DNA of 64,000 bases from Sulfurimonas sp. endosymbiont of Alviniconcha boucheti (lineage in GTDB: Bacteria; Campylobacterota; Campylobacteria; Campylobacterales; Sulfurimonadaceae). The stretch lies in the NCBI GenBank assembly GCA_021766785.1, contig JAICBP010000083.1, positions 147,056 to 211,055 of the forward strand, given 5' to 3'. Positions within the stretch are counted from its first letter, which is position 1. Every line of letters begins with the position of its first letter. This document shows, in pieces, positions 1 to 64,000 of the stretch. The notes under the pieces were generated by a model. It did no database searches. It was given only the letters and a program-made list of their open reading frames with translations, and had not been told where the DNA came from. The position numbers were made by a program, and so were the translations under genes.

Positions 1-314
1 TGACGTGCATGCTCTTGTAAAACACCTCTAGAAGTTCCACGGATGAGAAAAGAGAGGTTAGCATGTTCAAGTATTGAGTGGTGAAAATAGGTCCAGGCAA
101 GATCATCTAACAGAGAAGAATCTTCAATGGCGTTTAATCTCTCGCACATCCCTCTATCTGGGAGTGTATGCTCTATATTTTGTATAACACTATTTTCACT
201 GTTAGCAAATGAGTCATAACATGTACGAGCGGCAGTCTCAGCTACTCCTATACCAGTATCTTGAAGTAAAATGACCTCAGGTCTTGAGTACTTTATACCA
301 TACATCTCTTCCAT
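1..314 (-). CDS. thyX: Flavin-dependent thymidylate synthase ThyX (truncated by window edge)
   Basis: Reverse-strand translation MEEMYGIKYSRPEVILLQDTGIGVAETAARTCYDSF...HHSILEHANLSFLIRGTSRGVLQEHARH; ThyX-type RTCYDS and LEHANLSF..RG.SR...QE..RH motifs. Confidence 0.85.
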   Translation of the reverse strand, partial: MEEMYGIKYSRPEVILLQDTGIGVAETAARTCYDSFANSENSVIQNIEHTLPDRGMCERLNAIEDSSLLDDLAWTYFHHSILEHANLSFLIRGTSRGVLQEHAR

Positions 315-392
315 AATCTTGCCCTTCTATTCTTATCTACATTGTACACTATCTACTCTTTAAAATGCTTGAACATACATTGTAAGTTTTTA

Positions 393-1031
393 TTACTTTT
401 GTATTCCATCAAGAACAGGTACAAAATCACACTCCTCTAGCTCTTCCTCTTCAATTCTCTCACCATCTTTTATAAAACGTGTAATCACTTGTTTGCCATG
501 TTTTTCTATGGGGGCTACTACTATCCCACCATCTGCAAGTTGATCAAAGATTCTCTTTGGTATCTGTTTTGCTGTTGCTGAGAAGAGTATGCGATCATAG
601 GGAGCATAAGAGATCCAACCATTTTGTCCATCGTCTGTTCTTGTATGGATATTGTTAATAACAAGTTGTCGAAAACGTTGTTTGGCTTCAAGCATAAGCG
701 ACTCTATTCTCTCTATAGTAAAAACACCACGAAAAAGGTGTGAGAGTACTGCTGCTTGATAACCACTCCCACACCCAATTTCTAAGACTCTATCTGCTCC
801 ACGAGGAAAGAGGTACTCTGTCATTTTTGCTACTGTAAGAGGTGAACTAATATATTGAGAGGCTCCTATTGGGAGGGCATCAAGTTTATAAGCACTATGC
901 TTAAATCCAGTAGGGACAAACACTTCTCTATTTGTTTTAACTATCGCTTCTTTTATCTCAGGTGAAAGTGAAAATATCTTCTCAATCTCATCTGCCATTC
1001 TTGCTGTTTTTTTTGCTGTAATTTTGTCCAC
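393..1031 (-). CDS. pcm: Protein-L-isoaspartate O-methyltransferase
   Basis: ORF with VLEIGCGSGYQAAVLSHL SAM-binding motif and PCMT-type N-terminus (ISSPLTVAKMTE). Confidence 0.9.
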   Translation of the reverse strand: MDKITAKKTARMADEIEKIFSLSPEIKEAIVKTNREVFVPTGFKHSAYKLDALPIGASQYISSPLTVAKMTEYLFPRGADRVLEIGCGSGYQAAVLSHLFRGVFTIERIESLMLEAKQRFRQLVINNIHTRTDDGQNGWISYAPYDRILFSATAKQIPKRIFDQLADGGIVVAPIEKHGKQVITRFIKDGERIEEEELEECDFVPVLDGIQK

Positions 1032-1032
1032 T

Positions 1033-1782
1033 TTATTCTATACCTATGTCAAGATATTTTCGCATTTTTATTATCTCTTTTTTATCATATACTCTCTTTA
1101 AGCAAGAGGTATTTCCATTATAACTAACTTTTCCTTGTGGTGTTACAATAGCACTCTCTGCACTACAATCGGCGTTTAAAGCATCACTTGCTACAACATA
1201 GCACTCATTTATAACAGCTAATGTTTGTGTGAGTAGTCTAAAGTGTTCAGAACGAGGTTTACCCCACCAAGCAGATACAAAAATCACATCTGCTCCTTCT
1301 GCTTTCTGCCATAACTCTTTAAAACGCAATTCATAACAGATAAAAACAACTACTTTAAGATCATTTACTGTAAATATTTCAAACTTATCAACATCACCTT
1401 CGCTCATATACTTTTCTTCATTGCCAAGTCTAAAGAGTTTTGACTTCGCTCTTTGATGCACTAATTTACCATTAGAAAAAACTTTCGCAACATTAAAGAC
1501 CTCTCCCTCTATCTTCTCTAACATAGTTAGGATAATAGTTTTCTCTTTTGAAACGCCAAGAAGCTCTTGTGTAGCATAAGCACTAAAGGCTGTAGCTTTT
1601 TCTAAATTCTCATAATCAAAACCTGTAAGACATACCTCATGAGCTACAATAAATGAATCTGGCTTACTCTGTTCTATGAGCTGTACAAGAGTTTGCAAAT
1701 TAGCAGAGTAGTCACTGCAAGTTTCAAAAAGGAGTGAGCAGAGAAACTGCTCATTTGAAGTAGTTGACTTAGAAGTCATCAT
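1033..1782 (-). CDS. Carbon-nitrogen hydrolase (nitrilase superfamily)
   Basis: ORF with [12 protein letters not shown] (Glu), KSKLF (Lys) and [11 protein letters not shown] (Cys) catalytic-triad contexts; start set to MMTSK overlapping the nrdB stop. Confidence 0.85.
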
Positions 1783-2794
1783 CAAACGATAAACTACCTT
1801 TGGAGTAGTTTGTAACAGTACCTTCAAAGAAGTTCGTTTTTTGATCATTAAACTTCGCAAAGTCATCTACCCATTTAATAGGATTTTCAACATTATAAAG
1901 TTTCTCAAATCCCACAGATATAAGTCTATCGTCTGCAAGATACTGAATGTACTGCTCCACGATAGCATTAGTAAGACCTAAAATCTGCCCTTGTGTGATG
2001 TATTTTCCCCACTGAATCTCTAGCTCTACTGCCTCTTTGAACATCTCTATCACTTCAGCTCTTAACTCTTCAGTGAAAAGATCAGAACGCTCTTTACGAA
2101 GTGTATTTATAAGGTTTTGAAAAAGTACAAGGTGAGTCACCTCATCACGTTGGATAAAGCGAATCATTTGTGCACTGCCAAGCATTTTTCCTGATCGAGC
2201 AAGCGTATAAAGATATGTAAATCCACTATAAAAGTAGATACCCTCTAAAATTTGGTTTGCAAAACATGCTTTTATAAAATTTGTCTCACTTGGGTTCTTT
2301 GCTAATTCAAGATAGACTCTTGCAATTGCATCATTTTTCCCCTTGAGCATCATATCACGACGCCAAAGATCATAAATCTCTCCAGAGTTTGTTGAGATAC
2401 TATCTACCATTACCGCATAAGATTGGGAGTGAAGTGCCTCTTCAAAAGATTGACGGACTAAGATAAGGTTTACTTCTGGAGATGTCACGTAAGGATTGAC
2501 ATTATCAATGATATTATTTGTTTGAAGAGAGTCCATAAAGATAAGTTGAGATAGTGCCTTATCATAAGCAGTTTTTTCTGCTTCAGTAAGTTGCTTATAA
2601 TCATTGACATCACGAGTCATATCGACTTCTTTGGGAAACCATGTATTGTTTAACATCATCTCCCAAAGGTTATAAGCCCACTGGTACTTAATATTATTTA
2701 ACTCAAAGATACCAGTTGGATTACCTCCAAAAATTTTTCTATCATTGACATTTTCAGTTGATTCTGGGTTGTATATTTTTTTTCTCTCTATCAT
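1769..2794 (-). CDS. nrdB: Ribonucleoside-diphosphate reductase subunit beta
   Basis: ORF; class I RNR small subunit features ([31 protein letters not shown]-terminal SLSFDDDF). Confidence 0.93.
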
Positions 2795-2909
2795 TAAAAC
2801 TCCCAATTATTAAGTTCATTATTATAGCTTTCTATCTATTAAATTAAAATTTATTCAGAAATTTTTTATGCACTATAAGGTAATATTTACTGCTTTAATA
2901 AGGAAAAAT

Positions 2910-3029
2910 ATGGAACTATTTATTACAGATAAAATTCACAAAAAGCTTTATAGACAAATGCTTCTATTGAACTCTTTACAAACCTTGATAAGATACCTAG
3001 TGAAAAAGGCTAAGCATTACAATATTTAA
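2910..3029 (+). CDS. Short ORF (39 aa) overlapping the start of the downstream hydrolase; leader peptide or gene remnant
   Basis: AAGG Shine-Dalgarno then ATG; MELFITDKIHKKLYRQMLLLNSLQTLIRYLVKKAKHYNI*, overlapping the next reading frame. Confidence 0.35.
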   Translation: MELFITDKIHKKLYRQMLLLNSLQTLIRYLVKKAKHYNI

Positions 3030-4002
3030 ACCTACATTATTTCTAAAAAATAGACATATACAAACTATCTACTCTTCACTTTTTCGTAGATCTAAAAAGC
3101 TTGATTACAAGATAGAAAAGTTCACATTAAGTGATGGGGATTTTCTTGAGTGTTATTGGTATGGAGGCAAGCAAGAGAATTTTACTCAACCCATAGTCAT
3201 ACTCTTTCATGGTCTTGCTGGAAACTACAAATCCCCTTACATACAAGGTGCAGTTCTTGAACTAGCCAAGAGTGGCTTTGAGAGTGTCATTATGCACTTT
3301 CGTGGATGCACAGGAAATGACAACCTCTTAGCTCGTTCTTACCATAGTGGAGAGACTACTGATGCCCTAGAGTTTGCAAAAGCCTTGTCTAAACGCCATC
3401 CAAAAAGAGTACTTTATGGTGTAGGCTATTCATTGGGGGCAAATATGCTTTTAAAACTTCTAGGAGAGACAGGAGAGAAATCTCCCTTTCATAAATGTGT
3501 GGCAGTCTCCCCTCCAATGGACTTAAAAGAGTGTGCAGACAAAATAGATAAAGGGATCTCAAAATACTACCAGCACAGACTCGTTAAAGAACTAAAGAGT
3601 GCTTTAAAAAAGAAATATAAACGCCATAATATGCAAAAAATTATAGGATTAAAGTACAAAGATATACAAAAAATAAAAACTTTTTGGGAGTTTGATAATG
3701 CTTATACTGCACCTATTCATGGCTTTGATGATGCATCTCACTACTATGAGCAGTGTAGCTCAAAACAGTTTTTAAAAAATATTACAACCCCTACTCTACT
3801 CATCCATGCAAAAGATGATCCCTTTATGAGTCAAAAAGTTATTCCAAGAGCTCAAGAACTTTCAAGTAGCATTGAGTTTTTACTCTACGAGAATGGTGGT
3901 CATGTTGGCTTTATATCTGGAAGTTTTTTTCAACCAGAGTTTTGGCTTGAAAAAAAGATATCAGAGGTTATAACACTACAAGAGCGACAACAGAGTAACT
4001 AA
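3016..4002 (+). CDS. YheT-like alpha/beta hydrolase, probable ATT start
   Basis: Frame is open from 3004 and gives ITIFKPTLFLKNRHIQTIYSSLFRRSKKLDYKIEKFTLSDGDFLECYWYGGK...ILFHGLAGNYKSPYIQ before the first ATG at 3292; AAGG 6 nt upstream of ATT(3016); no in-frame ATG/GTG/TTG before 3292. Confidence 0.75.
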   Translation: MTIFKPTLFLKNRHIQTIYSSLFRRSKKLDYKIEKFTLSDGDFLECYWYGGKQENFTQPIVILFHGLAGNYKSPYIQGAVLELAKSGFESVIMHFRGCTGNDNLLARSYHSGETTDALEFAKALSKRHPKRVLYGVGYSLGANMLLKLLGETGEKSPFHKCVAVSPPMDLKECADKIDKGISKYYQHRLVKELKSALKKKYKRHNMQKIIGLKYKDIQKIKTFWEFDNAYTAPIHGFDDASHYYEQCSSKQFLKNITTPTLLIHAKDDPFMSQKVIPRAQELSSSIEFLLYENGGHVGFISGSFFQPEFWLEKKISEVITLQERQQSN

Positions 4003-4033
4003 TATAATATAGGGGAGTTATAATAAAAAGCGT

Positions 4034-4059
4034 TCTAAATAGTCTAAAGACTATTTAGA
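4034..4059. terminator. Convergent-gene hairpin between hydrolase and typA
   Basis: TCTAAATAGTCT-AA-AGACTATTTAGA, 12-bp perfect stem; T-rich tract follows on the minus strand (GCTTTTTATTAT). Confidence 0.6.
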
Positions 4060-5862
4060 TTACTTACGAGAGTGGCGTTTACGCTCATTTTCAGTTAAGA
4101 ATTTTTTACGGATACGAATATTTTTAGGTGTAACTTCAAGAAGCTCATCATCTTCGATCCACTCTAAAGCACGCTCTAGTGACATATCACGTGGCGGAAT
4201 AAGCTTTATCGCTTCATCAGCTCCACTTGATCGAACATTTGACTGAGCTTTTCCTTTAATAGGGTTCACAACTAAATCATTTTGACGTGAATGTTCACCG
4301 ATAATCATACCCTCATACACCTCTGTCTGTACACCTACATAGAGTACACCACGATCTTGTATTCCAAAAAGAGAGAATGCTAAAGTTGATCCAGCAGTCA
4401 TAGAGATAAGTGCACCATAAGATCGAGACTCTACCTCTCCACTAAATGGACGGAACTCTAAGAATGAGTGATTCATAACACCCTCTCCTTTTGTATCTGT
4501 AAGAAATTGACCACGAAAACCAATAAGTGCACGGGCAGGAATCTCAAACTCTATACGTTGGAAACCAGCACCCATAGGAAGCATAGATTTCATTTCAGCT
4601 TTTCTCTTGCCGAGGCGCTCAATAACGGTACCACTTAAATCCTCTGGAACATCAATTACTAGATGCTCATATGGCTCACATTTGACACCTTCAATCTCTT
4701 TTGTAATAACCTCTGGGCGAGAGATTGAAAACTCAAAATCTTCACGGCGCATATTTTCTGCAAGTACGGTAATCTGTAACTCTCCACGACCAGAGACTTT
4801 AAATTTACCCTCGCCAACAACTTCAAGTTTCATAGCAACATTTGTGTTCATCTCAAACTCTAAACGTTCACGAAGCTTATTGGATGTTACATGTTTTCCC
4901 TCTTTACCTGCAAGAGGAGAATCATTAACAGCAAATATAACAGTAAGTGTAGGCTCTTCAACATGCATAGGGTCAAGGGCTACTGGATTATTAGGATCGG
5001 CAATAGTATCACCAACATCAACAGTCTCCATCCCAGCAAAGGCAACTATATCACCTGCTTCAGCTTGATCTATCTCCATACGGTTTAAGCCATGAAAACC
5101 GATAAGTTTAGATATTTTACCCTTAACCATCTCTCCGTCAGCTTTTGCAAGCATAACAGTATCACCCTTGCTTACTTTACCATTAAAAATACGACTAATA
5201 CCTATTTTTCCAACATAGTTGTCATAATCAAGTGTAAATACTTGTGCTTGAAGTGAATTTTCTGATGAACCCTCTGGTTCAGGTACAGACTCTAAAATAG
5301 TCTCAAAAATACATTTAAAATCGCCATCAGGATCAGCCATATCTAATTTCGCCATACCATCACGAGCAGCTGCATAAATAACTGGAAAATCTTGTTGATC
5401 ATCTGTTGCACCCATATCTGCAAAGAGATCAAACATCTCATCAACAACACGATCTGGTTCAGCTGAAGGTTTATCAATTTTGTTAATTACAACAATTGGC
5501 TTTTTACCAAGAGCAAGCATTTTCTTCACAACAAATTTGGTCTGTGGCATAACACCTTCATATGCATCAACAAGAACTAAAACACCATCAACCATCTTAA
5601 GTACACGCTCTACCTCTCCACCAAAATCAGCATGCCCAGGAGTATCGATTATATTGATCTTATGATCACCATATTTGATCGCAGTGTTTTTAGAGAGGAT
5701 CGTAATTCCACGCTCTTTTTCGATGTCATTACTATCCATAGCACGCTCATCGTGTTGTTCATGAGAACCAAAAGTACCAGATTGCTCTAATAAACCATCA
5801 ACTAGTGTAGTTTTACCGTGGTCAACATGTGCGATTACGGCAATATTTCTTATTTTTTGCAT
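4060..5862 (-). CDS. typA: Translational GTPase TypA/BipA
   Basis: [34 protein letters not shown]; canonical G-motifs. Confidence 0.97.
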
Positions 5863-6024
5863 AAAAGTGTTTCCTTATGTCAGCTTTAAATTTTGCGAAT
5901 TATATCTAAAAGATTGTTATAGTTATGTTAAACTTCAGATCAGTTTATATTTATAGAGGAATTTTCAACATTTTTTTACTATTTCCTAATAAAGAAAAGA
6001 GCCTTTAAGATAAGATGGAGTTAC

Positions 6025-7308
6025 ATGATTATTAAATATCCAAATAAATTGAATAAAATATTTGATAAACTAAAGATAAATAATATAAAACCTATACTTA
6101 TAGGTGGATACATTCGCGATAATCTACTCCAAAATACTTCAAATGACATTGATATTGAAGTTTATGGGGTCAACTCTTTTGAAAAACTTGAAGAGATACT
6201 CCGAGAATTTGGAAATATCAACAGGGTTGGAAAGAGTTTTGGTGTTTGTAAACTTACTTACAAAGGTTTAGATCTAGACTTTTCTCTACCACGTCAGGAC
6301 TCTAAAGTATCAGATGGACATAAAGGGTTTGAAATAAAGATAGATCCCTCTCTTGACTTTATAAACGCCACAAAACGTAGAGATTTTACTATTAATGCCA
6401 TTGGCTATGATGTTTTTGAAAATAAAATACTTGACCCTTTTGGTGGATTAATTGATTTACGAGATAGAGTACTTAGAGCTGTAGATAGAGTTACTTTTGT
6501 AGAAGATCCTTTACGTGTTCTACGCTTGGTGCAGTTTACGGCCCGTTTTGAAATGAATGTAGATAAAGAGCTCTTTGCTCTTTGTCAGCAAATGGTCAAA
6601 GAGAGGGAGTTTAAAGAGTTAGCACATGAGCGAATCTATGAAGAGATAAAAAAGCTTCTATTAAAATCTTCTAAGCCCTCAATAGGTATAAAACTTTTGC
6701 ATACTTTGGGGCTATATAAAGAGTGGAGAGCTCTTGATGAGGTAGATTTATTTTCTCAACGATGTAGAGATATAAAACTACAAGCTAAATCTAAAGAATT
6801 ACCTTCAGAACTGCTAAGATGCATAGCCTTAGCCTCATCTATTCCAAAAGAGTCTCTCCTCATCCACTTTGCACTTCTATACAACAAGAAAACACTCCCC
6901 TTACTCCATCAAATTATAGCAGATACAAAACTATTTAATACTATCACTACTTTTATAAACTATAGTGATTACCTCTCTACTCCCTTTAAAAATATCACTA
7001 ACTACACGCTCTACTTTTTGGCAACAAAAGTAAAGCTAGCTCTCTTCTTTGTATTTCTTGATGCTAAAACATTAAGAAAATATACACAGATGATAGAGAT
7101 ACTTTGCAAAAGAGCAAAAGATCTGAACATACTTGAGAGTGCCATTGCTCCTATTTTGCAAGGCAAAGATCTCTTTAATTATGGTCTTACCCCATCTAAA
7201 GAGTTTAAAACTATTTTAGATAATGCATATGAAGCCCAAATGCATGAGAAATTTCACAACAAAGCAGAAGCACTCCTTTGGCTAGAAAACTACCTAAAAA
7301 TTCAGTAG
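6025..7308 (+). CDS. CCA tRNA nucleotidyltransferase / poly(A) polymerase family
   Basis: ORF with LIGGYIRDNLL, DIDIEVYG and RRDFTINAIGYD motifs. Confidence 0.88.
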   Translation: MIIKYPNKLNKIFDKLKINNIKPILIGGYIRDNLLQNTSNDIDIEVYGVNSFEKLEEILREFGNINRVGKSFGVCKLTYKGLDLDFSLPRQDSKVSDGHKGFEIKIDPSLDFINATKRRDFTINAIGYDVFENKILDPFGGLIDLRDRVLRAVDRVTFVEDPLRVLRLVQFTARFEMNVDKELFALCQQMVKEREFKELAHERIYEEIKKLLLKSSKPSIGIKLLHTLGLYKEWRALDEVDLFSQRCRDIKLQAKSKELPSELLRCIALASSIPKESLLIHFALLYNKKTLPLLHQIIADTKLFNTITTFINYSDYLSTPFKNITNYTLYFLATKVKLALFFVFLDAKTLRKYTQMIEILCKRAKDLNILESAIAPILQGKDLFNYGLTPSKEFKTILDNAYEAQMHEKFHNKAEALLWLENYLKIQ

Positions 7309-7404
7309 AAAAAAAGTGCTTTTTTACTATAATTTACTTTGTTATTTTTAATCTCATCTCTTCTGAGATAAAATATAAAAGTGAATAATAATATAAGGTC
7401 AAAT

Positions 7405-8250
7405 ATGAAGACAATAAAAAAATGTTTATTTCCTGCGGCAGGCTACGGAACACGCTTCCTTCCAGCGACAAAAGCAATTCCCAAAGAGATGCTTCCTGTT
7501 CTCACAAAGCCACTGCTACAGTATGGTGTTGAGGAGGCTATAGAAGCTAATCTTGAGACTATGGCAATAGTTACAGGTCGAGGAAAACGCTCTATTGAGG
7601 ATCATTTTGATATCTCTTATGAGCTTGAGCATCAGATAAGAGGAACATCTAAAGAGAACTATCTTACAGAAATTCGTAATGTTATAAATGCTTGTACTTT
7701 CTCTTACACTCGTCAGGTGGAGATGAAAGGTCTAGGAGATGCTATCCTTACAGGAGAGACACTCATAGGTAATGAACCTTTTGGCGTTGTCCTTGCTGAT
7801 GATCTTTGTGATAGTGAAAATGATGGTGTTCTTAAACAGATGGTCAAACTCTATGAAAAATATAAATGCTGTATAATTGCTGTAGAGGAGATACCAGCTA
7901 AAGATAGCAATAAGTATGGTGTTATCGCTGGAGATACCATAAAAGATACTCAGTATGATGAGGGAGCACTTGTACGTGTCAATGACATGGTAGAGAAGCC
8001 TGAGCCAAAAGATGCACCTTCTAACCTCGCTATCATAGGTCGTTATATCTTAACACCAGATATCTTTGATATTCTTAGAGAAACAAAACCTGGAAAAGGT
8101 GGAGAGATACAGATAACTGATGCGCTATTAGAGATGGCAAAGATAGGCAAAGTCATCGCTTACAAGTTCGATGGTAAACGTTTTGACTGTGGAAGTGTTG
8201 ATGGTTTTGTTGAAGCAACAAACTACTTTTACAAGAAGTCTGCTAGATAA
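7405..8250 (+). CDS. galU: UTP-glucose-1-phosphate uridylyltransferase
   Basis: ORF MKTIKKCLFPAAGYGTRFLPATKAIPKEMLPV. Confidence 0.95.
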   Translation: MKTIKKCLFPAAGYGTRFLPATKAIPKEMLPVLTKPLLQYGVEEAIEANLETMAIVTGRGKRSIEDHFDISYELEHQIRGTSKENYLTEIRNVINACTFSYTRQVEMKGLGDAILTGETLIGNEPFGVVLADDLCDSENDGVLKQMVKLYEKYKCCIIAVEEIPAKDSNKYGVIAGDTIKDTQYDEGALVRVNDMVEKPEPKDAPSNLAIIGRYILTPDIFDILRETKPGKGGEIQITDALLEMAKIGKVIAYKFDGKRFDCGSVDGFVEATNYFYKKSAR

Positions 8251-8314
8251 ACTCTATGAAGGGATTGAACTTTCTAAAAGTTTTCAAAGATTTTAAATAA
8301 CATAGGAGCATAAC

Positions 8315-8890
8315 ATTTTTAAATTTGTACTACTTATTTTTCTCCTCATATCCAACCTCTTTGCAATAGTAGAGATAAACAGTGCCTCATCCTCACAGCT
8401 CTTAGAGCTCAACGGTATAGGTAAGGCAAAAGCACAAAAGATTATCGCCTACAGAAAACTCAATGGCTGCTTTAAAAGTATAGATGAGCTAACTCGTGTT
8501 GAGGGTATTAGCAAAAAAATCCTCTCAAGCAATAGAGCTACACTAAAACTAGGACTCTGTACAAAAGCTAAAAAACCTATAGAGTCCTCCCTCTCTTCCC
8601 TTAAAAATGTTCTACTAGATCCCGTTAACGTTATCTTTGTACTCTTTATGTTTATCCTTACATTTTTAGAACTCAAGACAAAAAAAGATTTCAAAGCTCA
8701 GATAGTTAGTATGGGTGTGCTTGGTACCTTTGTAGGTATATTTATAGGTCTTCAAGCATTTGATCCTAGCGATATTACAAATAGTGTTAATGACATCCTA
8801 ATAGGTCTTAAAACTGCATTTTTTACCTCCATCATAGGTATGACCCTCTCAACAATACTCTCACTTCGAGAAAAATTTACCAATGAGTAA
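8315..8890 (+). CDS. Signal peptide + ComEA-like helix-hairpin-helix domain fused to a three-TM MotA/TolQ/ExbB-like proton channel; probable ATT start
   Basis: Continuous frame traced codon by codon: (M)FKFVLLIFLLISNLFAIVEINSASSSQLLELNGIGKAKAQKIIAYRKLNGCFKSIDELTRVEGISKKILSS...VNVIFVLFMFILTFLELK...VSMGVLGTFVGIFIGLQAF...ILIGLKTAFFTSIIGMTLSTIL; AGGAG at 8304-8308, 6 nt before ATT. Confidence 0.8.
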   Translation: MFKFVLLIFLLISNLFAIVEINSASSSQLLELNGIGKAKAQKIIAYRKLNGCFKSIDELTRVEGISKKILSSNRATLKLGLCTKAKKPIESSLSSLKNVLLDPVNVIFVLFMFILTFLELKTKKDFKAQIVSMGVLGTFVGIFIGLQAFDPSDITNSVNDILIGLKTAFFTSIIGMTLSTILSLREKFTNE

Positions 8891-9545
8891 ACAAGCAAAT
8901 AATGAGTGGATGAGCATCTCTGATATGATGTCGGGACTAATGCTTATCTTTCTCTTCATCGCCATTAGCTATATGGTCAGAGTAGAAGCTGAAAAACAGG
9001 AGATGAAAGATATCGCCTTAGAGTACAGAGATACTAAAGCAGATCTAAATGAAGCACTTTTCACAGAGTTTGAGAAAGATTTTAAAGCTTGGGATGCTAC
9101 TGTTACAACAGATAATGCTGTTGTCTTCTCCTCACCAGAAGTACTCTTTGCTGTCTCTAAAAGTGAGATCAATAATAAATTTAAAACTATCCTAGATGAA
9201 TTTTTTGTAAGATATTTGAACATAATAAGCTCTGCTAAATATAGAGATGAGATAGAAGAAATACGGGTAGAGGGATATACCTCAAGAAGCTGGAAAAATT
9301 CTACTTCTGAAAAAGAGAGATATCTCAAAAATATGAAACTCTCCCAAGAACGAGCTTATAATGTTCTCTCCTACTGTTATAATCTTGATAGTGATATAAT
9401 TCAGAAGCAAAGAGAGTGGTTAGAACAACATCTCCGAGCCAATGGTATGGCGTTTGCAAAACCTCAAGAGGGAGAAAAAGCAAGAAGAGTAGAGTTTCGC
9501 ATACTTATGAAGAGTGAAGAGAGAGTAGATGCACTGCTACAATGA
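8883..9545 (+). CDS. MotB/ZorB-like OmpA-domain protein, partner of the preceding channel
   Basis: Overlaps the preceding gene by 8 nt; N-terminal SISDMMSGLMLIFLFIAISYM (TM with Asp) and C-terminal OmpA-like NMKLSQERAYNVLSYC...LRANGMAFAKP...ARRVEFRI. Confidence 0.8.
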   Translation: MSKQANNEWMSISDMMSGLMLIFLFIAISYMVRVEAEKQEMKDIALEYRDTKADLNEALFTEFEKDFKAWDATVTTDNAVVFSSPEVLFAVSKSEINNKFKTILDEFFVRYLNIISSAKYRDEIEEIRVEGYTSRSWKNSTSEKERYLKNMKLSQERAYNVLSYCYNLDSDIIQKQREWLEQHLRANGMAFAKPQEGEKARRVEFRILMKSEERVDALLQ

Positions 9546-9558
9546 TATAAACTTTAAA

Positions 9559-9574
9559 CGTTTCACGTGAAACA
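9559..9574. promoter_or_regulatory. parS-like ParB binding site
   Basis: CGTTTCACGTGAAACA; 15/16 match to TGTTTCACGTGAAACA, intergenic. Confidence 0.8.
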
Positions 9575-9650
9575 TCCCTCCTTAACTATTCCATTTTACT
9601 TAAGTCTAAAATAGTATAATTCAAAATATATTATATAAGGTTTCTAAAGT

Positions 9651-10412
9651 ATGAACTATTTTGCAAAAAGAATTATTCCTTGTCTTGATGTTAAAGATGG
9701 GCGTGTTGTTAAAGGTGTCAACTTTGTTGGTCTCAAAGATGCGGGTGATCCTGTAGAGATTGCTCGACGATATAATGAAGAGGGTGCTGATGAACTCACT
9801 TTTTTAGATATAACTGCTTCCTCTGATAATCGTGATACTATAGTGGACATAGTTGCTAAGGTGGCACGTGAAATATTCATACCCTTAACAGTTGGTGGTG
9901 GTATACGCAGGCTAGAGGATATTTACGGACTTCTCAATGTTGGTTGTGACAAGGTTAGTGTTAATTCTGCTGCTATTAAACGTCCACAATTAATAGATGA
10001 AGGTGCCAAACGATTCGGCTCTCAGTGTATAGTCACAGCTATAGATGTCAAACAGATAGATTCAAAAAAATACCATGTCTTTTTAAATGGTGGTCGTGTT
10101 GATACTGGTCTTGATGCTATAGAGTGGGCAAAAGAAGTAGTTGAACGTGGAAGCGGTGAGATACTCCTTACCTCTATGGATGCAGATGGAACTAAAGCTG
10201 GATTTGATCTTAACATCACAGAAAAAATAAGCAAGGCTGTTAATGTTCCTATTATAGCTAGTGGAGGGGCAGGAACTATGAAACATATTAAAGATGCATT
10301 TGAATATGGTGCTGATGCAGCACTTGCAGCATCAATATTTCACTATAAAGAGATAGATATTATGGATCTTAAACATTATCTACATAATGAAAATATTCCG
10401 GTACGTTTGTAA
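9651..10412 (+). CDS. hisF: Imidazole glycerol phosphate synthase subunit HisF
   Basis: [39 protein letters not shown]. Confidence 0.96.
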
Positions 10413-10954
10413 TGATAATCTGTGCAGGAGATAGTGAACAGTTTGAGTTTGCACAACCGATGGGAATAGGACTAATAGAGGTTTCTATGAACCTTACTCG
10501 TCTTTGCCTCTTTGATAAACCTGAGTTTATTCTCTTTATTGGAACTGCAGGAAGCTATGGTGATGCAAAAATATTTGATATTATTGAAACTAAGTCTGCT
10601 GCTAACATAGAACTTGCTTTTCTTTCAAATGATGCATACACACCTATAGATAATCTCGTCACAGCAAACACTACAAATCAAAAAGATATTGTTGTAAACT
10701 CTTCAAACTACATAAGCACTAACAGTAAACTAACAAATAATTTTTTGAAGCTTGGTATAGGCATAGAGAACATGGAGTTTTTCGCTGTTCTTAAAATAGC
10801 GCAAGAGTTTAATATACCTGCTGGTGGTGTTTTTTGCATAACAAACTACACTAATGAGTTTGCACACAATGACTTTTTAGCTAATCATAAAAAGGCTAAA
10901 GAGTTACTAACACAACATGTAAAAAGACGCTTAGAGGAGCTTATAGCTAAATGA
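10412..10954 (+). CDS. Nucleoside phosphorylase-like protein
   Basis: ORF with FIGTAGSYGDAKIFDII and IENMEFFAVLKIAQEFNIPAGGVFCITN, resembling the PNP/MTAN fold. Confidence 0.65.
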   Translation: MIICAGDSEQFEFAQPMGIGLIEVSMNLTRLCLFDKPEFILFIGTAGSYGDAKIFDIIETKSAANIELAFLSNDAYTPIDNLVTANTTNQKDIVVNSSNYISTNSKLTNNFLKLGIGIENMEFFAVLKIAQEFNIPAGGVFCITNYTNEFAHNDFLANHKKAKELLTQHVKRRLEELIAK

Positions 10955-12027
10955 ATAAAATGCTAAAACCCTCATTAATGGACTTTACTAGTAAAGAGTT
11001 AGAAGCCCTTATAACACCAAAATTTCGTGTAAAACAGATATTTGACTGGTTATACAATAGCTTTGTCTCAGAGTATAAAGATATGAAAAATATCCCTAAC
11101 TCCATGAAAGATGAATTAGCAAAAAAGTATCTAGTAAATCCTCTTAAGATCGCTAAAAGAGAGAAGTCTAGTGATGGAACGATAAAGTATTTACTAGAGC
11201 TTCAAGATGGCAAAACAATTGAAGCAGTTTGGCTGAAGATGAAAAATGAACTGCGAGATGAGTCTAAAAACATCTATCAAGAAGCAAAATATACTATTTG
11301 TGTTTCCACTCAAGTTGGATGTAAGGTAGGGTGTACTTTTTGTCTAACAGCAAAAGGCGGTTTTACTAGAGACCTCACTGCTGGTGAGATAGTAGCTCAA
11401 GTAGTCACACTCAAACAAGATAACGATCACAAACAAAGTAGAAAAGTTAATATTGTTTACATGGGTATGGGTGAACCTCTTGATAACCTCACTAACCTAA
11501 CACAAGCTATAGAAATATTTAAAGAAGTGGGTGGACTTAATATTGGAGGTAAACGCCAAACTGTTAGTACTAGTGGACTGAGCTCTAAGATTGATAGATT
11601 AGGTAAAATGGATCTTGGCGTACACATAGCCATCTCACTTCATGCTGTCGATGATAAACTTCGTTCAGAACTTATTCCCATGAACAAAGCACATAATATC
11701 CAGTCAATTATAGATGCAGTAAAACGCTTTCCTATAGACACTCGTAAACGTGTTATGTTTGAGTATCTCGTTATCAAAGGAAAAAATGATGATATTAAAA
11801 GTGCAAAAAAACTAGTCAAACTTCTTACAGATATCAAAGCCAAGGTAAATCTTATCTACTTTAACCCTTATCCTGGAACCGATTATGACAGACCAGATCA
11901 TACTGATATGCTAGCTTTTCAAGAGTACCTCATGAAACATGGCTTGCTGTGTACTATACGCGACTCCAAGGGAATAGATATAAGTGCAGCATGTGGTCAA
12001 CTTCAAGAGAAAAGCAACACTATTTAA
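10951..12027 (+). CDS. rlmN: 23S rRNA/tRNA adenine-C2 methyltransferase RlmN
   Basis: ORF with CVSTQVGCKVGCTFCLTAKGGFTRDLTAGEIV radical-SAM motif and C-terminal RDSKGIDISAACGQL. Confidence 0.96.
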   Translation: MNKMLKPSLMDFTSKELEALITPKFRVKQIFDWLYNSFVSEYKDMKNIPNSMKDELAKKYLVNPLKIAKREKSSDGTIKYLLELQDGKTIEAVWLKMKNELRDESKNIYQEAKYTICVSTQVGCKVGCTFCLTAKGGFTRDLTAGEIVAQVVTLKQDNDHKQSRKVNIVYMGMGEPLDNLTNLTQAIEIFKEVGGLNIGGKRQTVSTSGLSSKIDRLGKMDLGVHIAISLHAVDDKLRSELIPMNKAHNIQSIIDAVKRFPIDTRKRVMFEYLVIKGKNDDIKSAKKLVKLLTDIKAKVNLIYFNPYPGTDYDRPDHTDMLAFQEYLMKHGLLCTIRDSKGIDISAACGQLQEKSNTI

Positions 12028-12150
12028 GCACTTAACACTTAGCAAACAAATCTAAGAGTATAATTTTACCCAAGAAGTTATACTAGAACTCTTTATCTCC
12101 CTTTTAAAGAGTTTTCATATACTTCTTCACATTTTATTTAAAGGAACACA

Positions 12151-12255
12151 ATGAGTAGTGTTGATATATCAGAAGTAATCCTCATCATACTTGTTTTTGC
12201 TGTTGGGGTAGGTGGTTTTATCTATGCAGCTACAAAAGAAGATGATTCAAGATAG
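12151..12255 (+). CDS. 34-aa single-TM microprotein
   Basis: AAAGGAACACA-ATG; MSSVDISEVILIILVFAVGVGGFIYAATKEDDSR*; below the ORF-track length cutoff. Confidence 0.6.
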   Translation: MSSVDISEVILIILVFAVGVGGFIYAATKEDDSR

Positions 12256-12334
12256 ATGTAATTAAACTAATATCTAAAATATGATAAAATAAAAAACAAG
12301 AGTGTTACAATACCCTAAAAAAAGGAGCAATACA

Positions 12335-12571
12335 ATGGCAGAAAAAACAGATGCAGATCGTATCAAGGAGATATACAAACTTACTAAAGGTCACTTTGGT
12401 GATGTACGCTTTGTAGGTATCAAATATCATAACAAGATCGGTTGGATGGCAAAAGCACAACTTGGTGAAGGTTTTGAGAACTTAACAGCAGATGGTAAAA
12501 CAAGTAGCGATGCACTTAGAAATCTAAGAAGCCGTGTGAAAAAAATCATTAAAAGATACAACGGCGTTTAA
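12335..12571 (+). CDS. Conserved hypothetical basic protein (78 aa)
   Basis: AAAAAAGGAG before ATG; MAEKTDADRIKEIYKLTKGHFGDVRFVGIKYHNKIGWMAKAQLGEGFENLTADGK... Confidence 0.7.
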   Translation: MAEKTDADRIKEIYKLTKGHFGDVRFVGIKYHNKIGWMAKAQLGEGFENLTADGKTSSDALRNLRSRVKKIIKRYNGV

Positions 12572-12595
12572 TAACAAGAGTGCGAGTGTTTGAGC

Positions 12596-12626
12596 TAAAC
12601 GACCAACACACCAGGGAGGTCGTTTA
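12596..12626 (+). terminator. Hairpin downstream of the 78-aa ORF (weak terminator or part of a small RNA)
   Basis: TAAACGACC - 13 nt loop - GGTCGTTTA; no clean T-run. Confidence 0.35.
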
Positions 12627-12699
12627 TGAGTGTAATGATACCCTACTTTTCTTATAAAAAACTAACAAAAAATATTCTAACTTAAAACCAATTTAATAA

Positions 12700-12907
12700 A
12701 TATTCACATTGTGTTGTAACTTGTGAATAAACTTCCTAATTAGAGCTTATAAATTATAAAATTCTTTATAAAATTAAGAATTATTTTATATAAATATTTA
12801 CTGAATTTAAAACTTTTATATAGCTTAAAGCCCTATTTATAGGACTTTGAGGAATTTATCACACATAAAAAGGGAATTAGGAAAATTAGTTCAAAAAGTT
12901 ATTCACA
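12700..12907. promoter_or_regulatory. DnaA-box cluster with AT-rich tract
   Basis: ATATTCACA (12700-12708, 8/9), TGTGAATAA (12722-12730), TTATTCACA (12899-12907) around a strongly AT-rich stretch. Confidence 0.55.
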
Positions 12908-13836
12908 TCCATAGACTCCATACACACCTGTAAGAAGTCAATTTTGCTTTTTATATTAAAGAGTTTACCGTAGAGTTCAAACTCTAATTCATTCGCATGA
13001 AGAAGGAGTCTTGAGGCTCCTCCATTCTCTATTCTCTCTATTGGTGTCAACTCTTTATCTAAAAATTTTACTAAATTGCTCTCCTCCTGACCATAAACTG
13101 GATCACCAACTATAGTATGTTTCACGTGAAACAAATGTACTCTTATTTGATGTTGACGTCCAGTATAGGGGATACACTCTATGAGTGTTATATCTTTATC
13201 TGGAAAATATTCTAATGGTATAAAAGTAGTCTTAGAAGGCTTACCTTCCTTATGAACTTTTACGATCATACGTACCATAGCACTTGATTGATCTTGTGAA
13301 CGTAATAGTGGTGCTTCTACGGTAAATTTTTCTCTAATTCGACCATGAACCATTGCAAGGTATCTCTTCTTCATATCTCGCTCTTGAAACATCATCTTAA
13401 TCTCACGTTCACTTATCTTATTTTTTGCACAAAGCACTAGTCCACTTGTCTCTTGATCTATACGATGAGTAATATTTGCATCTCTACCAAATTGAAACTT
13501 TAGCTCATCTATAAGGGAATAAGGTGTAGATCTCGTTTGAGGATGTACTAGTACTCCACTTGGCTTATCAAAAACTACAAACTCCTCTCCTTCAAAGATA
13601 GGTTCCAAACCTTTTGTAATAGGATCAAAGTAAATAAATTCTATCTCCCCTTCAATCTCTCCAGCAGTTTTAAGCATCTTATCTCCATTAACTAAGATAC
13701 GACCTTTAGAGATAAAACGCTGCGACTCACATTGGGAGTAACCTAACTCATTCATAAGGAAAAAAACTGCCTTCTGCTTTTTTTCTACAATAAACTTATT
13801 TTTTACAAATGGCACTCTTAATTCCTCTCTTATCAT
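12886..13836 (-). CDS. RluA-family pseudouridine synthase
   Basis: ORF with NITHRIDQETSGLVLCAKN catalytic motif and S4-like N-terminus. Confidence 0.92.
   Translation of the reverse strand: MIREELRVPFVKNKFIVEKKQKAVFFLMNELGYSQCESQRFISKGRILVNGDKMLKTAGEIEGEIEFIYFDPITKGLEPIFEGEEFVVFDKPSGVLVHPQTRSTPYSLIDELKFQFGRDANITHRIDQETSGLVLCAKNKISEREIKMMFQERDMKKRYLAMVHGRIREKFTVEAPLLRSQDQSSAMVRMIVKVHKEGKPSKTTFIPLEYFPDKDITLIECIPYTGRQHQIRVHLFHVKHTIVGDPVYGQEESNLVKFLDKELTPIERIENGGASRLLLHANELEFELYGKLFNIKSKIDFLQVCMESMDVNNFLN
13118..13133. promoter_or_regulatory. parS site (intragenic)
   Basis: TGTTTCACGTGAAACA, perfect 16-bp palindrome matching the canonical parS core. Confidence 0.88.
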
Positions 13837-13971
13837 ATTTATAGTAAAATTTTATCATAACATATAGTAGAAAACACCTAAAAAGCAAAGGTATATTTAA
13901 AGTAGCAGAACCAAAGTCATACTCTTTGACTCTCTTGCTTTAATCTCACTGTACATTGAAGGATTACATAA

Positions 13972-15300
13972 ATGGTAGAAAGATATTCACGACCAGAGAT
14001 GGCGGAGAAATGGACTCAACATGCAAGGTATGCTGCATGGTTAGAAGTAGAAAAGGCAGCTGTAAAAGCTTGGGCAAAACTTGGGAAAATTCCTCAAGAG
14101 GATGCGGATAAAATTGTTAAAAATGCAGCATTCTCAGTTGAACGAATAGAGGAGATTGAAGCAGTTACAAAACATGATCTTATAGCATTTAATACAAGTG
14201 TAGCAGAGAGTCTCGGTGAGGAATCAAGATGGTTCCACTATGGTATGACTTCTTCAGATGCTGTTGACACTGGTGTAGCACTTCAAATGAGAGACTCTCT
14301 TGAGATAATTATTGCAGATGTAAAGATGCTTATGGATTCCATCAAGTCAAGAGCAAAAGAGCATAAGATGACTCTCATGGTTGGGCGTTCACATGGTATT
14401 CACGGTGAGCCTATTACCTTTGGGCTTACTTTAGCTGTTTGGTATGATGAAGTAGCACGCCACCTAAAAAATCTTGAGCAGACTATGGATATTATAGCCG
14501 TTGGACAGATCTCTGGAGCAATGGGGAACTTCGCTCATGCACCACTAGAACTTGAAGAGTATGCTATGGAGGAGTTAGGTCTTAAGCCAGAACCATGTTC
14601 AAACCAAGTAGTACAACGTGACCGTTATGCAAGACTTGCAACTACCCTAGCCCTTCTCGCTTCTTCTGTTGAAAAGTTTGCTATACAAGTGAGACACCTT
14701 CAGCGTACAGAAGTATATGAAGCCGAAGAGTATTTCGCTAAAGGACAAAAAGGAAGCTCAGCTATGCCTCATAAACGCAATCCTATCCTTACCGAAAACA
14801 TTACAGGTCTCGCTCGCATAATACGTGGCTATGCCGCTCCTGCTATGGAAAATGTTGCACTTTGGCATGAACGTGACATCTCTCACTCCTCTACTGAACG
14901 ATTCTGGTTACCAGATGCTTTCATAACTATGGATTTTATGCTTCATCGCATGAATGGTGTTATAGCCAACCTTACTGTTCTACCTGAGAATATGATGAAG
15001 AATCTTAACCTTACTGGTGGGCTTGTTTTCTCTCAACGTGTACTTCTTGAACTTCCTCTTCAAGGTGTAAGCCGTGAAGATGCTTATAAAATAGTACAAA
15101 GAAATGCTATGAAAGTTTGGGAGGAGATCCAAGCTGGTCGTCCTACTACAAATGAAGATGGTGAATCACTCTACCTCAACCATCTTTTAGCAGATGAGGA
15201 GCTAAGAGATGCTTTAAGTGAAGATCAGATTCGTGAGTGTTTTAACTACGACTATTACACAAAAAATGTTGATAACATCTTCAAACGTATTTTTAAATAA
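13972..15300 (+). CDS. purB: Adenylosuccinate lyase
   Basis: ORF with GSSAMPHKRNPILTENITGLAR signature. Confidence 0.96.
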   Translation: MVERYSRPEMAEKWTQHARYAAWLEVEKAAVKAWAKLGKIPQEDADKIVKNAAFSVERIEEIEAVTKHDLIAFNTSVAESLGEESRWFHYGMTSSDAVDTGVALQMRDSLEIIIADVKMLMDSIKSRAKEHKMTLMVGRSHGIHGEPITFGLTLAVWYDEVARHLKNLEQTMDIIAVGQISGAMGNFAHAPLELEEYAMEELGLKPEPCSNQVVQRDRYARLATTLALLASSVEKFAIQVRHLQRTEVYEAEEYFAKGQKGSSAMPHKRNPILTENITGLARIIRGYAAPAMENVALWHERDISHSSTERFWLPDAFITMDFMLHRMNGVIANLTVLPENMMKNLNLTGGLVFSQRVLLELPLQGVSREDAYKIVQRNAMKVWEEIQAGRPTTNEDGESLYLNHLLADEELRDALSEDQIRECFNYDYYTKNVDNIFKRIFK

Positions 15301-15426
15301 TTGCATTTTTTAAAGAAGTTTATTTAAAGTATAATAAATATACTTTAGATAAAATTACATACTTAATAAATTAAAAATTTTAGCTGCTTGTTTAGTAAAA
15401 ATTTTACAAATATGATAGGAAACTTA

Positions 15427-17793
15427 ATGATTACAGTTATAAAAAGAAATGGTCGTACAGAGCCATTAGATATTTCAAAAATACAAAAATACACTTCAGC
15501 AGCAGTTAAAGGTTTAGCGAATGTAAGCCAAAGTGAACTTGAAGTAGATGCACAGATTCACTTTCGTGATGGAATTACTTCAAATGAAATCCAAGAGACT
15601 CTTATAAAAACCGCTGTAGATAAGATAGACATTGATGCACCTAACTGGACCTTTGTTGCATCTAGACTTTTCATCTTTAATCTTTATCATCAAGTTAATG
15701 GTTTTACAGGCTATAGTTCTCTTAAGGAGTACTTTGAAAAAGGAGAAAAAGAGGAACGCATACTTCTTGGTCTTAAAGAGATGTATGACCTAGAAGCACT
15801 AGAAAAACACATAGTACCTGAACGTGACTTCCAATTTAGTTACCTTGGTGTAAAAACTCTCTACGATAGATATCTCATAAAAGATAGAACAGGATGTCCT
15901 ATGGAACTTCCTCAACATATGTTTATGGCTATTGCAATGTTCCTAGCACAACGTGAAGAGAAACGCCAAGAGTGGGCTATAAAGTTTTATGACATGATAA
16001 GCCAATTTGAGGTTATGCTTGCAACACCAACTCTCTCAAACGCCAGAACACCAAGACACCAACTCTCATCATGCTATATTGGTTCTACGCCAGATAATAT
16101 AGAAGGAATTTTTGATGCCTACCAAGAGATGGCAATGCTCTCTAAATTTGGTGGTGGTATTGGCTGGGACTGGACACAAGTTCGCTCAATGGGTTCTTTT
16201 ATCGATGGACATAAAAATGCAGCAGGTGGAACAGTTCCATTCTTAAAAATAACAAATGATATTGCTATTGCAGTAGATCAGCTTGGTACGCGTAAGGGTG
16301 CTATTGCAGTCTATCTTGAACCATGGCATATTGATATTAATGACTTCTTAGATCTGAAAAAAAACTCTGGTGAAGAGCGTCGTCGTGCACATGATCTTTT
16401 CCCAGCAATTTGGCTTAATGATATCTTTATGCAACGTGTTCAAGAGGATGCCATCTGGACACTCTTTGATCCTTATGATGTTCGTGAACTCTCAACACTA
16501 CACGGAGAAGAGTTTAATAAACGCTATGTAGAGTTAGAACAAGATGAGTCACTTATAAAAGAGACACTCAAAGCAAAAGATCTCTGGAAAAAGATCCTTA
16601 CCTCTTACTTTGAAACAGGTTCACCATTTCTCTGTTTTAAAGATAATGCCAACCGTGCTAACCCAAATGATCATGTTGGTGTTATCCGTAGTTCAAATCT
16701 CTGTACTGAAATTTTTCAAAACACAGAGCCTAACCATTACAAGATAAAATTTGTTTTTGAAAATGGTGAGAGTGTGAGTTATGAAGAGAATGAGTTAGTT
16801 AAAGTAGATAGCGGTATTGAAAAGCCAGCAAAAAAAGTAACGGCGTTAGACTCACTTGGTGGGCTTCCTATATTTGTCGTAGAAAAAGAAAAAGTAGATG
16901 GTGCAACTGCTGTCTGTAACCTCGCTTCTATCAATCTCTCACGTATCAATACTAAAGAGGATATTGATCGTATCGTACCTATTGCTGTACGTTGTTTAGA
17001 TAATGTTATAGATTTAAACTTTTATCCAGTAGAGAAAGTAAAACGCACAAATATGAAATCACGTTCTATTGGGCTTGGTGTTATGGGTGAAGCACAGATG
17101 TTAGCTGAAAAAGGTATAGCTTGGGGAACACAAGAGCACTTTGACAAGATAGATGAAGTGATGGAATCTGTTTGTTATAACGCTATCCTTGCATCCTCAG
17201 AACTTGCTGTAGAAAAAGGTACTTATCCTGACTTTGAAGGAAGTAAGTGGAGTCGTGGTATCTTCCCTCAAGACCATGCTAATGCAGAAGTAGTAAACCT
17301 AGTAGATCGTGGTGGACTTTTTGCTTCTAGCTATGAGTGGAATGAACTTCGATCTCTTGTACAAAAACAAGGGATGAGAAACGGTTACTTAATGGCTATT
17401 GCACCTACCTCCTCTATCTCTATCTTGACAGGAACTACTCAAGCTATTGAACCAGTATTTAAACGTAAATGGTTTGAAGAGAACCTCTCTGGACTTATTC
17501 CAGTAGTAGTACCAAAACTCTCTTCGGATACATGGAGCTACTACACACCAGCTTATGATCTAAATCAGACAGTACTTATTAAAGCTGCGGCCATTCGCCA
17601 AAAATGGATAGATCAAGGACAATCACTTAATATCTTCATCACTCTTGATAAGGCAAGCGGACGCTACTTAAATGAGATCTATATGCTCGCATGGAAACTT
17701 GGACTCAAATCTACATACTACCTGCGTTCACAATCTCCAGAGATAGCCAATGATGTAGAGGATAGAAGTATGGAGTGTGTTGGTTGTCAGTAA
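15427..17793 (+). CDS. nrdA: Ribonucleoside-diphosphate reductase subunit alpha
   Basis: ORF MITVIKRNGRTEPLDISKIQKYTSAA...; NLCTEI motif; C-terminal SMECVGCQ. Confidence 0.95.
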   Translation: MITVIKRNGRTEPLDISKIQKYTSAAVKGLANVSQSELEVDAQIHFRDGITSNEIQETLIKTAVDKIDIDAPNWTFVASRLFIFNLYHQVNGFTGYSSLKEYFEKGEKEERILLGLKEMYDLEALEKHIVPERDFQFSYLGVKTLYDRYLIKDRTGCPMELPQHMFMAIAMFLAQREEKRQEWAIKFYDMISQFEVMLATPTLSNARTPRHQLSSCYIGSTPDNIEGIFDAYQEMAMLSKFGGGIGWDWTQVRSMGSFIDGHKNAAGGTVPFLKITNDIAIAVDQLGTRKGAIAVYLEPWHIDINDFLDLKKNSGEERRRAHDLFPAIWLNDIFMQRVQEDAIWTLFDPYDVRELSTLHGEEFNKRYVELEQDESLIKETLKAKDLWKKILTSYFETGSPFLCFKDNANRANPNDHVGVIRSSNLCTEIFQNTEPNHYKIKFVFENGESVSYEENELVKVDSGIEKPAKKVTALDSLGGLPIFVVEKEKVDGATAVCNLASINLSRINTKEDIDRIVPIAVRCLDNVIDLNFYPVEKVKRTNMKSRSIGLGVMGEAQMLAEKGIAWGTQEHFDKIDEVMESVCYNAILASSELAVEKGTYPDFEGSKWSRGIFPQDHANAEVVNLVDRGGLFASSYEWNELRSLVQKQGMRNGYLMAIAPTSSISILTGTTQAIEPVFKRKWFEENLSGLIPVVVPKLSSDTWSYYTPAYDLNQTVLIKAAAIRQKWIDQGQSLNIFITLDKASGRYLNEIYMLAWKLGLKSTYYLRSQSPEIANDVEDRSMECVGCQ

Positions 17794-18134
17794 GCATAGA
17801 CCTAACTCGATTTGACAACTTCAAAGGTGCAGAGTTTCGTTCTCTAGAGGTTCTCTCTCCTATAGAGATAAACGCCACCTTTGCAGTGCAAGATCAAGCA
17901 AGATCCTATGACTGGATTACTATAACTTTAAAATTTAGTGGTGTCAGTGATGCACATCTTATTGATGGCAATAAGATCTCTTATGTTGATCTTAGTGATG
18001 GAATAAGCATCATAAAAGAGGATAGGTTTATTGCTTTTGGGATAGGCAAGTGCTATAATGTGGATGCAATAAAGAACTCTTCATGTTATATCATCGCTAC
18101 TAGCTTTAAATATGAAGAGGGAAACTTTGAATGA
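17775..18134 (+). CDS. Hypothetical protein
   Basis: ORF overlapping the nrdA end and followed by fliW; start uncertain. Confidence 0.6.
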   Translation: MCWLSVSIDLTRFDNFKGAEFRSLEVLSPIEINATFAVQDQARSYDWITITLKFSGVSDAHLIDGNKISYVDLSDGISIIKEDRFIAFGIGKCYNVDAIKNSSCYIIATSFKYEEGNFE

Positions 18135-18144
18135 AGGAGTGTTT

Positions 18145-18534
18145 ATGAAGTATAAAGTATGTGGTGAACTCCTCGGTTTTGCACAGACACGAGAAGTTGA
18201 AATTACAGAGATAGATGAACTCTTCTTTACAATGAAAGATATAAAGAATGAATATATTTCGTTTACACTTGTAAATCCCTACCTCCTACGTGAATACTCT
18301 TTTGATCTTCCAAGTGATGTGGAAGTACTTCTTGATATACAAAGCGATTCAGAACTCATAATTTATAATTTGCTCGTTGTACAGAAACCTCTTGAAAAAT
18401 CAGTAATTAACTTCTTAGCACCCATTGTTATTAACAAAACAAATAAAAAACTTGCACAGCTTGTTCTCGATCCACTCAAATATCCTGACTTTGGTTTTGC
18501 ACAAACAATAGTCTCTTTTAAAAATAAAATATGA
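18145..18534 (+). CDS. fliW: Flagellar assembly factor FliW
   Basis: ORF MKYKVCGELLGFAQTREVEITEIDELFFTM...LNPY-type VNPYLLREYSFDL, ...NFLAPIVINKTNKKLAQLVL typical of FliW. Confidence 0.85.
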   Translation: MKYKVCGELLGFAQTREVEITEIDELFFTMKDIKNEYISFTLVNPYLLREYSFDLPSDVEVLLDIQSDSELIIYNLLVVQKPLEKSVINFLAPIVINKTNKKLAQLVLDPLKYPDFGFAQTIVSFKNKI

Positions 18535-19205
18535 AATACCCTCTAACAGACAACTCTAAACTTACCAGACTAAATCTCATAGAGAGCCTCAAAGAGATAA
18601 AATTAAATAAAGAACTTGAAATTTCAGCACGACTTGGTATAGTAAGCGAATCTAGAGATCCTGAAACTGGTGGACATATCCGACGAATGGGCTACTACTC
18701 CCAACTCTTAGCCAAACTCTATGGACTTAATGATGTAGAATCAGAAATTATACTCTATGCTGCACCTCTACACGACATAGGTAAAATTGGTATTCCAGAC
18801 AATATTCTTTTAAAACCTGGAAAGTTTGAAGATCATGAGTTTGAAATTATGAAAACACATGCACAAATCGGTGCTGATATGCTCCAAACGAATAAAGAGT
18901 CTCCAGTACTTCAAGCTGGCTTTACTATAGCCCTAGAACACCACGAAAAGTATGATGGTTCTGGTTATCCTCATGGTAAAAAAGCTACAGAAATTCATCT
19001 CTATGCACGTATAGTTACTATTGCCGATGTTTTTGATGCACTCAGTTCAAAACGTTGTTACAAAGAGTCTCTCCCTCTACAAAAAGTTCTAGAGATTATG
19101 AAAAATAATTCTGGCAAACATTTTGATCCAGAACTCTTAGAACTTTTCTTAAAAAATTTAGATCAATTTTTAGAAATAAAAAATAAATATAAGGATCAAA
19201 TATGA
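18531..19205 (+). CDS. HD-GYP domain phosphohydrolase
   Basis: ORF with LHDIGKIGIPDNILLKPGKF and EHHEKYDGSGYPHG motifs. Confidence 0.92.
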   Translation: MKYPLTDNSKLTRLNLIESLKEIKLNKELEISARLGIVSESRDPETGGHIRRMGYYSQLLAKLYGLNDVESEIILYAAPLHDIGKIGIPDNILLKPGKFEDHEFEIMKTHAQIGADMLQTNKESPVLQAGFTIALEHHEKYDGSGYPHGKKATEIHLYARIVTIADVFDALSSKRCYKESLPLQKVLEIMKNNSGKHFDPELLELFLKNLDQFLEIKNKYKDQI

Positions 19206-22200
19206 AACACCTCAGTTTTCTATATAATGATATAAAAAGCTATAAAGCTGCAAAAAAAGAGGCTAAAAAATCCAAGTATAACTCAATACTTATTCAGCTC
19301 TTTAGTGCTACTACAAAAAAGAAGCTTATCAAACAGATGCTTACCTCACTTAAAAAAGATTTCCCCTCTGCTGCTATTATCGGGACAACCACGGCAGGAG
19401 AGATATCAAAAGCTAAAATGTACGAAAATGAGACAGTAGTCAGTCTCTCTCTTTTCAAAAAAACAGAGCTCTCTACCTATAGAACAGATGAGATATCTAA
19501 AAAGTCAGGAAAAAAACTCTCTGCTAAGATTACTACTAAAGAGACAAAAGCTGCCATCATTTTAAGTGAAGGACTCAAAGGAAGTGATTATGAAGGTTTT
19601 ATTAAGAGTGTCAAGAGTGAGAATCCTAATATTATTCTCGCTGGTGGTTTAGCTGGTGACAATTTTGCTCTTAAGAAAACATATATTTTTATGGATGACA
19701 AAATCTATAGTTCAGGAGCAGTAGGTGTCTCCTTCTCTGGAAAAAGCCTTATTGTAAATAATGATTACAATCTTAACTGGAACCCAATAGGCAAAGAGTT
19801 TACCATTACAAAAGTAGCTGGCAACATCCTCTCTGAGATAGATGGAAAAAATGCTATTGAGTTGATGAAACACTATTTAGGTAAGACTCTTTTTGAGAAC
19901 AACTGTACATCGCTTCCAGACTTCCAACTACTCTACAAGGAGGGAAATACGGTAGTCTCTAGAACACCTATGACTACAGATGGTGAAAATATAATCCTTG
20001 CTGGACCTATTAAAAAGGGACAAAAGATACAATTTGGTTTCTCAAATGTAACAAGCATTATCTCTGGAGCAAACGCCATAACAACAAAACTCAACAAGAG
20101 TCCAGCAGAAGCAATTTACATCTACTCTTGTATAGCACGTAAAACATTACTTGGAAAAAAGTTAGAGTCTGAATTCTCTTCTTTTGAACAGCTTGCTCCT
20201 ACTGCTGGATTTTTTACTTATGGAGAGTTTTATAGTACTGACATTGATAATGCTCTTCTTAACTGCACAACTACAATCCTACTTCTATCTGAAACAAAAA
20301 AAGGCAAACAAAAAAAACTTCCCAAAAAACAAAAAAACACTCTTAGTAGTGTTACATTTAATGCACTGACACACTTTATTAAGCAGACTTCAAAAGAACT
20401 TCAAGAGAATGCCGCCTTACTAAAAGAGTATAAGGACGTAGTAGATGAATCCTCCCTTGTCTCAAAGACAGACCTTTCTGGCAATATTATCTATGCAAAT
20501 GATACCTTTTCTCAAGTAAGCCAATACTCCAGAGAGGAACTCATCGGACAAAATCATAATATTATCCGAGATCCTAATATGTCTAAATTTGTCTTTAAAA
20601 AACTTTGGGATAACATCAAAAAAGGGAAAATATGGCGTGGAATCATCTCTAATATTGCCAAAGATGGCTCACTATACTATGTCTCTGCCACTATTATGCC
20701 TATCTTTGATGCAAATCATAAAATTAAAGAGTTCATCGCTATCCGTCAAGATATCACCAAACAGATAGAGTCTAAAAAACGTATACAAGAGAAAGAGAAA
20801 CTCATAAAAGCTATCTTTGATAACCAGGATGCTATGGTTATTTATGCCTCAAAAGAGAAGGGTATGCTCAGTGTCAATAAAAAGCTCTTTGAACTTCTCA
20901 ACTTCAGCTCTTTTGAAGAGTTTAAAGAGGGACACAGTTGTATCTGTGATCTCTTTTTAGAAGAGGAGGGTTATGTCTATGTCAAAAAATATCCTAACTG
21001 GCTTGATGAAATAGCAAATGGAACTCTTGATATACAGAGTAAGGTTAAGATGATTGTAAAAGATGGGAGTAAACATACTTTTACCGTTCTTGTTAAACAA
21101 ATTGACAACAGATATATTATCAACCTTCATGACATTACACAGCTAGAAAATGCAATGCTCAAGGCTTATGCCTCTGAACAGGCCAAAACTATTTTCTTGG
21201 CAAATATGTCTCATGAGATACGTACACCACTTAATGGTATTCTTGGATTTACAGATATATTAACAAAAAGAGATCTTGGCAAAGAGGAAAAACGATATAT
21301 TGATATTATCCATAAAAGTGGTCAAACACTTCTACATGTTGTAAATGATATTCTTGACTTCTCCAAACTTGAAAGTGGAGAACTTGTTCTTTATGAAACA
21401 GAGTCTGACCTCTTTGCTGAGATGGAAGCTACAGTATCTACATTCTCCTCTCTTTCAAAAAATAAACAAGTAAACTACTATGTTTATACGGATACAACCA
21501 TTCCAAAACTGCTCAAGTGTGATGTGCAAAGACTCAAACAAGTAGTAAACAACCTCGTATCAAACGCCATCAAGTTTACACCTGCAGATGGTGAAGTCCA
21601 TGTCAATATTCATCTCAAATCACTTATAAACAAAAAAGCAAAAATTCACTTTAGTGTCAAAGATAGTGGTATTGGTATAGCAAAAGAGAAACAAAAAACA
21701 ATCTTTGACGCATTTTCTCAAGCAGATAACTCTATTAGTCGTGAGTTTGGAGGGACAGGACTTGGGCTTGCTATTAGTAGTCAGTATATTAATATGATGG
21801 GTTCTCAAATACAACTTACATCTTCTCAAGGAGAAGGGAGTGAGTTCTTTTTCGATCTAGAACTTGATGTTGTTGATGAGAGTAGTTCCATCACACAAAT
21901 TACAAATAATAACAATATAAATATCGCTGTTATTCATCTTGACACAACACTAGAAGGCTGTGCTGTTAATAATATTGTGTTCTCCTACCTTGATGCTTGG
22001 GGATATGAATATACAAAAGCACAACAGATAGAAGATATACCTGAAGAAACAGATATTGTCATAATCTGCTCAAAGATATTTGATCTTGATGCCTGCAAAA
22101 AGGTACTTGATAGATATGAAAAACTGCATCTTATCTACATAGAAGGAGTAGATGGAGAATTTACATGCAATCATGAAAGGTCTCATTGTGTAGAGCAACC

Positions 22201-23002
22201 CATGACAGGTTCTGCTCTCTTTGATAAGATCATCACACTTACACAAGACACTACACAACTCTTAAACTCTCAAAACTCAAAGCAAGTAGAAGATCAGCAG
22301 TTTCAAGGTCATATCCTTATAGCTGAAGATAACCAAACGAACCAGATACTCATCTCTTTACTCCTTAAAGAGCGAGGATTAGAATATACATTAGTTGATA
22401 ATGGTCAAAAAGCTATAGATGCAGCACTCAAGTATGAATATGATCTCATTTTTATGGATATAAATATGCCTATACTTGATGGGCTTAGTGCAACTAAAGA
22501 GCTTCGTAGGCAAAAGTATAAAGCTCCTATTGTATCTCTATCAGCAAATGTTATAGAGAGCGATTTACTCTCTTTTAAAGAGGCTGGAGTAAATGACTCT
22601 CTAAACAAACCAATTATTCCTACAGAATTGGATAAGGTGCTCTCAACATATCTTTCACCTGCAAATACAAACAGTGTTCTCAACCTTTACGACACTATAG
22701 ATGTAGAAAAGATATCTTCTGCTCTGAAAATAGCAGATAAAACTATCATCCTTACACTTATAAAAAGTTTTACATCAAGTCTTATAGAGATCAAGAAAAG
22801 TATAGAGGAAGAAGGTATTACGGCTGATATTTTACATAATCTTAAAGGAATGGTAGGTAACTTACGTTTTACAGAGTTTGAAAAGTTTCTTATACATAGT
22901 GAGGAGGAGTATGAAGAGTGGGATGATGATGCAAAAGAGAAACAGACACAAGAACTTCTCAAACATATAGAGCAAATTCTTGCACAGGCGGAGGAACTTT
23001 AG
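19202..23002 (+). CDS. FIST-PAS-histidine kinase-REC-HPt hybrid sensor kinase (1266 aa)
   Basis: FIST-like N-terminus (AAIIGTTTAGEI...), PAS (YANDTFSQVSQYSREELIGQNHNIIRDP), HisKA FLANMSHEIRTPLNGILGF, HATPase, REC (LIFMDINMPILDGLSATKEL), HPt-like ILHNLKGMVGNL. Confidence 0.9.
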   Translation: MKHLSFLYNDIKSYKAAKKEAKKSKYNSILIQLFSATTKKKLIKQMLTSLKKDFPSAAIIGTTTAGEISKAKMYENETVVSLSLFKKTELSTYRTDEISKKSGKKLSAKITTKETKAAIILSEGLKGSDYEGFIKSVKSENPNIILAGGLAGDNFALKKTYIFMDDKIYSSGAVGVSFSGKSLIVNNDYNLNWNPIGKEFTITKVAGNILSEIDGKNAIELMKHYLGKTLFENNCTSLPDFQLLYKEGNTVVSRTPMTTDGENIILAGPIKKGQKIQFGFSNVTSIISGANAITTKLNKSPAEAIYIYSCIARKTLLGKKLESEFSSFEQLAPTAGFFTYGEFYSTDIDNALLNCTTTILLLSETKKGKQKKLPKKQKNTLSSVTFNALTHFIKQTSKELQENAALLKEYKDVVDESSLVSKTDLSGNIIYANDTFSQVSQYSREELIGQNHNIIRDPNMSKFVFKKLWDNIKKGKIWRGIISNIAKDGSLYYVSATIMPIFDANHKIKEFIAIRQDITKQIESKKRIQEKEKLIKAIFDNQDAMVIYASKEKGMLSVNKKLFELLNFSSFEEFKEGHSCICDLFLEEEGYVYVKKYPNWLDEIANGTLDIQSKVKMIVKDGSKHTFTVLVKQIDNRYIINLHDITQLENAMLKAYASEQAKTIFLANMSHEIRTPLNGILGFTDILTKRDLGKEEKRYIDIIHKSGQTLLHVVNDILDFSKLESGELVLYETESDLFAEMEATVSTFSSLSKNKQVNYYVYTDTTIPKLLKCDVQRLKQVVNNLVSNAIKFTPADGEVHVNIHLKSLINKKAKIHFSVKDSGIGIAKEKQKTIFDAFSQADNSISREFGGTGLGLAISSQYINMMGSQIQLTSSQGEGSEFFFDLELDVVDESSSITQITNNNNINIAVIHLDTTLEGCAVNNIVFSYLDAWGYEYTKAQQIEDIPEETDIVIICSKIFDLDACKKVLDRYEKLHLIYIEGVDGEFTCNHERSHCVEQPMTGSALFDKIITLTQDTTQLLNSQNSKQVEDQQFQGHILIAEDNQTNQILISLLLKERGLEYTLVDNGQKAIDAALKYEYDLIFMDINMPILDGLSATKELRRQKYKAPIVSLSANVIESDLLSFKEAGVNDSLNKPIIPTELDKVLSTYLSPANTNSVLNLYDTIDVEKISSALKIADKTIILTLIKSFTSSLIEIKKSIEEEGITADILHNLKGMVGNLRFTEFEKFLIHSEEEYEEWDDDAKEKQTQELLKHIEQILAQAEEL

Positions 23003-23889
23003 AGGAAAGCAAAATACTCCATCTTCTCCTCTACCTCTCTAGCCTTTGCTTGCATCTGCTTATAAATAGAAGGGATATCTAAATCTTTATTTGTGACATG
23101 ATAAAGTACAGCTGAAATATTGATGAGTTTGCTCAGTTCTTTATCTTCAAGTATATCACTATAGATAGCTTTGTAAAGCTTTAAAGTATCCTCTTTTGAG
23201 TAATCCTTAAGTAGTAAACCAAAACTCACACCATAAAGCTTAGAGACTACTTCATCTACACTACTGTGAGTTTTAAGTATAGCTGCTAAACGTTTTATAA
23301 TTTTGTTAGAAGCATAAAATCCATAGAGATTATTTACTTTTTCAAAATTATCTAACTTTAAATAGAGTATCCAAAAATCTTTTTTAGTACTTTGATATAT
23401 CTTTATCTGTGAATCAAAATAGAGAGCATTTGTAAGCTTGGTCAAGGGATCTGTAATACTCAACTGAGCAAGTTTTGACTGTTTATGTTTTATCTCCTCT
23501 AAGTAGGAGAGATTTTGAAGTTGTGTCCGTACACGTGCTTTAAGTTCAACTCCATTAAATGGCTTAGAGATATAGTCTGCTCCACCAGCCTCAAATGCCC
23601 GAGAAATATACTCTATATCTGTTTGAGCGGTAAGAAAGATAATGGGAATATCTTTTGTCTTTATATCTTTTTTGAGCATAGTACATACCTCAAAACCATC
23701 TGTTTTAGGCATATTTATGTCTAAAAGAATGAGGCTAATCTCTTTTTTATAAACAGCTTCAAGAGCTGATTTCGCATTGAGAGCAAAGGAGAGTTTGTAG
23801 CCCTCTTCTTTGAGATATACTGCTGCAAGTTCTATATTAAACTTTTCATCATCTACTATAAGAATATTAAAGTTATTATTTGTTTTCAT
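22999..23889 (-). CDS. Response regulator with degenerate GGDEF domain
   Basis: REC (ILIVDDEKFNIELA...LILLDINMPKTDGFEV) + GGDEF-like ITDPLTKLTNALYFDSQ with KLYGVSFGL in place of GG[D/E]EF. Confidence 0.85.
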   Translation of the reverse strand: MKTNNNFNILIVDDEKFNIELAAVYLKEEGYKLSFALNAKSALEAVYKKEISLILLDINMPKTDGFEVCTMLKKDIKTKDIPIIFLTAQTDIEYISRAFEAGGADYISKPFNGVELKARVRTQLQNLSYLEEIKHKQSKLAQLSITDPLTKLTNALYFDSQIKIYQSTKKDFWILYLKLDNFEKVNNLYGFYASNKIIKRLAAILKTHSSVDEVVSKLYGVSFGLLLKDYSKEDTLKLYKAIYSDILEDKELSKLINISAVLYHVTNKDLDIPSIYKQMQAKAREVEEKMEYFAFL

Positions 23890-23917
23890 TTTTAAATTTA
23901 CTCACTTATTTTTTCCC

Positions 23918-25117
23918 TCATTTAAATTTATTTTTTAGTATAATTTTACCACTCTCTACGCCTGGTTGGTCATAGGCATTGATATACATAAACTTCGCAC
24001 ATAGAGACGTAAGTAACATATACTCATACATAAGACCAGATATAGCACTCTCGCTAACAGAGTCTATAGTTATAACATCACAAGGAATATCTTTTTCCTT
24101 ATTTATAGCCTCTATAGTTGCATCTGCTTGTGTATTTATGAGTGTTGAGAACTCTAGGTTATTAAGATAATCTAACTCCTCTAAGCCTTCTAAAGTTATA
24201 GGAGCGATCTTAAGTGGCTTTTCAAAGTCTCTTACTTTGACTACTGTTAATGTTTTATCACGTTTGCCTTGAATAACAAGCTGTAAAAAGGAGTGTTGAT
24301 CTATAGGACCAACTATCCCAATAGGTGTAAGCCCTTGGTGTGTATTGTTTATATCTATTTTTCCAAGAGACTCACCCCAGAGCTGTATATACCACTTGTT
24401 AAAGCCCTCTAAACGTGAAGAGTAAGAGAAGAGTACATTTATGTTAAACTTGTTTTTATACTCCACAAAAAAACGTGCTTTTTTCAGGAGTGTTGCATAG
24501 AGAATCTCTTTAGAGAAGAAAGAGTCATGTACCTTTTTCGCACCTAATAAGATCTCATCTATATCCATTCCTACTATAGCAAGAGGGAGCAGACCAACTG
24601 CTGAAAATACAGAGAATCTCCCACCTACGTCCTTAGGGATCTCAAATCTTTGTATCTGGTGAATCTCTGCATAAGTATTAAGTTTTGAGTCACACTCAGT
24701 CACTACTACAGTGTTTGACTTATCAATAGAAACAAGAGAGTTAATATACTTAAAGATAGAGAGTGTCTCTATAGTTGTTCCTGACTTAGAAATAACAATA
24801 AAAAGAGTATTCTTAAGATCTATCGCCTCTAATCTTGCCTCAATATCGATAGGATCAGTTGTCTCTAAAAAGTGAAGTTTCTTCTCTAACTTTTTTGAGT
24901 GTTTTAAAAACTTGTAGATAGCATATGTCCCTAATGTACTCCCACCAATACCGATGACAACAATATGCTTTTGCTTAATAGTTTTTGCATACTTTTTTAA
25001 AGGAGTAGTATCTTGAGTGACAAGATTATAGTAACCAATATGCTCTTTTTCTTTGACTATCTCATTAAAAATTTTTGTATCAGAGAGACTTGGGTTGTAA
25101 TTATCACTATAGTTCAT
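23918..25117 (-). CDS. pgi: Glucose-6-phosphate isomerase
   Basis: ORF with VIGIGGSTLGTYAIYKFL and GGRFSVFSAVGLLP motifs. Confidence 0.92.
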   Translation of the reverse strand: MNYSDNYNPSLSDTKIFNEIVKEKEHIGYYNLVTQDTTPLKKYAKTIKQKHIVVIGIGGSTLGTYAIYKFLKHSKKLEKKLHFLETTDPIDIEARLEAIDLKNTLFIVISKSGTTIETLSIFKYINSLVSIDKSNTVVVTECDSKLNTYAEIHQIQRFEIPKDVGGRFSVFSAVGLLPLAIVGMDIDEILLGAKKVHDSFFSKEILYATLLKKARFFVEYKNKFNINVLFSYSSRLEGFNKWYIQLWGESLGKIDINNTHQGLTPIGIVGPIDQHSFLQLVIQGKRDKTLTVVKVRDFEKPLKIAPITLEGLEELDYLNNLEFSTLINTQADATIEAINKEKDIPCDVITIDSVSESAISGLMYEYMLLTSLCAKFMYINAYDQPGVESGKIILKNKFK

Positions 25118-25179
25118 ATTTTCTACTCTTTATTTGCAATACTTAATTATATCTAATAATAACTAATAGTACTAAAAGC

Positions 25180-25653
25180 CTATTTTAATCGAATACGCTG
25201 TGAGTGTGTAATAGCAACTGCCATCGCATCAGAGATATCTAGGGGTTTTATCTCTTTTTTTATATTAAGGAGGCGTTTGACCATAAAGTTTACTTGCTCT
25301 TTGCTCGCCTTTGCCTTACCTGTAAGAGCTTTTTTGACCTGCAGGGCAGTGTACTCATAAAATTGTCCAAACTCTTGAAGAAGTGTAAGCATAATAGCAC
25401 CTCGAAACTGAGCAAGCTTTATAGTAGTGGCTGGATTATGTGCATAAAATATATCTTCCATTGCAATTTCATCTATAGTATGGTTTTTAAAAAGTCTTGT
25501 AATGCCCTCCACCATCTGAGGTATCTGAAACTGCAAATTTTCTGCTTTCATCTTAATAAGTCCTGCTTCTACTAAAGAAATTTTTCCACTCTCTAGTTTA
25601 ATAATTGCATAACCCATATTTCTCGTTCCTGGGTCTATTCCTAAAATATTCAC
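25180..25653 (-). CDS. ruvC: Holliday junction resolvase RuvC
   Basis: [20 protein letters not shown]...[23 protein letters not shown]. Confidence 0.95.
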
Positions 25654-25723
25654 TTTGCTCTCATCTCATTATCAAACTTTTTCATAAGTATAACATGGAT
25701 CTAAGTACAAAATTTTACCATAT

Positions 25724-25745
25724 TGTGAATAACTTTTTATTCACA
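25724..25745. promoter_or_regulatory. Inverted DnaA-box pair upstream of dnaA
   Basis: TGTGAATAA (25724-25732) and TTATTCACA (25737-25745). Confidence 0.8.
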
Positions 25746-25814
25746 TAGACTTTTAACTCTATTTTATGGAAGTAAGTGTATCATTTTCACTATATTTAAA
25801 AAATAGGTTTTTAT

Positions 25815-27122
25815 GTGAATATTGGACAAGAGATACTAAAAAATTTAAAAAAAGAGATAAGTGAGAGTGAATATAAACACTATATACAACATCTTGTTTA
25901 TGATGTGAAGAACTCTACTCATGAAGTAGCACTATTTTATGTTCCAAATGCACTTGTACTTAATTGGATCAAAAATAGATACACCGAAAAGATAGCACAC
26001 CTTTTTGAAATAAAAACAAATTCTAAAGTTGTAGTAAAAATCACACTTAAAAATCTTGTAGATAAAACTAAAAAACAAAAAGTTGTTGAAGTAAAACAGG
26101 GAAACTCTCTTTTAAATCCCTCACACTCTTTTTCAAACTTCATGGTAGGTGGATCTAACCAATTTGCTTACTCTGCCGTTAAAAGCATTAGTGAAAAACC
26201 AGGAGTACTCTATAATCCCCTTTTTATATATGGTGGCGTTGGACTTGGAAAAACTCATCTTATGCAAGCAGCTGGAAATGTTTTTCAAAATGAGGGAAAA
26301 ATTGTCATCTATACTACTGTTGAACAATTTTTAAATGATTTTATTCGTCATGTTCGCAACAAAACAATGGATCTTTTTCAAGAAAAATATAGAAAGTGTG
26401 ATGTTCTTCTCATAGATGATATCCAATTTCTTTCCAATAAAGAAGGAATTCAAGAGGAGTTTTTTCACACTTTTGAAGCACTTAAAAGCGCTAAAAAGCA
26501 GATCATTCTCACAGCAGATAAACCACCGAAAAAAATAGGTGGTCTTGAGTCACGTCTACAAAGTCGCTTTGAACATGGACTTGTTGCTGATATCCAACCA
26601 CCTGAGCTTGAGACAAAAATAGCCATTATTGAAAAAAAATGTGAGATAAATAAGGTAAAACTTTCTAAAGAGATAGTCAACTATATCGCTACTGTTATAG
26701 ACTCAAATGTTCGTGAGATAGAAGGAATCCTATCAAAACTACATGCCTACTCACAACTTATGCATGTAGATATAAACTTAGAATTTACAAAAAATGTACT
26801 TAGAGATCAGTTAGCTGAAAAACGCGAAAATCTCACTATGGATACTATTACTAAAGTGGTCGCCAAAAATCTGAATATCAAGCCTAGTGAAATATGCTCA
26901 AAAGGTCGTAATAAAAACATCGTCTATGCAAGAAGAATAGCAATCTATATTTGCCGTGAACTCACTCAAAATACAATGCCTCAACTTGCTCAATATTTTG
27001 GTATGAAAGATCACACTGCCATAAGTCATACCATCAAAAAAATAAATAATCTTATCAAGGATGATGAAGATTTTAAAGTAAAAATTGATGAGTTGACAAA
27101 TAAAATTACAAATATCTCCTAA
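25815..27122 (+). CDS. dnaA: Chromosomal replication initiator DnaA (GTG start)
   Basis: ORF with NPLFIYGGVGLGKTHLMQAAGN, LLIDDIQFL, and C-terminal MKDHTAISHTIKKI box-binding helix. Confidence 0.98.
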   Translation: MNIGQEILKNLKKEISESEYKHYIQHLVYDVKNSTHEVALFYVPNALVLNWIKNRYTEKIAHLFEIKTNSKVVVKITLKNLVDKTKKQKVVEVKQGNSLLNPSHSFSNFMVGGSNQFAYSAVKSISEKPGVLYNPLFIYGGVGLGKTHLMQAAGNVFQNEGKIVIYTTVEQFLNDFIRHVRNKTMDLFQEKYRKCDVLLIDDIQFLSNKEGIQEEFFHTFEALKSAKKQIILTADKPPKKIGGLESRLQSRFEHGLVADIQPPELETKIAIIEKKCEINKVKLSKEIVNYIATVIDSNVREIEGILSKLHAYSQLMHVDINLEFTKNVLRDQLAEKRENLTMDTITKVVAKNLNIKPSEICSKGRNKNIVYARRIAIYICRELTQNTMPQLAQYFGMKDHTAISHTIKKINNLIKDDEDFKVKIDELTNKITNIS

Positions 27123-27281
27123 AAAAAGATATAATTATAAAAGTGAATTGATGTGAATAGAGTTACTATGACTCATCACGTCCTTTTTAGTCAAGTTTTT
27201 AGGTATTTGTTAAAGGTTTTCACCTTTTCACATTTACCTACTACTACTTACTAAAATTATATAATATATTAAGGAACTTAC
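27123..27281. other. Putative oriC (dnaA-dnaN intergenic)
   Basis: TGTGAATAG (27152-27160), TTTTCACCT (27217-27225), TTTTCACAT (27225-27233), CTACTACTACTT trios (27238-27249), then AAAATTATATAATATATT. Confidence 0.75.
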
Positions 27282-28349
27282 ATGGTCATAACAATTTCTA
27301 AATCAATACTTGAAAATATACTTATACACTCTGGACCTTTTTTAGAAAAAAAAGATACTTCACAAATAACATCTCATGTCTATTTAAGTGCTACTAATAA
27401 CTCCTTAACTGTTAAAGCTACAGATTATGAAATAGGATTTATGGTAAATACTTCTAATGTAAATATTGATGAAGAGGGTAGTATAACTGCTAATGGTAAA
27501 AAATTTTTAGATATCGTTCGCATTTTAAAAGATGATACTATTAACCTAAAAGTAAAAAATGACACTCTTTATATAACACAAGGTCACTCAAACTTTAAAC
27601 TTCCTACATTTTCTCATAATAATTTTCCTGAATTTCCATCTTATGAAGATAAATCCCGTATCTCTATAGAGTCTCACATCCTTATAGAATCTCTTAAAAA
27701 GATAACTCCAGCTATAGACACTAATAACCCTAAATTTGAACTTAATGGTGCTCTTATAGATATTAAACATGACTTTATTAGTTTTGCTTCTACAGATACT
27801 CGTCGCTTAGCTATTGTTACACTTATTAACAATAATGATAGTGAACTTAGTATTATTATTCCTAAAAAAGCTATTATTGAAATTCAAAAACTTTTCTTTG
27901 ATGATATTGAACTTTACTATGATAAAACTAATCTTATCATTCGTTCAAAGCAGTACACATTCTTTACAAAACTTATTAATGGAAAATTTCCAGAATACTC
28001 AAGAATTGTTCCTAAAGAGATTAAAAATACTCTATTACTTCCTAAAGCTATTATGATTGACTCTATTAAATTAATAACCTCTATATCTTCTGATGTAAAA
28101 ATTACTTTTTTACATGACAATATCACTTTTGAATCTTTAAGTGATGATAATAATAAAGGAAAAACTGAAATAGGATATCCTACAGGATTTAATGAACCAT
28201 TTTCAATAGCTGTAAATTCTCGTTATCTTTTAGATTTTTTAAACTCTGTAAATAATTCAGAATTCACTATTGGACTCAACGAAGAAAATCTTCCATTTAT
28301 CATTAGTGATGATAACTTCAAAACTATAATTATGCCTATTGTTATCTAA
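27282..28349 (+). CDS. dnaN: DNA polymerase III subunit beta
   Basis: ORF; position after dnaA and sliding-clamp pattern (FASTDTRRLAIV, YPTGFNEPFSIAVNSRYLLDFL). Confidence 0.96.
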   Translation: MVITISKSILENILIHSGPFLEKKDTSQITSHVYLSATNNSLTVKATDYEIGFMVNTSNVNIDEEGSITANGKKFLDIVRILKDDTINLKVKNDTLYITQGHSNFKLPTFSHNNFPEFPSYEDKSRISIESHILIESLKKITPAIDTNNPKFELNGALIDIKHDFISFASTDTRRLAIVTLINNNDSELSIIIPKKAIIEIQKLFFDDIELYYDKTNLIIRSKQYTFFTKLINGKFPEYSRIVPKEIKNTLLLPKAIMIDSIKLITSISSDVKITFLHDNITFESLSDDNNKGKTEIGYPTGFNEPFSIAVNSRYLLDFLNSVNNSEFTIGLNEENLPFIISDDNFKTIIMPIVI

Positions 28350-28439
28350 TGAATTCAAATTTTTTTATAAAGTTACATATAAAACTTCTTTTTAGATAAA
28401 TTTGGATAGAATAAACTCAATTAGAGAAACGGAGTTTAA

Positions 28440-30755
<2,316 letters not shown>

Positions 30756-30760
30756 ACGCC

Positions 30761-32146
30761 ATGCTATTACCTCAAACCAAAGAGAGAGAGTACCGTTTTA
30801 GGCTAGCACTTAGAATGGGACTTCCTATCTTTGCTCTTATTTTTGCATTAATTATTCATACTTTTATAGAGAATTCACAAACACTTCAAATCTCTTTTTA
30901 TATCGAATCTCTTCTCCTTTTAGTTTTTAGTATCTATTTTTTTCTCTATCTTATCTATAATGGTTTTGAGGTGAAAATTATTGATGCCGTAAGTAAAACT
31001 TTTACACGTGAGTATCTCTTTGACTACATTAAAAAAGAGCTGAAAAGACACAAACACTACACATTAATACTTGTAAGTATCGATAACCTCAATGATATTA
31101 ACACACTTTATGGAATAAAAAATGGAGATAAAGCTTTAGAGGAGACCGCTAAATGGATAGCCTCTTTTTTTAAGACTCAAAAGATAAAGAGTTTTCCTTT
31201 GGGGCATATAAAAGGTGGGGATTTTATCATAGGGTTAGAGGGGATGGAGAGTGAGTACACAACTCTACTTGAACTTATCTTTCTTAAAGCTGATGAGATG
31301 AGTATAAATGATATAGAGATAAAACTCTCAGGTGCCATTACTGATACAAACTATTCACGTGAATTGGACTATATGGTAGAGAATCTTTTTGAATTTCAAG
31401 AGAGAAGAAGAAATTCTAAGGAAGTTTTTTCAGAGAGTATAATGACACCAAATGAGCTAGAGAGTACCATTATAAATGCTATAAATAAAAGAAGTATTAT
31501 TCTTATGACTCAGAATGTTTATGAAGATGGAGCAGTGGCGTTTAAAGAGTGCTTTATAAAGCTTAAAGATAGTAACAATAAACCAATATATCCAAAAACT
31601 TACATAAAGATTATTAATAAATTAGGATTAAGAGTAGAGTATGATTTAATGGTATTAGAGAGACTTGTACTTTTATCTAAAGAGAAGAAAAATTCCTATG
31701 CTCTTACTATTTCGCCAACTTCACTAAGAAATGAGAAGTTTTTACAAAAAACAAGAGAGTTATTCAAAGAGACAGAAAAAAAAGTAATCTTTGTTTTAGA
31801 AGAAGTAGAATATTTCTCATACACAAGCAAGTATAACAGTATTATCCACTCTCTTAAAAATAGTGGTATTCTCATAGCTATCTCACGTCTAGGCACTATC
31901 CACTCAAGTTTTCTCTATCTAAGAGAGTTAGATATAGATATAGTATGTTTTGATACTTACTACTCCAAGGAGGAAAAGCTTATAGAACATAGATCAGTGA
32001 TAGAGGGCTTTAGTCTAATGGCACAAGAGAGAGGTATTAAGACATGGATAAAAAATCTTGAAAATAGTGGGAGTGTTAGGTTGGCTAAAGAGCTAGAGAT
32101 AAGTTATATTCAAGGAAAAGAGCTCTCTGGGCTTGAAGAGATATAA
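30761..32146 (+). CDS. Membrane GGDEF-EAL family protein with degenerate EAL
   Basis: Two N-terminal hydrophobic segments, GGDEF-like core GHIKGGDFIIGL, C-terminal EAL-like fold with ECF replacing EAL. Confidence 0.8.
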   Translation: MLLPQTKEREYRFRLALRMGLPIFALIFALIIHTFIENSQTLQISFYIESLLLLVFSIYFFLYLIYNGFEVKIIDAVSKTFTREYLFDYIKKELKRHKHYTLILVSIDNLNDINTLYGIKNGDKALEETAKWIASFFKTQKIKSFPLGHIKGGDFIIGLEGMESEYTTLLELIFLKADEMSINDIEIKLSGAITDTNYSRELDYMVENLFEFQERRRNSKEVFSESIMTPNELESTIINAINKRSIILMTQNVYEDGAVAFKECFIKLKDSNNKPIYPKTYIKIINKLGLRVEYDLMVLERLVLLSKEKKNSYALTISPTSLRNEKFLQKTRELFKETEKKVIFVLEEVEYFSYTSKYNSIIHSLKNSGILIAISRLGTIHSSFLYLRELDIDIVCFDTYYSKEEKLIEHRSVIEGFSLMAQERGIKTWIKNLENSGSVRLAKELEISYIQGKELSGLEEI

Positions 32147-32223
32147 TAGAAAATTAAGATTTAACAAAGTTCAAAGTATGAACTTAATATACTTCCACCA
32201 TAAAGCTATAGAGGTATGAACTA

Positions 32224-32520
32224 TTGAATAATGAAGAGCTAGAGTTACTATTACTAAGAAATGCACAAAAAATATCTTCTCAGAAGTCATTTGCAAAAGA
32301 GATAGGTTTTAGTGTAGGAAAAATAAACTATGTGCTTAATGCACTTATAGATAAAGGTCTTATAAAAGTAGAACGTTTTTTACATGCTAAAAACAAAAGA
32401 CAGTACTCTTATATCTTAACAGAAGAGGGGATGAATGAGAAAGTTTCTCTTATGAAAAAGTTTATAACTAGAAAAAAAGCTGAGTATGAAGAGTTACAAA
32501 GAGACTTAGAGAAGATGTAG
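32224..32520 (+). CDS. MarR-type winged-helix regulator, EPS-associated type (TTG start)
   Basis: ORF MNNEELELLLLRNAQKISSQKSFAKEIGFSVGKINYVLNALIDKGLIKVERF; sits at the head of the polysaccharide island. Confidence 0.85.
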   Translation: MNNEELELLLLRNAQKISSQKSFAKEIGFSVGKINYVLNALIDKGLIKVERFLHAKNKRQYSYILTEEGMNEKVSLMKKFITRKKAEYEELQRDLEKM

Positions 32521-32558
32521 ATAGAGTAGTATATAAATAACATTCAAGGAAGTAAATA

Positions 32559-33830
32559 ATGAAAAACAGTAAAATAGCAGTAATAGGATTGGGTTATGTA
32601 GGGCTTCCCTTAGCTCATGCATTTAGTAGCAAGTATAAAGTAGTAGGTTTTGATATTAACAAATCAAGAATAGAGGAACTAAATAGTGGTTTTGATAGAA
32701 CTTTAGAGCTTACAAGTGAGCAAGTAAAGGAGTCTATTGCAACTGGTGTGAAGTTTACAAATAGTTTAGAAGATATAGTAGATTGTAATATTTACATAGT
32801 TACCGTTCCTACACCTATTGATAAAACAAATGAACCTGATCTTACTCCTATCATAAAGTCCACTGAGTCTATAGGAAAAGTTCTTAAAAATGGTAATATA
32901 GTTATTTATGAATCTACTGTTTATCCTGGTGTCACAGAAGATGTGTGTGTACCTATCTTAGAAAAGCAAAGTGGTATGAAGTTTAATGAAGGTTTCTTTT
33001 GTGGCTACTCACCAGAGAGAATTAATCCAGGTGATAAAGAGCACACAGTTACTAAAATACTAAAAATTACTTCTGGTTCAACTCCTGAGATAGCTACAAA
33101 AGTAGATAATCTTTATAAGTCAATTATAACGGCAGGAACACACTTAGCTCCTACTATCAAAGTTGCAGAAGCTGCTAAAGTTATTGAAAATACTCAAAGA
33201 GATGTAAATATCGCCCTTATTAATGAACTTGCTCAAATATTTGACCTAATGGATATAAATACAAAAGATGTTATAGAAGCAGCAGGAACAAAGTGGAACT
33301 TTATTAAACTTCTTCCTGGTCTTGTTGGAGGGCACTGTATAGGTGTAGATCCATACTATTTAACACATAAAGCACAGAGTTTAGGGTATATGCCAAATCT
33401 TATTCTTGGTGCAAGACAGATTAACAACTCTATGAGTAAACTTATTGCAGATAAAACTATAAAAGCAATGGTAAAAGAGGATAAAAAACTCAAAGGTGCA
33501 AATATCTTAGTAATGGGTGCTACTTTTAAAGAGGATTGTCCAGATATGAGAAACTCTAAAGTTTTAGATATTATTAAAGAGCTTGAAGAGTTCGAGTGTA
33601 ATGTAGAAGTGTATGATTATTGGATAGATAAGAGTGATAGAGAGACAAAAGATCTACAGTTCGTGTTAGAGCTTCCTTTAGATACTCAAAAGTATGATGC
33701 AATAGTTGTCGCTGTAGGGCATGAAAAGTTTAAATCTATTACAACAGAGCAGTATAAAAGCATGTCAAAAGGAGAACCAATAGTTATAGATGTAAAAGGT
33801 GTAGTAGAAAAACCAACATGGAGACTTTAA
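32559..33830 (+). CDS. Nucleotide-sugar 6-dehydrogenase (WbpO/TviB-like)
   Basis: ORF with IGLGYVGLPLAHAFS, GYSPERINPGDKEH, LVGGHCIGVDPYYL. Confidence 0.93.
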   Translation: MKNSKIAVIGLGYVGLPLAHAFSSKYKVVGFDINKSRIEELNSGFDRTLELTSEQVKESIATGVKFTNSLEDIVDCNIYIVTVPTPIDKTNEPDLTPIIKSTESIGKVLKNGNIVIYESTVYPGVTEDVCVPILEKQSGMKFNEGFFCGYSPERINPGDKEHTVTKILKITSGSTPEIATKVDNLYKSIITAGTHLAPTIKVAEAAKVIENTQRDVNIALINELAQIFDLMDINTKDVIEAAGTKWNFIKLLPGLVGGHCIGVDPYYLTHKAQSLGYMPNLILGARQINNSMSKLIADKTIKAMVKEDKKLKGANILVMGATFKEDCPDMRNSKVLDIIKELEEFECNVEVYDYWIDKSDRETKDLQFVLELPLDTQKYDAIVVAVGHEKFKSITTEQYKSMSKGEPIVIDVKGVVEKPTWRL

Positions 33831-33831
33831 A

Positions 33832-34791
33832 ATGAAGAAAAATTTTGCACTTATTGGGGCAGCAGGCTATATAGCTCCACGACATTTGAAGGCTATAAAA
33901 GATACAGATAATAATTTGGTTGTTTCATTAGATCCATATGATGGAATAGGTATTATGGATAGTAATTTTCCTCAAGCTGATTTTTTTACAGAGATGGAGA
34001 AGTTTGATACATTTATAAATGACTTTAATCGCAGTTCTAAAATTGACTATGTGTCAATATGCTCTCCAAACTATTTACATGAAGCACATATTCGTTATGG
34101 ATTACAGCATGATGCTGATGTTATTTGTGAGAAGCCACTTGTACTTAACCCTGCTGATATAGATGCACTAAAATTAGTAGAAGCAGAAACAGGGAAAAAA
34201 GTTTACAATATTTTACAGCTACGTTTACATGACTCAATAATAGCACTAAAAAAGAGAGTAACAGAAGAGTTAAAAGAAAATCCTAATAAAGTGTATGATA
34301 TAGATTTAACATATCTTACAAGTAGGGGTAAATGGTACTTTACATCTTGGAAAGGTAATCAAGATAAATCTGGTGGTATCGCCTCAAATATCGGTGTACA
34401 CTTTTACGATATGCTCTGTTGGATATTTGGTAATGTTGAAGAAAATATAGTTCATGTCAAAACAGCAGATACAAATGCAGGCTACTTCAAGCTTAAAAAT
34501 GCAACTGTTAGATGGTTTCTCTCTGTAAACTATGACTATATTCCTCAAGAGATAAAAGATAGGGGTATAAGAACTTATCGCTCTATCACTGTAGATGGTA
34601 AGGAGATAGAGTTTAGTGGAGGTTTTACGGATTTGCATACCAAAAGCTATGAGCATATCTTAAATGGCGGTGGTTTTGGACTTGATGAAGCCTATGGAAG
34701 TGTACGAACTGTTTCTACGATTAGAAATCTACCTGCTGTTGGGCTAGAGGGTGAGTACCATCCATTTTGTGAAAAAGTTTTAGAGAAGTAA
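33832..34791 (+). CDS. Gfo/Idh/MocA oxidoreductase (WbpB-like)
   Basis: [28 protein letters not shown]...VICEKPLVL. Confidence 0.88.
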
Positions 34792-34795
34792 GCAA

Positions 34796-35365
34796 ATGGC
34801 TCAATACTTCGCACATGAATCCTCTTTTATAGATGATAATGTCTCCATAGGAGAGAACACAAAAGTATGGCATTTCTCTCATGTTCTTTCAGGCTCAACT
34901 ATAGGAGAAAACTGCTCTTTTGGTCAGAACTGTGTAGTTGGTCCAAATGTAAATATAGGTAATGGGGTAAAGGTACAAAATAATATCTCTATTTATGAGG
35001 GTGTAGAAGTAGAAGATGATGTTTTTTTGGGTCCATCTATGGTATTTACCAATGTTATCAATCCAAGAGCATTCATAGTAAGACGTGAAGAGTTTAAAAG
35101 AACTCTCCTTAAAAAAGGGTGCTCTATAGGTGCAAATGTCACAGTAGTTTGTGGGGTTACTGTAGGGGAGTATGCTCTTATAGGAAGTGGTGCAGTTATT
35201 AACAAAAATGTAAAACCTTATGCTCTTATGGTAGGTGTTCCAGCAAAGCAGATCGGTTGGGTTGGAATAAGTGGTAATACATTAAAACTTGAGGATAATA
35301 AAGCAGAGGATAAATTTGCTTTTTATAAACTAGAAGATAATAATTTAAAAGTAGTAAAAAAATGA
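34796..35365 (+). CDS. Hexapeptide-repeat N-acetyltransferase (WbpD-like)
   Basis: ORF with left-handed beta-helix repeats ([37 protein letters not shown]). Confidence 0.9.
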
Positions 35366-36447
35366 AGATAGATTTTGCAAATTTACAATACCAATATAAG
35401 CTGTATAAAGATGAGATAGATGAAGCTATTGATGAGGTTTTAGAGAAATCAAACTATATTATGGGTGAAGAAGTAGCTATACTTGAAAATAATTTAGAAA
35501 AGTTTACAGGTGCTCAATATGCTATTACTTGCAGTAGTGGCACAGATGCCCTTTTACTCGCTATGATGGCTCTTGATATACAATCAGGTGATGAGATAAT
35601 CACAACTCCTTTTACTTTTATAGCTACTGCTGAGACTATAGCATTTTTAGGGGCAAAACCAGTATTTGCAGATATTGATGAGAAAACTTATAACATTGAC
35701 CCTAGTAAACTAGAAGAGAAGATAAGCTCCAAAACTAAGGCCATAATCCCTGTGAGCCTCTATGGACAGCCAGCAGATATGGATGTTATACAGAGTATAG
35801 CAACAAAGCATAATCTTAAAGTCATAGTAGATGGAGCACAGAGCTTTGGAAGTACTTATAAAGGTAAAACAGACAGTAACTTAGGTGATATCTCTACAAC
35901 AAGTTTTTTTCCTGCTAAGCCATTAGGATGTTTTGGTGATGGTGGTGCTGTTTTTACAAATAGCGAAGAACTTGCAACAAAAATGAAAAGCTTAAGAGTT
36001 CATGGCCAATCTAAACGCTATCATCATAAGTACATAGGTATGGGTGGACGAATGGATACTCTTCAGTGTGCTATAGTAAATGTAAAGCTAAAACATTATA
36101 AAAAAGATTTAGCTCTTAGACAAGAAGTAGCAGAGAAATATACAAAAGTTTTAAAAGATAAAGATATAGTACTGCCCTTTATAGATAAAAATACAACTTC
36201 AGTTTTTGCGCAATACTCCATCAGAGTTAAAGAGAGAGATAAACTGCAAACTAAATTAAAAGAAAAAGGTATCCCAACAGCAGTACACTATCCAATGCCA
36301 CTACATTTACAAGAGTGTTTTGAATACTTAAACTATACAAAAGGTGATTTTCCTATTGCCGAACAAATAAGTCAAGAGATAATGAGTCTTCCTATGAACC
36401 CTTACATAAGTGATGACGAGATAGCCTATATCACAAAGGTCCTTTAA
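35362..36447 (+). CDS. DegT/DnrJ/EryC1 aminotransferase (WbpE-like)
   Basis: ORF with [55 protein letters not shown]. Confidence 0.92.
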
Positions 36448-36452
36448 AAAGT

Positions 36453-37817
36453 ATGCATGAAGATATTTTATCGCTTATAGCACAAGGTGAAAGTCAAACA
36501 ATAGAGTTTAAAACTTCTTTTCAAAAAGAAGTAATAGAGTCTGTAGTTGCTTTTGCTAATGCTAAAGGCGGTAAAATACTTCTAGGTGTGAAAGATGATG
36601 CTAGTGTAGTTGGTGTTAACATTGGTAGTGAAACTTTACAAGACTGGATAAATCAGATAAAAACAAATATACAACCTCAGTTACTAGTAGATATAGATAC
36701 ATTTGAAATAGAAAGTAAGACTATAGCCATAATAGAGATAAAAGAGTACCCACTCAAACCAATAGCATATAAAAATAGATACTATAAAAGGGTAAAAAAC
36801 GCAAATCATCTTATGAGTCTTGATGAGATAGCAAATATGCACTTGCAAACGATCAGCTCTAGTTGGGACTACTATGTGGATGATAGACATGACTTTAGCG
36901 ATATATCGCAGGAAAATATAGCATACTTTATAGAAAAAGTAGAACAAAATTTAGGTAAAAGTTTTAATGAAGACCCCTTAACAATACTCAAAAAGTATGA
37001 GCTTATAAAAGAGGACAAACTTACTTGGGGATCCTACCTACTCTTTACATCAAACAACTCAGCTATAACAGCTTTTCAAATAGGAAGATTTAAAGACCCT
37101 ATAACCATTATAGATAATATAGACATAAATACAAACCTTTTCATACAGATTGATACTGCCATAGAGTTTATAAAAAAGCATCTTATGACGGAGTTTATTA
37201 TAACAGGGGAAGCACAAAGAGTAGTTAAATATGACTACCCACTAGAAGCCATAAGAGAGATAGTGATAAACATGGTAGTTCATAGAGACTATAGAGACAG
37301 TGGGAACTCTATCATAAAGATATTTGATGAAAAAATAGAATTTTTTAACCCTGGCAAACTTTATGGTAACTTAAGTGTAGAAGAACTTTTAAGTGGTGAC
37401 TACTCATCACAAACAAGAAACAGAGCAGTAGCTAGAGCCTTTAAAGAAGCAGGAATCATAGAAAGGTATGGTTCAGGCATAGCTAGAATACAAGCTGAAT
37501 GTAAGAAGCATAGCAATGTTGAAGTGAAATTTGAAGAGTTCCAACATGGTTTTAGAACAATACTTACAAAAAAACAAAAAAAGAATGAGGGAGTAAATGA
37601 GGGAGTAAATGAGGGAGTAAATGAGGGAGTAAAATCTTTATATTTACTTATAAAGAATAACCCTTATAAAAAGACACCTTTTTTTGCTAAAGAACTGGAA
37701 ACATCTGTTAAAAATATAGAGCGATGGATTAAACTCCTAAAAGATGAGCAGAAGATAGAGTTTAAAGGTGCACCTAAAACTGGCGGATATATTCTCAAGG
37801 CTAGTAATGCTAACTAA
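36453..37817 (+). CDS. AlbA_2/Schlafen-type ATP-binding/HTH protein
   Basis: ORF with ESQTIEFKTSFQKEVIESVVAFANAKGGKILLGVKDDASVVG, EAIREIVINMVVHRDYRDSGNSI; internal (NEGV)4. Confidence 0.88.
   Translation: MHEDILSLIAQGESQTIEFKTSFQKEVIESVVAFANAKGGKILLGVKDDASVVGVNIGSETLQDWINQIKTNIQPQLLVDIDTFEIESKTIAIIEIKEYPLKPIAYKNRYYKRVKNANHLMSLDEIANMHLQTISSSWDYYVDDRHDFSDISQENIAYFIEKVEQNLGKSFNEDPLTILKKYELIKEDKLTWGSYLLFTSNNSAITAFQIGRFKDPITIIDNIDINTNLFIQIDTAIEFIKKHLMTEFIITGEAQRVVKYDYPLEAIREIVINMVVHRDYRDSGNSIIKIFDEKIEFFNPGKLYGNLSVEELLSGDYSSQTRNRAVARAFKEAGIIERYGSGIARIQAECKKHSNVEVKFEEFQHGFRTILTKKQKKNEGVNEGVNEGVNEGVKSLYLLIKNNPYKKTPFFAKELETSVKNIERWIKLLKDEQKIEFKGAPKTGGYILKASNAN
37584..37631 (+). repeat. In-frame 12-bp tandem repeat x4 (aatgagggagta)
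   Basis: Four exact consecutive copies read directly. Confidence 0.95.
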
Positions 37818-39060
37818 ACTAAAACCTAAATCAGAGTTTAGTAAAAATGTACTTACTCTTATGACTGGTACTGCCATTGCTCAGGCTATACCTATAGCTA
37901 TAAGTCCTATACTTACTCGGCTATATACTCCTGAAGATTTTGGAAAACTAGCTTTATTTATTAGTATAGTGAGTGTTATGGGTGTATTTGCTACTGGGAA
38001 GTATGAGCTAGCCATTATATTACCGAAAAAAAATAGTACAGCTTATCAGCTTGTAAGTCTATCGTTCATTCTATCATTTCTAATCTCGGTGTTTTATATA
38101 GTACCTTTAGTTGGAAGCAGTATTATGTACTCATTTGATACTATTTATTATTTGTTACCAATAGCATCATTTTTTATAGCTCTTAACTCTATTTTTGATA
38201 GGTATAACAATAGAGTTAAAAATTATAAACTCATGTCTTATCAGAGGCTTATAAAAACAACCATAGAGTCTATAACTAGCATATCATTTATTACCTTGTT
38301 TAGTATACAAACAGGTTTGGTCTGGGGGTTTATATTTGGGTATTTTATCTCTAGTTGGACTATGCTATATATAAACTTTACATCTTTTAAAGAGTTGAAG
38401 TTTAATCCATCATTGAGCAAAATGAAAGTTTTATCAAGAGGATATATTAATTTTCCAAAATATAGTATGCCTCATACATTTTTAAATACCTTATCAGCAA
38501 ATATTCCAATATTCTTGATTCCTTTGTATTATGGCAGTCACACTCTTGGACTCTATGCATTTGGTCTGAAGATAGTGAAAGCACCATTAGGATTGTTATC
38601 TGCATCGATTTTTAATGTACTTGGTCAAAAGATGGCGGAGGAGCATGCAAAAGGTAATGAAATTAAAAGTTTGTTTATTAGTATAGTAAAAAAACTGATA
38701 ACCTTTGCAATTTTTATAATACCTCTTTTTATATATATAGATGATATTTTTGTATTTATTTTTGGTCAAGAGTGGAGAGTTGCAGGAGAATATATTCAAA
38801 TTTTATCCCCTTGGATTTTAGTAGAATTTATAGTTTCACCGTTTGCCACAATACCACATATTTATAATGTTCAAAGAAAGGCATTTGTATTAGAAATAAT
38901 TTATTCACTAGTTAGAATTTCTCCATTTTTGATAGGAGCAGGATATTTCGATTTTACTATACAACAAGTATTGATGGTGTACATGATTTTTGCAACATTA
39001 TTATTGTTCTATGGGTATAATTGGTACTATAATTTAGTTAAAGGAAAAAGACAAAAATAA
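37807..39060 (+). CDS. Polysaccharide flippase (Wzx/MATE-like)
   Basis: Multi-TM ORF MLTKLKPKSEFSKNVLTLMTGTAIAQAIPIAISPILTRLYTPEDFG. Confidence 0.9.
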   Translation: MLTKLKPKSEFSKNVLTLMTGTAIAQAIPIAISPILTRLYTPEDFGKLALFISIVSVMGVFATGKYELAIILPKKNSTAYQLVSLSFILSFLISVFYIVPLVGSSIMYSFDTIYYLLPIASFFIALNSIFDRYNNRVKNYKLMSYQRLIKTTIESITSISFITLFSIQTGLVWGFIFGYFISSWTMLYINFTSFKELKFNPSLSKMKVLSRGYINFPKYSMPHTFLNTLSANIPIFLIPLYYGSHTLGLYAFGLKIVKAPLGLLSASIFNVLGQKMAEEHAKGNEIKSLFISIVKKLITFAIFIIPLFIYIDDIFVFIFGQEWRVAGEYIQILSPWILVEFIVSPFATIPHIYNVQRKAFVLEIIYSLVRISPFLIGAGYFDFTIQQVLMVYMIFATLLLFYGYNWYYNLVKGKRQK

Positions 39061-39134
39061 TTTATAAAATAAAAAAGATAGTAGCTATTTTAAACGTTTT
39101 AATTTTTGCATTGATATGTTTTATTGATATTCGT

Positions 39135-39256
39135 TTAGATGACTTCTTTTTGTTCTCTAATTTGTCCTCTTTCGAGAGAGGGTTTAGCTTGGTTTTTTTT
39201 TGGCATCTCTAAGACTATTCTTGTTTTTTGTTTAGCTGTATAAGCTTGACCTTTTT
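39135..39256 (-). pseudogene. IS3-family OrfA-like transposase remnant
   Basis: Minus-strand KGQAYTAKQKTRIVLEMPKKNQAKPSLERGQIREQKEVI*; resembles OrfA N-terminus but degenerate. Confidence 0.45.
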
Positions 39257-39313
39257 TCTACTTATAATTTCATCACCATAATTCTTATTATTTTAACTTT
39301 TTGAAAATAAATT

Positions 39314-39412
39314 CTACTGAATTGCTGTCTTAGAATTTAGGGGTATTATACCTGTTCTTGGTGTTAATTTTTCGTTTGTGGATTCTAGTTTAAAGTTTAA
39401 GATTGTTTGCAC
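39314..39412 (-). pseudogene. DDE transposase N-terminal remnant (family uncertain)
   Basis: GAGAGG SD then GTG: MQTILNFKLESTNEKLTPRTGIIPLNSKTAIQ*. Confidence 0.45.
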
Positions 39413-39433
39413 TATAATTACCTCTCATTTTTG

Positions 39434-39464
39434 AAAAAGTTACACCTGTTAGGTGAAACTTTTT
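39434..39464. repeat. Inverted repeat/hairpin beside the transposase remnant
   Basis: AAAAAGTTACACCT-GTT-AGGTGAAACTTTTT, 13/14 paired. Confidence 0.8.
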
Positions 39465-39539
39465 GGTGTGACCTTTTCGTTTGTAAGTACCAAATTATAG
39501 AGTAAGTTAGTTTATTGTCTAATTTAGTATGGAATTATT

Positions 39540-39547
39540 GGGGGGGG
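39540..39547 (+). repeat. Homopolymeric G8 tract
   Basis: attGGGGGGGGtga read directly; exceptional in this AT-rich sequence. Confidence 0.9.
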
Positions 39548-39601
39548 TGAAGGATTGAAAAAGTTTAAAAATAAGTTAGGCTACAAAGCATATAAGGTAA
39601 A

Positions 39602-40399
39602 GTGGTTATGGGAAAAATAACATCTCTTTATAATAGGTTGTATAGTGACTATATTATGCCTTCTAGGTTATCTGAATATGAAATGATGATTCAGAAGTTA
39701 ACGAAAAGTGGATATAAGCAAATGTCTGTAAGAGATTTTAAACAAACTATTGACTCTACAGATAGTTTTAATCATCAAAAGATATTTATTAATAGGCATG
39801 ATATAGATACAGATATTGATACTGCAAAAGAGTTTTTTAAAATAGAAAAAAAGTACAATGTACGAGCTAGTTATTATTTTAGACTATCTACTTTAGATAT
39901 AGAATTTATGAAAGAAATAGAAGCTTACGGTAGTGAAGCAAGTTATCATTTCGAAGAAATTGTTCAATATGCAAAAGATAGACATATAAAGTCAAAAGAG
40001 ACTATTTTGGAATATATGAATGAAATTAAGGAAATATTTAAATTAAATTTCACAATGATAGAAGATCAACTGGGCTCTAAAATACAAACAGTTTGTTCTC
40101 ATGGTGATTTTGTAAATAGAAAAATAAAATTAATAAATAATGAAATTACTCAAGATATTGTCCTAAGAAAAAGTTTAGGAATTGTGTGTGAAACATATGA
40201 TCAAGACTTGACAGAGAAGATAGATGTCTATATTGCAGATAGGCCTTATCCACAATTTTATTCTCCGAAGTCTATTTTTGAATGTATAGGAGAGGATAAT
40301 GTAATATATATGCTTACCCATCCAAGGCAATGGCGTGTAAATATAATGGTAAATACTATAGATAACTTCAAAAGAGTTTATGAGGGTTTTAGATGGTAG
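39602..40399 (+). CDS. Polysaccharide deacetylase-like protein
   Basis: ORF with IFINRHDIDTDIDTAKEFFKIEKKYNVRASYYF. Confidence 0.7.
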   Translation: MVMGKITSLYNRLYSDYIMPSRLSEYEMMIQKLTKSGYKQMSVRDFKQTIDSTDSFNHQKIFINRHDIDTDIDTAKEFFKIEKKYNVRASYYFRLSTLDIEFMKEIEAYGSEASYHFEEIVQYAKDRHIKSKETILEYMNEIKEIFKLNFTMIEDQLGSKIQTVCSHGDFVNRKIKLINNEITQDIVLRKSLGIVCETYDQDLTEKIDVYIADRPYPQFYSPKSIFECIGEDNVIYMLTHPRQWRVNIMVNTIDNFKRVYEGFRW

Positions 40400-41478
40400 A
40401 AGAGTATAAATATCTGCATATCTTCAGCGATGCACCCTATACCCATAAGTTTATTTACTTTATAAAAGAGTATTTTGATGAAACAGAGCATTGTTTTATA
40501 ATTTTATATAGTAATGAAAAGAGTAAGTTTTTAGATTTTTATAAAACTCAAGAAAATTGTATATTAACTACGAGTAAGAATATCTATTTTGACAATAAAG
40601 AAAAGTTTCAAAGGGTATCACAGATACTAATTCACCAACTGAATAAACCTACTATGATGGCAACTTTATCTCTTTTTTATCCAAGTGTATTTAAAAAAAT
40701 GGTTTGGGTTATATGGGGTGGAGATGTGTACTTCTATAAGTACAAGACAAATTCTCTAAAAGATAACTTACTGGAGTTATTGAGAAAATATACTATAAAA
40801 AAATTTCCAGTTATTGTTTCATATATAAAAGGTGACTATGAGAAAGTAGTAGAGATATACCATAGCAATGCAAAATACATTAAAGCATGGTACCCTAGTC
40901 CCATAGATGTAGAGATGATAAAAAAAGTCACACTAAGAGAAAAAACAGATAACACTATAAGGATTACAGTTGGAAACTCTGCTGATCCTTCAAACGATCA
41001 TATAGAAGCATTTAATATGCTTGCAAAGTATAAAAATGAAGATATAGAGGTAAGTGTAGTGCTTTCTTATGGGGGAGGCAAAGAGTATATAGAGCAAGTT
41101 ATCCAAAGAGGTAAAGAACTTTTTGCTGATAAGTTTAAGCCTATTTTGGAGTATATGAGTTTTGAAAATTATCTTGACTTTATAAATCAGAGTGATATAT
41201 GTTTACTAAACCATAAAAGACAGCAAGGCTTAGGTAATCAACTTGTATTTTTCATACTGAAGAAAAAAGTTTTTATAAGTGAAACTACAACCCCTTTTAA
41301 GTATTATAAAGAAAATGGTGTTGATATTTACAGTACAGAATCTCTTGTGGATATGAGCTTTGAAGATTTTGTATTTCAAAAAAAAGAACTTAAAAACAGG
41401 AATCGAGAAGTAATACTCAATGATAATGATAAAAATATACTTAAAGAAGATTGGAATAGGGTATTTAAATGCTCTTAG
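40393..41478 (+). CDS. WecF-like 4-acetamido-4,6-dideoxyhexose (Fuc4NAc) transferase
   Basis: ORF with HIFSDAPYTHKFIYFI and VWVIWGGDVYFYKY, WecF-family pattern. Confidence 0.75.
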   Translation: MVEEYKYLHIFSDAPYTHKFIYFIKEYFDETEHCFIILYSNEKSKFLDFYKTQENCILTTSKNIYFDNKEKFQRVSQILIHQLNKPTMMATLSLFYPSVFKKMVWVIWGGDVYFYKYKTNSLKDNLLELLRKYTIKKFPVIVSYIKGDYEKVVEIYHSNAKYIKAWYPSPIDVEMIKKVTLREKTDNTIRITVGNSADPSNDHIEAFNMLAKYKNEDIEVSVVLSYGGGKEYIEQVIQRGKELFADKFKPILEYMSFENYLDFINQSDICLLNHKRQQGLGNQLVFFILKKKVFISETTTPFKYYKENGVDIYSTESLVDMSFEDFVFQKKELKNRNREVILNDNDKNILKEDWNRVFKCS

Positions 41479-42164
41479 GTAATGGTTTACTAGCAAAAAT
41501 GTTTATAGAGTATCAAGAAGACCCATCTCTTATTATATTTGCCTCTGGCGTTTCAAATTCAAGTGATACAAGCCAAGTAAACTTTGATAGAGAAAAAAAG
41601 TTACTAACAAAAACTATTACAGAAAATAAGGCAAAGAAAATTGTATATTTTAGTAGCTGTGATGTTATTTATGCAAATAAAATAAATATACCATACTATT
41701 TTCATAAGATAGAGATGGAAAAAATTATTCAAACTCATGCACAGCAATACCATATTTTTAGACTTCCTCAAATAATTGGTTATTCAGAAAATAGAAATTC
41801 GTTACTAAATTTTTTTATAGAGTCAATAAAATCACAAACAGAAATAAAGATATTTAAAAATGCATATAAAAGTTTAATAGATATAGATGATATATATAAT
41901 ATTTCAAGGTATCTTATAAATAACAAAAATAGTACTAATAAGATAATTAATATTTTTAATCCGAATTTTTATAGTGTACAAAATATACTATACACGATAG
42001 AAAAACTTTTAAAGAAAGAAGCTAAAGTTGTACTTTTAGAACAGGGATTTAAACCAGATTATTTGTATAGTGAATTATTACAAGAGACAAATGTGACTTT
42101 TGATGAGGGGTATCTAAAAAGATCTATTTTCAAACATTACAAACAGAAGTTGGAGGAAAATTAA
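41469..42164 (+). CDS. NAD-dependent sugar epimerase/reductase-like protein
   Basis: ORF with [12 protein letters not shown]...[13 protein letters not shown] (SDR-like) and FRLPQIIG. Confidence 0.65.
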
Positions 42165-42165
42165 A

Positions 42166-43029
42166 ATGAAAGGTATAATCTTAGCAGGTGGAAGTGGGAC
42201 AAGGCTTTATCCTGTAACGAAAAGTATAAGTAAACAGTTACTACCCATATATGATAAACCGATGATATATTACCCGTTATCAGTTTTAATGTTAGCAGGG
42301 ATTAAAGAGATTCTCATTATTTCAACACCTCAAGATATAGGAAAGTTTGAAGAGCTTTTGGGTAATGGCAGTGACTGGGGGATAAAGCTAGAGTATAAAG
42401 TACAACCTTCTCCAGATGGACTTGCTCAAGCTTTTATACTTGGTGAAGAGTTTATAGGTGATGATAGTGTTGCTCTTGTTCTTGGGGATAATATCTTTTA
42501 TGGGCATGGTTTTACACCACTTCTTAAAAATGCTGCTAAAGTAAAAGATGGTGCTGTAGTCTTTGGCTATCAAGTAAAAGATCCTCAGCGTTTTGGTGTG
42601 GTAGAGTTTGATGCAAATAAAAAAGCTATAAGTATAGAAGAGAAACCAATATCCCCAAAGTCTAACTTCGCAGTAACTGGACTATACTTTTATGATAATG
42701 ATGTAATTGAGATAGCAAAAAATGTAAAGCCATCACACCGTGGAGAGCTTGAGATAACCTCTATAAATGAAGAGTATCTAAAAAGAGATACACTCCGAGT
42801 AGAACTACTAGGTCGAGGATTTGCTTGGTTAGATACAGGAACACATGATAGCCTTTTAGAAGCTGGACAATTTGTACAGACTATAGAACATAGACAAGGG
42901 TATAAAATAGCTTGTCTTGAAGAGATAGCTTATAACAATGGCTGGATAGATAAGGAAAAAGTCTTAGAAATAGCTAAACCATTAAGTAAAAATGGCTATG
43001 GAGCATATCTCCAAGAACTGGTAAAATAG
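42166..43029 (+). CDS. rmlA: Glucose-1-phosphate thymidylyltransferase
   Basis: [49 protein letters not shown]. Confidence 0.97.
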
Positions 43030-43030
43030 C

Positions 43031-43246
43031 ATGGCAAAGATAGATGAAATAAAAGAACTTATAAGTTTTTTAAAAGCAATATTTATAATATCGATAGTAA
43101 TTATGTCTTCTTTAATTGCTTATTTGTATGAAAGAGAAGTATCAGGTAATTATTTAGTATTATTTGCTCTTTTTATTGATATAATTTTTATGTTGTTTCT
43201 GTTAAATAAAATTTTAAAAGAGATAAAAAGTTTAAAGGATTTATGA
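43031..43246 (+). CDS. Small two-TM membrane protein (71 aa)
   Basis: ORF MAKIDEIKELISFLKAIFIISIVIMSSLIAYLYEREVSGNYLVLFALFIDIIFMLFLLNKILKEIKSLKDL. Confidence 0.75.
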   Translation: MAKIDEIKELISFLKAIFIISIVIMSSLIAYLYEREVSGNYLVLFALFIDIIFMLFLLNKILKEIKSLKDL

Positions 43247-43332
43247 TGAATGCATTTGATATTGGATTGATTATGGGAATTTTAGCGATGGCTTATATAA
43301 CTTATACAGTTATAAAGTTTGAGATAAATTAA
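43243..43332 (+). CDS. Microprotein (29 aa, one TM)
   Basis: ATGA overlap with upstream ORF and TAATG overlap with rmlB; MMNAFDIGLIMGILAMAYITYTVIKFEIN*. Confidence 0.65.
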   Translation: MMNAFDIGLIMGILAMAYITYTVIKFEIN

Positions 43333-44339
43333 TGCAAAACATACTCTTAACAGGAACAGCAGGTTTCATAGGCTCGAACTTTGTACCATACTTTTTAGAG
43401 AAGTATCCGGAGTACAGCTTAATCAACTTAGACTTATTAACATATGCCGGAAATCTTGAGAACCTAAAAGAGTGTGAATCTAATCAGAGATATAAGTTTA
43501 TAAAAGGTGATATCTGTAACCGTGAATTGGTAGAGTTTATATTTACTGAGTATGATATTAATGGAGTTATTCACTTTGCTGCAGAGTCTCATGTAGATAA
43601 TAGTATTAAAAACCCTGGTGTGTTTATAGAGACTAATGTAAATGGCACTTTTACACTACTAGATGTTGCTTATAAATACTGGATGAATAAACCATTTGAG
43701 TATAAAAAAGAGTATGACAAATGTAGGTTTCATCATATAAGTACTGATGAAGTGTATGGAACTCTCAATGAGACTGATCTCTTCACAGAAGAGACACCTT
43801 ATTCTCCTAACTCTCCCTACTCGGCATCAAAAGCTTCTAGCGATATGATAGTACGTTCATACCAAGAGACATACGGACTAAACACAGTCATAACAAACTG
43901 TTCAAACAACTACGGTCCAAAACAACATGATGAGAAACTTATCCCTACTATCATCAGAAAATGTTTAGCAGGTGAAAGTATTCCAATTTATGGTGATGGT
44001 AAAAACATTAGAGACTGGTTATATGTACTTGACCACTGTAAAGGTATTGACCTAGTATATCACAGAGGTAAAGAAGGAAATGTTTATAATATAGGTGGAA
44101 GAAATGAGAGAACAAATCTTCAAATAGTAGATGCGATCACAACTATACTTGATAAGAAAGTTCCTAAAGAAAAATCCTATAAAGAACTCATAACTTTTGT
44201 AGAAGATAGAGCTGGGCACGATAGACGTTATGCTATAGATGCGACAAAGTTAGAGAATGAACTTGGCTGGAAAGCTGATGAGAATTTTGATAGTGGGATA
44301 GTTAAAACTGTTGAGTGGTATTTGGAAAGACTAGCTTGA
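43332..44339 (+). CDS. rmlB: dTDP-glucose 4,6-dehydratase
   Basis: ORF LLTGTAGFIGSNFVPYFLEKYP...HISTDEVYGTL...YSASKASSDMIVR. Confidence 0.96.
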   Translation: MQNILLTGTAGFIGSNFVPYFLEKYPEYSLINLDLLTYAGNLENLKECESNQRYKFIKGDICNRELVEFIFTEYDINGVIHFAAESHVDNSIKNPGVFIETNVNGTFTLLDVAYKYWMNKPFEYKKEYDKCRFHHISTDEVYGTLNETDLFTEETPYSPNSPYSASKASSDMIVRSYQETYGLNTVITNCSNNYGPKQHDEKLIPTIIRKCLAGESIPIYGDGKNIRDWLYVLDHCKGIDLVYHRGKEGNVYNIGGRNERTNLQIVDAITTILDKKVPKEKSYKELITFVEDRAGHDRRYAIDATKLENELGWKADENFDSGIVKTVEWYLERLA

Positions 44340-45541
44340 TAAAGCAGAGACAATTAAGCTCTTTTGTTGAGCATATAATACTTATTGGATTACTTGGTAC
44401 TATAATGTTACCTCAGATTCATATAGGAATAGGCATTAGTTTAATTACCCCAATGAGTTTTATTTTAATTAGGGTGTTACTATTAAATTATAGATATGTA
44501 TCGATTAATAAATTTGTCATAATCTATTCTTTTATTCTTTTTGTTATGTTTTGTGCAATAGTAAATTCTTATCTAGTACTAAATATTGAAGAAACATACA
44601 GAGACTATATGGAGTTATTTAGGTATATGCAAATTTTGCCCTATTTACTAGTGATAAATTTGATCAATTATGAGACATTTAACAAAAAATTAAAAATATA
44701 TATGATGGTTTCGGTTTTATTTATTTTGCTAATTGTTTTTTTAGAAGTCACAAACATTGCAAACACAGCATATTATATAGGCATGGTATATGCAGGTTCT
44801 CTTCATACGGCTAGCATGCTTGATGCAACTAGAAGAATTATTGCTACAGGTTCTGATCCAAATGTAGGGGCATTGATTTTAACTTTTTTTATTTTATATT
44901 TTGCTACAAGAGATAGACTTGATATAGCAAAGAAAATAGTATTGATTCTGCTTTTTAGTAGTTTATTGTTAACTCAGAGTAGAACTCTGTTGATTGGTTT
45001 AGTTACATCTTATATTATATATATATTATTGATCTCCAAATACCATTTAGTGGTAAAGGCTATATTTATTTTAGGCGCTCTTTTTAGTATTATCTTATTT
45101 ATTTATATATTCAATCTTAATTATATAATTTTAGGGTTTCAAATGGCTTTAGAAGGAGAAAATCATAGTTTAAATGTTAGATTAATGAATGCAGTTATGG
45201 GATATGAACGCTTCATTGAATCACCATACCTTGGATGGGGACCAAGTAAAGCTATATTTAGTACGATTATAGATAGTGAATATGTACTAATTATGCAAAG
45301 ATATGGGTTATTAGGAATAGGTATGTATCTTATCCTATTGAGTTCCATATTTCATTTTTCTTATAAGCTCTTAGGTATTTCAGAAAATGCTGTATGGCTA
45401 TTTTTATTTACGATTGTAGGATTGTTTATGATGCTGACAAATAATTTCTTTTCAGGGTATCAAACAAATAGTATGATATTTTTATTACTTATTTTGAATC
45501 TAAGTTTAGTAAAAAATTTAAAGGAAAATAATGCAAACTAA
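44336..45541 (+). CDS. O-antigen ligase/polymerase (Wzy-like) membrane protein
   Basis: Multi-TM ORF with [16 protein letters not shown] and [16 protein letters not shown] (Wzy_C-type); TTG start overlapping rmlB stop. Confidence 0.75.
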
Positions 45542-46640
45542 AATAGCCCACCTAACATCAGCACACCCAAGGTACGATACTCGTATATTTTTAAAAATGT
45601 GTAGTTCATTAGCTACATGTGTGAATTACGAAGTATCTTTGGTAGTTGCAGATGGAAAAGGGGATGAAGCTAAAAATGATGTAAATATCATAGATATTGG
45701 TGCTAAAACTGGTGGTCGTATATCTCGTATGACTACGACAGTAAAAAAAGTATTTGAAAAAGCTAAAGAGTTAGATAGCGATATCTATCATCTTCATGAC
45801 CCTGAACTTATACCTATAGGCTTGAAACTCAAAAAGATGGGTAAAAAAATCATCTTTGACGCCCATGAAGATCTGCCAAAACAACTTCTAGGAAAACCAT
45901 ATCTAAATAAGTTTTTACTTACAGTACTCTCAAAAACTGTAGCTATCTATGAAAACTATACTTGTAAAAAGTTTGATGCGATGATCACGGCAACACCATT
46001 TATAAGAGATAAGTTTTTAAAGATAAATAAAAATAGTATAGATATAAATAACTTTCCTATTTTGGGAGAACTTTCAAACAGCACTAAATGGGAAGATAAA
46101 AAAGATGAAGTTTGTTATGTAGGTGGTATAGCAAAGATAAGAGGTATAAAAGAGATAGTAACAGCTATGGGCATCACTCAAAATGTAAGGCTCAACCTTG
46201 CAGGTGCTTTTAGTGAAAAAGATGTTGAAAAAGAAGTGAAGAGTTATGACGGGTGGAGCAGTGTGAATGAACTTGGATTTTTAAATCGTACTGAAATAGT
46301 AGAAGTATATAAAAATTCAAAAGCTGGACTTGTGACTCTATACCCTATTATAAACTATATGGATGCTCTTCCTGTCAAAATGTTTGAATACATGGCATCT
46401 GGAATACCAGTGATTTCATCAAATATAAAATTATGGCAAGATATAGTTGAAGAAGCGAAGTGTGGAATATGTGTAAATCCACTAGAACCTAAAGAGATAG
46501 CAGACGCAATAAACTTTATAATAACAAATCCACAAGTTGCTCAAGAGATGGGTGAGAATGGAAGAAAAGCAGTTTTAGAAAAGTACAACTGGGGTGTGGA
46601 AGAAGAAAAACTGTTTAGAGTTTATAAGAAATTAATCTAG
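45531..46640 (+). CDS. Glycosyltransferase
   Basis: ORF with [50 protein letters not shown]. Confidence 0.88.
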
Positions 46641-46683
46641 CAAAGTATATACTTAAAGTATAAACTATGAAAAAAGGTATTTT

Positions 46684-46857
46684 ATGATAGCTACAGCAAA
46701 AGATTTGAGATTTAATATTGCTATGTTGTTTGATATGTTGAGTAAGGGTGAAGATATAACCATTACATATAGAGGCAAACCAAAAGCAAAACTCGTAGCA
46801 GTAGAAGATGAGATAAATGAAAAAGAATCTGATTTGATGTTACAAATTCGAGCTTAG
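46684..46857 (+). CDS. Phd/YefM-like antitoxin, orphan
   Basis: MIATAKDLRFNIAMLFDMLSKGEDITITYRGKPKAKLVAVEDEINEKESDLMLQIRA*; below ORF-track cutoff; no adjacent toxin. Confidence 0.6.
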   Translation: MIATAKDLRFNIAMLFDMLSKGEDITITYRGKPKAKLVAVEDEINEKESDLMLQIRA

Positions 46858-46915
46858 ATCTCTATGGTGGTGGTAGGGCTAGTGAAAATATTATAAGAGA
46901 GTTGATAAATTATTA

Positions 46916-48127
46916 ATGAAAAAAAATATTTGGATAATTAATGAGTATGCAGGTTCCCCTTATCATGGCATGGAGTTTCGACATTACTATCTAGGTAAAG
47001 AGCTTGTAAAACTTGGACATAGTGTTACTATTGTGAGTTCTTCGTATTCACATCTTTTTAAAGAGTTGCCAAAAGAGAAAAGAGAGAACTTAGATGGCGT
47101 TGATTATCTTTGGCTAAAGACTTTTACCTATGGTAGCTCTCATGATAAACGCAGGGTTTTGAAATGGTTTTTGTTTATGTTTAAGGTTTTCTTTTTACCA
47201 CTTTCTTTAAAAAAACCAGATGTTATAATAGTCTCGCCTATGGCACCCTTTCCAATAGTTCCAGCTTGGTTTCTTAGTAAAATATATGGTGCAAAATTAA
47301 TATATGAAGTCAAAGATATATGGCCTTTGAGTTTGATAGAACTTGGTGGGTTTGATGCAAACTATCCCTTCATAAAGGTTATGGCATGGTTTGAAAAGTT
47401 TGCTCTTAAAAGATCAGATTTCATAGTGTCTAATCTTCAAAACTATGGGCAACATATAAAAGATGATGTAGGAATAGATAGAAATTTTACATGGATAAGT
47501 AATGGTGTAGATTTAGAAGAGTTAAGCCAAATAGAGCCCTTAGAAGAACATCTTAAAGCATCAATCCCAAGAGATAAGTTTATAGTCGGCTATACAGGAA
47601 CAGTAGGTGTTGCCAATGCACTAGAGAGTTTTTGTGAGGCAGCTAGAGATTTGCAAGAACATGATGAAATACTCTTTGTGATAGTAGGCGATGGGCAAGA
47701 GAAGAAAAATTTAATAGAGACTTATGGTAATTTAGATAATATACTATTTATCGATTCCATACACAAAAAACAGGTTCAAAGTGTGTTGGAATTGTTTGAT
47801 GTTTGTTTTTTGGGCTGGAATAAAGAAAGTCTATATAAATATGGCACTTCAGCAAATAAAATATTTGACTATATGTACAGCGGTAAGCCAATACTAAATG
47901 CTTTTAGTGGTGGTGGAGATATAGTGAAAATCGCTCAATGTGGAGTCAGTGTAGAAGCACAAAACAGAGATGCAATCAAAAGAGGCATTGTAAAACTGTA
48001 TGAAATATCTAAAGAAGATAGAGAACTATTAGGTACAAATGGGAAAAAATATGTGTTAGAACATTTTACATATGAGAAACTAGCAGAGAAATTTAGTCAA
48101 TTACTTGAAAATAATAAAAAGAGATAG
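46916..48127 (+). CDS. GT4 glycosyltransferase (WbuB-like)
   Basis: ORF with NEYAGSPYHGMEFRHYYLGKELVKLGHSVTIVSS, KLIYEVKDIWPLSLIELGG. Confidence 0.9.
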   Translation: MKKNIWIINEYAGSPYHGMEFRHYYLGKELVKLGHSVTIVSSSYSHLFKELPKEKRENLDGVDYLWLKTFTYGSSHDKRRVLKWFLFMFKVFFLPLSLKKPDVIIVSPMAPFPIVPAWFLSKIYGAKLIYEVKDIWPLSLIELGGFDANYPFIKVMAWFEKFALKRSDFIVSNLQNYGQHIKDDVGIDRNFTWISNGVDLEELSQIEPLEEHLKASIPRDKFIVGYTGTVGVANALESFCEAARDLQEHDEILFVIVGDGQEKKNLIETYGNLDNILFIDSIHKKQVQSVLELFDVCFLGWNKESLYKYGTSANKIFDYMYSGKPILNAFSGGGDIVKIAQCGVSVEAQNRDAIKRGIVKLYEISKEDRELLGTNGKKYVLEHFTYEKLAEKFSQLLENNKKR

Positions 48128-49259
48128 AGCGTTGCAAATACCATTTCATAAAACCCATACTACCCAAGAAGAGATAGATGCAGTAACAGAGGCGATAAAG
48201 TCTGGTTGGCTTACAATGGGTCCAAAAGTTGTAAAGTTTGAAGAGAAGTTCAAGGAGTATGTAGGTTCGGATGAAGCAGTGAGTATGAACAGTGCAACTG
48301 CTGCTCTTCATCTAGGGCTCAAAGCAGTTGGTATAAAGCGAGGTGATGAAGTCATCTTACCTACAAATACTTTTGTGGCAACAGCAGAGGTGGTGACTTA
48401 CTTCGATGCCATACCTGTACTGTGTGATATAGAAGAAAATACACACAATATAGATGTTGCTAAGATAGAAGCACTCATTACTGATAAAACACGAGCAATT
48501 ATTCCAGTACACTTTGCAGGACAACCTTGTGATATGGATGAACTTTATAAAATAGCTGAGAAATACAATTTAAAAATTGTAGAGGATGCTGCTCATGCTA
48601 TTCCTAGCTCTTATAAAGGCACAATGATAGGAAATCTTGAAAAATCAGATATAACCTGCTTCAGTTTTTATGCTACAAAAACACTTAGTACAGGTGAGGG
48701 TGGTATGGCAACAACAAATAACTCAGAGTATGCAAAAAATATGAAAATAAATCGCCTTCATGGTATCAGTCGTGATGCTTGGGATAGATACACAACAAAA
48801 GGTGCATGGCATTATGAAATAGTGGATAATGGTTGTAAATATAATACTACAGATATTAATGCATCAATAGGTCTAGTGCAACTGAAAAAACAGGATATAC
48901 TTAGAGAAAAGAGAGCATATATCGCTTCAGTGTATAATGAAGCTTTTAAAACACTTAAAAATGTTCAACTCCCTTTTGTAAAAGATGATAGAGAGACATC
49001 ATGGCATCTTTATGTTATAAAAATAGATAATCGGGATGAAATGATAGAGCGACTCAAAGAAGCAGGTGTAGGGTGTAGTGTTCATTTTATTCCTATCCAT
49101 AATCATCCTTACTATAAAGAGAAATATAACTATAATTATGAAGATTATTCAGTTGCAAACAGAGTATATGAAAAATCACTCTCTCTTCCTATCTATCCAG
49201 ATATGAGTGAAGAAGAGATATCATTTGTTGTTAAAAATATTAAGGAAATCATTGCTTAA
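48105..49259 (+). CDS. DegT/DnrJ/EryC1 aminotransferase (PglE-like); start uncertain
   Basis: ORF with IPFHKTHTTQEEIDAVTEAIKSGWLTMGPKV, CFSFYATKTLSTGEGGMATT. Confidence 0.9.
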   Translation: MKIIKRDRALQIPFHKTHTTQEEIDAVTEAIKSGWLTMGPKVVKFEEKFKEYVGSDEAVSMNSATAALHLGLKAVGIKRGDEVILPTNTFVATAEVVTYFDAIPVLCDIEENTHNIDVAKIEALITDKTRAIIPVHFAGQPCDMDELYKIAEKYNLKIVEDAAHAIPSSYKGTMIGNLEKSDITCFSFYATKTLSTGEGGMATTNNSEYAKNMKINRLHGISRDAWDRYTTKGAWHYEIVDNGCKYNTTDINASIGLVQLKKQDILREKRAYIASVYNEAFKTLKNVQLPFVKDDRETSWHLYVIKIDNRDEMIERLKEAGVGCSVHFIPIHNHPYYKEKYNYNYEDYSVANRVYEKSLSLPIYPDMSEEEISFVVKNIKEIIA

Positions 49260-49858
49260 TGTATAGAACTTTTGGAAAAAGATTATTTGATATTATAGCA
49301 ACTACAATTGGTATGCTTTTGTTAGCTCCGGTTATGCTTATTATTATTCTTTGGATAAAGTTCAGCTCCGAGGGTCCTCTCCTCTATGTTCAAAAACGAG
49401 TAGGAAAAAATTTTAAAGAGTTTGATCTATATAAATTTAGATCTATGGTAGTTGATGCTGATAGAAATGGACCTAGTGTTACAAGTGGGGATGATAGTCG
49501 TATTACCAAAGTGGGTAAAATTATACGTCACACAAAGATAGATGAACTTCCGCAACTGTTCAATGTCCTTAAAGGAGATATGTCTCTTGTAGGACCTAGA
49601 CCAGAGGTGATGAAGTTTGTTTCTCAAAAAAAAGAGAGTTATGTAAAAGTTCTTAGTGTAAAGCCAGGCATAACAGATACTGCAGCCATAGAGTTTCGTG
49701 ATGAAGAGAGTATAATGGAGCAGTATGATGATAAGGAAGAAGCATATATTAAATATGTATTGCCTCAGAAAATAAAGTTGTATTATATGTATATAGAGAA
49801 TATTACATTTGTAAATGATGTAAGGTTAATACTGCAAACACTAAAGGTGATAAAATGA
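49259..49858 (+). CDS. Undecaprenyl-phosphate sugar-1-phosphate transferase
   Basis: ORF MYRTFGKRLFDIIATTIGML...DLYKFRSMVVDADRNGPSVTSGDDSRITKVGKIIRHTKIDELPQLFNVLKGDMSLVGPRPEV. Confidence 0.93.
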   Translation: MYRTFGKRLFDIIATTIGMLLLAPVMLIIILWIKFSSEGPLLYVQKRVGKNFKEFDLYKFRSMVVDADRNGPSVTSGDDSRITKVGKIIRHTKIDELPQLFNVLKGDMSLVGPRPEVMKFVSQKKESYVKVLSVKPGITDTAAIEFRDEESIMEQYDDKEEAYIKYVLPQKIKLYYMYIENITFVNDVRLILQTLKVIK

Positions 49859-51603
49859 ATATTGACAAACGCCTACTAAACATACTAGTCATCATATTGT
49901 TAACATTTAGTACCTTCTGGTGGACATTTTTTATCTTCCATCTTCCTTTTGACCTCCATGCTATCTTAGTGGTTCTTTTTGTTCGTGTTCTTGCATCATT
50001 TATCATACTCAAGGACTATTCACTCGCTTGGAGTAAGGTAACACAGAAGACATTTTTGATGAAGAGTATAGTGTATGGGAGTGCTTTTGTGGTCTATTTA
50101 CCTATACTATATGGTGAAGTTTGGATCTATTTTTTAATTTCTGAACTCTTTATATATCTTTTTTCTATAAACTTTTCCATGTATCTTTACTACTATTATA
50201 TTAACAGAAGTCAAGTGCAAAAGACTAAAACAGTTGTTATTTATGGTGCTGGAAAGGCAGGGATAAAACTAGATTCTGAGTTTAAAAATACGGAGTATAA
50301 AGTAAAATATTTTTGTGATGATAATGCAATTTTACATGGGAGGAGTATAGATGCTATCTCTATCCTCTCTAAACGGCAGCTTTTAAAAAAGGCAACACAA
50401 ACAAAATATGATCTTCTTGTAATCGCTATGCCGAGTGCGGAGAAAAGAGTTATATCTGAACTCTACAACGAACTGCATCCTCATTTTGAGCAGATAAAAG
50501 TGCTTCCTACTTTAGAGAACATCCTTCAAGATAAAAAGTTCAGTGCACAACTCAAAGATATATCAGTAGAGGATCTCCTCTCTCGCTATCCAGCAGATTT
50601 AGATAAAAAAAAGATCTCCTCTTTTATACATGGAAAAACTATTCTTATAACTGGTGCAGGTGGAAGTATAGGAAGTGAGATAGTTCGCCAGTGCATCAAG
50701 TATCAAGCAGTAAAACTTATTTTAGTTGATCATAGTGAGTTTAATCTTTATGAGATTGAGCAAGAGGTGAATACTGAAAATGTAGTTCCAGTTATGCAGA
50801 GTGTAAATAATAAACTTGATATACAAAAAACATTACAACTCTATAAACCAGAGATAGTGATCCATGCCGCCGCATATAAACATGTGCCACTAGTAGAAGC
50901 AAATATCGCAGAAGCGATTAAAAACAATGTGCTGGGAACGAAAAATGTTATAGACTGTGCCATAGAGAGTGGCGTTCAAAAAGTTGTACTTATCTCAACA
51001 GACAAGGCAGTACGCCCTACAAATGTCATGGGAACAACAAAGCGTATCTGTGAACTTTATGCACAAAATAGCAATGGTCAAGGTACTGATATTGTAGCCG
51101 TACGTTTTGGGAATGTACTTGGCTCAAGTGGTAGTGTTATACCTAAGTTCAAAAAGCAGATAGCAGAGGGTAAAAACATTACTGTAACTCATCCTGAAAT
51201 TACAAGATATTTTATGCTTATCCCTGAGGCATGTGAGCTAGTACTTCAAGCTGGTGCTATAGGTACTGGTGGTGAGATTTTTATACTTGATATGGGAGAA
51301 CCTATAAAAATAGTAGATCTAGCTAAAAAGATGATTGAGCTTAGTGGAAACGCCAATATAGAGATAGAGTTTAGTGGTTTACGCCCTGGAGAAAAGCTCT
51401 ATGAAGAGTTACTTATAGATGAGACTAACTATACAACAGAGTATGACTCCATAACAGTTGCAAAACCAACACCTTACGAGCTCAATAAGCTCAACAAAGA
51501 TATAGAAGAGTTATTAAGCTGTGAAGATAAGCTCAAGAAATTAAAAGAGATAGTCCCAGAGTTTAATCATCAATTAAACAATTCTCAAAGGAAAACTATA
51601 TGA
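49855..51603 (+). CDS. Membrane-bound nucleotide-sugar 4,6-dehydratase (PglF/FlaA1-type)
   Basis: ORF with N-terminal TMs, ILITGAGGSIGSEIVRQCIKYQ, ISTDKAVRPTNVMGTTKR. Confidence 0.93.
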   Translation: MNIDKRLLNILVIILLTFSTFWWTFFIFHLPFDLHAILVVLFVRVLASFIILKDYSLAWSKVTQKTFLMKSIVYGSAFVVYLPILYGEVWIYFLISELFIYLFSINFSMYLYYYYINRSQVQKTKTVVIYGAGKAGIKLDSEFKNTEYKVKYFCDDNAILHGRSIDAISILSKRQLLKKATQTKYDLLVIAMPSAEKRVISELYNELHPHFEQIKVLPTLENILQDKKFSAQLKDISVEDLLSRYPADLDKKKISSFIHGKTILITGAGGSIGSEIVRQCIKYQAVKLILVDHSEFNLYEIEQEVNTENVVPVMQSVNNKLDIQKTLQLYKPEIVIHAAAYKHVPLVEANIAEAIKNNVLGTKNVIDCAIESGVQKVVLISTDKAVRPTNVMGTTKRICELYAQNSNGQGTDIVAVRFGNVLGSSGSVIPKFKKQIAEGKNITVTHPEITRYFMLIPEACELVLQAGAIGTGGEIFILDMGEPIKIVDLAKKMIELSGNANIEIEFSGLRPGEKLYEELLIDETNYTTEYDSITVAKPTPYELNKLNKDIEELLSCEDKLKKLKEIVPEFNHQLNNSQRKTI

Positions 51604-51848
51604 AACTTTTTACACTTCTTTTTTTTGCTGTAACATCTCTTGTTGCTGCTGTGGATATAAATAATGCGAGCAAATCAGAGCTCATGAACCTCAAAGGTAT
51701 AGGTGCAAAAAAAGCAGATGCTATCATTATGTATCGTAAAGATCACTGTTTTAAAGATGCTCAAAGTTTGAAGGCTGTCAAGGGGATAGGTGTAAAAACT
51801 GTAGCAAAAAACAGAGATAAGATAAAGGTTGGTGCTTGTAGAAAATAG
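51600..51848 (+). CDS. ComEA-like helix-hairpin-helix protein
   Basis: Signal peptide MKLFTLLFFAVTSLVAA then VDINNASKSELMNLKGIGAKKADAIIMYRKDHCFKDAQSLKAVKGIGVKTV. Confidence 0.9.
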   Translation: MKLFTLLFFAVTSLVAAVDINNASKSELMNLKGIGAKKADAIIMYRKDHCFKDAQSLKAVKGIGVKTVAKNRDKIKVGACRK

Positions 51849-51990
51849 TATTTTACTATTTTAAGAGATTAGAGACTTTTTATCTGTAAAAGTTTATGTT
51901 ATGTTACAATTTTTATAAATTTGAAGTTTTGTGGTGATGTTATAAAATTATTTGGGTATTTATAAGAAAAGTTAGTATAAACTACTTCTT

Positions 51991-52764
51991 ATGAATATAG
52001 AAAGTGTTGCAGCAAAGAAGAGGTTTGGACAGAACTTTCTAAAAGATCAATCAGTTTTAAGAAAAATTATCGAAGCGATGCCCAAGAATGAGAATAAACT
52101 TGTAGAGATTGGACCTGGCTTAGGTGATTTAACTAAGTTTTTAGTTGATGTCAGAAGTGTAGAAGCTTTTGAGGTAGATACCGATTTGTGTAAACTGTTA
52201 CAAAGTATATTTAAAGAAGAGATCGCTACCAAGCGACTCCATATAAATTGTGGGGATGTGTTACAAGCTTGGCAGAGTAGTTTAGTGGATGAACCGTACG
52301 ATTTAGTGGCAAATTTGCCCTATTATATCGCTACAAACATAATCCTAAAAGCACTCGCAGATCCAATGTGTAAAAATATATTAGTAATGGTTCAGTTAGA
52401 AGTAGCAGAGAAGTTTTGTGCATCTGCTGGTGAGAAAGTATTTGGAAGTTTGAGTATTATTGCTCAAACTATTGGAAAGGCAGAAATTGTCGTAAAAGTT
52501 CCACCAACTGCATTTGAACCACAGCCAAAAGTTGATTCTGCTGTTTTTCTCATACAAAAAAATGCCGATAGACATGATAAAGAGTTTGAAGATATGCTTA
52601 GGGTTGCATTTACACAACCTAGAAAAACTCTTATGAAAAATCTCTCGCAGAAGTATGATAAATCCAGACTGATAGAAGTTTTTAATAAGCTCTCTTTATT
52701 ACACACGATTCGCCCTCATCAAGTGAACACTCAGGACTATCACCAACTCTATAAAACAATATAA
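51991..52764 (+). CDS. rsmA: 16S rRNA dimethyladenosine transferase
   Basis: ORF with KKRFGQNFLKDQSVLRKI, EIGPGLGDLTKFL, NLPYYIATNII. Confidence 0.95.
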   Translation: MNIESVAAKKRFGQNFLKDQSVLRKIIEAMPKNENKLVEIGPGLGDLTKFLVDVRSVEAFEVDTDLCKLLQSIFKEEIATKRLHINCGDVLQAWQSSLVDEPYDLVANLPYYIATNIILKALADPMCKNILVMVQLEVAEKFCASAGEKVFGSLSIIAQTIGKAEIVVKVPPTAFEPQPKVDSAVFLIQKNADRHDKEFEDMLRVAFTQPRKTLMKNLSQKYDKSRLIEVFNKLSLLHTIRPHQVNTQDYHQLYKTI

Positions 52765-52776
52765 AAAGGAGTTTGG

Positions 52777-54711
52777 ATGGCAGAAGAAAATCAAGGGTCA
52801 GCACCAACACAGACAGAATTAAAACCAGCAGGTAGAAACAACAAAAGAAACACTAACAACAAAAAGCCAAATACAAATGGCGATCAAAACAGACAAAATA
52901 CAAATAAGCAAAATAGTAATAACCGAAATAAAAATCGTAACAGTTATCGTAGACAGGTTGCTTCAACAGATGAGAATCTCAAAGCATTTGTGGTGAAGAA
53001 TCAAGAAGCTCATAAGCAACGTCTTAATCCTCACTTCAAACTTGATCTTGATTCAAAAGCGAAAGTACGTATTACACCACTTGGTGGACTTGGTGAGATC
53101 GGTGGAAATATTACTGTCTTTGAGACGGAGAAGGAGGCAATTCTTGTTGATGTAGGGATGAGTTTTCCCGATGAAACTATGCATGGTGTAGATATTCTTA
53201 TTCCTAACTTTTCTTATCTTAGAGAGATAAGGCACAAAATTGTTGCTGTTATTATTACACACGCCCACGAAGACCATATTGGTGCTATGCCTTATCTGTA
53301 TAAAGAGATGCAGTTTCCTATCTATGGAACGCCACTTCCTCTTGCGATGATTGGAAACAAGTTTGATGAGCACCACCTAAAAGAGTGTAGAAAATACTTC
53401 AATCCTGTAGTAAAACGTGAAGTATATGAGATAGGAAATGACTTTAAAATTGAGTGGATGCATATGACTCACTCTATTATAGACTCTTCTTCTTTAGCTA
53501 TTACAACTGATGCAGGTACTATTATTCATACAGGTGATTTTAAGATAGACTATACACCAGTTGATGGATATACTGCTGATCTTCATCGTTTAGCATACTA
53601 CGGGGAAAAAGGTGTTTTATGTCTTCTCTCTGACTCAACAAATTCACATAATCCTAATCCGACGGGTTCTGAGCTTTCGGTAGCACCAGCACTAGATAGG
53701 ATTTTCAGTAAAGCAGAAGGTCGTGTGCTTCTTTCTACCTTTAGTTCAAATATTCATCGTGTACAACAAGCTATAGCGTATGGTATTAAGTATGGTCGTA
53801 AGGTTTGTGTTATAGGGCGTTCTATGGAGCGTAACATTGAACTCGCAATGCAGTATGATTATGTAAAATTTAACAAAAATATTTTTGTAGATGCAGATGA
53901 AGTTTCACGACTTAATGACAAGGAAGTACTTATTGTAACGACTGGTTCTCAAGGTGAGGCAAATTCAGCTCTTTTTAGAATGAGTATTGGTGAGCACAGA
54001 CATGTTAAAATCAAACCAACTGATTTAATTGTACTCTCCTCTCGTGCTATTCCTGGAAATGAAGGCTCTATATCAGGTATGCTTAATCATCTTCAACGTG
54101 CTGGTGCAAAAGTAGAGATGAGTAAAGATATTCATGTTTCAGGTCATGCTTCTATTGAAGAACAAAAACTTATGTTACGCTTAGTTAATCCTAAGTTCTT
54201 CTTACCAGTACATGGTGAGTATAATCATGTAATGAAGCATAGTGAAACAGGTATAATGTGTGGCGTTCCAGAGAGAAATATCTTATTGATGACTGATGGT
54301 GAACAGATAGAAGTTGCTCCAAAATATATGAGAAAAGTAAAAACTGTTAAGACTGGTAAAACATATATAGATAATCAGAATAATCACAGAATAGATGATG
54401 ATATTATTCTAGATCGCCAAAAACTAGCTTCTGATGGTGTAGTTATGCTTGTAGCTGAAGTGAGTGAGCAGAACTCAAAAATGCTTAGCAAACCTAAGGT
54501 AACTACATTTGGTATTGTTCCAGATAAGCAAGATAAAGCATTTGCTAAAGAGATGGAAGCTGTTTTAGAAATCTATCTTACAAATATAAAAGCTGGTTTA
54601 ATTGAAAACCCTCGTGCTCTAGAGAATGATGTGCGACAAGTTGTGCGTAAACATATCTTTAGAAAGATGAAAAAGTATCCACTTATCGTTCCAAATATCT
54701 TAGTTCACTAA
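52777..54711 (+). CDS. rnj: Ribonuclease J
   Basis: ORF with GLGEIGGNITVFE, ITHAHEDHIGAMPYL, VHVSGHA-type IHVSGHASIEEQ; Asn/Lys-rich N-terminal extension. Confidence 0.94.
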   Translation: MAEENQGSAPTQTELKPAGRNNKRNTNNKKPNTNGDQNRQNTNKQNSNNRNKNRNSYRRQVASTDENLKAFVVKNQEAHKQRLNPHFKLDLDSKAKVRITPLGGLGEIGGNITVFETEKEAILVDVGMSFPDETMHGVDILIPNFSYLREIRHKIVAVIITHAHEDHIGAMPYLYKEMQFPIYGTPLPLAMIGNKFDEHHLKECRKYFNPVVKREVYEIGNDFKIEWMHMTHSIIDSSSLAITTDAGTIIHTGDFKIDYTPVDGYTADLHRLAYYGEKGVLCLLSDSTNSHNPNPTGSELSVAPALDRIFSKAEGRVLLSTFSSNIHRVQQAIAYGIKYGRKVCVIGRSMERNIELAMQYDYVKFNKNIFVDADEVSRLNDKEVLIVTTGSQGEANSALFRMSIGEHRHVKIKPTDLIVLSSRAIPGNEGSISGMLNHLQRAGAKVEMSKDIHVSGHASIEEQKLMLRLVNPKFFLPVHGEYNHVMKHSETGIMCGVPERNILLMTDGEQIEVAPKYMRKVKTVKTGKTYIDNQNNHRIDDDIILDRQKLASDGVVMLVAEVSEQNSKMLSKPKVTTFGIVPDKQDKAFAKEMEAVLEIYLTNIKAGLIENPRALENDVRQVVRKHIFRKMKKYPLIVPNILVH

Positions 54712-54721
54712 GATTTTTTTT

Positions 54722-54738
54722 GCACTCTTTAAGAGTGC
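54722..54738 (+). terminator. Hairpin after RNase J
   Basis: GCACTCTTTAAGAGTGC inverted repeat; U-tract weak. Confidence 0.4.
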
Positions 54739-54796
54739 TTATACCTCACTTACCTACTATATGCTATAATCATAAAAAATTTTATAGAGGCACATT

Positions 54797-55381
54797 TTGT
54801 CAGAGAAAAAAATAGAAGAATTTGAAAATGCAGTAAAATCAATGATGCTCCATATTGGTGAAGATCCAAATCGGGAAGGTCTTCTTGAAACGCCAAAGAG
54901 GGTAAGAAAAGCTTATGAGTTTATATATAGTGGCTATAAAGAAGACCCTATAGAGATACTGAATAAAGCTCTTTTTACAAGCTCTAATGATGAGATGGTT
55001 CTTATAAAAGATATAGAGTTCTATTCCACCTGTGAGCATCATCTTCTACCTATTATTGGGCAAGTACATGTGGCTTATATCCCTAATGGAAAAGTAGTAG
55101 GACTCTCTAAAATCCCTCGTGTAGTTAATGTTTTTGCAAGGCGTATGCAGATTCAAGAACAACTTACAGAACAGATTGCAGATGCTATTATGGAGGCTAT
55201 AGGACCTAAAGGCGTGGCTGTAGTTATTCAAGCAAGACATATGTGTATGGAGATGCGCGGTGTAGAGAAGATAAATTCTACGACTACCTCTTCAGCAATT
55301 CGTGGTCTATTTAAAAAAGATGAGAAAACACGAGCAGAGTTCTTTTCTCTTATAAATTCTCCTACAGGTATAAGATACTAG
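54797..55381 (+). CDS. folE: GTP cyclohydrolase I (TTG start)
   Basis: ORF with [44 protein letters not shown]. Confidence 0.96.
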
Positions 55382-55385
55382 TCTA

Positions 55386-56693
55386 ATGCCATTTACCTCA
55401 CTTAAAGAGAAATTAGCCTCAAAGAACTACTCGGTAGCCTTTGGTGAGGTAGTAAAGATAAATGCGACGGTAATTACTGCTTGCGGATTGAATGTCAGTA
55501 TTTCTGATATAGTCAGAATAGTTTCTAATGAAACAACACAAGAGACTGTAGGTATGGTTACAGAGATAGATGGCTCTACTTTTTATATCACCCCTTTTTC
55601 TTTTGTGGATGGTTTTCGTTCTGGTGATCGAGTTTTTATAGATTCAACAGGTATGAATATTCCTATAGGTGATGGACTTTTAGGTCGTGTTGTAAACCCA
55701 TTTATGCATCCTATAGACGATAAAGGGCATATCCCTAATTCAAAGCTTTTTCCTATCGTTAAGTCTCCTATCTCAGCTATGAAACGTGGTATGATTGATG
55801 AGGTTTTTAGTGTAGGTGTCAAAAGTATAGATGGATTACTTACATGTGGCAAGGGTCAAAAGCTTGGTATTTTTGCTGGTTCTGGTGTAGGAAAATCTAC
55901 TCTTATGGGAATGATAGTCCGTGGTGCAGAAGCACCCATTAAAGTAGTAGCCCTCATTGGTGAGCGTGGTCGTGAGATACCTGAGTTTATAGAGAAAAAT
56001 CTTGGTGGTGATTTGACAAATACTGTTATTATCGTTGCAACGAGTGATGATAGTCCTCTTATGAGGAAATATGGGGCTTTTGCCGCTATGAGTGTAGCGG
56101 AATTTTTTAAGGATAAAGGGCTTGATGTACTTTTTATTATGGATTCAGTGACACGTTTTGCTATGGCACAACGTGAAATTGGACTTGCTCTTGGTGAACC
56201 TCCCACCTCTAAGGGATATCCACCATCTTCACTTACTCTACTTCCTCAGCTTATGGAGCGTGCAGGAAAAGAGGATGGCAAAGGTAGTATTACCGCCTTT
56301 TTCACGGTATTGATAGAGGGTGATGATATGAGTGATCCTATCGCCGATCAGTCGCGTTCTATTTTAGATGGACATATAGTACTATCTCGTGAGATGACAG
56401 ACTTTGGTATTTACCCTCCTATACACATTCTTAACTCTGTATCGCGAGTGATAAACGATATTATAACTCCTGAACATTTTAGGGCAGTATTGAAGTTTCG
56501 TAAACTCTATACACTCCTCAAAGAGAATGAAACACTTATCCGAATAGGAGCTTACAATAAGGGAACCGATCCTGAACTTGATGAGGCGATAGATAAAAAA
56601 GAGGAGATGCAGAAGTTTATCTCTCAAGGGGCAATGTGTAGTGAAGCCTTTAGTAGTAGTACAGAGGCTCTTATAGAGATGATGCAAGCATAA
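55386..56693 (+). CDS. fliI: Flagellum-specific ATPase
   Basis: ORF with GIFAGSGVGKSTLMGMIVRGAEAPIKVVALIGERGREIPEF, LGEPPTSKGYPPSSLTLLPQL. Confidence 0.94.
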   Translation: MPFTSLKEKLASKNYSVAFGEVVKINATVITACGLNVSISDIVRIVSNETTQETVGMVTEIDGSTFYITPFSFVDGFRSGDRVFIDSTGMNIPIGDGLLGRVVNPFMHPIDDKGHIPNSKLFPIVKSPISAMKRGMIDEVFSVGVKSIDGLLTCGKGQKLGIFAGSGVGKSTLMGMIVRGAEAPIKVVALIGERGREIPEFIEKNLGGDLTNTVIIVATSDDSPLMRKYGAFAAMSVAEFFKDKGLDVLFIMDSVTRFAMAQREIGLALGEPPTSKGYPPSSLTLLPQLMERAGKEDGKGSITAFFTVLIEGDDMSDPIADQSRSILDGHIVLSREMTDFGIYPPIHILNSVSRVINDIITPEHFRAVLKFRKLYTLLKENETLIRIGAYNKGTDPELDEAIDKKEEMQKFISQGAMCSEAFSSSTEALIEMMQA

Positions 56694-56728
56694 TTTTGGT
56701 AGTTTTTAGTTAAGAGGATTTATAGATA

Positions 56729-58315
56729 TTAGTAATAAATTTTGTTACAGAGAAGTTGTGCACGAACTTTTCCATTAAACTCATTTTTTGTTACTGTATA
56801 AGAGCAGGTAATTTTTCTCTCCTCTGGCATTTCAAAAATTGTTCGGAACGCTATAATCTCTAAAGTTTTTTTCTGATGAGGGTATTGACGTACCTCTATT
56901 AGAGAGTGGGATTTGTCTGCACCTATAAGTTTTATACCTACTACCTCTGCATTTTTAAGAAGAAAAGATGGTCTGGCGTTTGCTTCTCCATATGGTTCAA
57001 AACTTTCAAGAAGAGAGAGTAAATCATGGTCAATATCATCCATATCAAGTATTCCACAGATAGAATCTTTAGCGATAAAATCTTTAGGGTCTATAGCATT
57101 TGCAGTCTCATTGATTGCTTTGGTAAATGCAACGATATTTTCTGCCTTTAGCTCAAGTCCAGCGGCCATCTTATGCCCACCAAATTTATTAAGATAGGAT
57201 TTATTTGCTTTTATAAGTTCATAAATATTTACATTGCCTATACTGCGAGCACTTCCTTTAGCGATGCCATCTTTTTCACTCAGTACTATAGCGGGTTTAC
57301 CAAATGCATCTACAAGCCGAGAAGCAACAATACCTGCAACTCCCTCATGCCATCCTTCACTGCTCACAACAGTGATAAGATCCTTTTCATTGACAGAGTC
57401 CATAGCAGATTTCGTAATTTTGGATTCTGTCTCTTTACGAAGGTCATTGAGTTGTGTAAGGAGTTCATACTGTTTGTTTGCAGTATAATTATCTTTAGCA
57501 GTAAAAAACTCTAATGCGATATTTGCATCCTCTAAACGCCCAGCAGAGTTGATCCTTGGAGCTATTTGAAATGCTATGTCTTCACTTGTTATTACAGATT
57601 TACCTAGTCTATCTCGTATAATGACAGAAGAGGGTCTATTTGTTGTACTTATGAGTTTTAATCCCTCTTTTACAAGAGTACGGTTAATATCTATGAGTGG
57701 CATAATATCAGCGATGATAGCAATAGCTAAGATATCTAAAAATTGTTTCATATCAATATTAAGCGCTAACTCTTTTTTTACAAGCCCGAGGAGTAACCAA
57801 GCGACTTGTGCTCCACATATCTCACTAAAAGGGTAGGAGCACTCTTTGAGCTTTGGATCTACTATGCAAGTCGCATCAGGCAAGATGTCTCCTGGAGTAT
57901 GGTGATCCGTGATAATAAGTTCTATACCTCTCTCTTTGCAAATATCAGCTGCTACAAGAGCGGAGATACCGTTATCCACAGTGATAAGTAAGTCTGCATC
58001 AATTCGTTCTAAGACTGTAGGACTTACTCCATAACCATCTCTAAAACGGTTAGGAATGATAGTTTTAAGAGGGTAGGGAATAGATCCAAAAAAGTCCACC
58101 ATTATGGCAGTAGAACTCACTCCATCAACATCATAATCACCTACAAGTGTTATTTTTTTATTGGTACGGATAGCATCTGCTATCTTCTTTGCTGCATCAC
58201 TGGCGTTTAGAAGGAGGGCAGGGTTAGGAATATCTGCAAGTCGTTTCTCTTGTGTATCAAACCGTTGAGAGAGAAGAGTGTAAAGCTCTTGTTTGGTAAG
58301 GTTTGGTATATTCAC
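56729..58315 (-). CDS. recJ: Single-stranded-DNA-specific exonuclease RecJ
   Basis: ORF with LVGDYDVDGVSSTAIMVDFF, ITDHHTPGDILPDA, GGHKMAAGL. Confidence 0.94.
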   Translation of the reverse strand: MNIPNLTKQELYTLLSQRFDTQEKRLADIPNPALLLNASDAAKKIADAIRTNKKITLVGDYDVDGVSSTAIMVDFFGSIPYPLKTIIPNRFRDGYGVSPTVLERIDADLLITVDNGISALVAADICKERGIELIITDHHTPGDILPDATCIVDPKLKECSYPFSEICGAQVAWLLLGLVKKELALNIDMKQFLDILAIAIIADIMPLIDINRTLVKEGLKLISTTNRPSSVIIRDRLGKSVITSEDIAFQIAPRINSAGRLEDANIALEFFTAKDNYTANKQYELLTQLNDLRKETESKITKSAMDSVNEKDLITVVSSEGWHEGVAGIVASRLVDAFGKPAIVLSEKDGIAKGSARSIGNVNIYELIKANKSYLNKFGGHKMAAGLELKAENIVAFTKAINETANAIDPKDFIAKDSICGILDMDDIDHDLLSLLESFEPYGEANARPSFLLKNAEVVGIKLIGADKSHSLIEVRQYPHQKKTLEIIAFRTIFEMPEERKITCSYTVTKNEFNGKVRAQLLCNKIYY

Positions 58316-58317
58316 TA

Positions 58318-59937
58318 TTACTCTACATTTAAAGAAGCTTCAACAAATGCAAGTATAGAAGCATTTGGCGTTTGTAAGCGAGAGGTAAATTCTGGGTGAA
58401 ATTGTACACCCAAGAACCAAGGATGCCCCTCTATTTCTACAGTCTCTATAAGACCATTGGATTCACCTGTTACTATCATACCAGCCTTTTCAAGTTGCTC
58501 ACGATAAGCAGGGTTTGCTTCGTAACGATGGCGGTGGCGTTCATAAATTGTTTTTGCACCATTGTAAGCTTTTTGAATGAGAGAGTTATCTTTTGTATTG
58601 CATGGGTACTCTCCTAAGCGAAGAGTTCCTCCCATTGGGGATTCATGAGTTCTTAGTTGTGCACCACCATTTTGATCTAAGAAGTTGTCTATTAGATAGA
58701 TTATTGGGTGTGGTGTGTTTTCATCAAACTCTACAGAGTTTGCACCCTCAAGTCCAAGAACATTTCTAGCATACTCTACAAGTGTGAGTTGCATTCCGAG
58801 GCAGATACCGAGATATGGTACTCTGTTTACACGGGCATACTCTATAGCTTGGATCTTTCCCTCAACACCACGAGAACCAAAACCACCAGCAACTAAAACA
58901 GAGTCACAGTCTGCTAAAAGTGCTTCAGCACTTTTCTCCTCTATCTCTTCACTATCAACCCACTCTATTTCAACACGAGTATCGAGGTGTGCACCGCAGT
59001 GAATGAGTGATTCTGTAAGAGACTTATATGCTTCTTTAAGTTCAAGATACTTTCCTACAAATCCAATTACAGTTTTGTTTTTTGGCTGGACAATGCGTTT
59101 AACAAGTGTGTCCCATTTTTCCATATCTGGATTTAAGTGACCAAGTTCAAGCTCTTTTGCTATAGGTTTGAGAATATTTTGGCGAAGAAATGTTACTGGA
59201 ATATCATAGATAGTAGCTGCATCAAGTGCCTCTATAACACTATCAGTAGGGACATCACAACTCATCGCTAGTTTCTTTTTAAAAGTTTTTGGAAGAGGAT
59301 TTTCACTTCTAGCGATAAGCATCTGTGGTGTTATACCGATACGGCGAAGCTCTTGGACGGAGTGTTGGGTAGGCTTTGATTTCATCTCTCCTGCTGCTTT
59401 GATGTAAGGGATCAATGTCACATGGATAAAAAAAGTTCCAGTAACTTCTTCATCATGTTTCATCTGACGGATGGCCTCCATAAATGGAAGTCCTTCTATA
59501 TCTCCAACTGTTCCACCAAGCTCAACAACCAATATATCATGCCCTTTACCTGCAAGCTTGATACGGTTTACAATCTCCCCTACAATATGCGGGATAACTT
59601 GAATAGTCTGCCCTAAGTACCCACCAGCACGCTCTTTTTCGATTACTGAAGAATATACTTGTCCTGTTGTGAAGTTTGCTGATTTAAGAAATGAAGCATC
59701 AAGGAAACGCTCATAGTTACCGATGTCAAGATCTGTCTCTGCACCATCTTTAGTAACAAAAACTTCTCCATGTTCGAGTGGAGACATTGTTCCTGGATCA
59801 ACATTAATATATGGATCGATCTTAAGCATACCTACATCAAAACCAGAGTGTTTTAGAAGTGTACCAACACTTGCTGCTGTGATTCCCTTACCAAGAGAAG
59901 ACAAAACGCCACCAGTTACGAAAATATACTTAGTCAT
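58318..59937 (-). CDS. pyrG: CTP synthase
   Basis: [32 protein letters not shown]...[10 protein letters not shown]. Confidence 0.97.
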
Positions 59938-60059
59938 ACATGATCTCCAAAAATATGTAAATTATTAAGATGATTATATACTAAAAGAGTTTAATCTTCT
60001 ATGACATAAGGAAAGTTTCGCTATCATAATAAAAATATAATTTGTAAAAGAAAGTGATA

Positions 60060-61436
60060 ATGAAAAAAGTTTTGTATAGTTTTGTATTAAGTAGTGTTTT
60101 TCTGATTATGATAGGTTGTGACTCAAAGTATCATAATGGTTCAGATGATGAAGATCCAAAACGAGCAAATATAGTATCTAAATTAATAAAAGCTAAGATA
60201 CCAACTCTAGTAGTTCTGATGAACTGGAATGATTATAGTGAAACTGATCCTCAAATTTGGTATAATAAAATATTTAATTTTGAAGAAAACTCTGTTAATA
60301 GATGGTATAAAGATAGCACAAATGGAAATGTAGAATTTGTACCTATTCGTGAAAACTCTGGTACTCCTAATGATGGTGTAATTATTGTTAATATGGGAAA
60401 GAAGAATCCAGGAAGTGATTCAAGTGCTGATTTCACAAAGGAGGCACAATGGAGAGATACTTATATACGTAGAGCAATTTATAACTCTGAAGTTGTAAAT
60501 AATGTGAATTTTGCTTCACTAGATCTTGATCACAATGGAAATATAAGTCGAAGAGAGTTGCAAATTATATTTATAGTTGCAGGTGGAGAAGAAGCATATG
60601 GAGATGCTCCAGATAAGTCAATATGGGCACATTCCTGGTCCTTTAATAGAGATGCTCCACATATAGATGGCGTAGATTTGATGAAAGATACGGGAAATAG
60701 TGTAACATCTGGAAGCTATAGCAGATTTGGTGCAATACATGCCATTGATATGGAGTATCACCATAAAGCAACAATTGGAATAATAGTTCATGAATTAGGG
60801 CACTCTTTGCTTGACTTAGAAGATTACTATTCTCTTTCAAATACAAATGGGTCTGGCTTAGGGTATTATGATGTTATGAGTTCAGGTGAATGGGCTAGAA
60901 AAGATAGTGATATATTTGATGGAGAAACGCCAGTACAGTTTAGTGCTTACAATAAAATTGATGCTGCAATAAATACCAATATTGCTCTTGTTAATTCACC
61001 ACAAATAGTAACTATAAAGTGTAGCTCAAATGAATTTATAAAACTTCCTACTAAGAGTGAACACGAGTACTTTTTGCTAGAGTGTCGCGATACTACTAGA
61101 GAAGATTCAGATAGAGCATTTAATCATCTTGACCATACATTTACAGACAATATGTTGTTCGCATTAGTCTATCAAGTAGATACAAATAAACCAAACAATT
61201 ATGAGGGTGGACCTCAAACATCAAGTCATCATTATAAGGTTAGAATAATAGAGAATGATGAGAGTTACTCTCTTGCTAATTATAAGGTGACAGTTGATTT
61301 TGGTGATGCTTATACAGTAGGCAATAAAATTGGTAAGAATAAACTTATCTCATATACTAAGGATATAGGCTACAATGTAGAAGTGCTAAGTGCAGACTAC
61401 TCACAAAGAACAATGAGTTTTAAAATTTCACAATAG
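60060..61436 (+). CDS. M6-type metalloprotease, lipoprotein
   Basis: Lipobox SSVFLIMIGC; zinc motif IIVHELGHSLLDLEDYY; YDVMSSGEWA Met-turn region; internal EF-hand-like DLDHNGNISRREL. Confidence 0.85.
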   Translation: MKKVLYSFVLSSVFLIMIGCDSKYHNGSDDEDPKRANIVSKLIKAKIPTLVVLMNWNDYSETDPQIWYNKIFNFEENSVNRWYKDSTNGNVEFVPIRENSGTPNDGVIIVNMGKKNPGSDSSADFTKEAQWRDTYIRRAIYNSEVVNNVNFASLDLDHNGNISRRELQIIFIVAGGEEAYGDAPDKSIWAHSWSFNRDAPHIDGVDLMKDTGNSVTSGSYSRFGAIHAIDMEYHHKATIGIIVHELGHSLLDLEDYYSLSNTNGSGLGYYDVMSSGEWARKDSDIFDGETPVQFSAYNKIDAAINTNIALVNSPQIVTIKCSSNEFIKLPTKSEHEYFLLECRDTTREDSDRAFNHLDHTFTDNMLFALVYQVDTNKPNNYEGGPQTSSHHYKVRIIENDESYSLANYKVTVDFGDAYTVGNKIGKNKLISYTKDIGYNVEVLSADYSQRTMSFKISQ

Positions 61437-61444
61437 GAAAAATA

Positions 61445-61831
61445 ATGAAAAGAGTCATACAATTTTTTATACTTATGATATTAGCTACTCCAACTGTATA
61501 TGCATCTTATGCAAGAGGTGGAGTACATACATATAGACAAGCAGATGGATCAACATTTCAAGCGACACTTCATGGTGATAGTACATTTCACTGGATGGAG
61601 AGTAATGGTAAAGTGATACTCTACAATTCACAAGATAAAAACTACTATAATGCAGAAGTTACTTCCGATGGAAAGTTTGTTATGGGCAAACAAAAAGTGG
61701 GGACACGGGCAAGAAGAACAAGAGCCCTTCATGTAAATAAAAATGTTGCTACACAAACACAAGAGAGTAAACAAAGGGAAGCATTAAGAAATCTTCAAAG
61801 AGAAGCAAGAAAAGGAAGCCATCCTCTATAA
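61445..61831 (+). CDS. Secreted propeptide-like protein resembling the N-terminal domain of M6 proteases
   Basis: Signal peptide MKRVIQFFILMILATPTVYA; HTYRQADGSTFQATLHGDSTFHWMESNGKVILYNSQDKNYYNAEV. Confidence 0.7.
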   Translation: MKRVIQFFILMILATPTVYASYARGGVHTYRQADGSTFQATLHGDSTFHWMESNGKVILYNSQDKNYYNAEVTSDGKFVMGKQKVGTRARRTRALHVNKNVATQTQESKQREALRNLQREARKGSHPL

Positions 61832-63459
61832 TGGATTACACACTTCTTTATGTTATAGTAGCTCTTGGTATCTCTATCGTACTTAATATTTTACTCAAAA
61901 AAATAGGTATATCTCAAATTGTAGGTTATATTTTTACTGGAACTATTATAGTCTATGCATTTGATCTTCGTTCAGCTGTACATTCGCATGAGTTGGAGCT
62001 TTTAGGTGAATTTGGTATTGTTTTTTTAATGTTTACTATAGGACTAGAGATCTCATTAGCAAAGATGGGAAATATGAGGCAAGAGATCTTTGGCAATGGA
62101 TTTTTACAGGTTGGACTTACTACCATTGTTGTTTATCTTGGGGCATACTATCTTTTTGGCTTAGATGCAAAGTCTGCTATTATTGTAGCATTTGCATTTT
62201 CTCTCTCTTCAACTGCTGTTGTACTCTCTTATCTGAAAAGTTCCAAAGAGATTTATACCCCTTATGGGCAGAAAGCAACTGGTATTCTTATCTTTCAAGA
62301 TATTGCAGTAATTCCTATCCTTATTTTGATTGGGTTTTTAAGTAGTGAAGCAGATGAGAGTATCTATGTTATTATCGGGGATACTATTCTTTCTGCTGTT
62401 GTTGCTGTTGGTCTGCTTTTTGTTGTAGGGAAGCGTGTTGTGACTTGGCTACTGCATTTTTCGGCTTCTTCAGAACTTGAAGAACTCTTTATGGGTTCTG
62501 TACTGTTTATAGTCGTTGGAGCATCCCTTTTTGCATCTTTTATGGGATTTACTTACTCACTTGGAGCATTTATAGCAGGGATGATTATCGCTGAAACACG
62601 TTACCATCATAAGGTAGAGTCAGAAATTGCCCCATTTAAAGATATTCTTCTTGGAACATTTTTTGTAACTGTGGGTATGAAAGTTGATATTGAAATATTT
62701 ATAGAAAATATAGATATGATTATAGAGGTATTTCTTCTTGTACTTACTATAAAAACACTTCTTATCTTTTGCATACTTAAGTTTTCACAGAGTAGTGCTA
62801 CTTCACTGAAAACAGCACTCTCCTTATCTCAAGTAGGAGAGTTTTCTTTTGTTATTTTTGCTGTTGCTTCGGCAGGAAATATTTTAGATGATTCTCTTGT
62901 CTCTCTATTTGTTTTGGTAGTTATACTCTCTATGGTAATTACTCCATTTTTTATTACTCGTATAAATGAATTTACACAGAGGCTTGTCAAAGAGAGTGAT
63001 ATTATCACAGATATGTCACGACTGAAGGCATGTGAAAATCATGTTATTGTTTGTGGTTATAGTGTTGTTGGAAAGTTTGTTGCAAAATACTTAGAAGAGT
63101 TCGATGCTCCCTACATTGTAGTAGATAATTCAAATAAGCATGTAAAAGAAGCTCTTGAAAATAATATAGAAGCCTATCTTGGAGATGCTTCAAAAGTAGC
63201 TATTTTAAATGCTCTCAATATAGAAAAAGCATCTGCTATAATAGTAACACTAGATAATATTGATAAAAAACGATTAATTTGTGAAAGTATATTAAAACAC
63301 TCAAAAAATGCGAATGTTGTAGTTAAAGTAGTCTCTTTAGAAGAGAAGCAAAAGCTTGCAGACTTAGATATTACTGTTATCGTTGATGGGAAAGTGGAAG
63401 TGGCTCGTGTATTAGTGGAGCGTATGCTCTCTTGCCAACTCTATAAACATAAAGAGTAA
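61831..63459 (+). CDS. CPA2 cation/proton antiporter with TrkA-N domain (Kef-type)
   Basis: Multi-TM ORF, LLGEFGIVFLMFTIGLEISLAKM, C-terminal NHVIVCGYSVVGKFVAKYLEE. Confidence 0.92.
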   Translation: MDYTLLYVIVALGISIVLNILLKKIGISQIVGYIFTGTIIVYAFDLRSAVHSHELELLGEFGIVFLMFTIGLEISLAKMGNMRQEIFGNGFLQVGLTTIVVYLGAYYLFGLDAKSAIIVAFAFSLSSTAVVLSYLKSSKEIYTPYGQKATGILIFQDIAVIPILILIGFLSSEADESIYVIIGDTILSAVVAVGLLFVVGKRVVTWLLHFSASSELEELFMGSVLFIVVGASLFASFMGFTYSLGAFIAGMIIAETRYHHKVESEIAPFKDILLGTFFVTVGMKVDIEIFIENIDMIIEVFLLVLTIKTLLIFCILKFSQSSATSLKTALSLSQVGEFSFVIFAVASAGNILDDSLVSLFVLVVILSMVITPFFITRINEFTQRLVKESDIITDMSRLKACENHVIVCGYSVVGKFVAKYLEEFDAPYIVVDNSNKHVKEALENNIEAYLGDASKVAILNALNIEKASAIIVTLDNIDKKRLICESILKHSKNANVVVKVVSLEEKQKLADLDITVIVDGKVEVARVLVERMLSCQLYKHKE

Positions 63460-64000
63460 TTAATTTCCTCTACTCCCTGGTTTGATAGCTTCACTACCAT
63501 TTTTACAGAGTGGACATGTATCTGGTGCATACATCTCAAAAGTAAAGTCAGCAAGTGCAAAAAATGGAATATCTTGTGGGAGTTTACAGTTAGATTTTGT
63601 TGTAATATCAGAGTGTGCACGTTTACAAAAACCACGGTTAGCAAGTGCCGCGACACCTACGATAGTTCCACCAAGTTCCTTTACAACTGCCGCTGCTTCC
63701 ATAGCAGAGCCACCAGTTGTAATGATATCTTCACACATAAGAACCTTTTCACCTTGTGCAACTTCAAAGCCACGTCTGATACTCATTACACCATTTACAC
63801 GTTCTGCAAAGATAAAACGTACATCAAGAGCAGTAGCAAGAGCAAAACCAGCGATAAGACCACCAAGTGCAGGAGCACAAACCGTGTCTATCTTTAAACC
63901 ACTATCCTTGATCTGCTTTGCAAGTGATTCGGCTAAAAGCTTTGCTGTCTTTGGATCTTCTAAAACCTTTGCAGATTGAAGATAAAATTGGGAGTGGTTA
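63460..64000 (-). CDS. pyrE: Orotate phosphoribosyltransferase (truncated by window edge)
   Basis: Frame continues through [47 protein letters not shown]...[18 protein letters not shown] (PRPP loop). Confidence 0.9.

Follow-up and report, generated by a model that had tools for sequence, protein, structure and literature searches.

Pili and a passive ratchet formed by ComEA are usually credited with the force for DNA uptake. In Campylobacter jejuni, a stand-alone homologue of ComEA, Cj0011c, binds DNA in the periplasm, and its knock-out lowers transformation 10-50-fold, according to earlier work as cited in PMC10046745; that study's own result is of a negligible part of Cj0011c in DNA uptake (PMC10046745). 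Among ion-driven motors, the type II ZorAB complex of a relative, Sulfuricurvum kujiense, has been solved by cryo-EM (PDB 8vvi); its ZorA rod is formed by residues 110-378, and Zorya defence requires both this rod and the effector nuclease ZorE (PMC11890865). No description of a ComEA domain on a motor of the MotA/ZorA type was found in the literature searched, in which few subscription journals were covered. The motor and the domain are each known already; what is new in the locus described here is their combination and its direction.

In the window (the whole stretch of 64,000 nucleotides that was analysed, from a Sulfurimonas sp. endosymbiont of Alviniconcha boucheti), this combination is encoded by a two-gene pair with galU upstream and hisF downstream (Table 1). 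A first-pass annotation of the same DNA had read one uninterrupted frame joining a signal-peptide-like N-terminus, a ComEA-type HhH domain and three transmembrane (TM) segments, overlapped by a partner gene with a TM Asp and an OmpA-like C-terminus, and the present analysis agrees on both genes. Two of the families that it had named score above their cut-offs, HHH_3 on residues 19-76 of the fusion (E=3e-17; 62.8 bits against a cut-off of 27) and OmpA on the partner (34.4 bits), and a third, MotA_ExbB, reaches 17.9 bits on the TM half, under its cut-off of 22.9. TIGR00426 (57.1 bits against a cut-off of 53.1) identifies the HhH as a ComEA-type domain; with TIGR01259, the model of full stand-alone ComEA, the fusion scores 60.6 bits against a cut-off of 152, its domain being fused to three TM helices. 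The TM half matches ZorA2 of PADLOC (2e-19, aa 89-182) and of NCBIfam (1e-12, short of the full-length cut-off). The partner has both the TM Asp and the OmpA-like domain of ZorB2, and the NCBIfam ZorB2 model gives it 165 bits, under the equivalog cut-off of 400.

Table 1. Features of the fusion/ZorB pair in the window.
Feature	Position	Strand	Basis
Shine-Dalgarno AGGAG	8304..8308	+	6 nt 5' of ATT start; read in sequence
HhH-ZorA fusion gene	8315..8890	+	single open frame, ATT start, 191 aa
Signal peptide, aa 1-17, conserved LFA cleavage-like site	8315..8365	+	alignment, residue counts
ComEA-type (HhH)2 domain, aa 19-82, invariant Cys52 and Cys82	8369..8560	+	Pfam HHH_3; TIGR00426; Foldseek; both Cys in 29/29
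Variable linker, aa 83-98	8561..8608	+	pN/pS about 0.9
TM1, aa 103-122	8621..8680	+	AlphaFold2 helix 103-122
TM2, GVLGTFVGIF motif, aa 127-147, invariant Thr138	8693..8755	+	AlphaFold2, residue counts; aligns with PDB 8vvi ZorA
TM3 helix, aa 154-189, invariant Thr171 and Ser172; protein end, no cytoplasmic rod	8774..8881	+	AlphaFold2, residue counts
ZorB-like stator gene, 220 aa, 8-nt overlap with fusion	8883..9545	+	PADLOC ZorB2 1e-79; PDB 8vvi_A 1e-43
Codon of transmembrane Asp14, ion-relay position, invariant	8922..8924	+	alignment
OmpA-like peptidoglycan-binding region, aa 88-169	9144..9389	+	Pfam OmpA, above cut-off

The AlphaFold2 model of the fusion (mean pLDDT 79) shows the HhH domain together with three long helices, in a relative placement that a pTM of 0.45 makes unreliable. 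Foldseek aligned it with Geobacillus ComEA (8dss; rmsd 0.9 A over 64 aa) and with type II ZorAB (8vvi; TM 0.79 by target), with E <0.001 for the ComEA match only. Lys and Arg residues average 3.3 in loop 119-130, are almost absent from loop 148-158 and number two at the C-terminus; loop 1 is basic and loop 2 acidic. These charges, the signal peptide with its LFA-like site and the two invariant Cys residues fit an orientation with the HhH outside, in the periplasm, where it had been placed before, and the C-terminus inside.

No ATG, GTG or TTG occurs in frame between the ATT at 8315 and an ATG at 8648, and a start at the latter had been raised as an alternative. We reject it: ATG 8648 falls within TM1 and is common only to the window and its two nearest relatives, and in another locus (L081) the first canonical start codon falls within TM2, so that translation from these codons is not credible. 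The homologous start position is occupied by ATT in 13 loci, ATC in five, ATG in seven and GTG in one, with one locus (L100) ambiguous. One locus with an ATT start (L097) has an ATG upstream, and in a few others (L078, L079, L086, L092 and L096) a different canonical codon lies close by; allowing for these, the loci without a canonical start 5' of the HhH are counted at about ten to thirteen. A Shine-Dalgarno match of at least 4 at similar spacing precedes 16 of the 18 ATT/ATC start positions versus 34 of 323 internal ATT/ATC codons (Fisher 5e-13), and ATA, although the commonest Ile codon of the fusion genes, is found at the start position in none (chance about 1e-4, relatedness ignored). In most fusion copies, the start is ATT or ATC, with a Shine-Dalgarno sequence at suitable spacing upstream; ATG opens almost all stand-alone ComEA genes. 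AUU is a known start codon in infC and pcnB. Weak initiation at a non-AUG start would be expected to result in a scarce motor. With such starts, the HhH half would escape standard gene callers, and annotated genomes probably lack it or show it shortened.

The full fusion was present in 9 of 37 same-genus genomes (within a sample of 60 related genomes) and in 5 of 400 genomes surveyed across the order, the five belonging to three families. About 30 fusion loci came out of a scan of 85,462 species, the records bearing the names Sulfurimonas, Sulfurospirillum, Helicobacteraceae or Campylobacterales, with ordinary ZorA proteins next among the matches; no record of the full fusion was found in plasmid and phage collections. 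ZorB lies downstream in 29 of 31 loci, window included, the exceptions being a contig end (L090) and a genome with ZorB on another contig (L088). In L093/G018, a 3.5-kb insert parts the fusion from ZorB (L061 4158-7660). The first-pass annotation had allowed that relatives might carry HhH and ExbB as split genes; they do not, and the homologues encode the fusion in one frame except in L095, L103 and L105, in which the frame is broken by sequencing error or decay. Mean column identity across 29 fusions is 70%, and pN/pS, in rough values with pS high, is 0.30 for the HhH, 0.22 for the TM part, 0.56 for the signal peptide and 0.88 for the linker; the fusion, including the HhH, is under purifying selection. 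In the ZorB tree, the 29 fusion-linked rows all fall in a single clade (100/99), and in the HhH tree, built on few columns, the fusion domains likewise separate as one clade from stand-alone ComEA (100/96). The fusion therefore has a single origin. An assembly or frame artefact is rejected on the strength of about 30 loci, one clade and purifying selection.

In the ZorB tree, the sister group of the fusion clade is formed by Sulfurovum rows (98/87), whose loci carry ZorE2 (5e-46) and are thus Zorya II (ZorA-B-E). This placement and the PADLOC match mark the TM half as a ZorA2 membrane core. The motor kinship proposed in the first-pass annotation, Tol-like or Zorya-like, therefore stands, with tree and profiles specifying Zorya type II with its rod lost; a plain Tol/Exb or MotAB system is rejected, the profiles being closer to ZorA2 and ZorB2. 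From the LGTF motif to the C-terminus, there are 56-62 residues in all complete fusions versus roughly 330-1140 in intact other ZorA proteins, which leaves the fusions without the long cytoplasmic rod. ZorE was detected in none of 11 fusion genomes tested, and in both of two Sulfurovum-type positive controls. The lack of flanking ZorC/D/E-like genes, already noted for the window, extends to the other loci: within the 31, no third gene is conserved beside the pair, as ZorC and ZorD or ZorF and ZorG would be. Because the pair has lost the ZorE nickase and all of the cytoplasmic rod and has gained a periplasmic HhH, it falls outside the definition of Zorya, and a complete Zorya system is rejected. 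Relative to the Sulfurovum Zorya II, the cytoplasmic output has been removed and an HhH placed before TM1.

Descent from Zorya II suggests that the pair might still serve anti-DNA defence, with a periplasmic HhH ring catching incoming phage or foreign DNA and its turning stalling or tangling this DNA before it reaches the cytoplasm. The patchy distribution from a single origin, over many genomic contexts, is consistent with such a role, as are genes for Uma2 (PADLOC candidate PDC-S03), PIN or MNT-HepT proteins in 11 of 31 loci versus 0 of 20 controls, which fits mobile accessory neighbourhoods. However, the rod and the effector nuclease on which Zorya defence depends are both missing, the search for ZorE in the fusion genomes gave nothing and no nuclease consistently adjoins the pair; we regard a defence role as unlikely.

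Several neighbouring arrangements were seen in the course of this comparison. An MNT-HepT toxin-antitoxin pair lies directly upstream of the fusion in L088 (2356-2995) and L103, two different contexts. In L071 (6804-9708) and L072 (6065-8969), ZorB adjoins a ZorA that is only about 210 aa long and has no HhH; both belong to a conserved cassette, together with two lipoproteins and small unknown genes, that resembles no Zorya type known to us. Helicobacter ZorAB genes, whose ZorA is about 800-900 aa long, lie directly behind ExbB and ExbD genes in L110 (6932-11410) and L121 (6976-11245), with no ZorE, ZorC or ZorD seen alongside. Thiovulum-type ZorAB (L104, L106 and L108) has a ZorA of normal length, and no ZorE match was obtained among the neighbours in L104 and L106.

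The surroundings of the fusion are also rich in glycan genes, including galU, PglF-like, PglB, GT4, UDP-sugar dehydrogenase, ManC and Wzz-like genes, and the order PglB-fusion-ZorB-PglF in L091 is operon-like. Such genes are found in 24 of 31 loci and in 14 of 19 independent contexts (a grouping of our own), versus 1 of 20 random 16-kb stretches (Fisher 9e-6), a contrast that is exploratory because the families scored were picked from the fusion loci themselves. These neighbours suggest an envelope or surface-glycan device, i.e., a Tol-like motor acting during glycan assembly, whose HhH would bind protein or polymer instead of DNA; the altered second hairpin (see below) is in line with it. However, five contexts have no glycan gene, and stand-alone ComEA genes of the genus adjoin the same glycan families, so that the fusion may just owe its location to the HhH donor; on the simplest reading, this donor was already resident in glycan loci. 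A glycan role seems to us as improbable as defence. In the window itself (49855-51848), there is a 4-nt overlap between a stand-alone ComEA gene (51600-51848) and a PglF-like dehydratase gene, and ComEA-type genes lie within glycan loci in many relatives (L012, L013, L015, L019, L025, L030 and others).

The first HhH hairpin, G-I/V-G, is intact in 28/28 fusions, Lys42 is invariant and Lys37 and Lys39 are nearly so. The second hairpin reads D/E-G-I/V-S in 28/29, versus K-G-I-G in most stand-alone ComEA of the genus. With the first hairpin intact and the second altered, engagement of DNA is likely but not assured, and the altered hairpin may mean that binding is weak or gone. Mean net charge of the HhH is +1.8 in fusions versus +5.6 in stand-alone ComEA, but charge was judged uninformative as a test of DNA binding, as HhH stretches of Gram-positive ComEA look near neutral. 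The HhH could also be a regulatory or assembly module only, for example a periplasmic cap closing the ring of a motor without a specific target: MotA/ExbB-family motors have acquired varied appendages (PMC12505986), and no output domain other than the HhH is visible in the ring subunit. Against this, the HhH is under clear purifying selection and keeps both Cys residues, the first hairpin and the lysines, which makes a cap very unlikely.

The pair has the polar pore residues and the stator Asp of 5:2 motors; because Thr138 and Ser172 (invariant, with Thr171, in 29/29 fusions) and Asp14 of ZorB are all conserved, the core should work as an ion-driven 5:2 motor. By analogy with its relatives, a ZorB dimer, held to peptidoglycan by its OmpA-like domain, would sit inside a ring of five fusion subunits, and protons or sodium ions passing Asp14 would drive rotation of this ring, as they do in ZorAB and MotAB. 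Without a cytoplasmic rod, the ring would bear five ComEA-type HhH domains around the ZorB stalk, just above the membrane. Going by the identity of this domain, they may grip periplasmic double-stranded DNA, which the motor would pull, wind or retain, in a powered counterpart of the passive ComEA ratchet that serves DNA uptake. Action on periplasmic DNA, for uptake or defence, had also been proposed in the first-pass annotation. We tentatively favour this reading, an inner-membrane motor derived from the ZorAB of Zorya II whose HhH ring handles periplasmic DNA for uptake, though at less than even confidence. It is placed above defence because what Zorya defence requires has been lost, and also above a glycan role; it is supported by an HhH that is ComEA-like by profile and fold, the ZorAB-type core, the predicted periplasmic side of the HhH, the preserved first hairpin and lysines, the earlier knock-out result for Cj0011c, the absence of ZorE and a stand-alone ComEA in 8 of 31 fusion loci versus 0 of 20 random stretches. 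A link with competence genes through ComEC was uninformative, ComEC being present in all 45 well-assembled relatives and universal in the order. Against uptake, the second hairpin is altered, PMC10046745 assigns Cj0011c a negligible part, the fusion is an accessory gene, at the frequencies given above for genus and order, unlike a core uptake gene, and its position in glycan loci is left unexplained by DNA uptake. A more specific version, in which the Zorya-derived stator turns the five-ComEA ring to pull or wind transforming DNA through the outer membrane, a defence motor thereby inverted into a DNA importer, is rather doubtful. The pair shows that a Zorya motor can trade an output in the cytoplasm for one in the periplasm; it is also a small natural system for finding out whether ion-driven motors can work on periplasmic DNA.

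With ComEA and Cj0011c, the fusion shares the HHH_3 domain and the signal peptide, with the stand-alone ComEA of the genus the same two Cys residues and with Geobacillus ComEA the fold over 64 aa. Unlike them, its HhH is tethered to a motor subunit and has a modified second hairpin, and its start is mostly non-AUG; the oligomerisation domain of Gram-positive ComEA is absent from it. TolQ/ExbB and MotA, with TolR/ExbD/MotB, belong to the same superfamily of 5:2 ion-driven motors, and the three-TM, N-out topology is that of TolQ/ExbB, but the fusion is closer in sequence to ZorA2 than to the MotA_ExbB family, ZorB has an OmpA-like domain and no TonB/TolA partner lies next door. Zorya type II is alike in its homologous ZorA membrane core and ZorB and in its motor residues, and its ZorE2-bearing Sulfurovum loci are the sister group of the fusion clade; the fusion differs from it in being without rod, ZorE or other effector, and in carrying an HhH domain before TM1.
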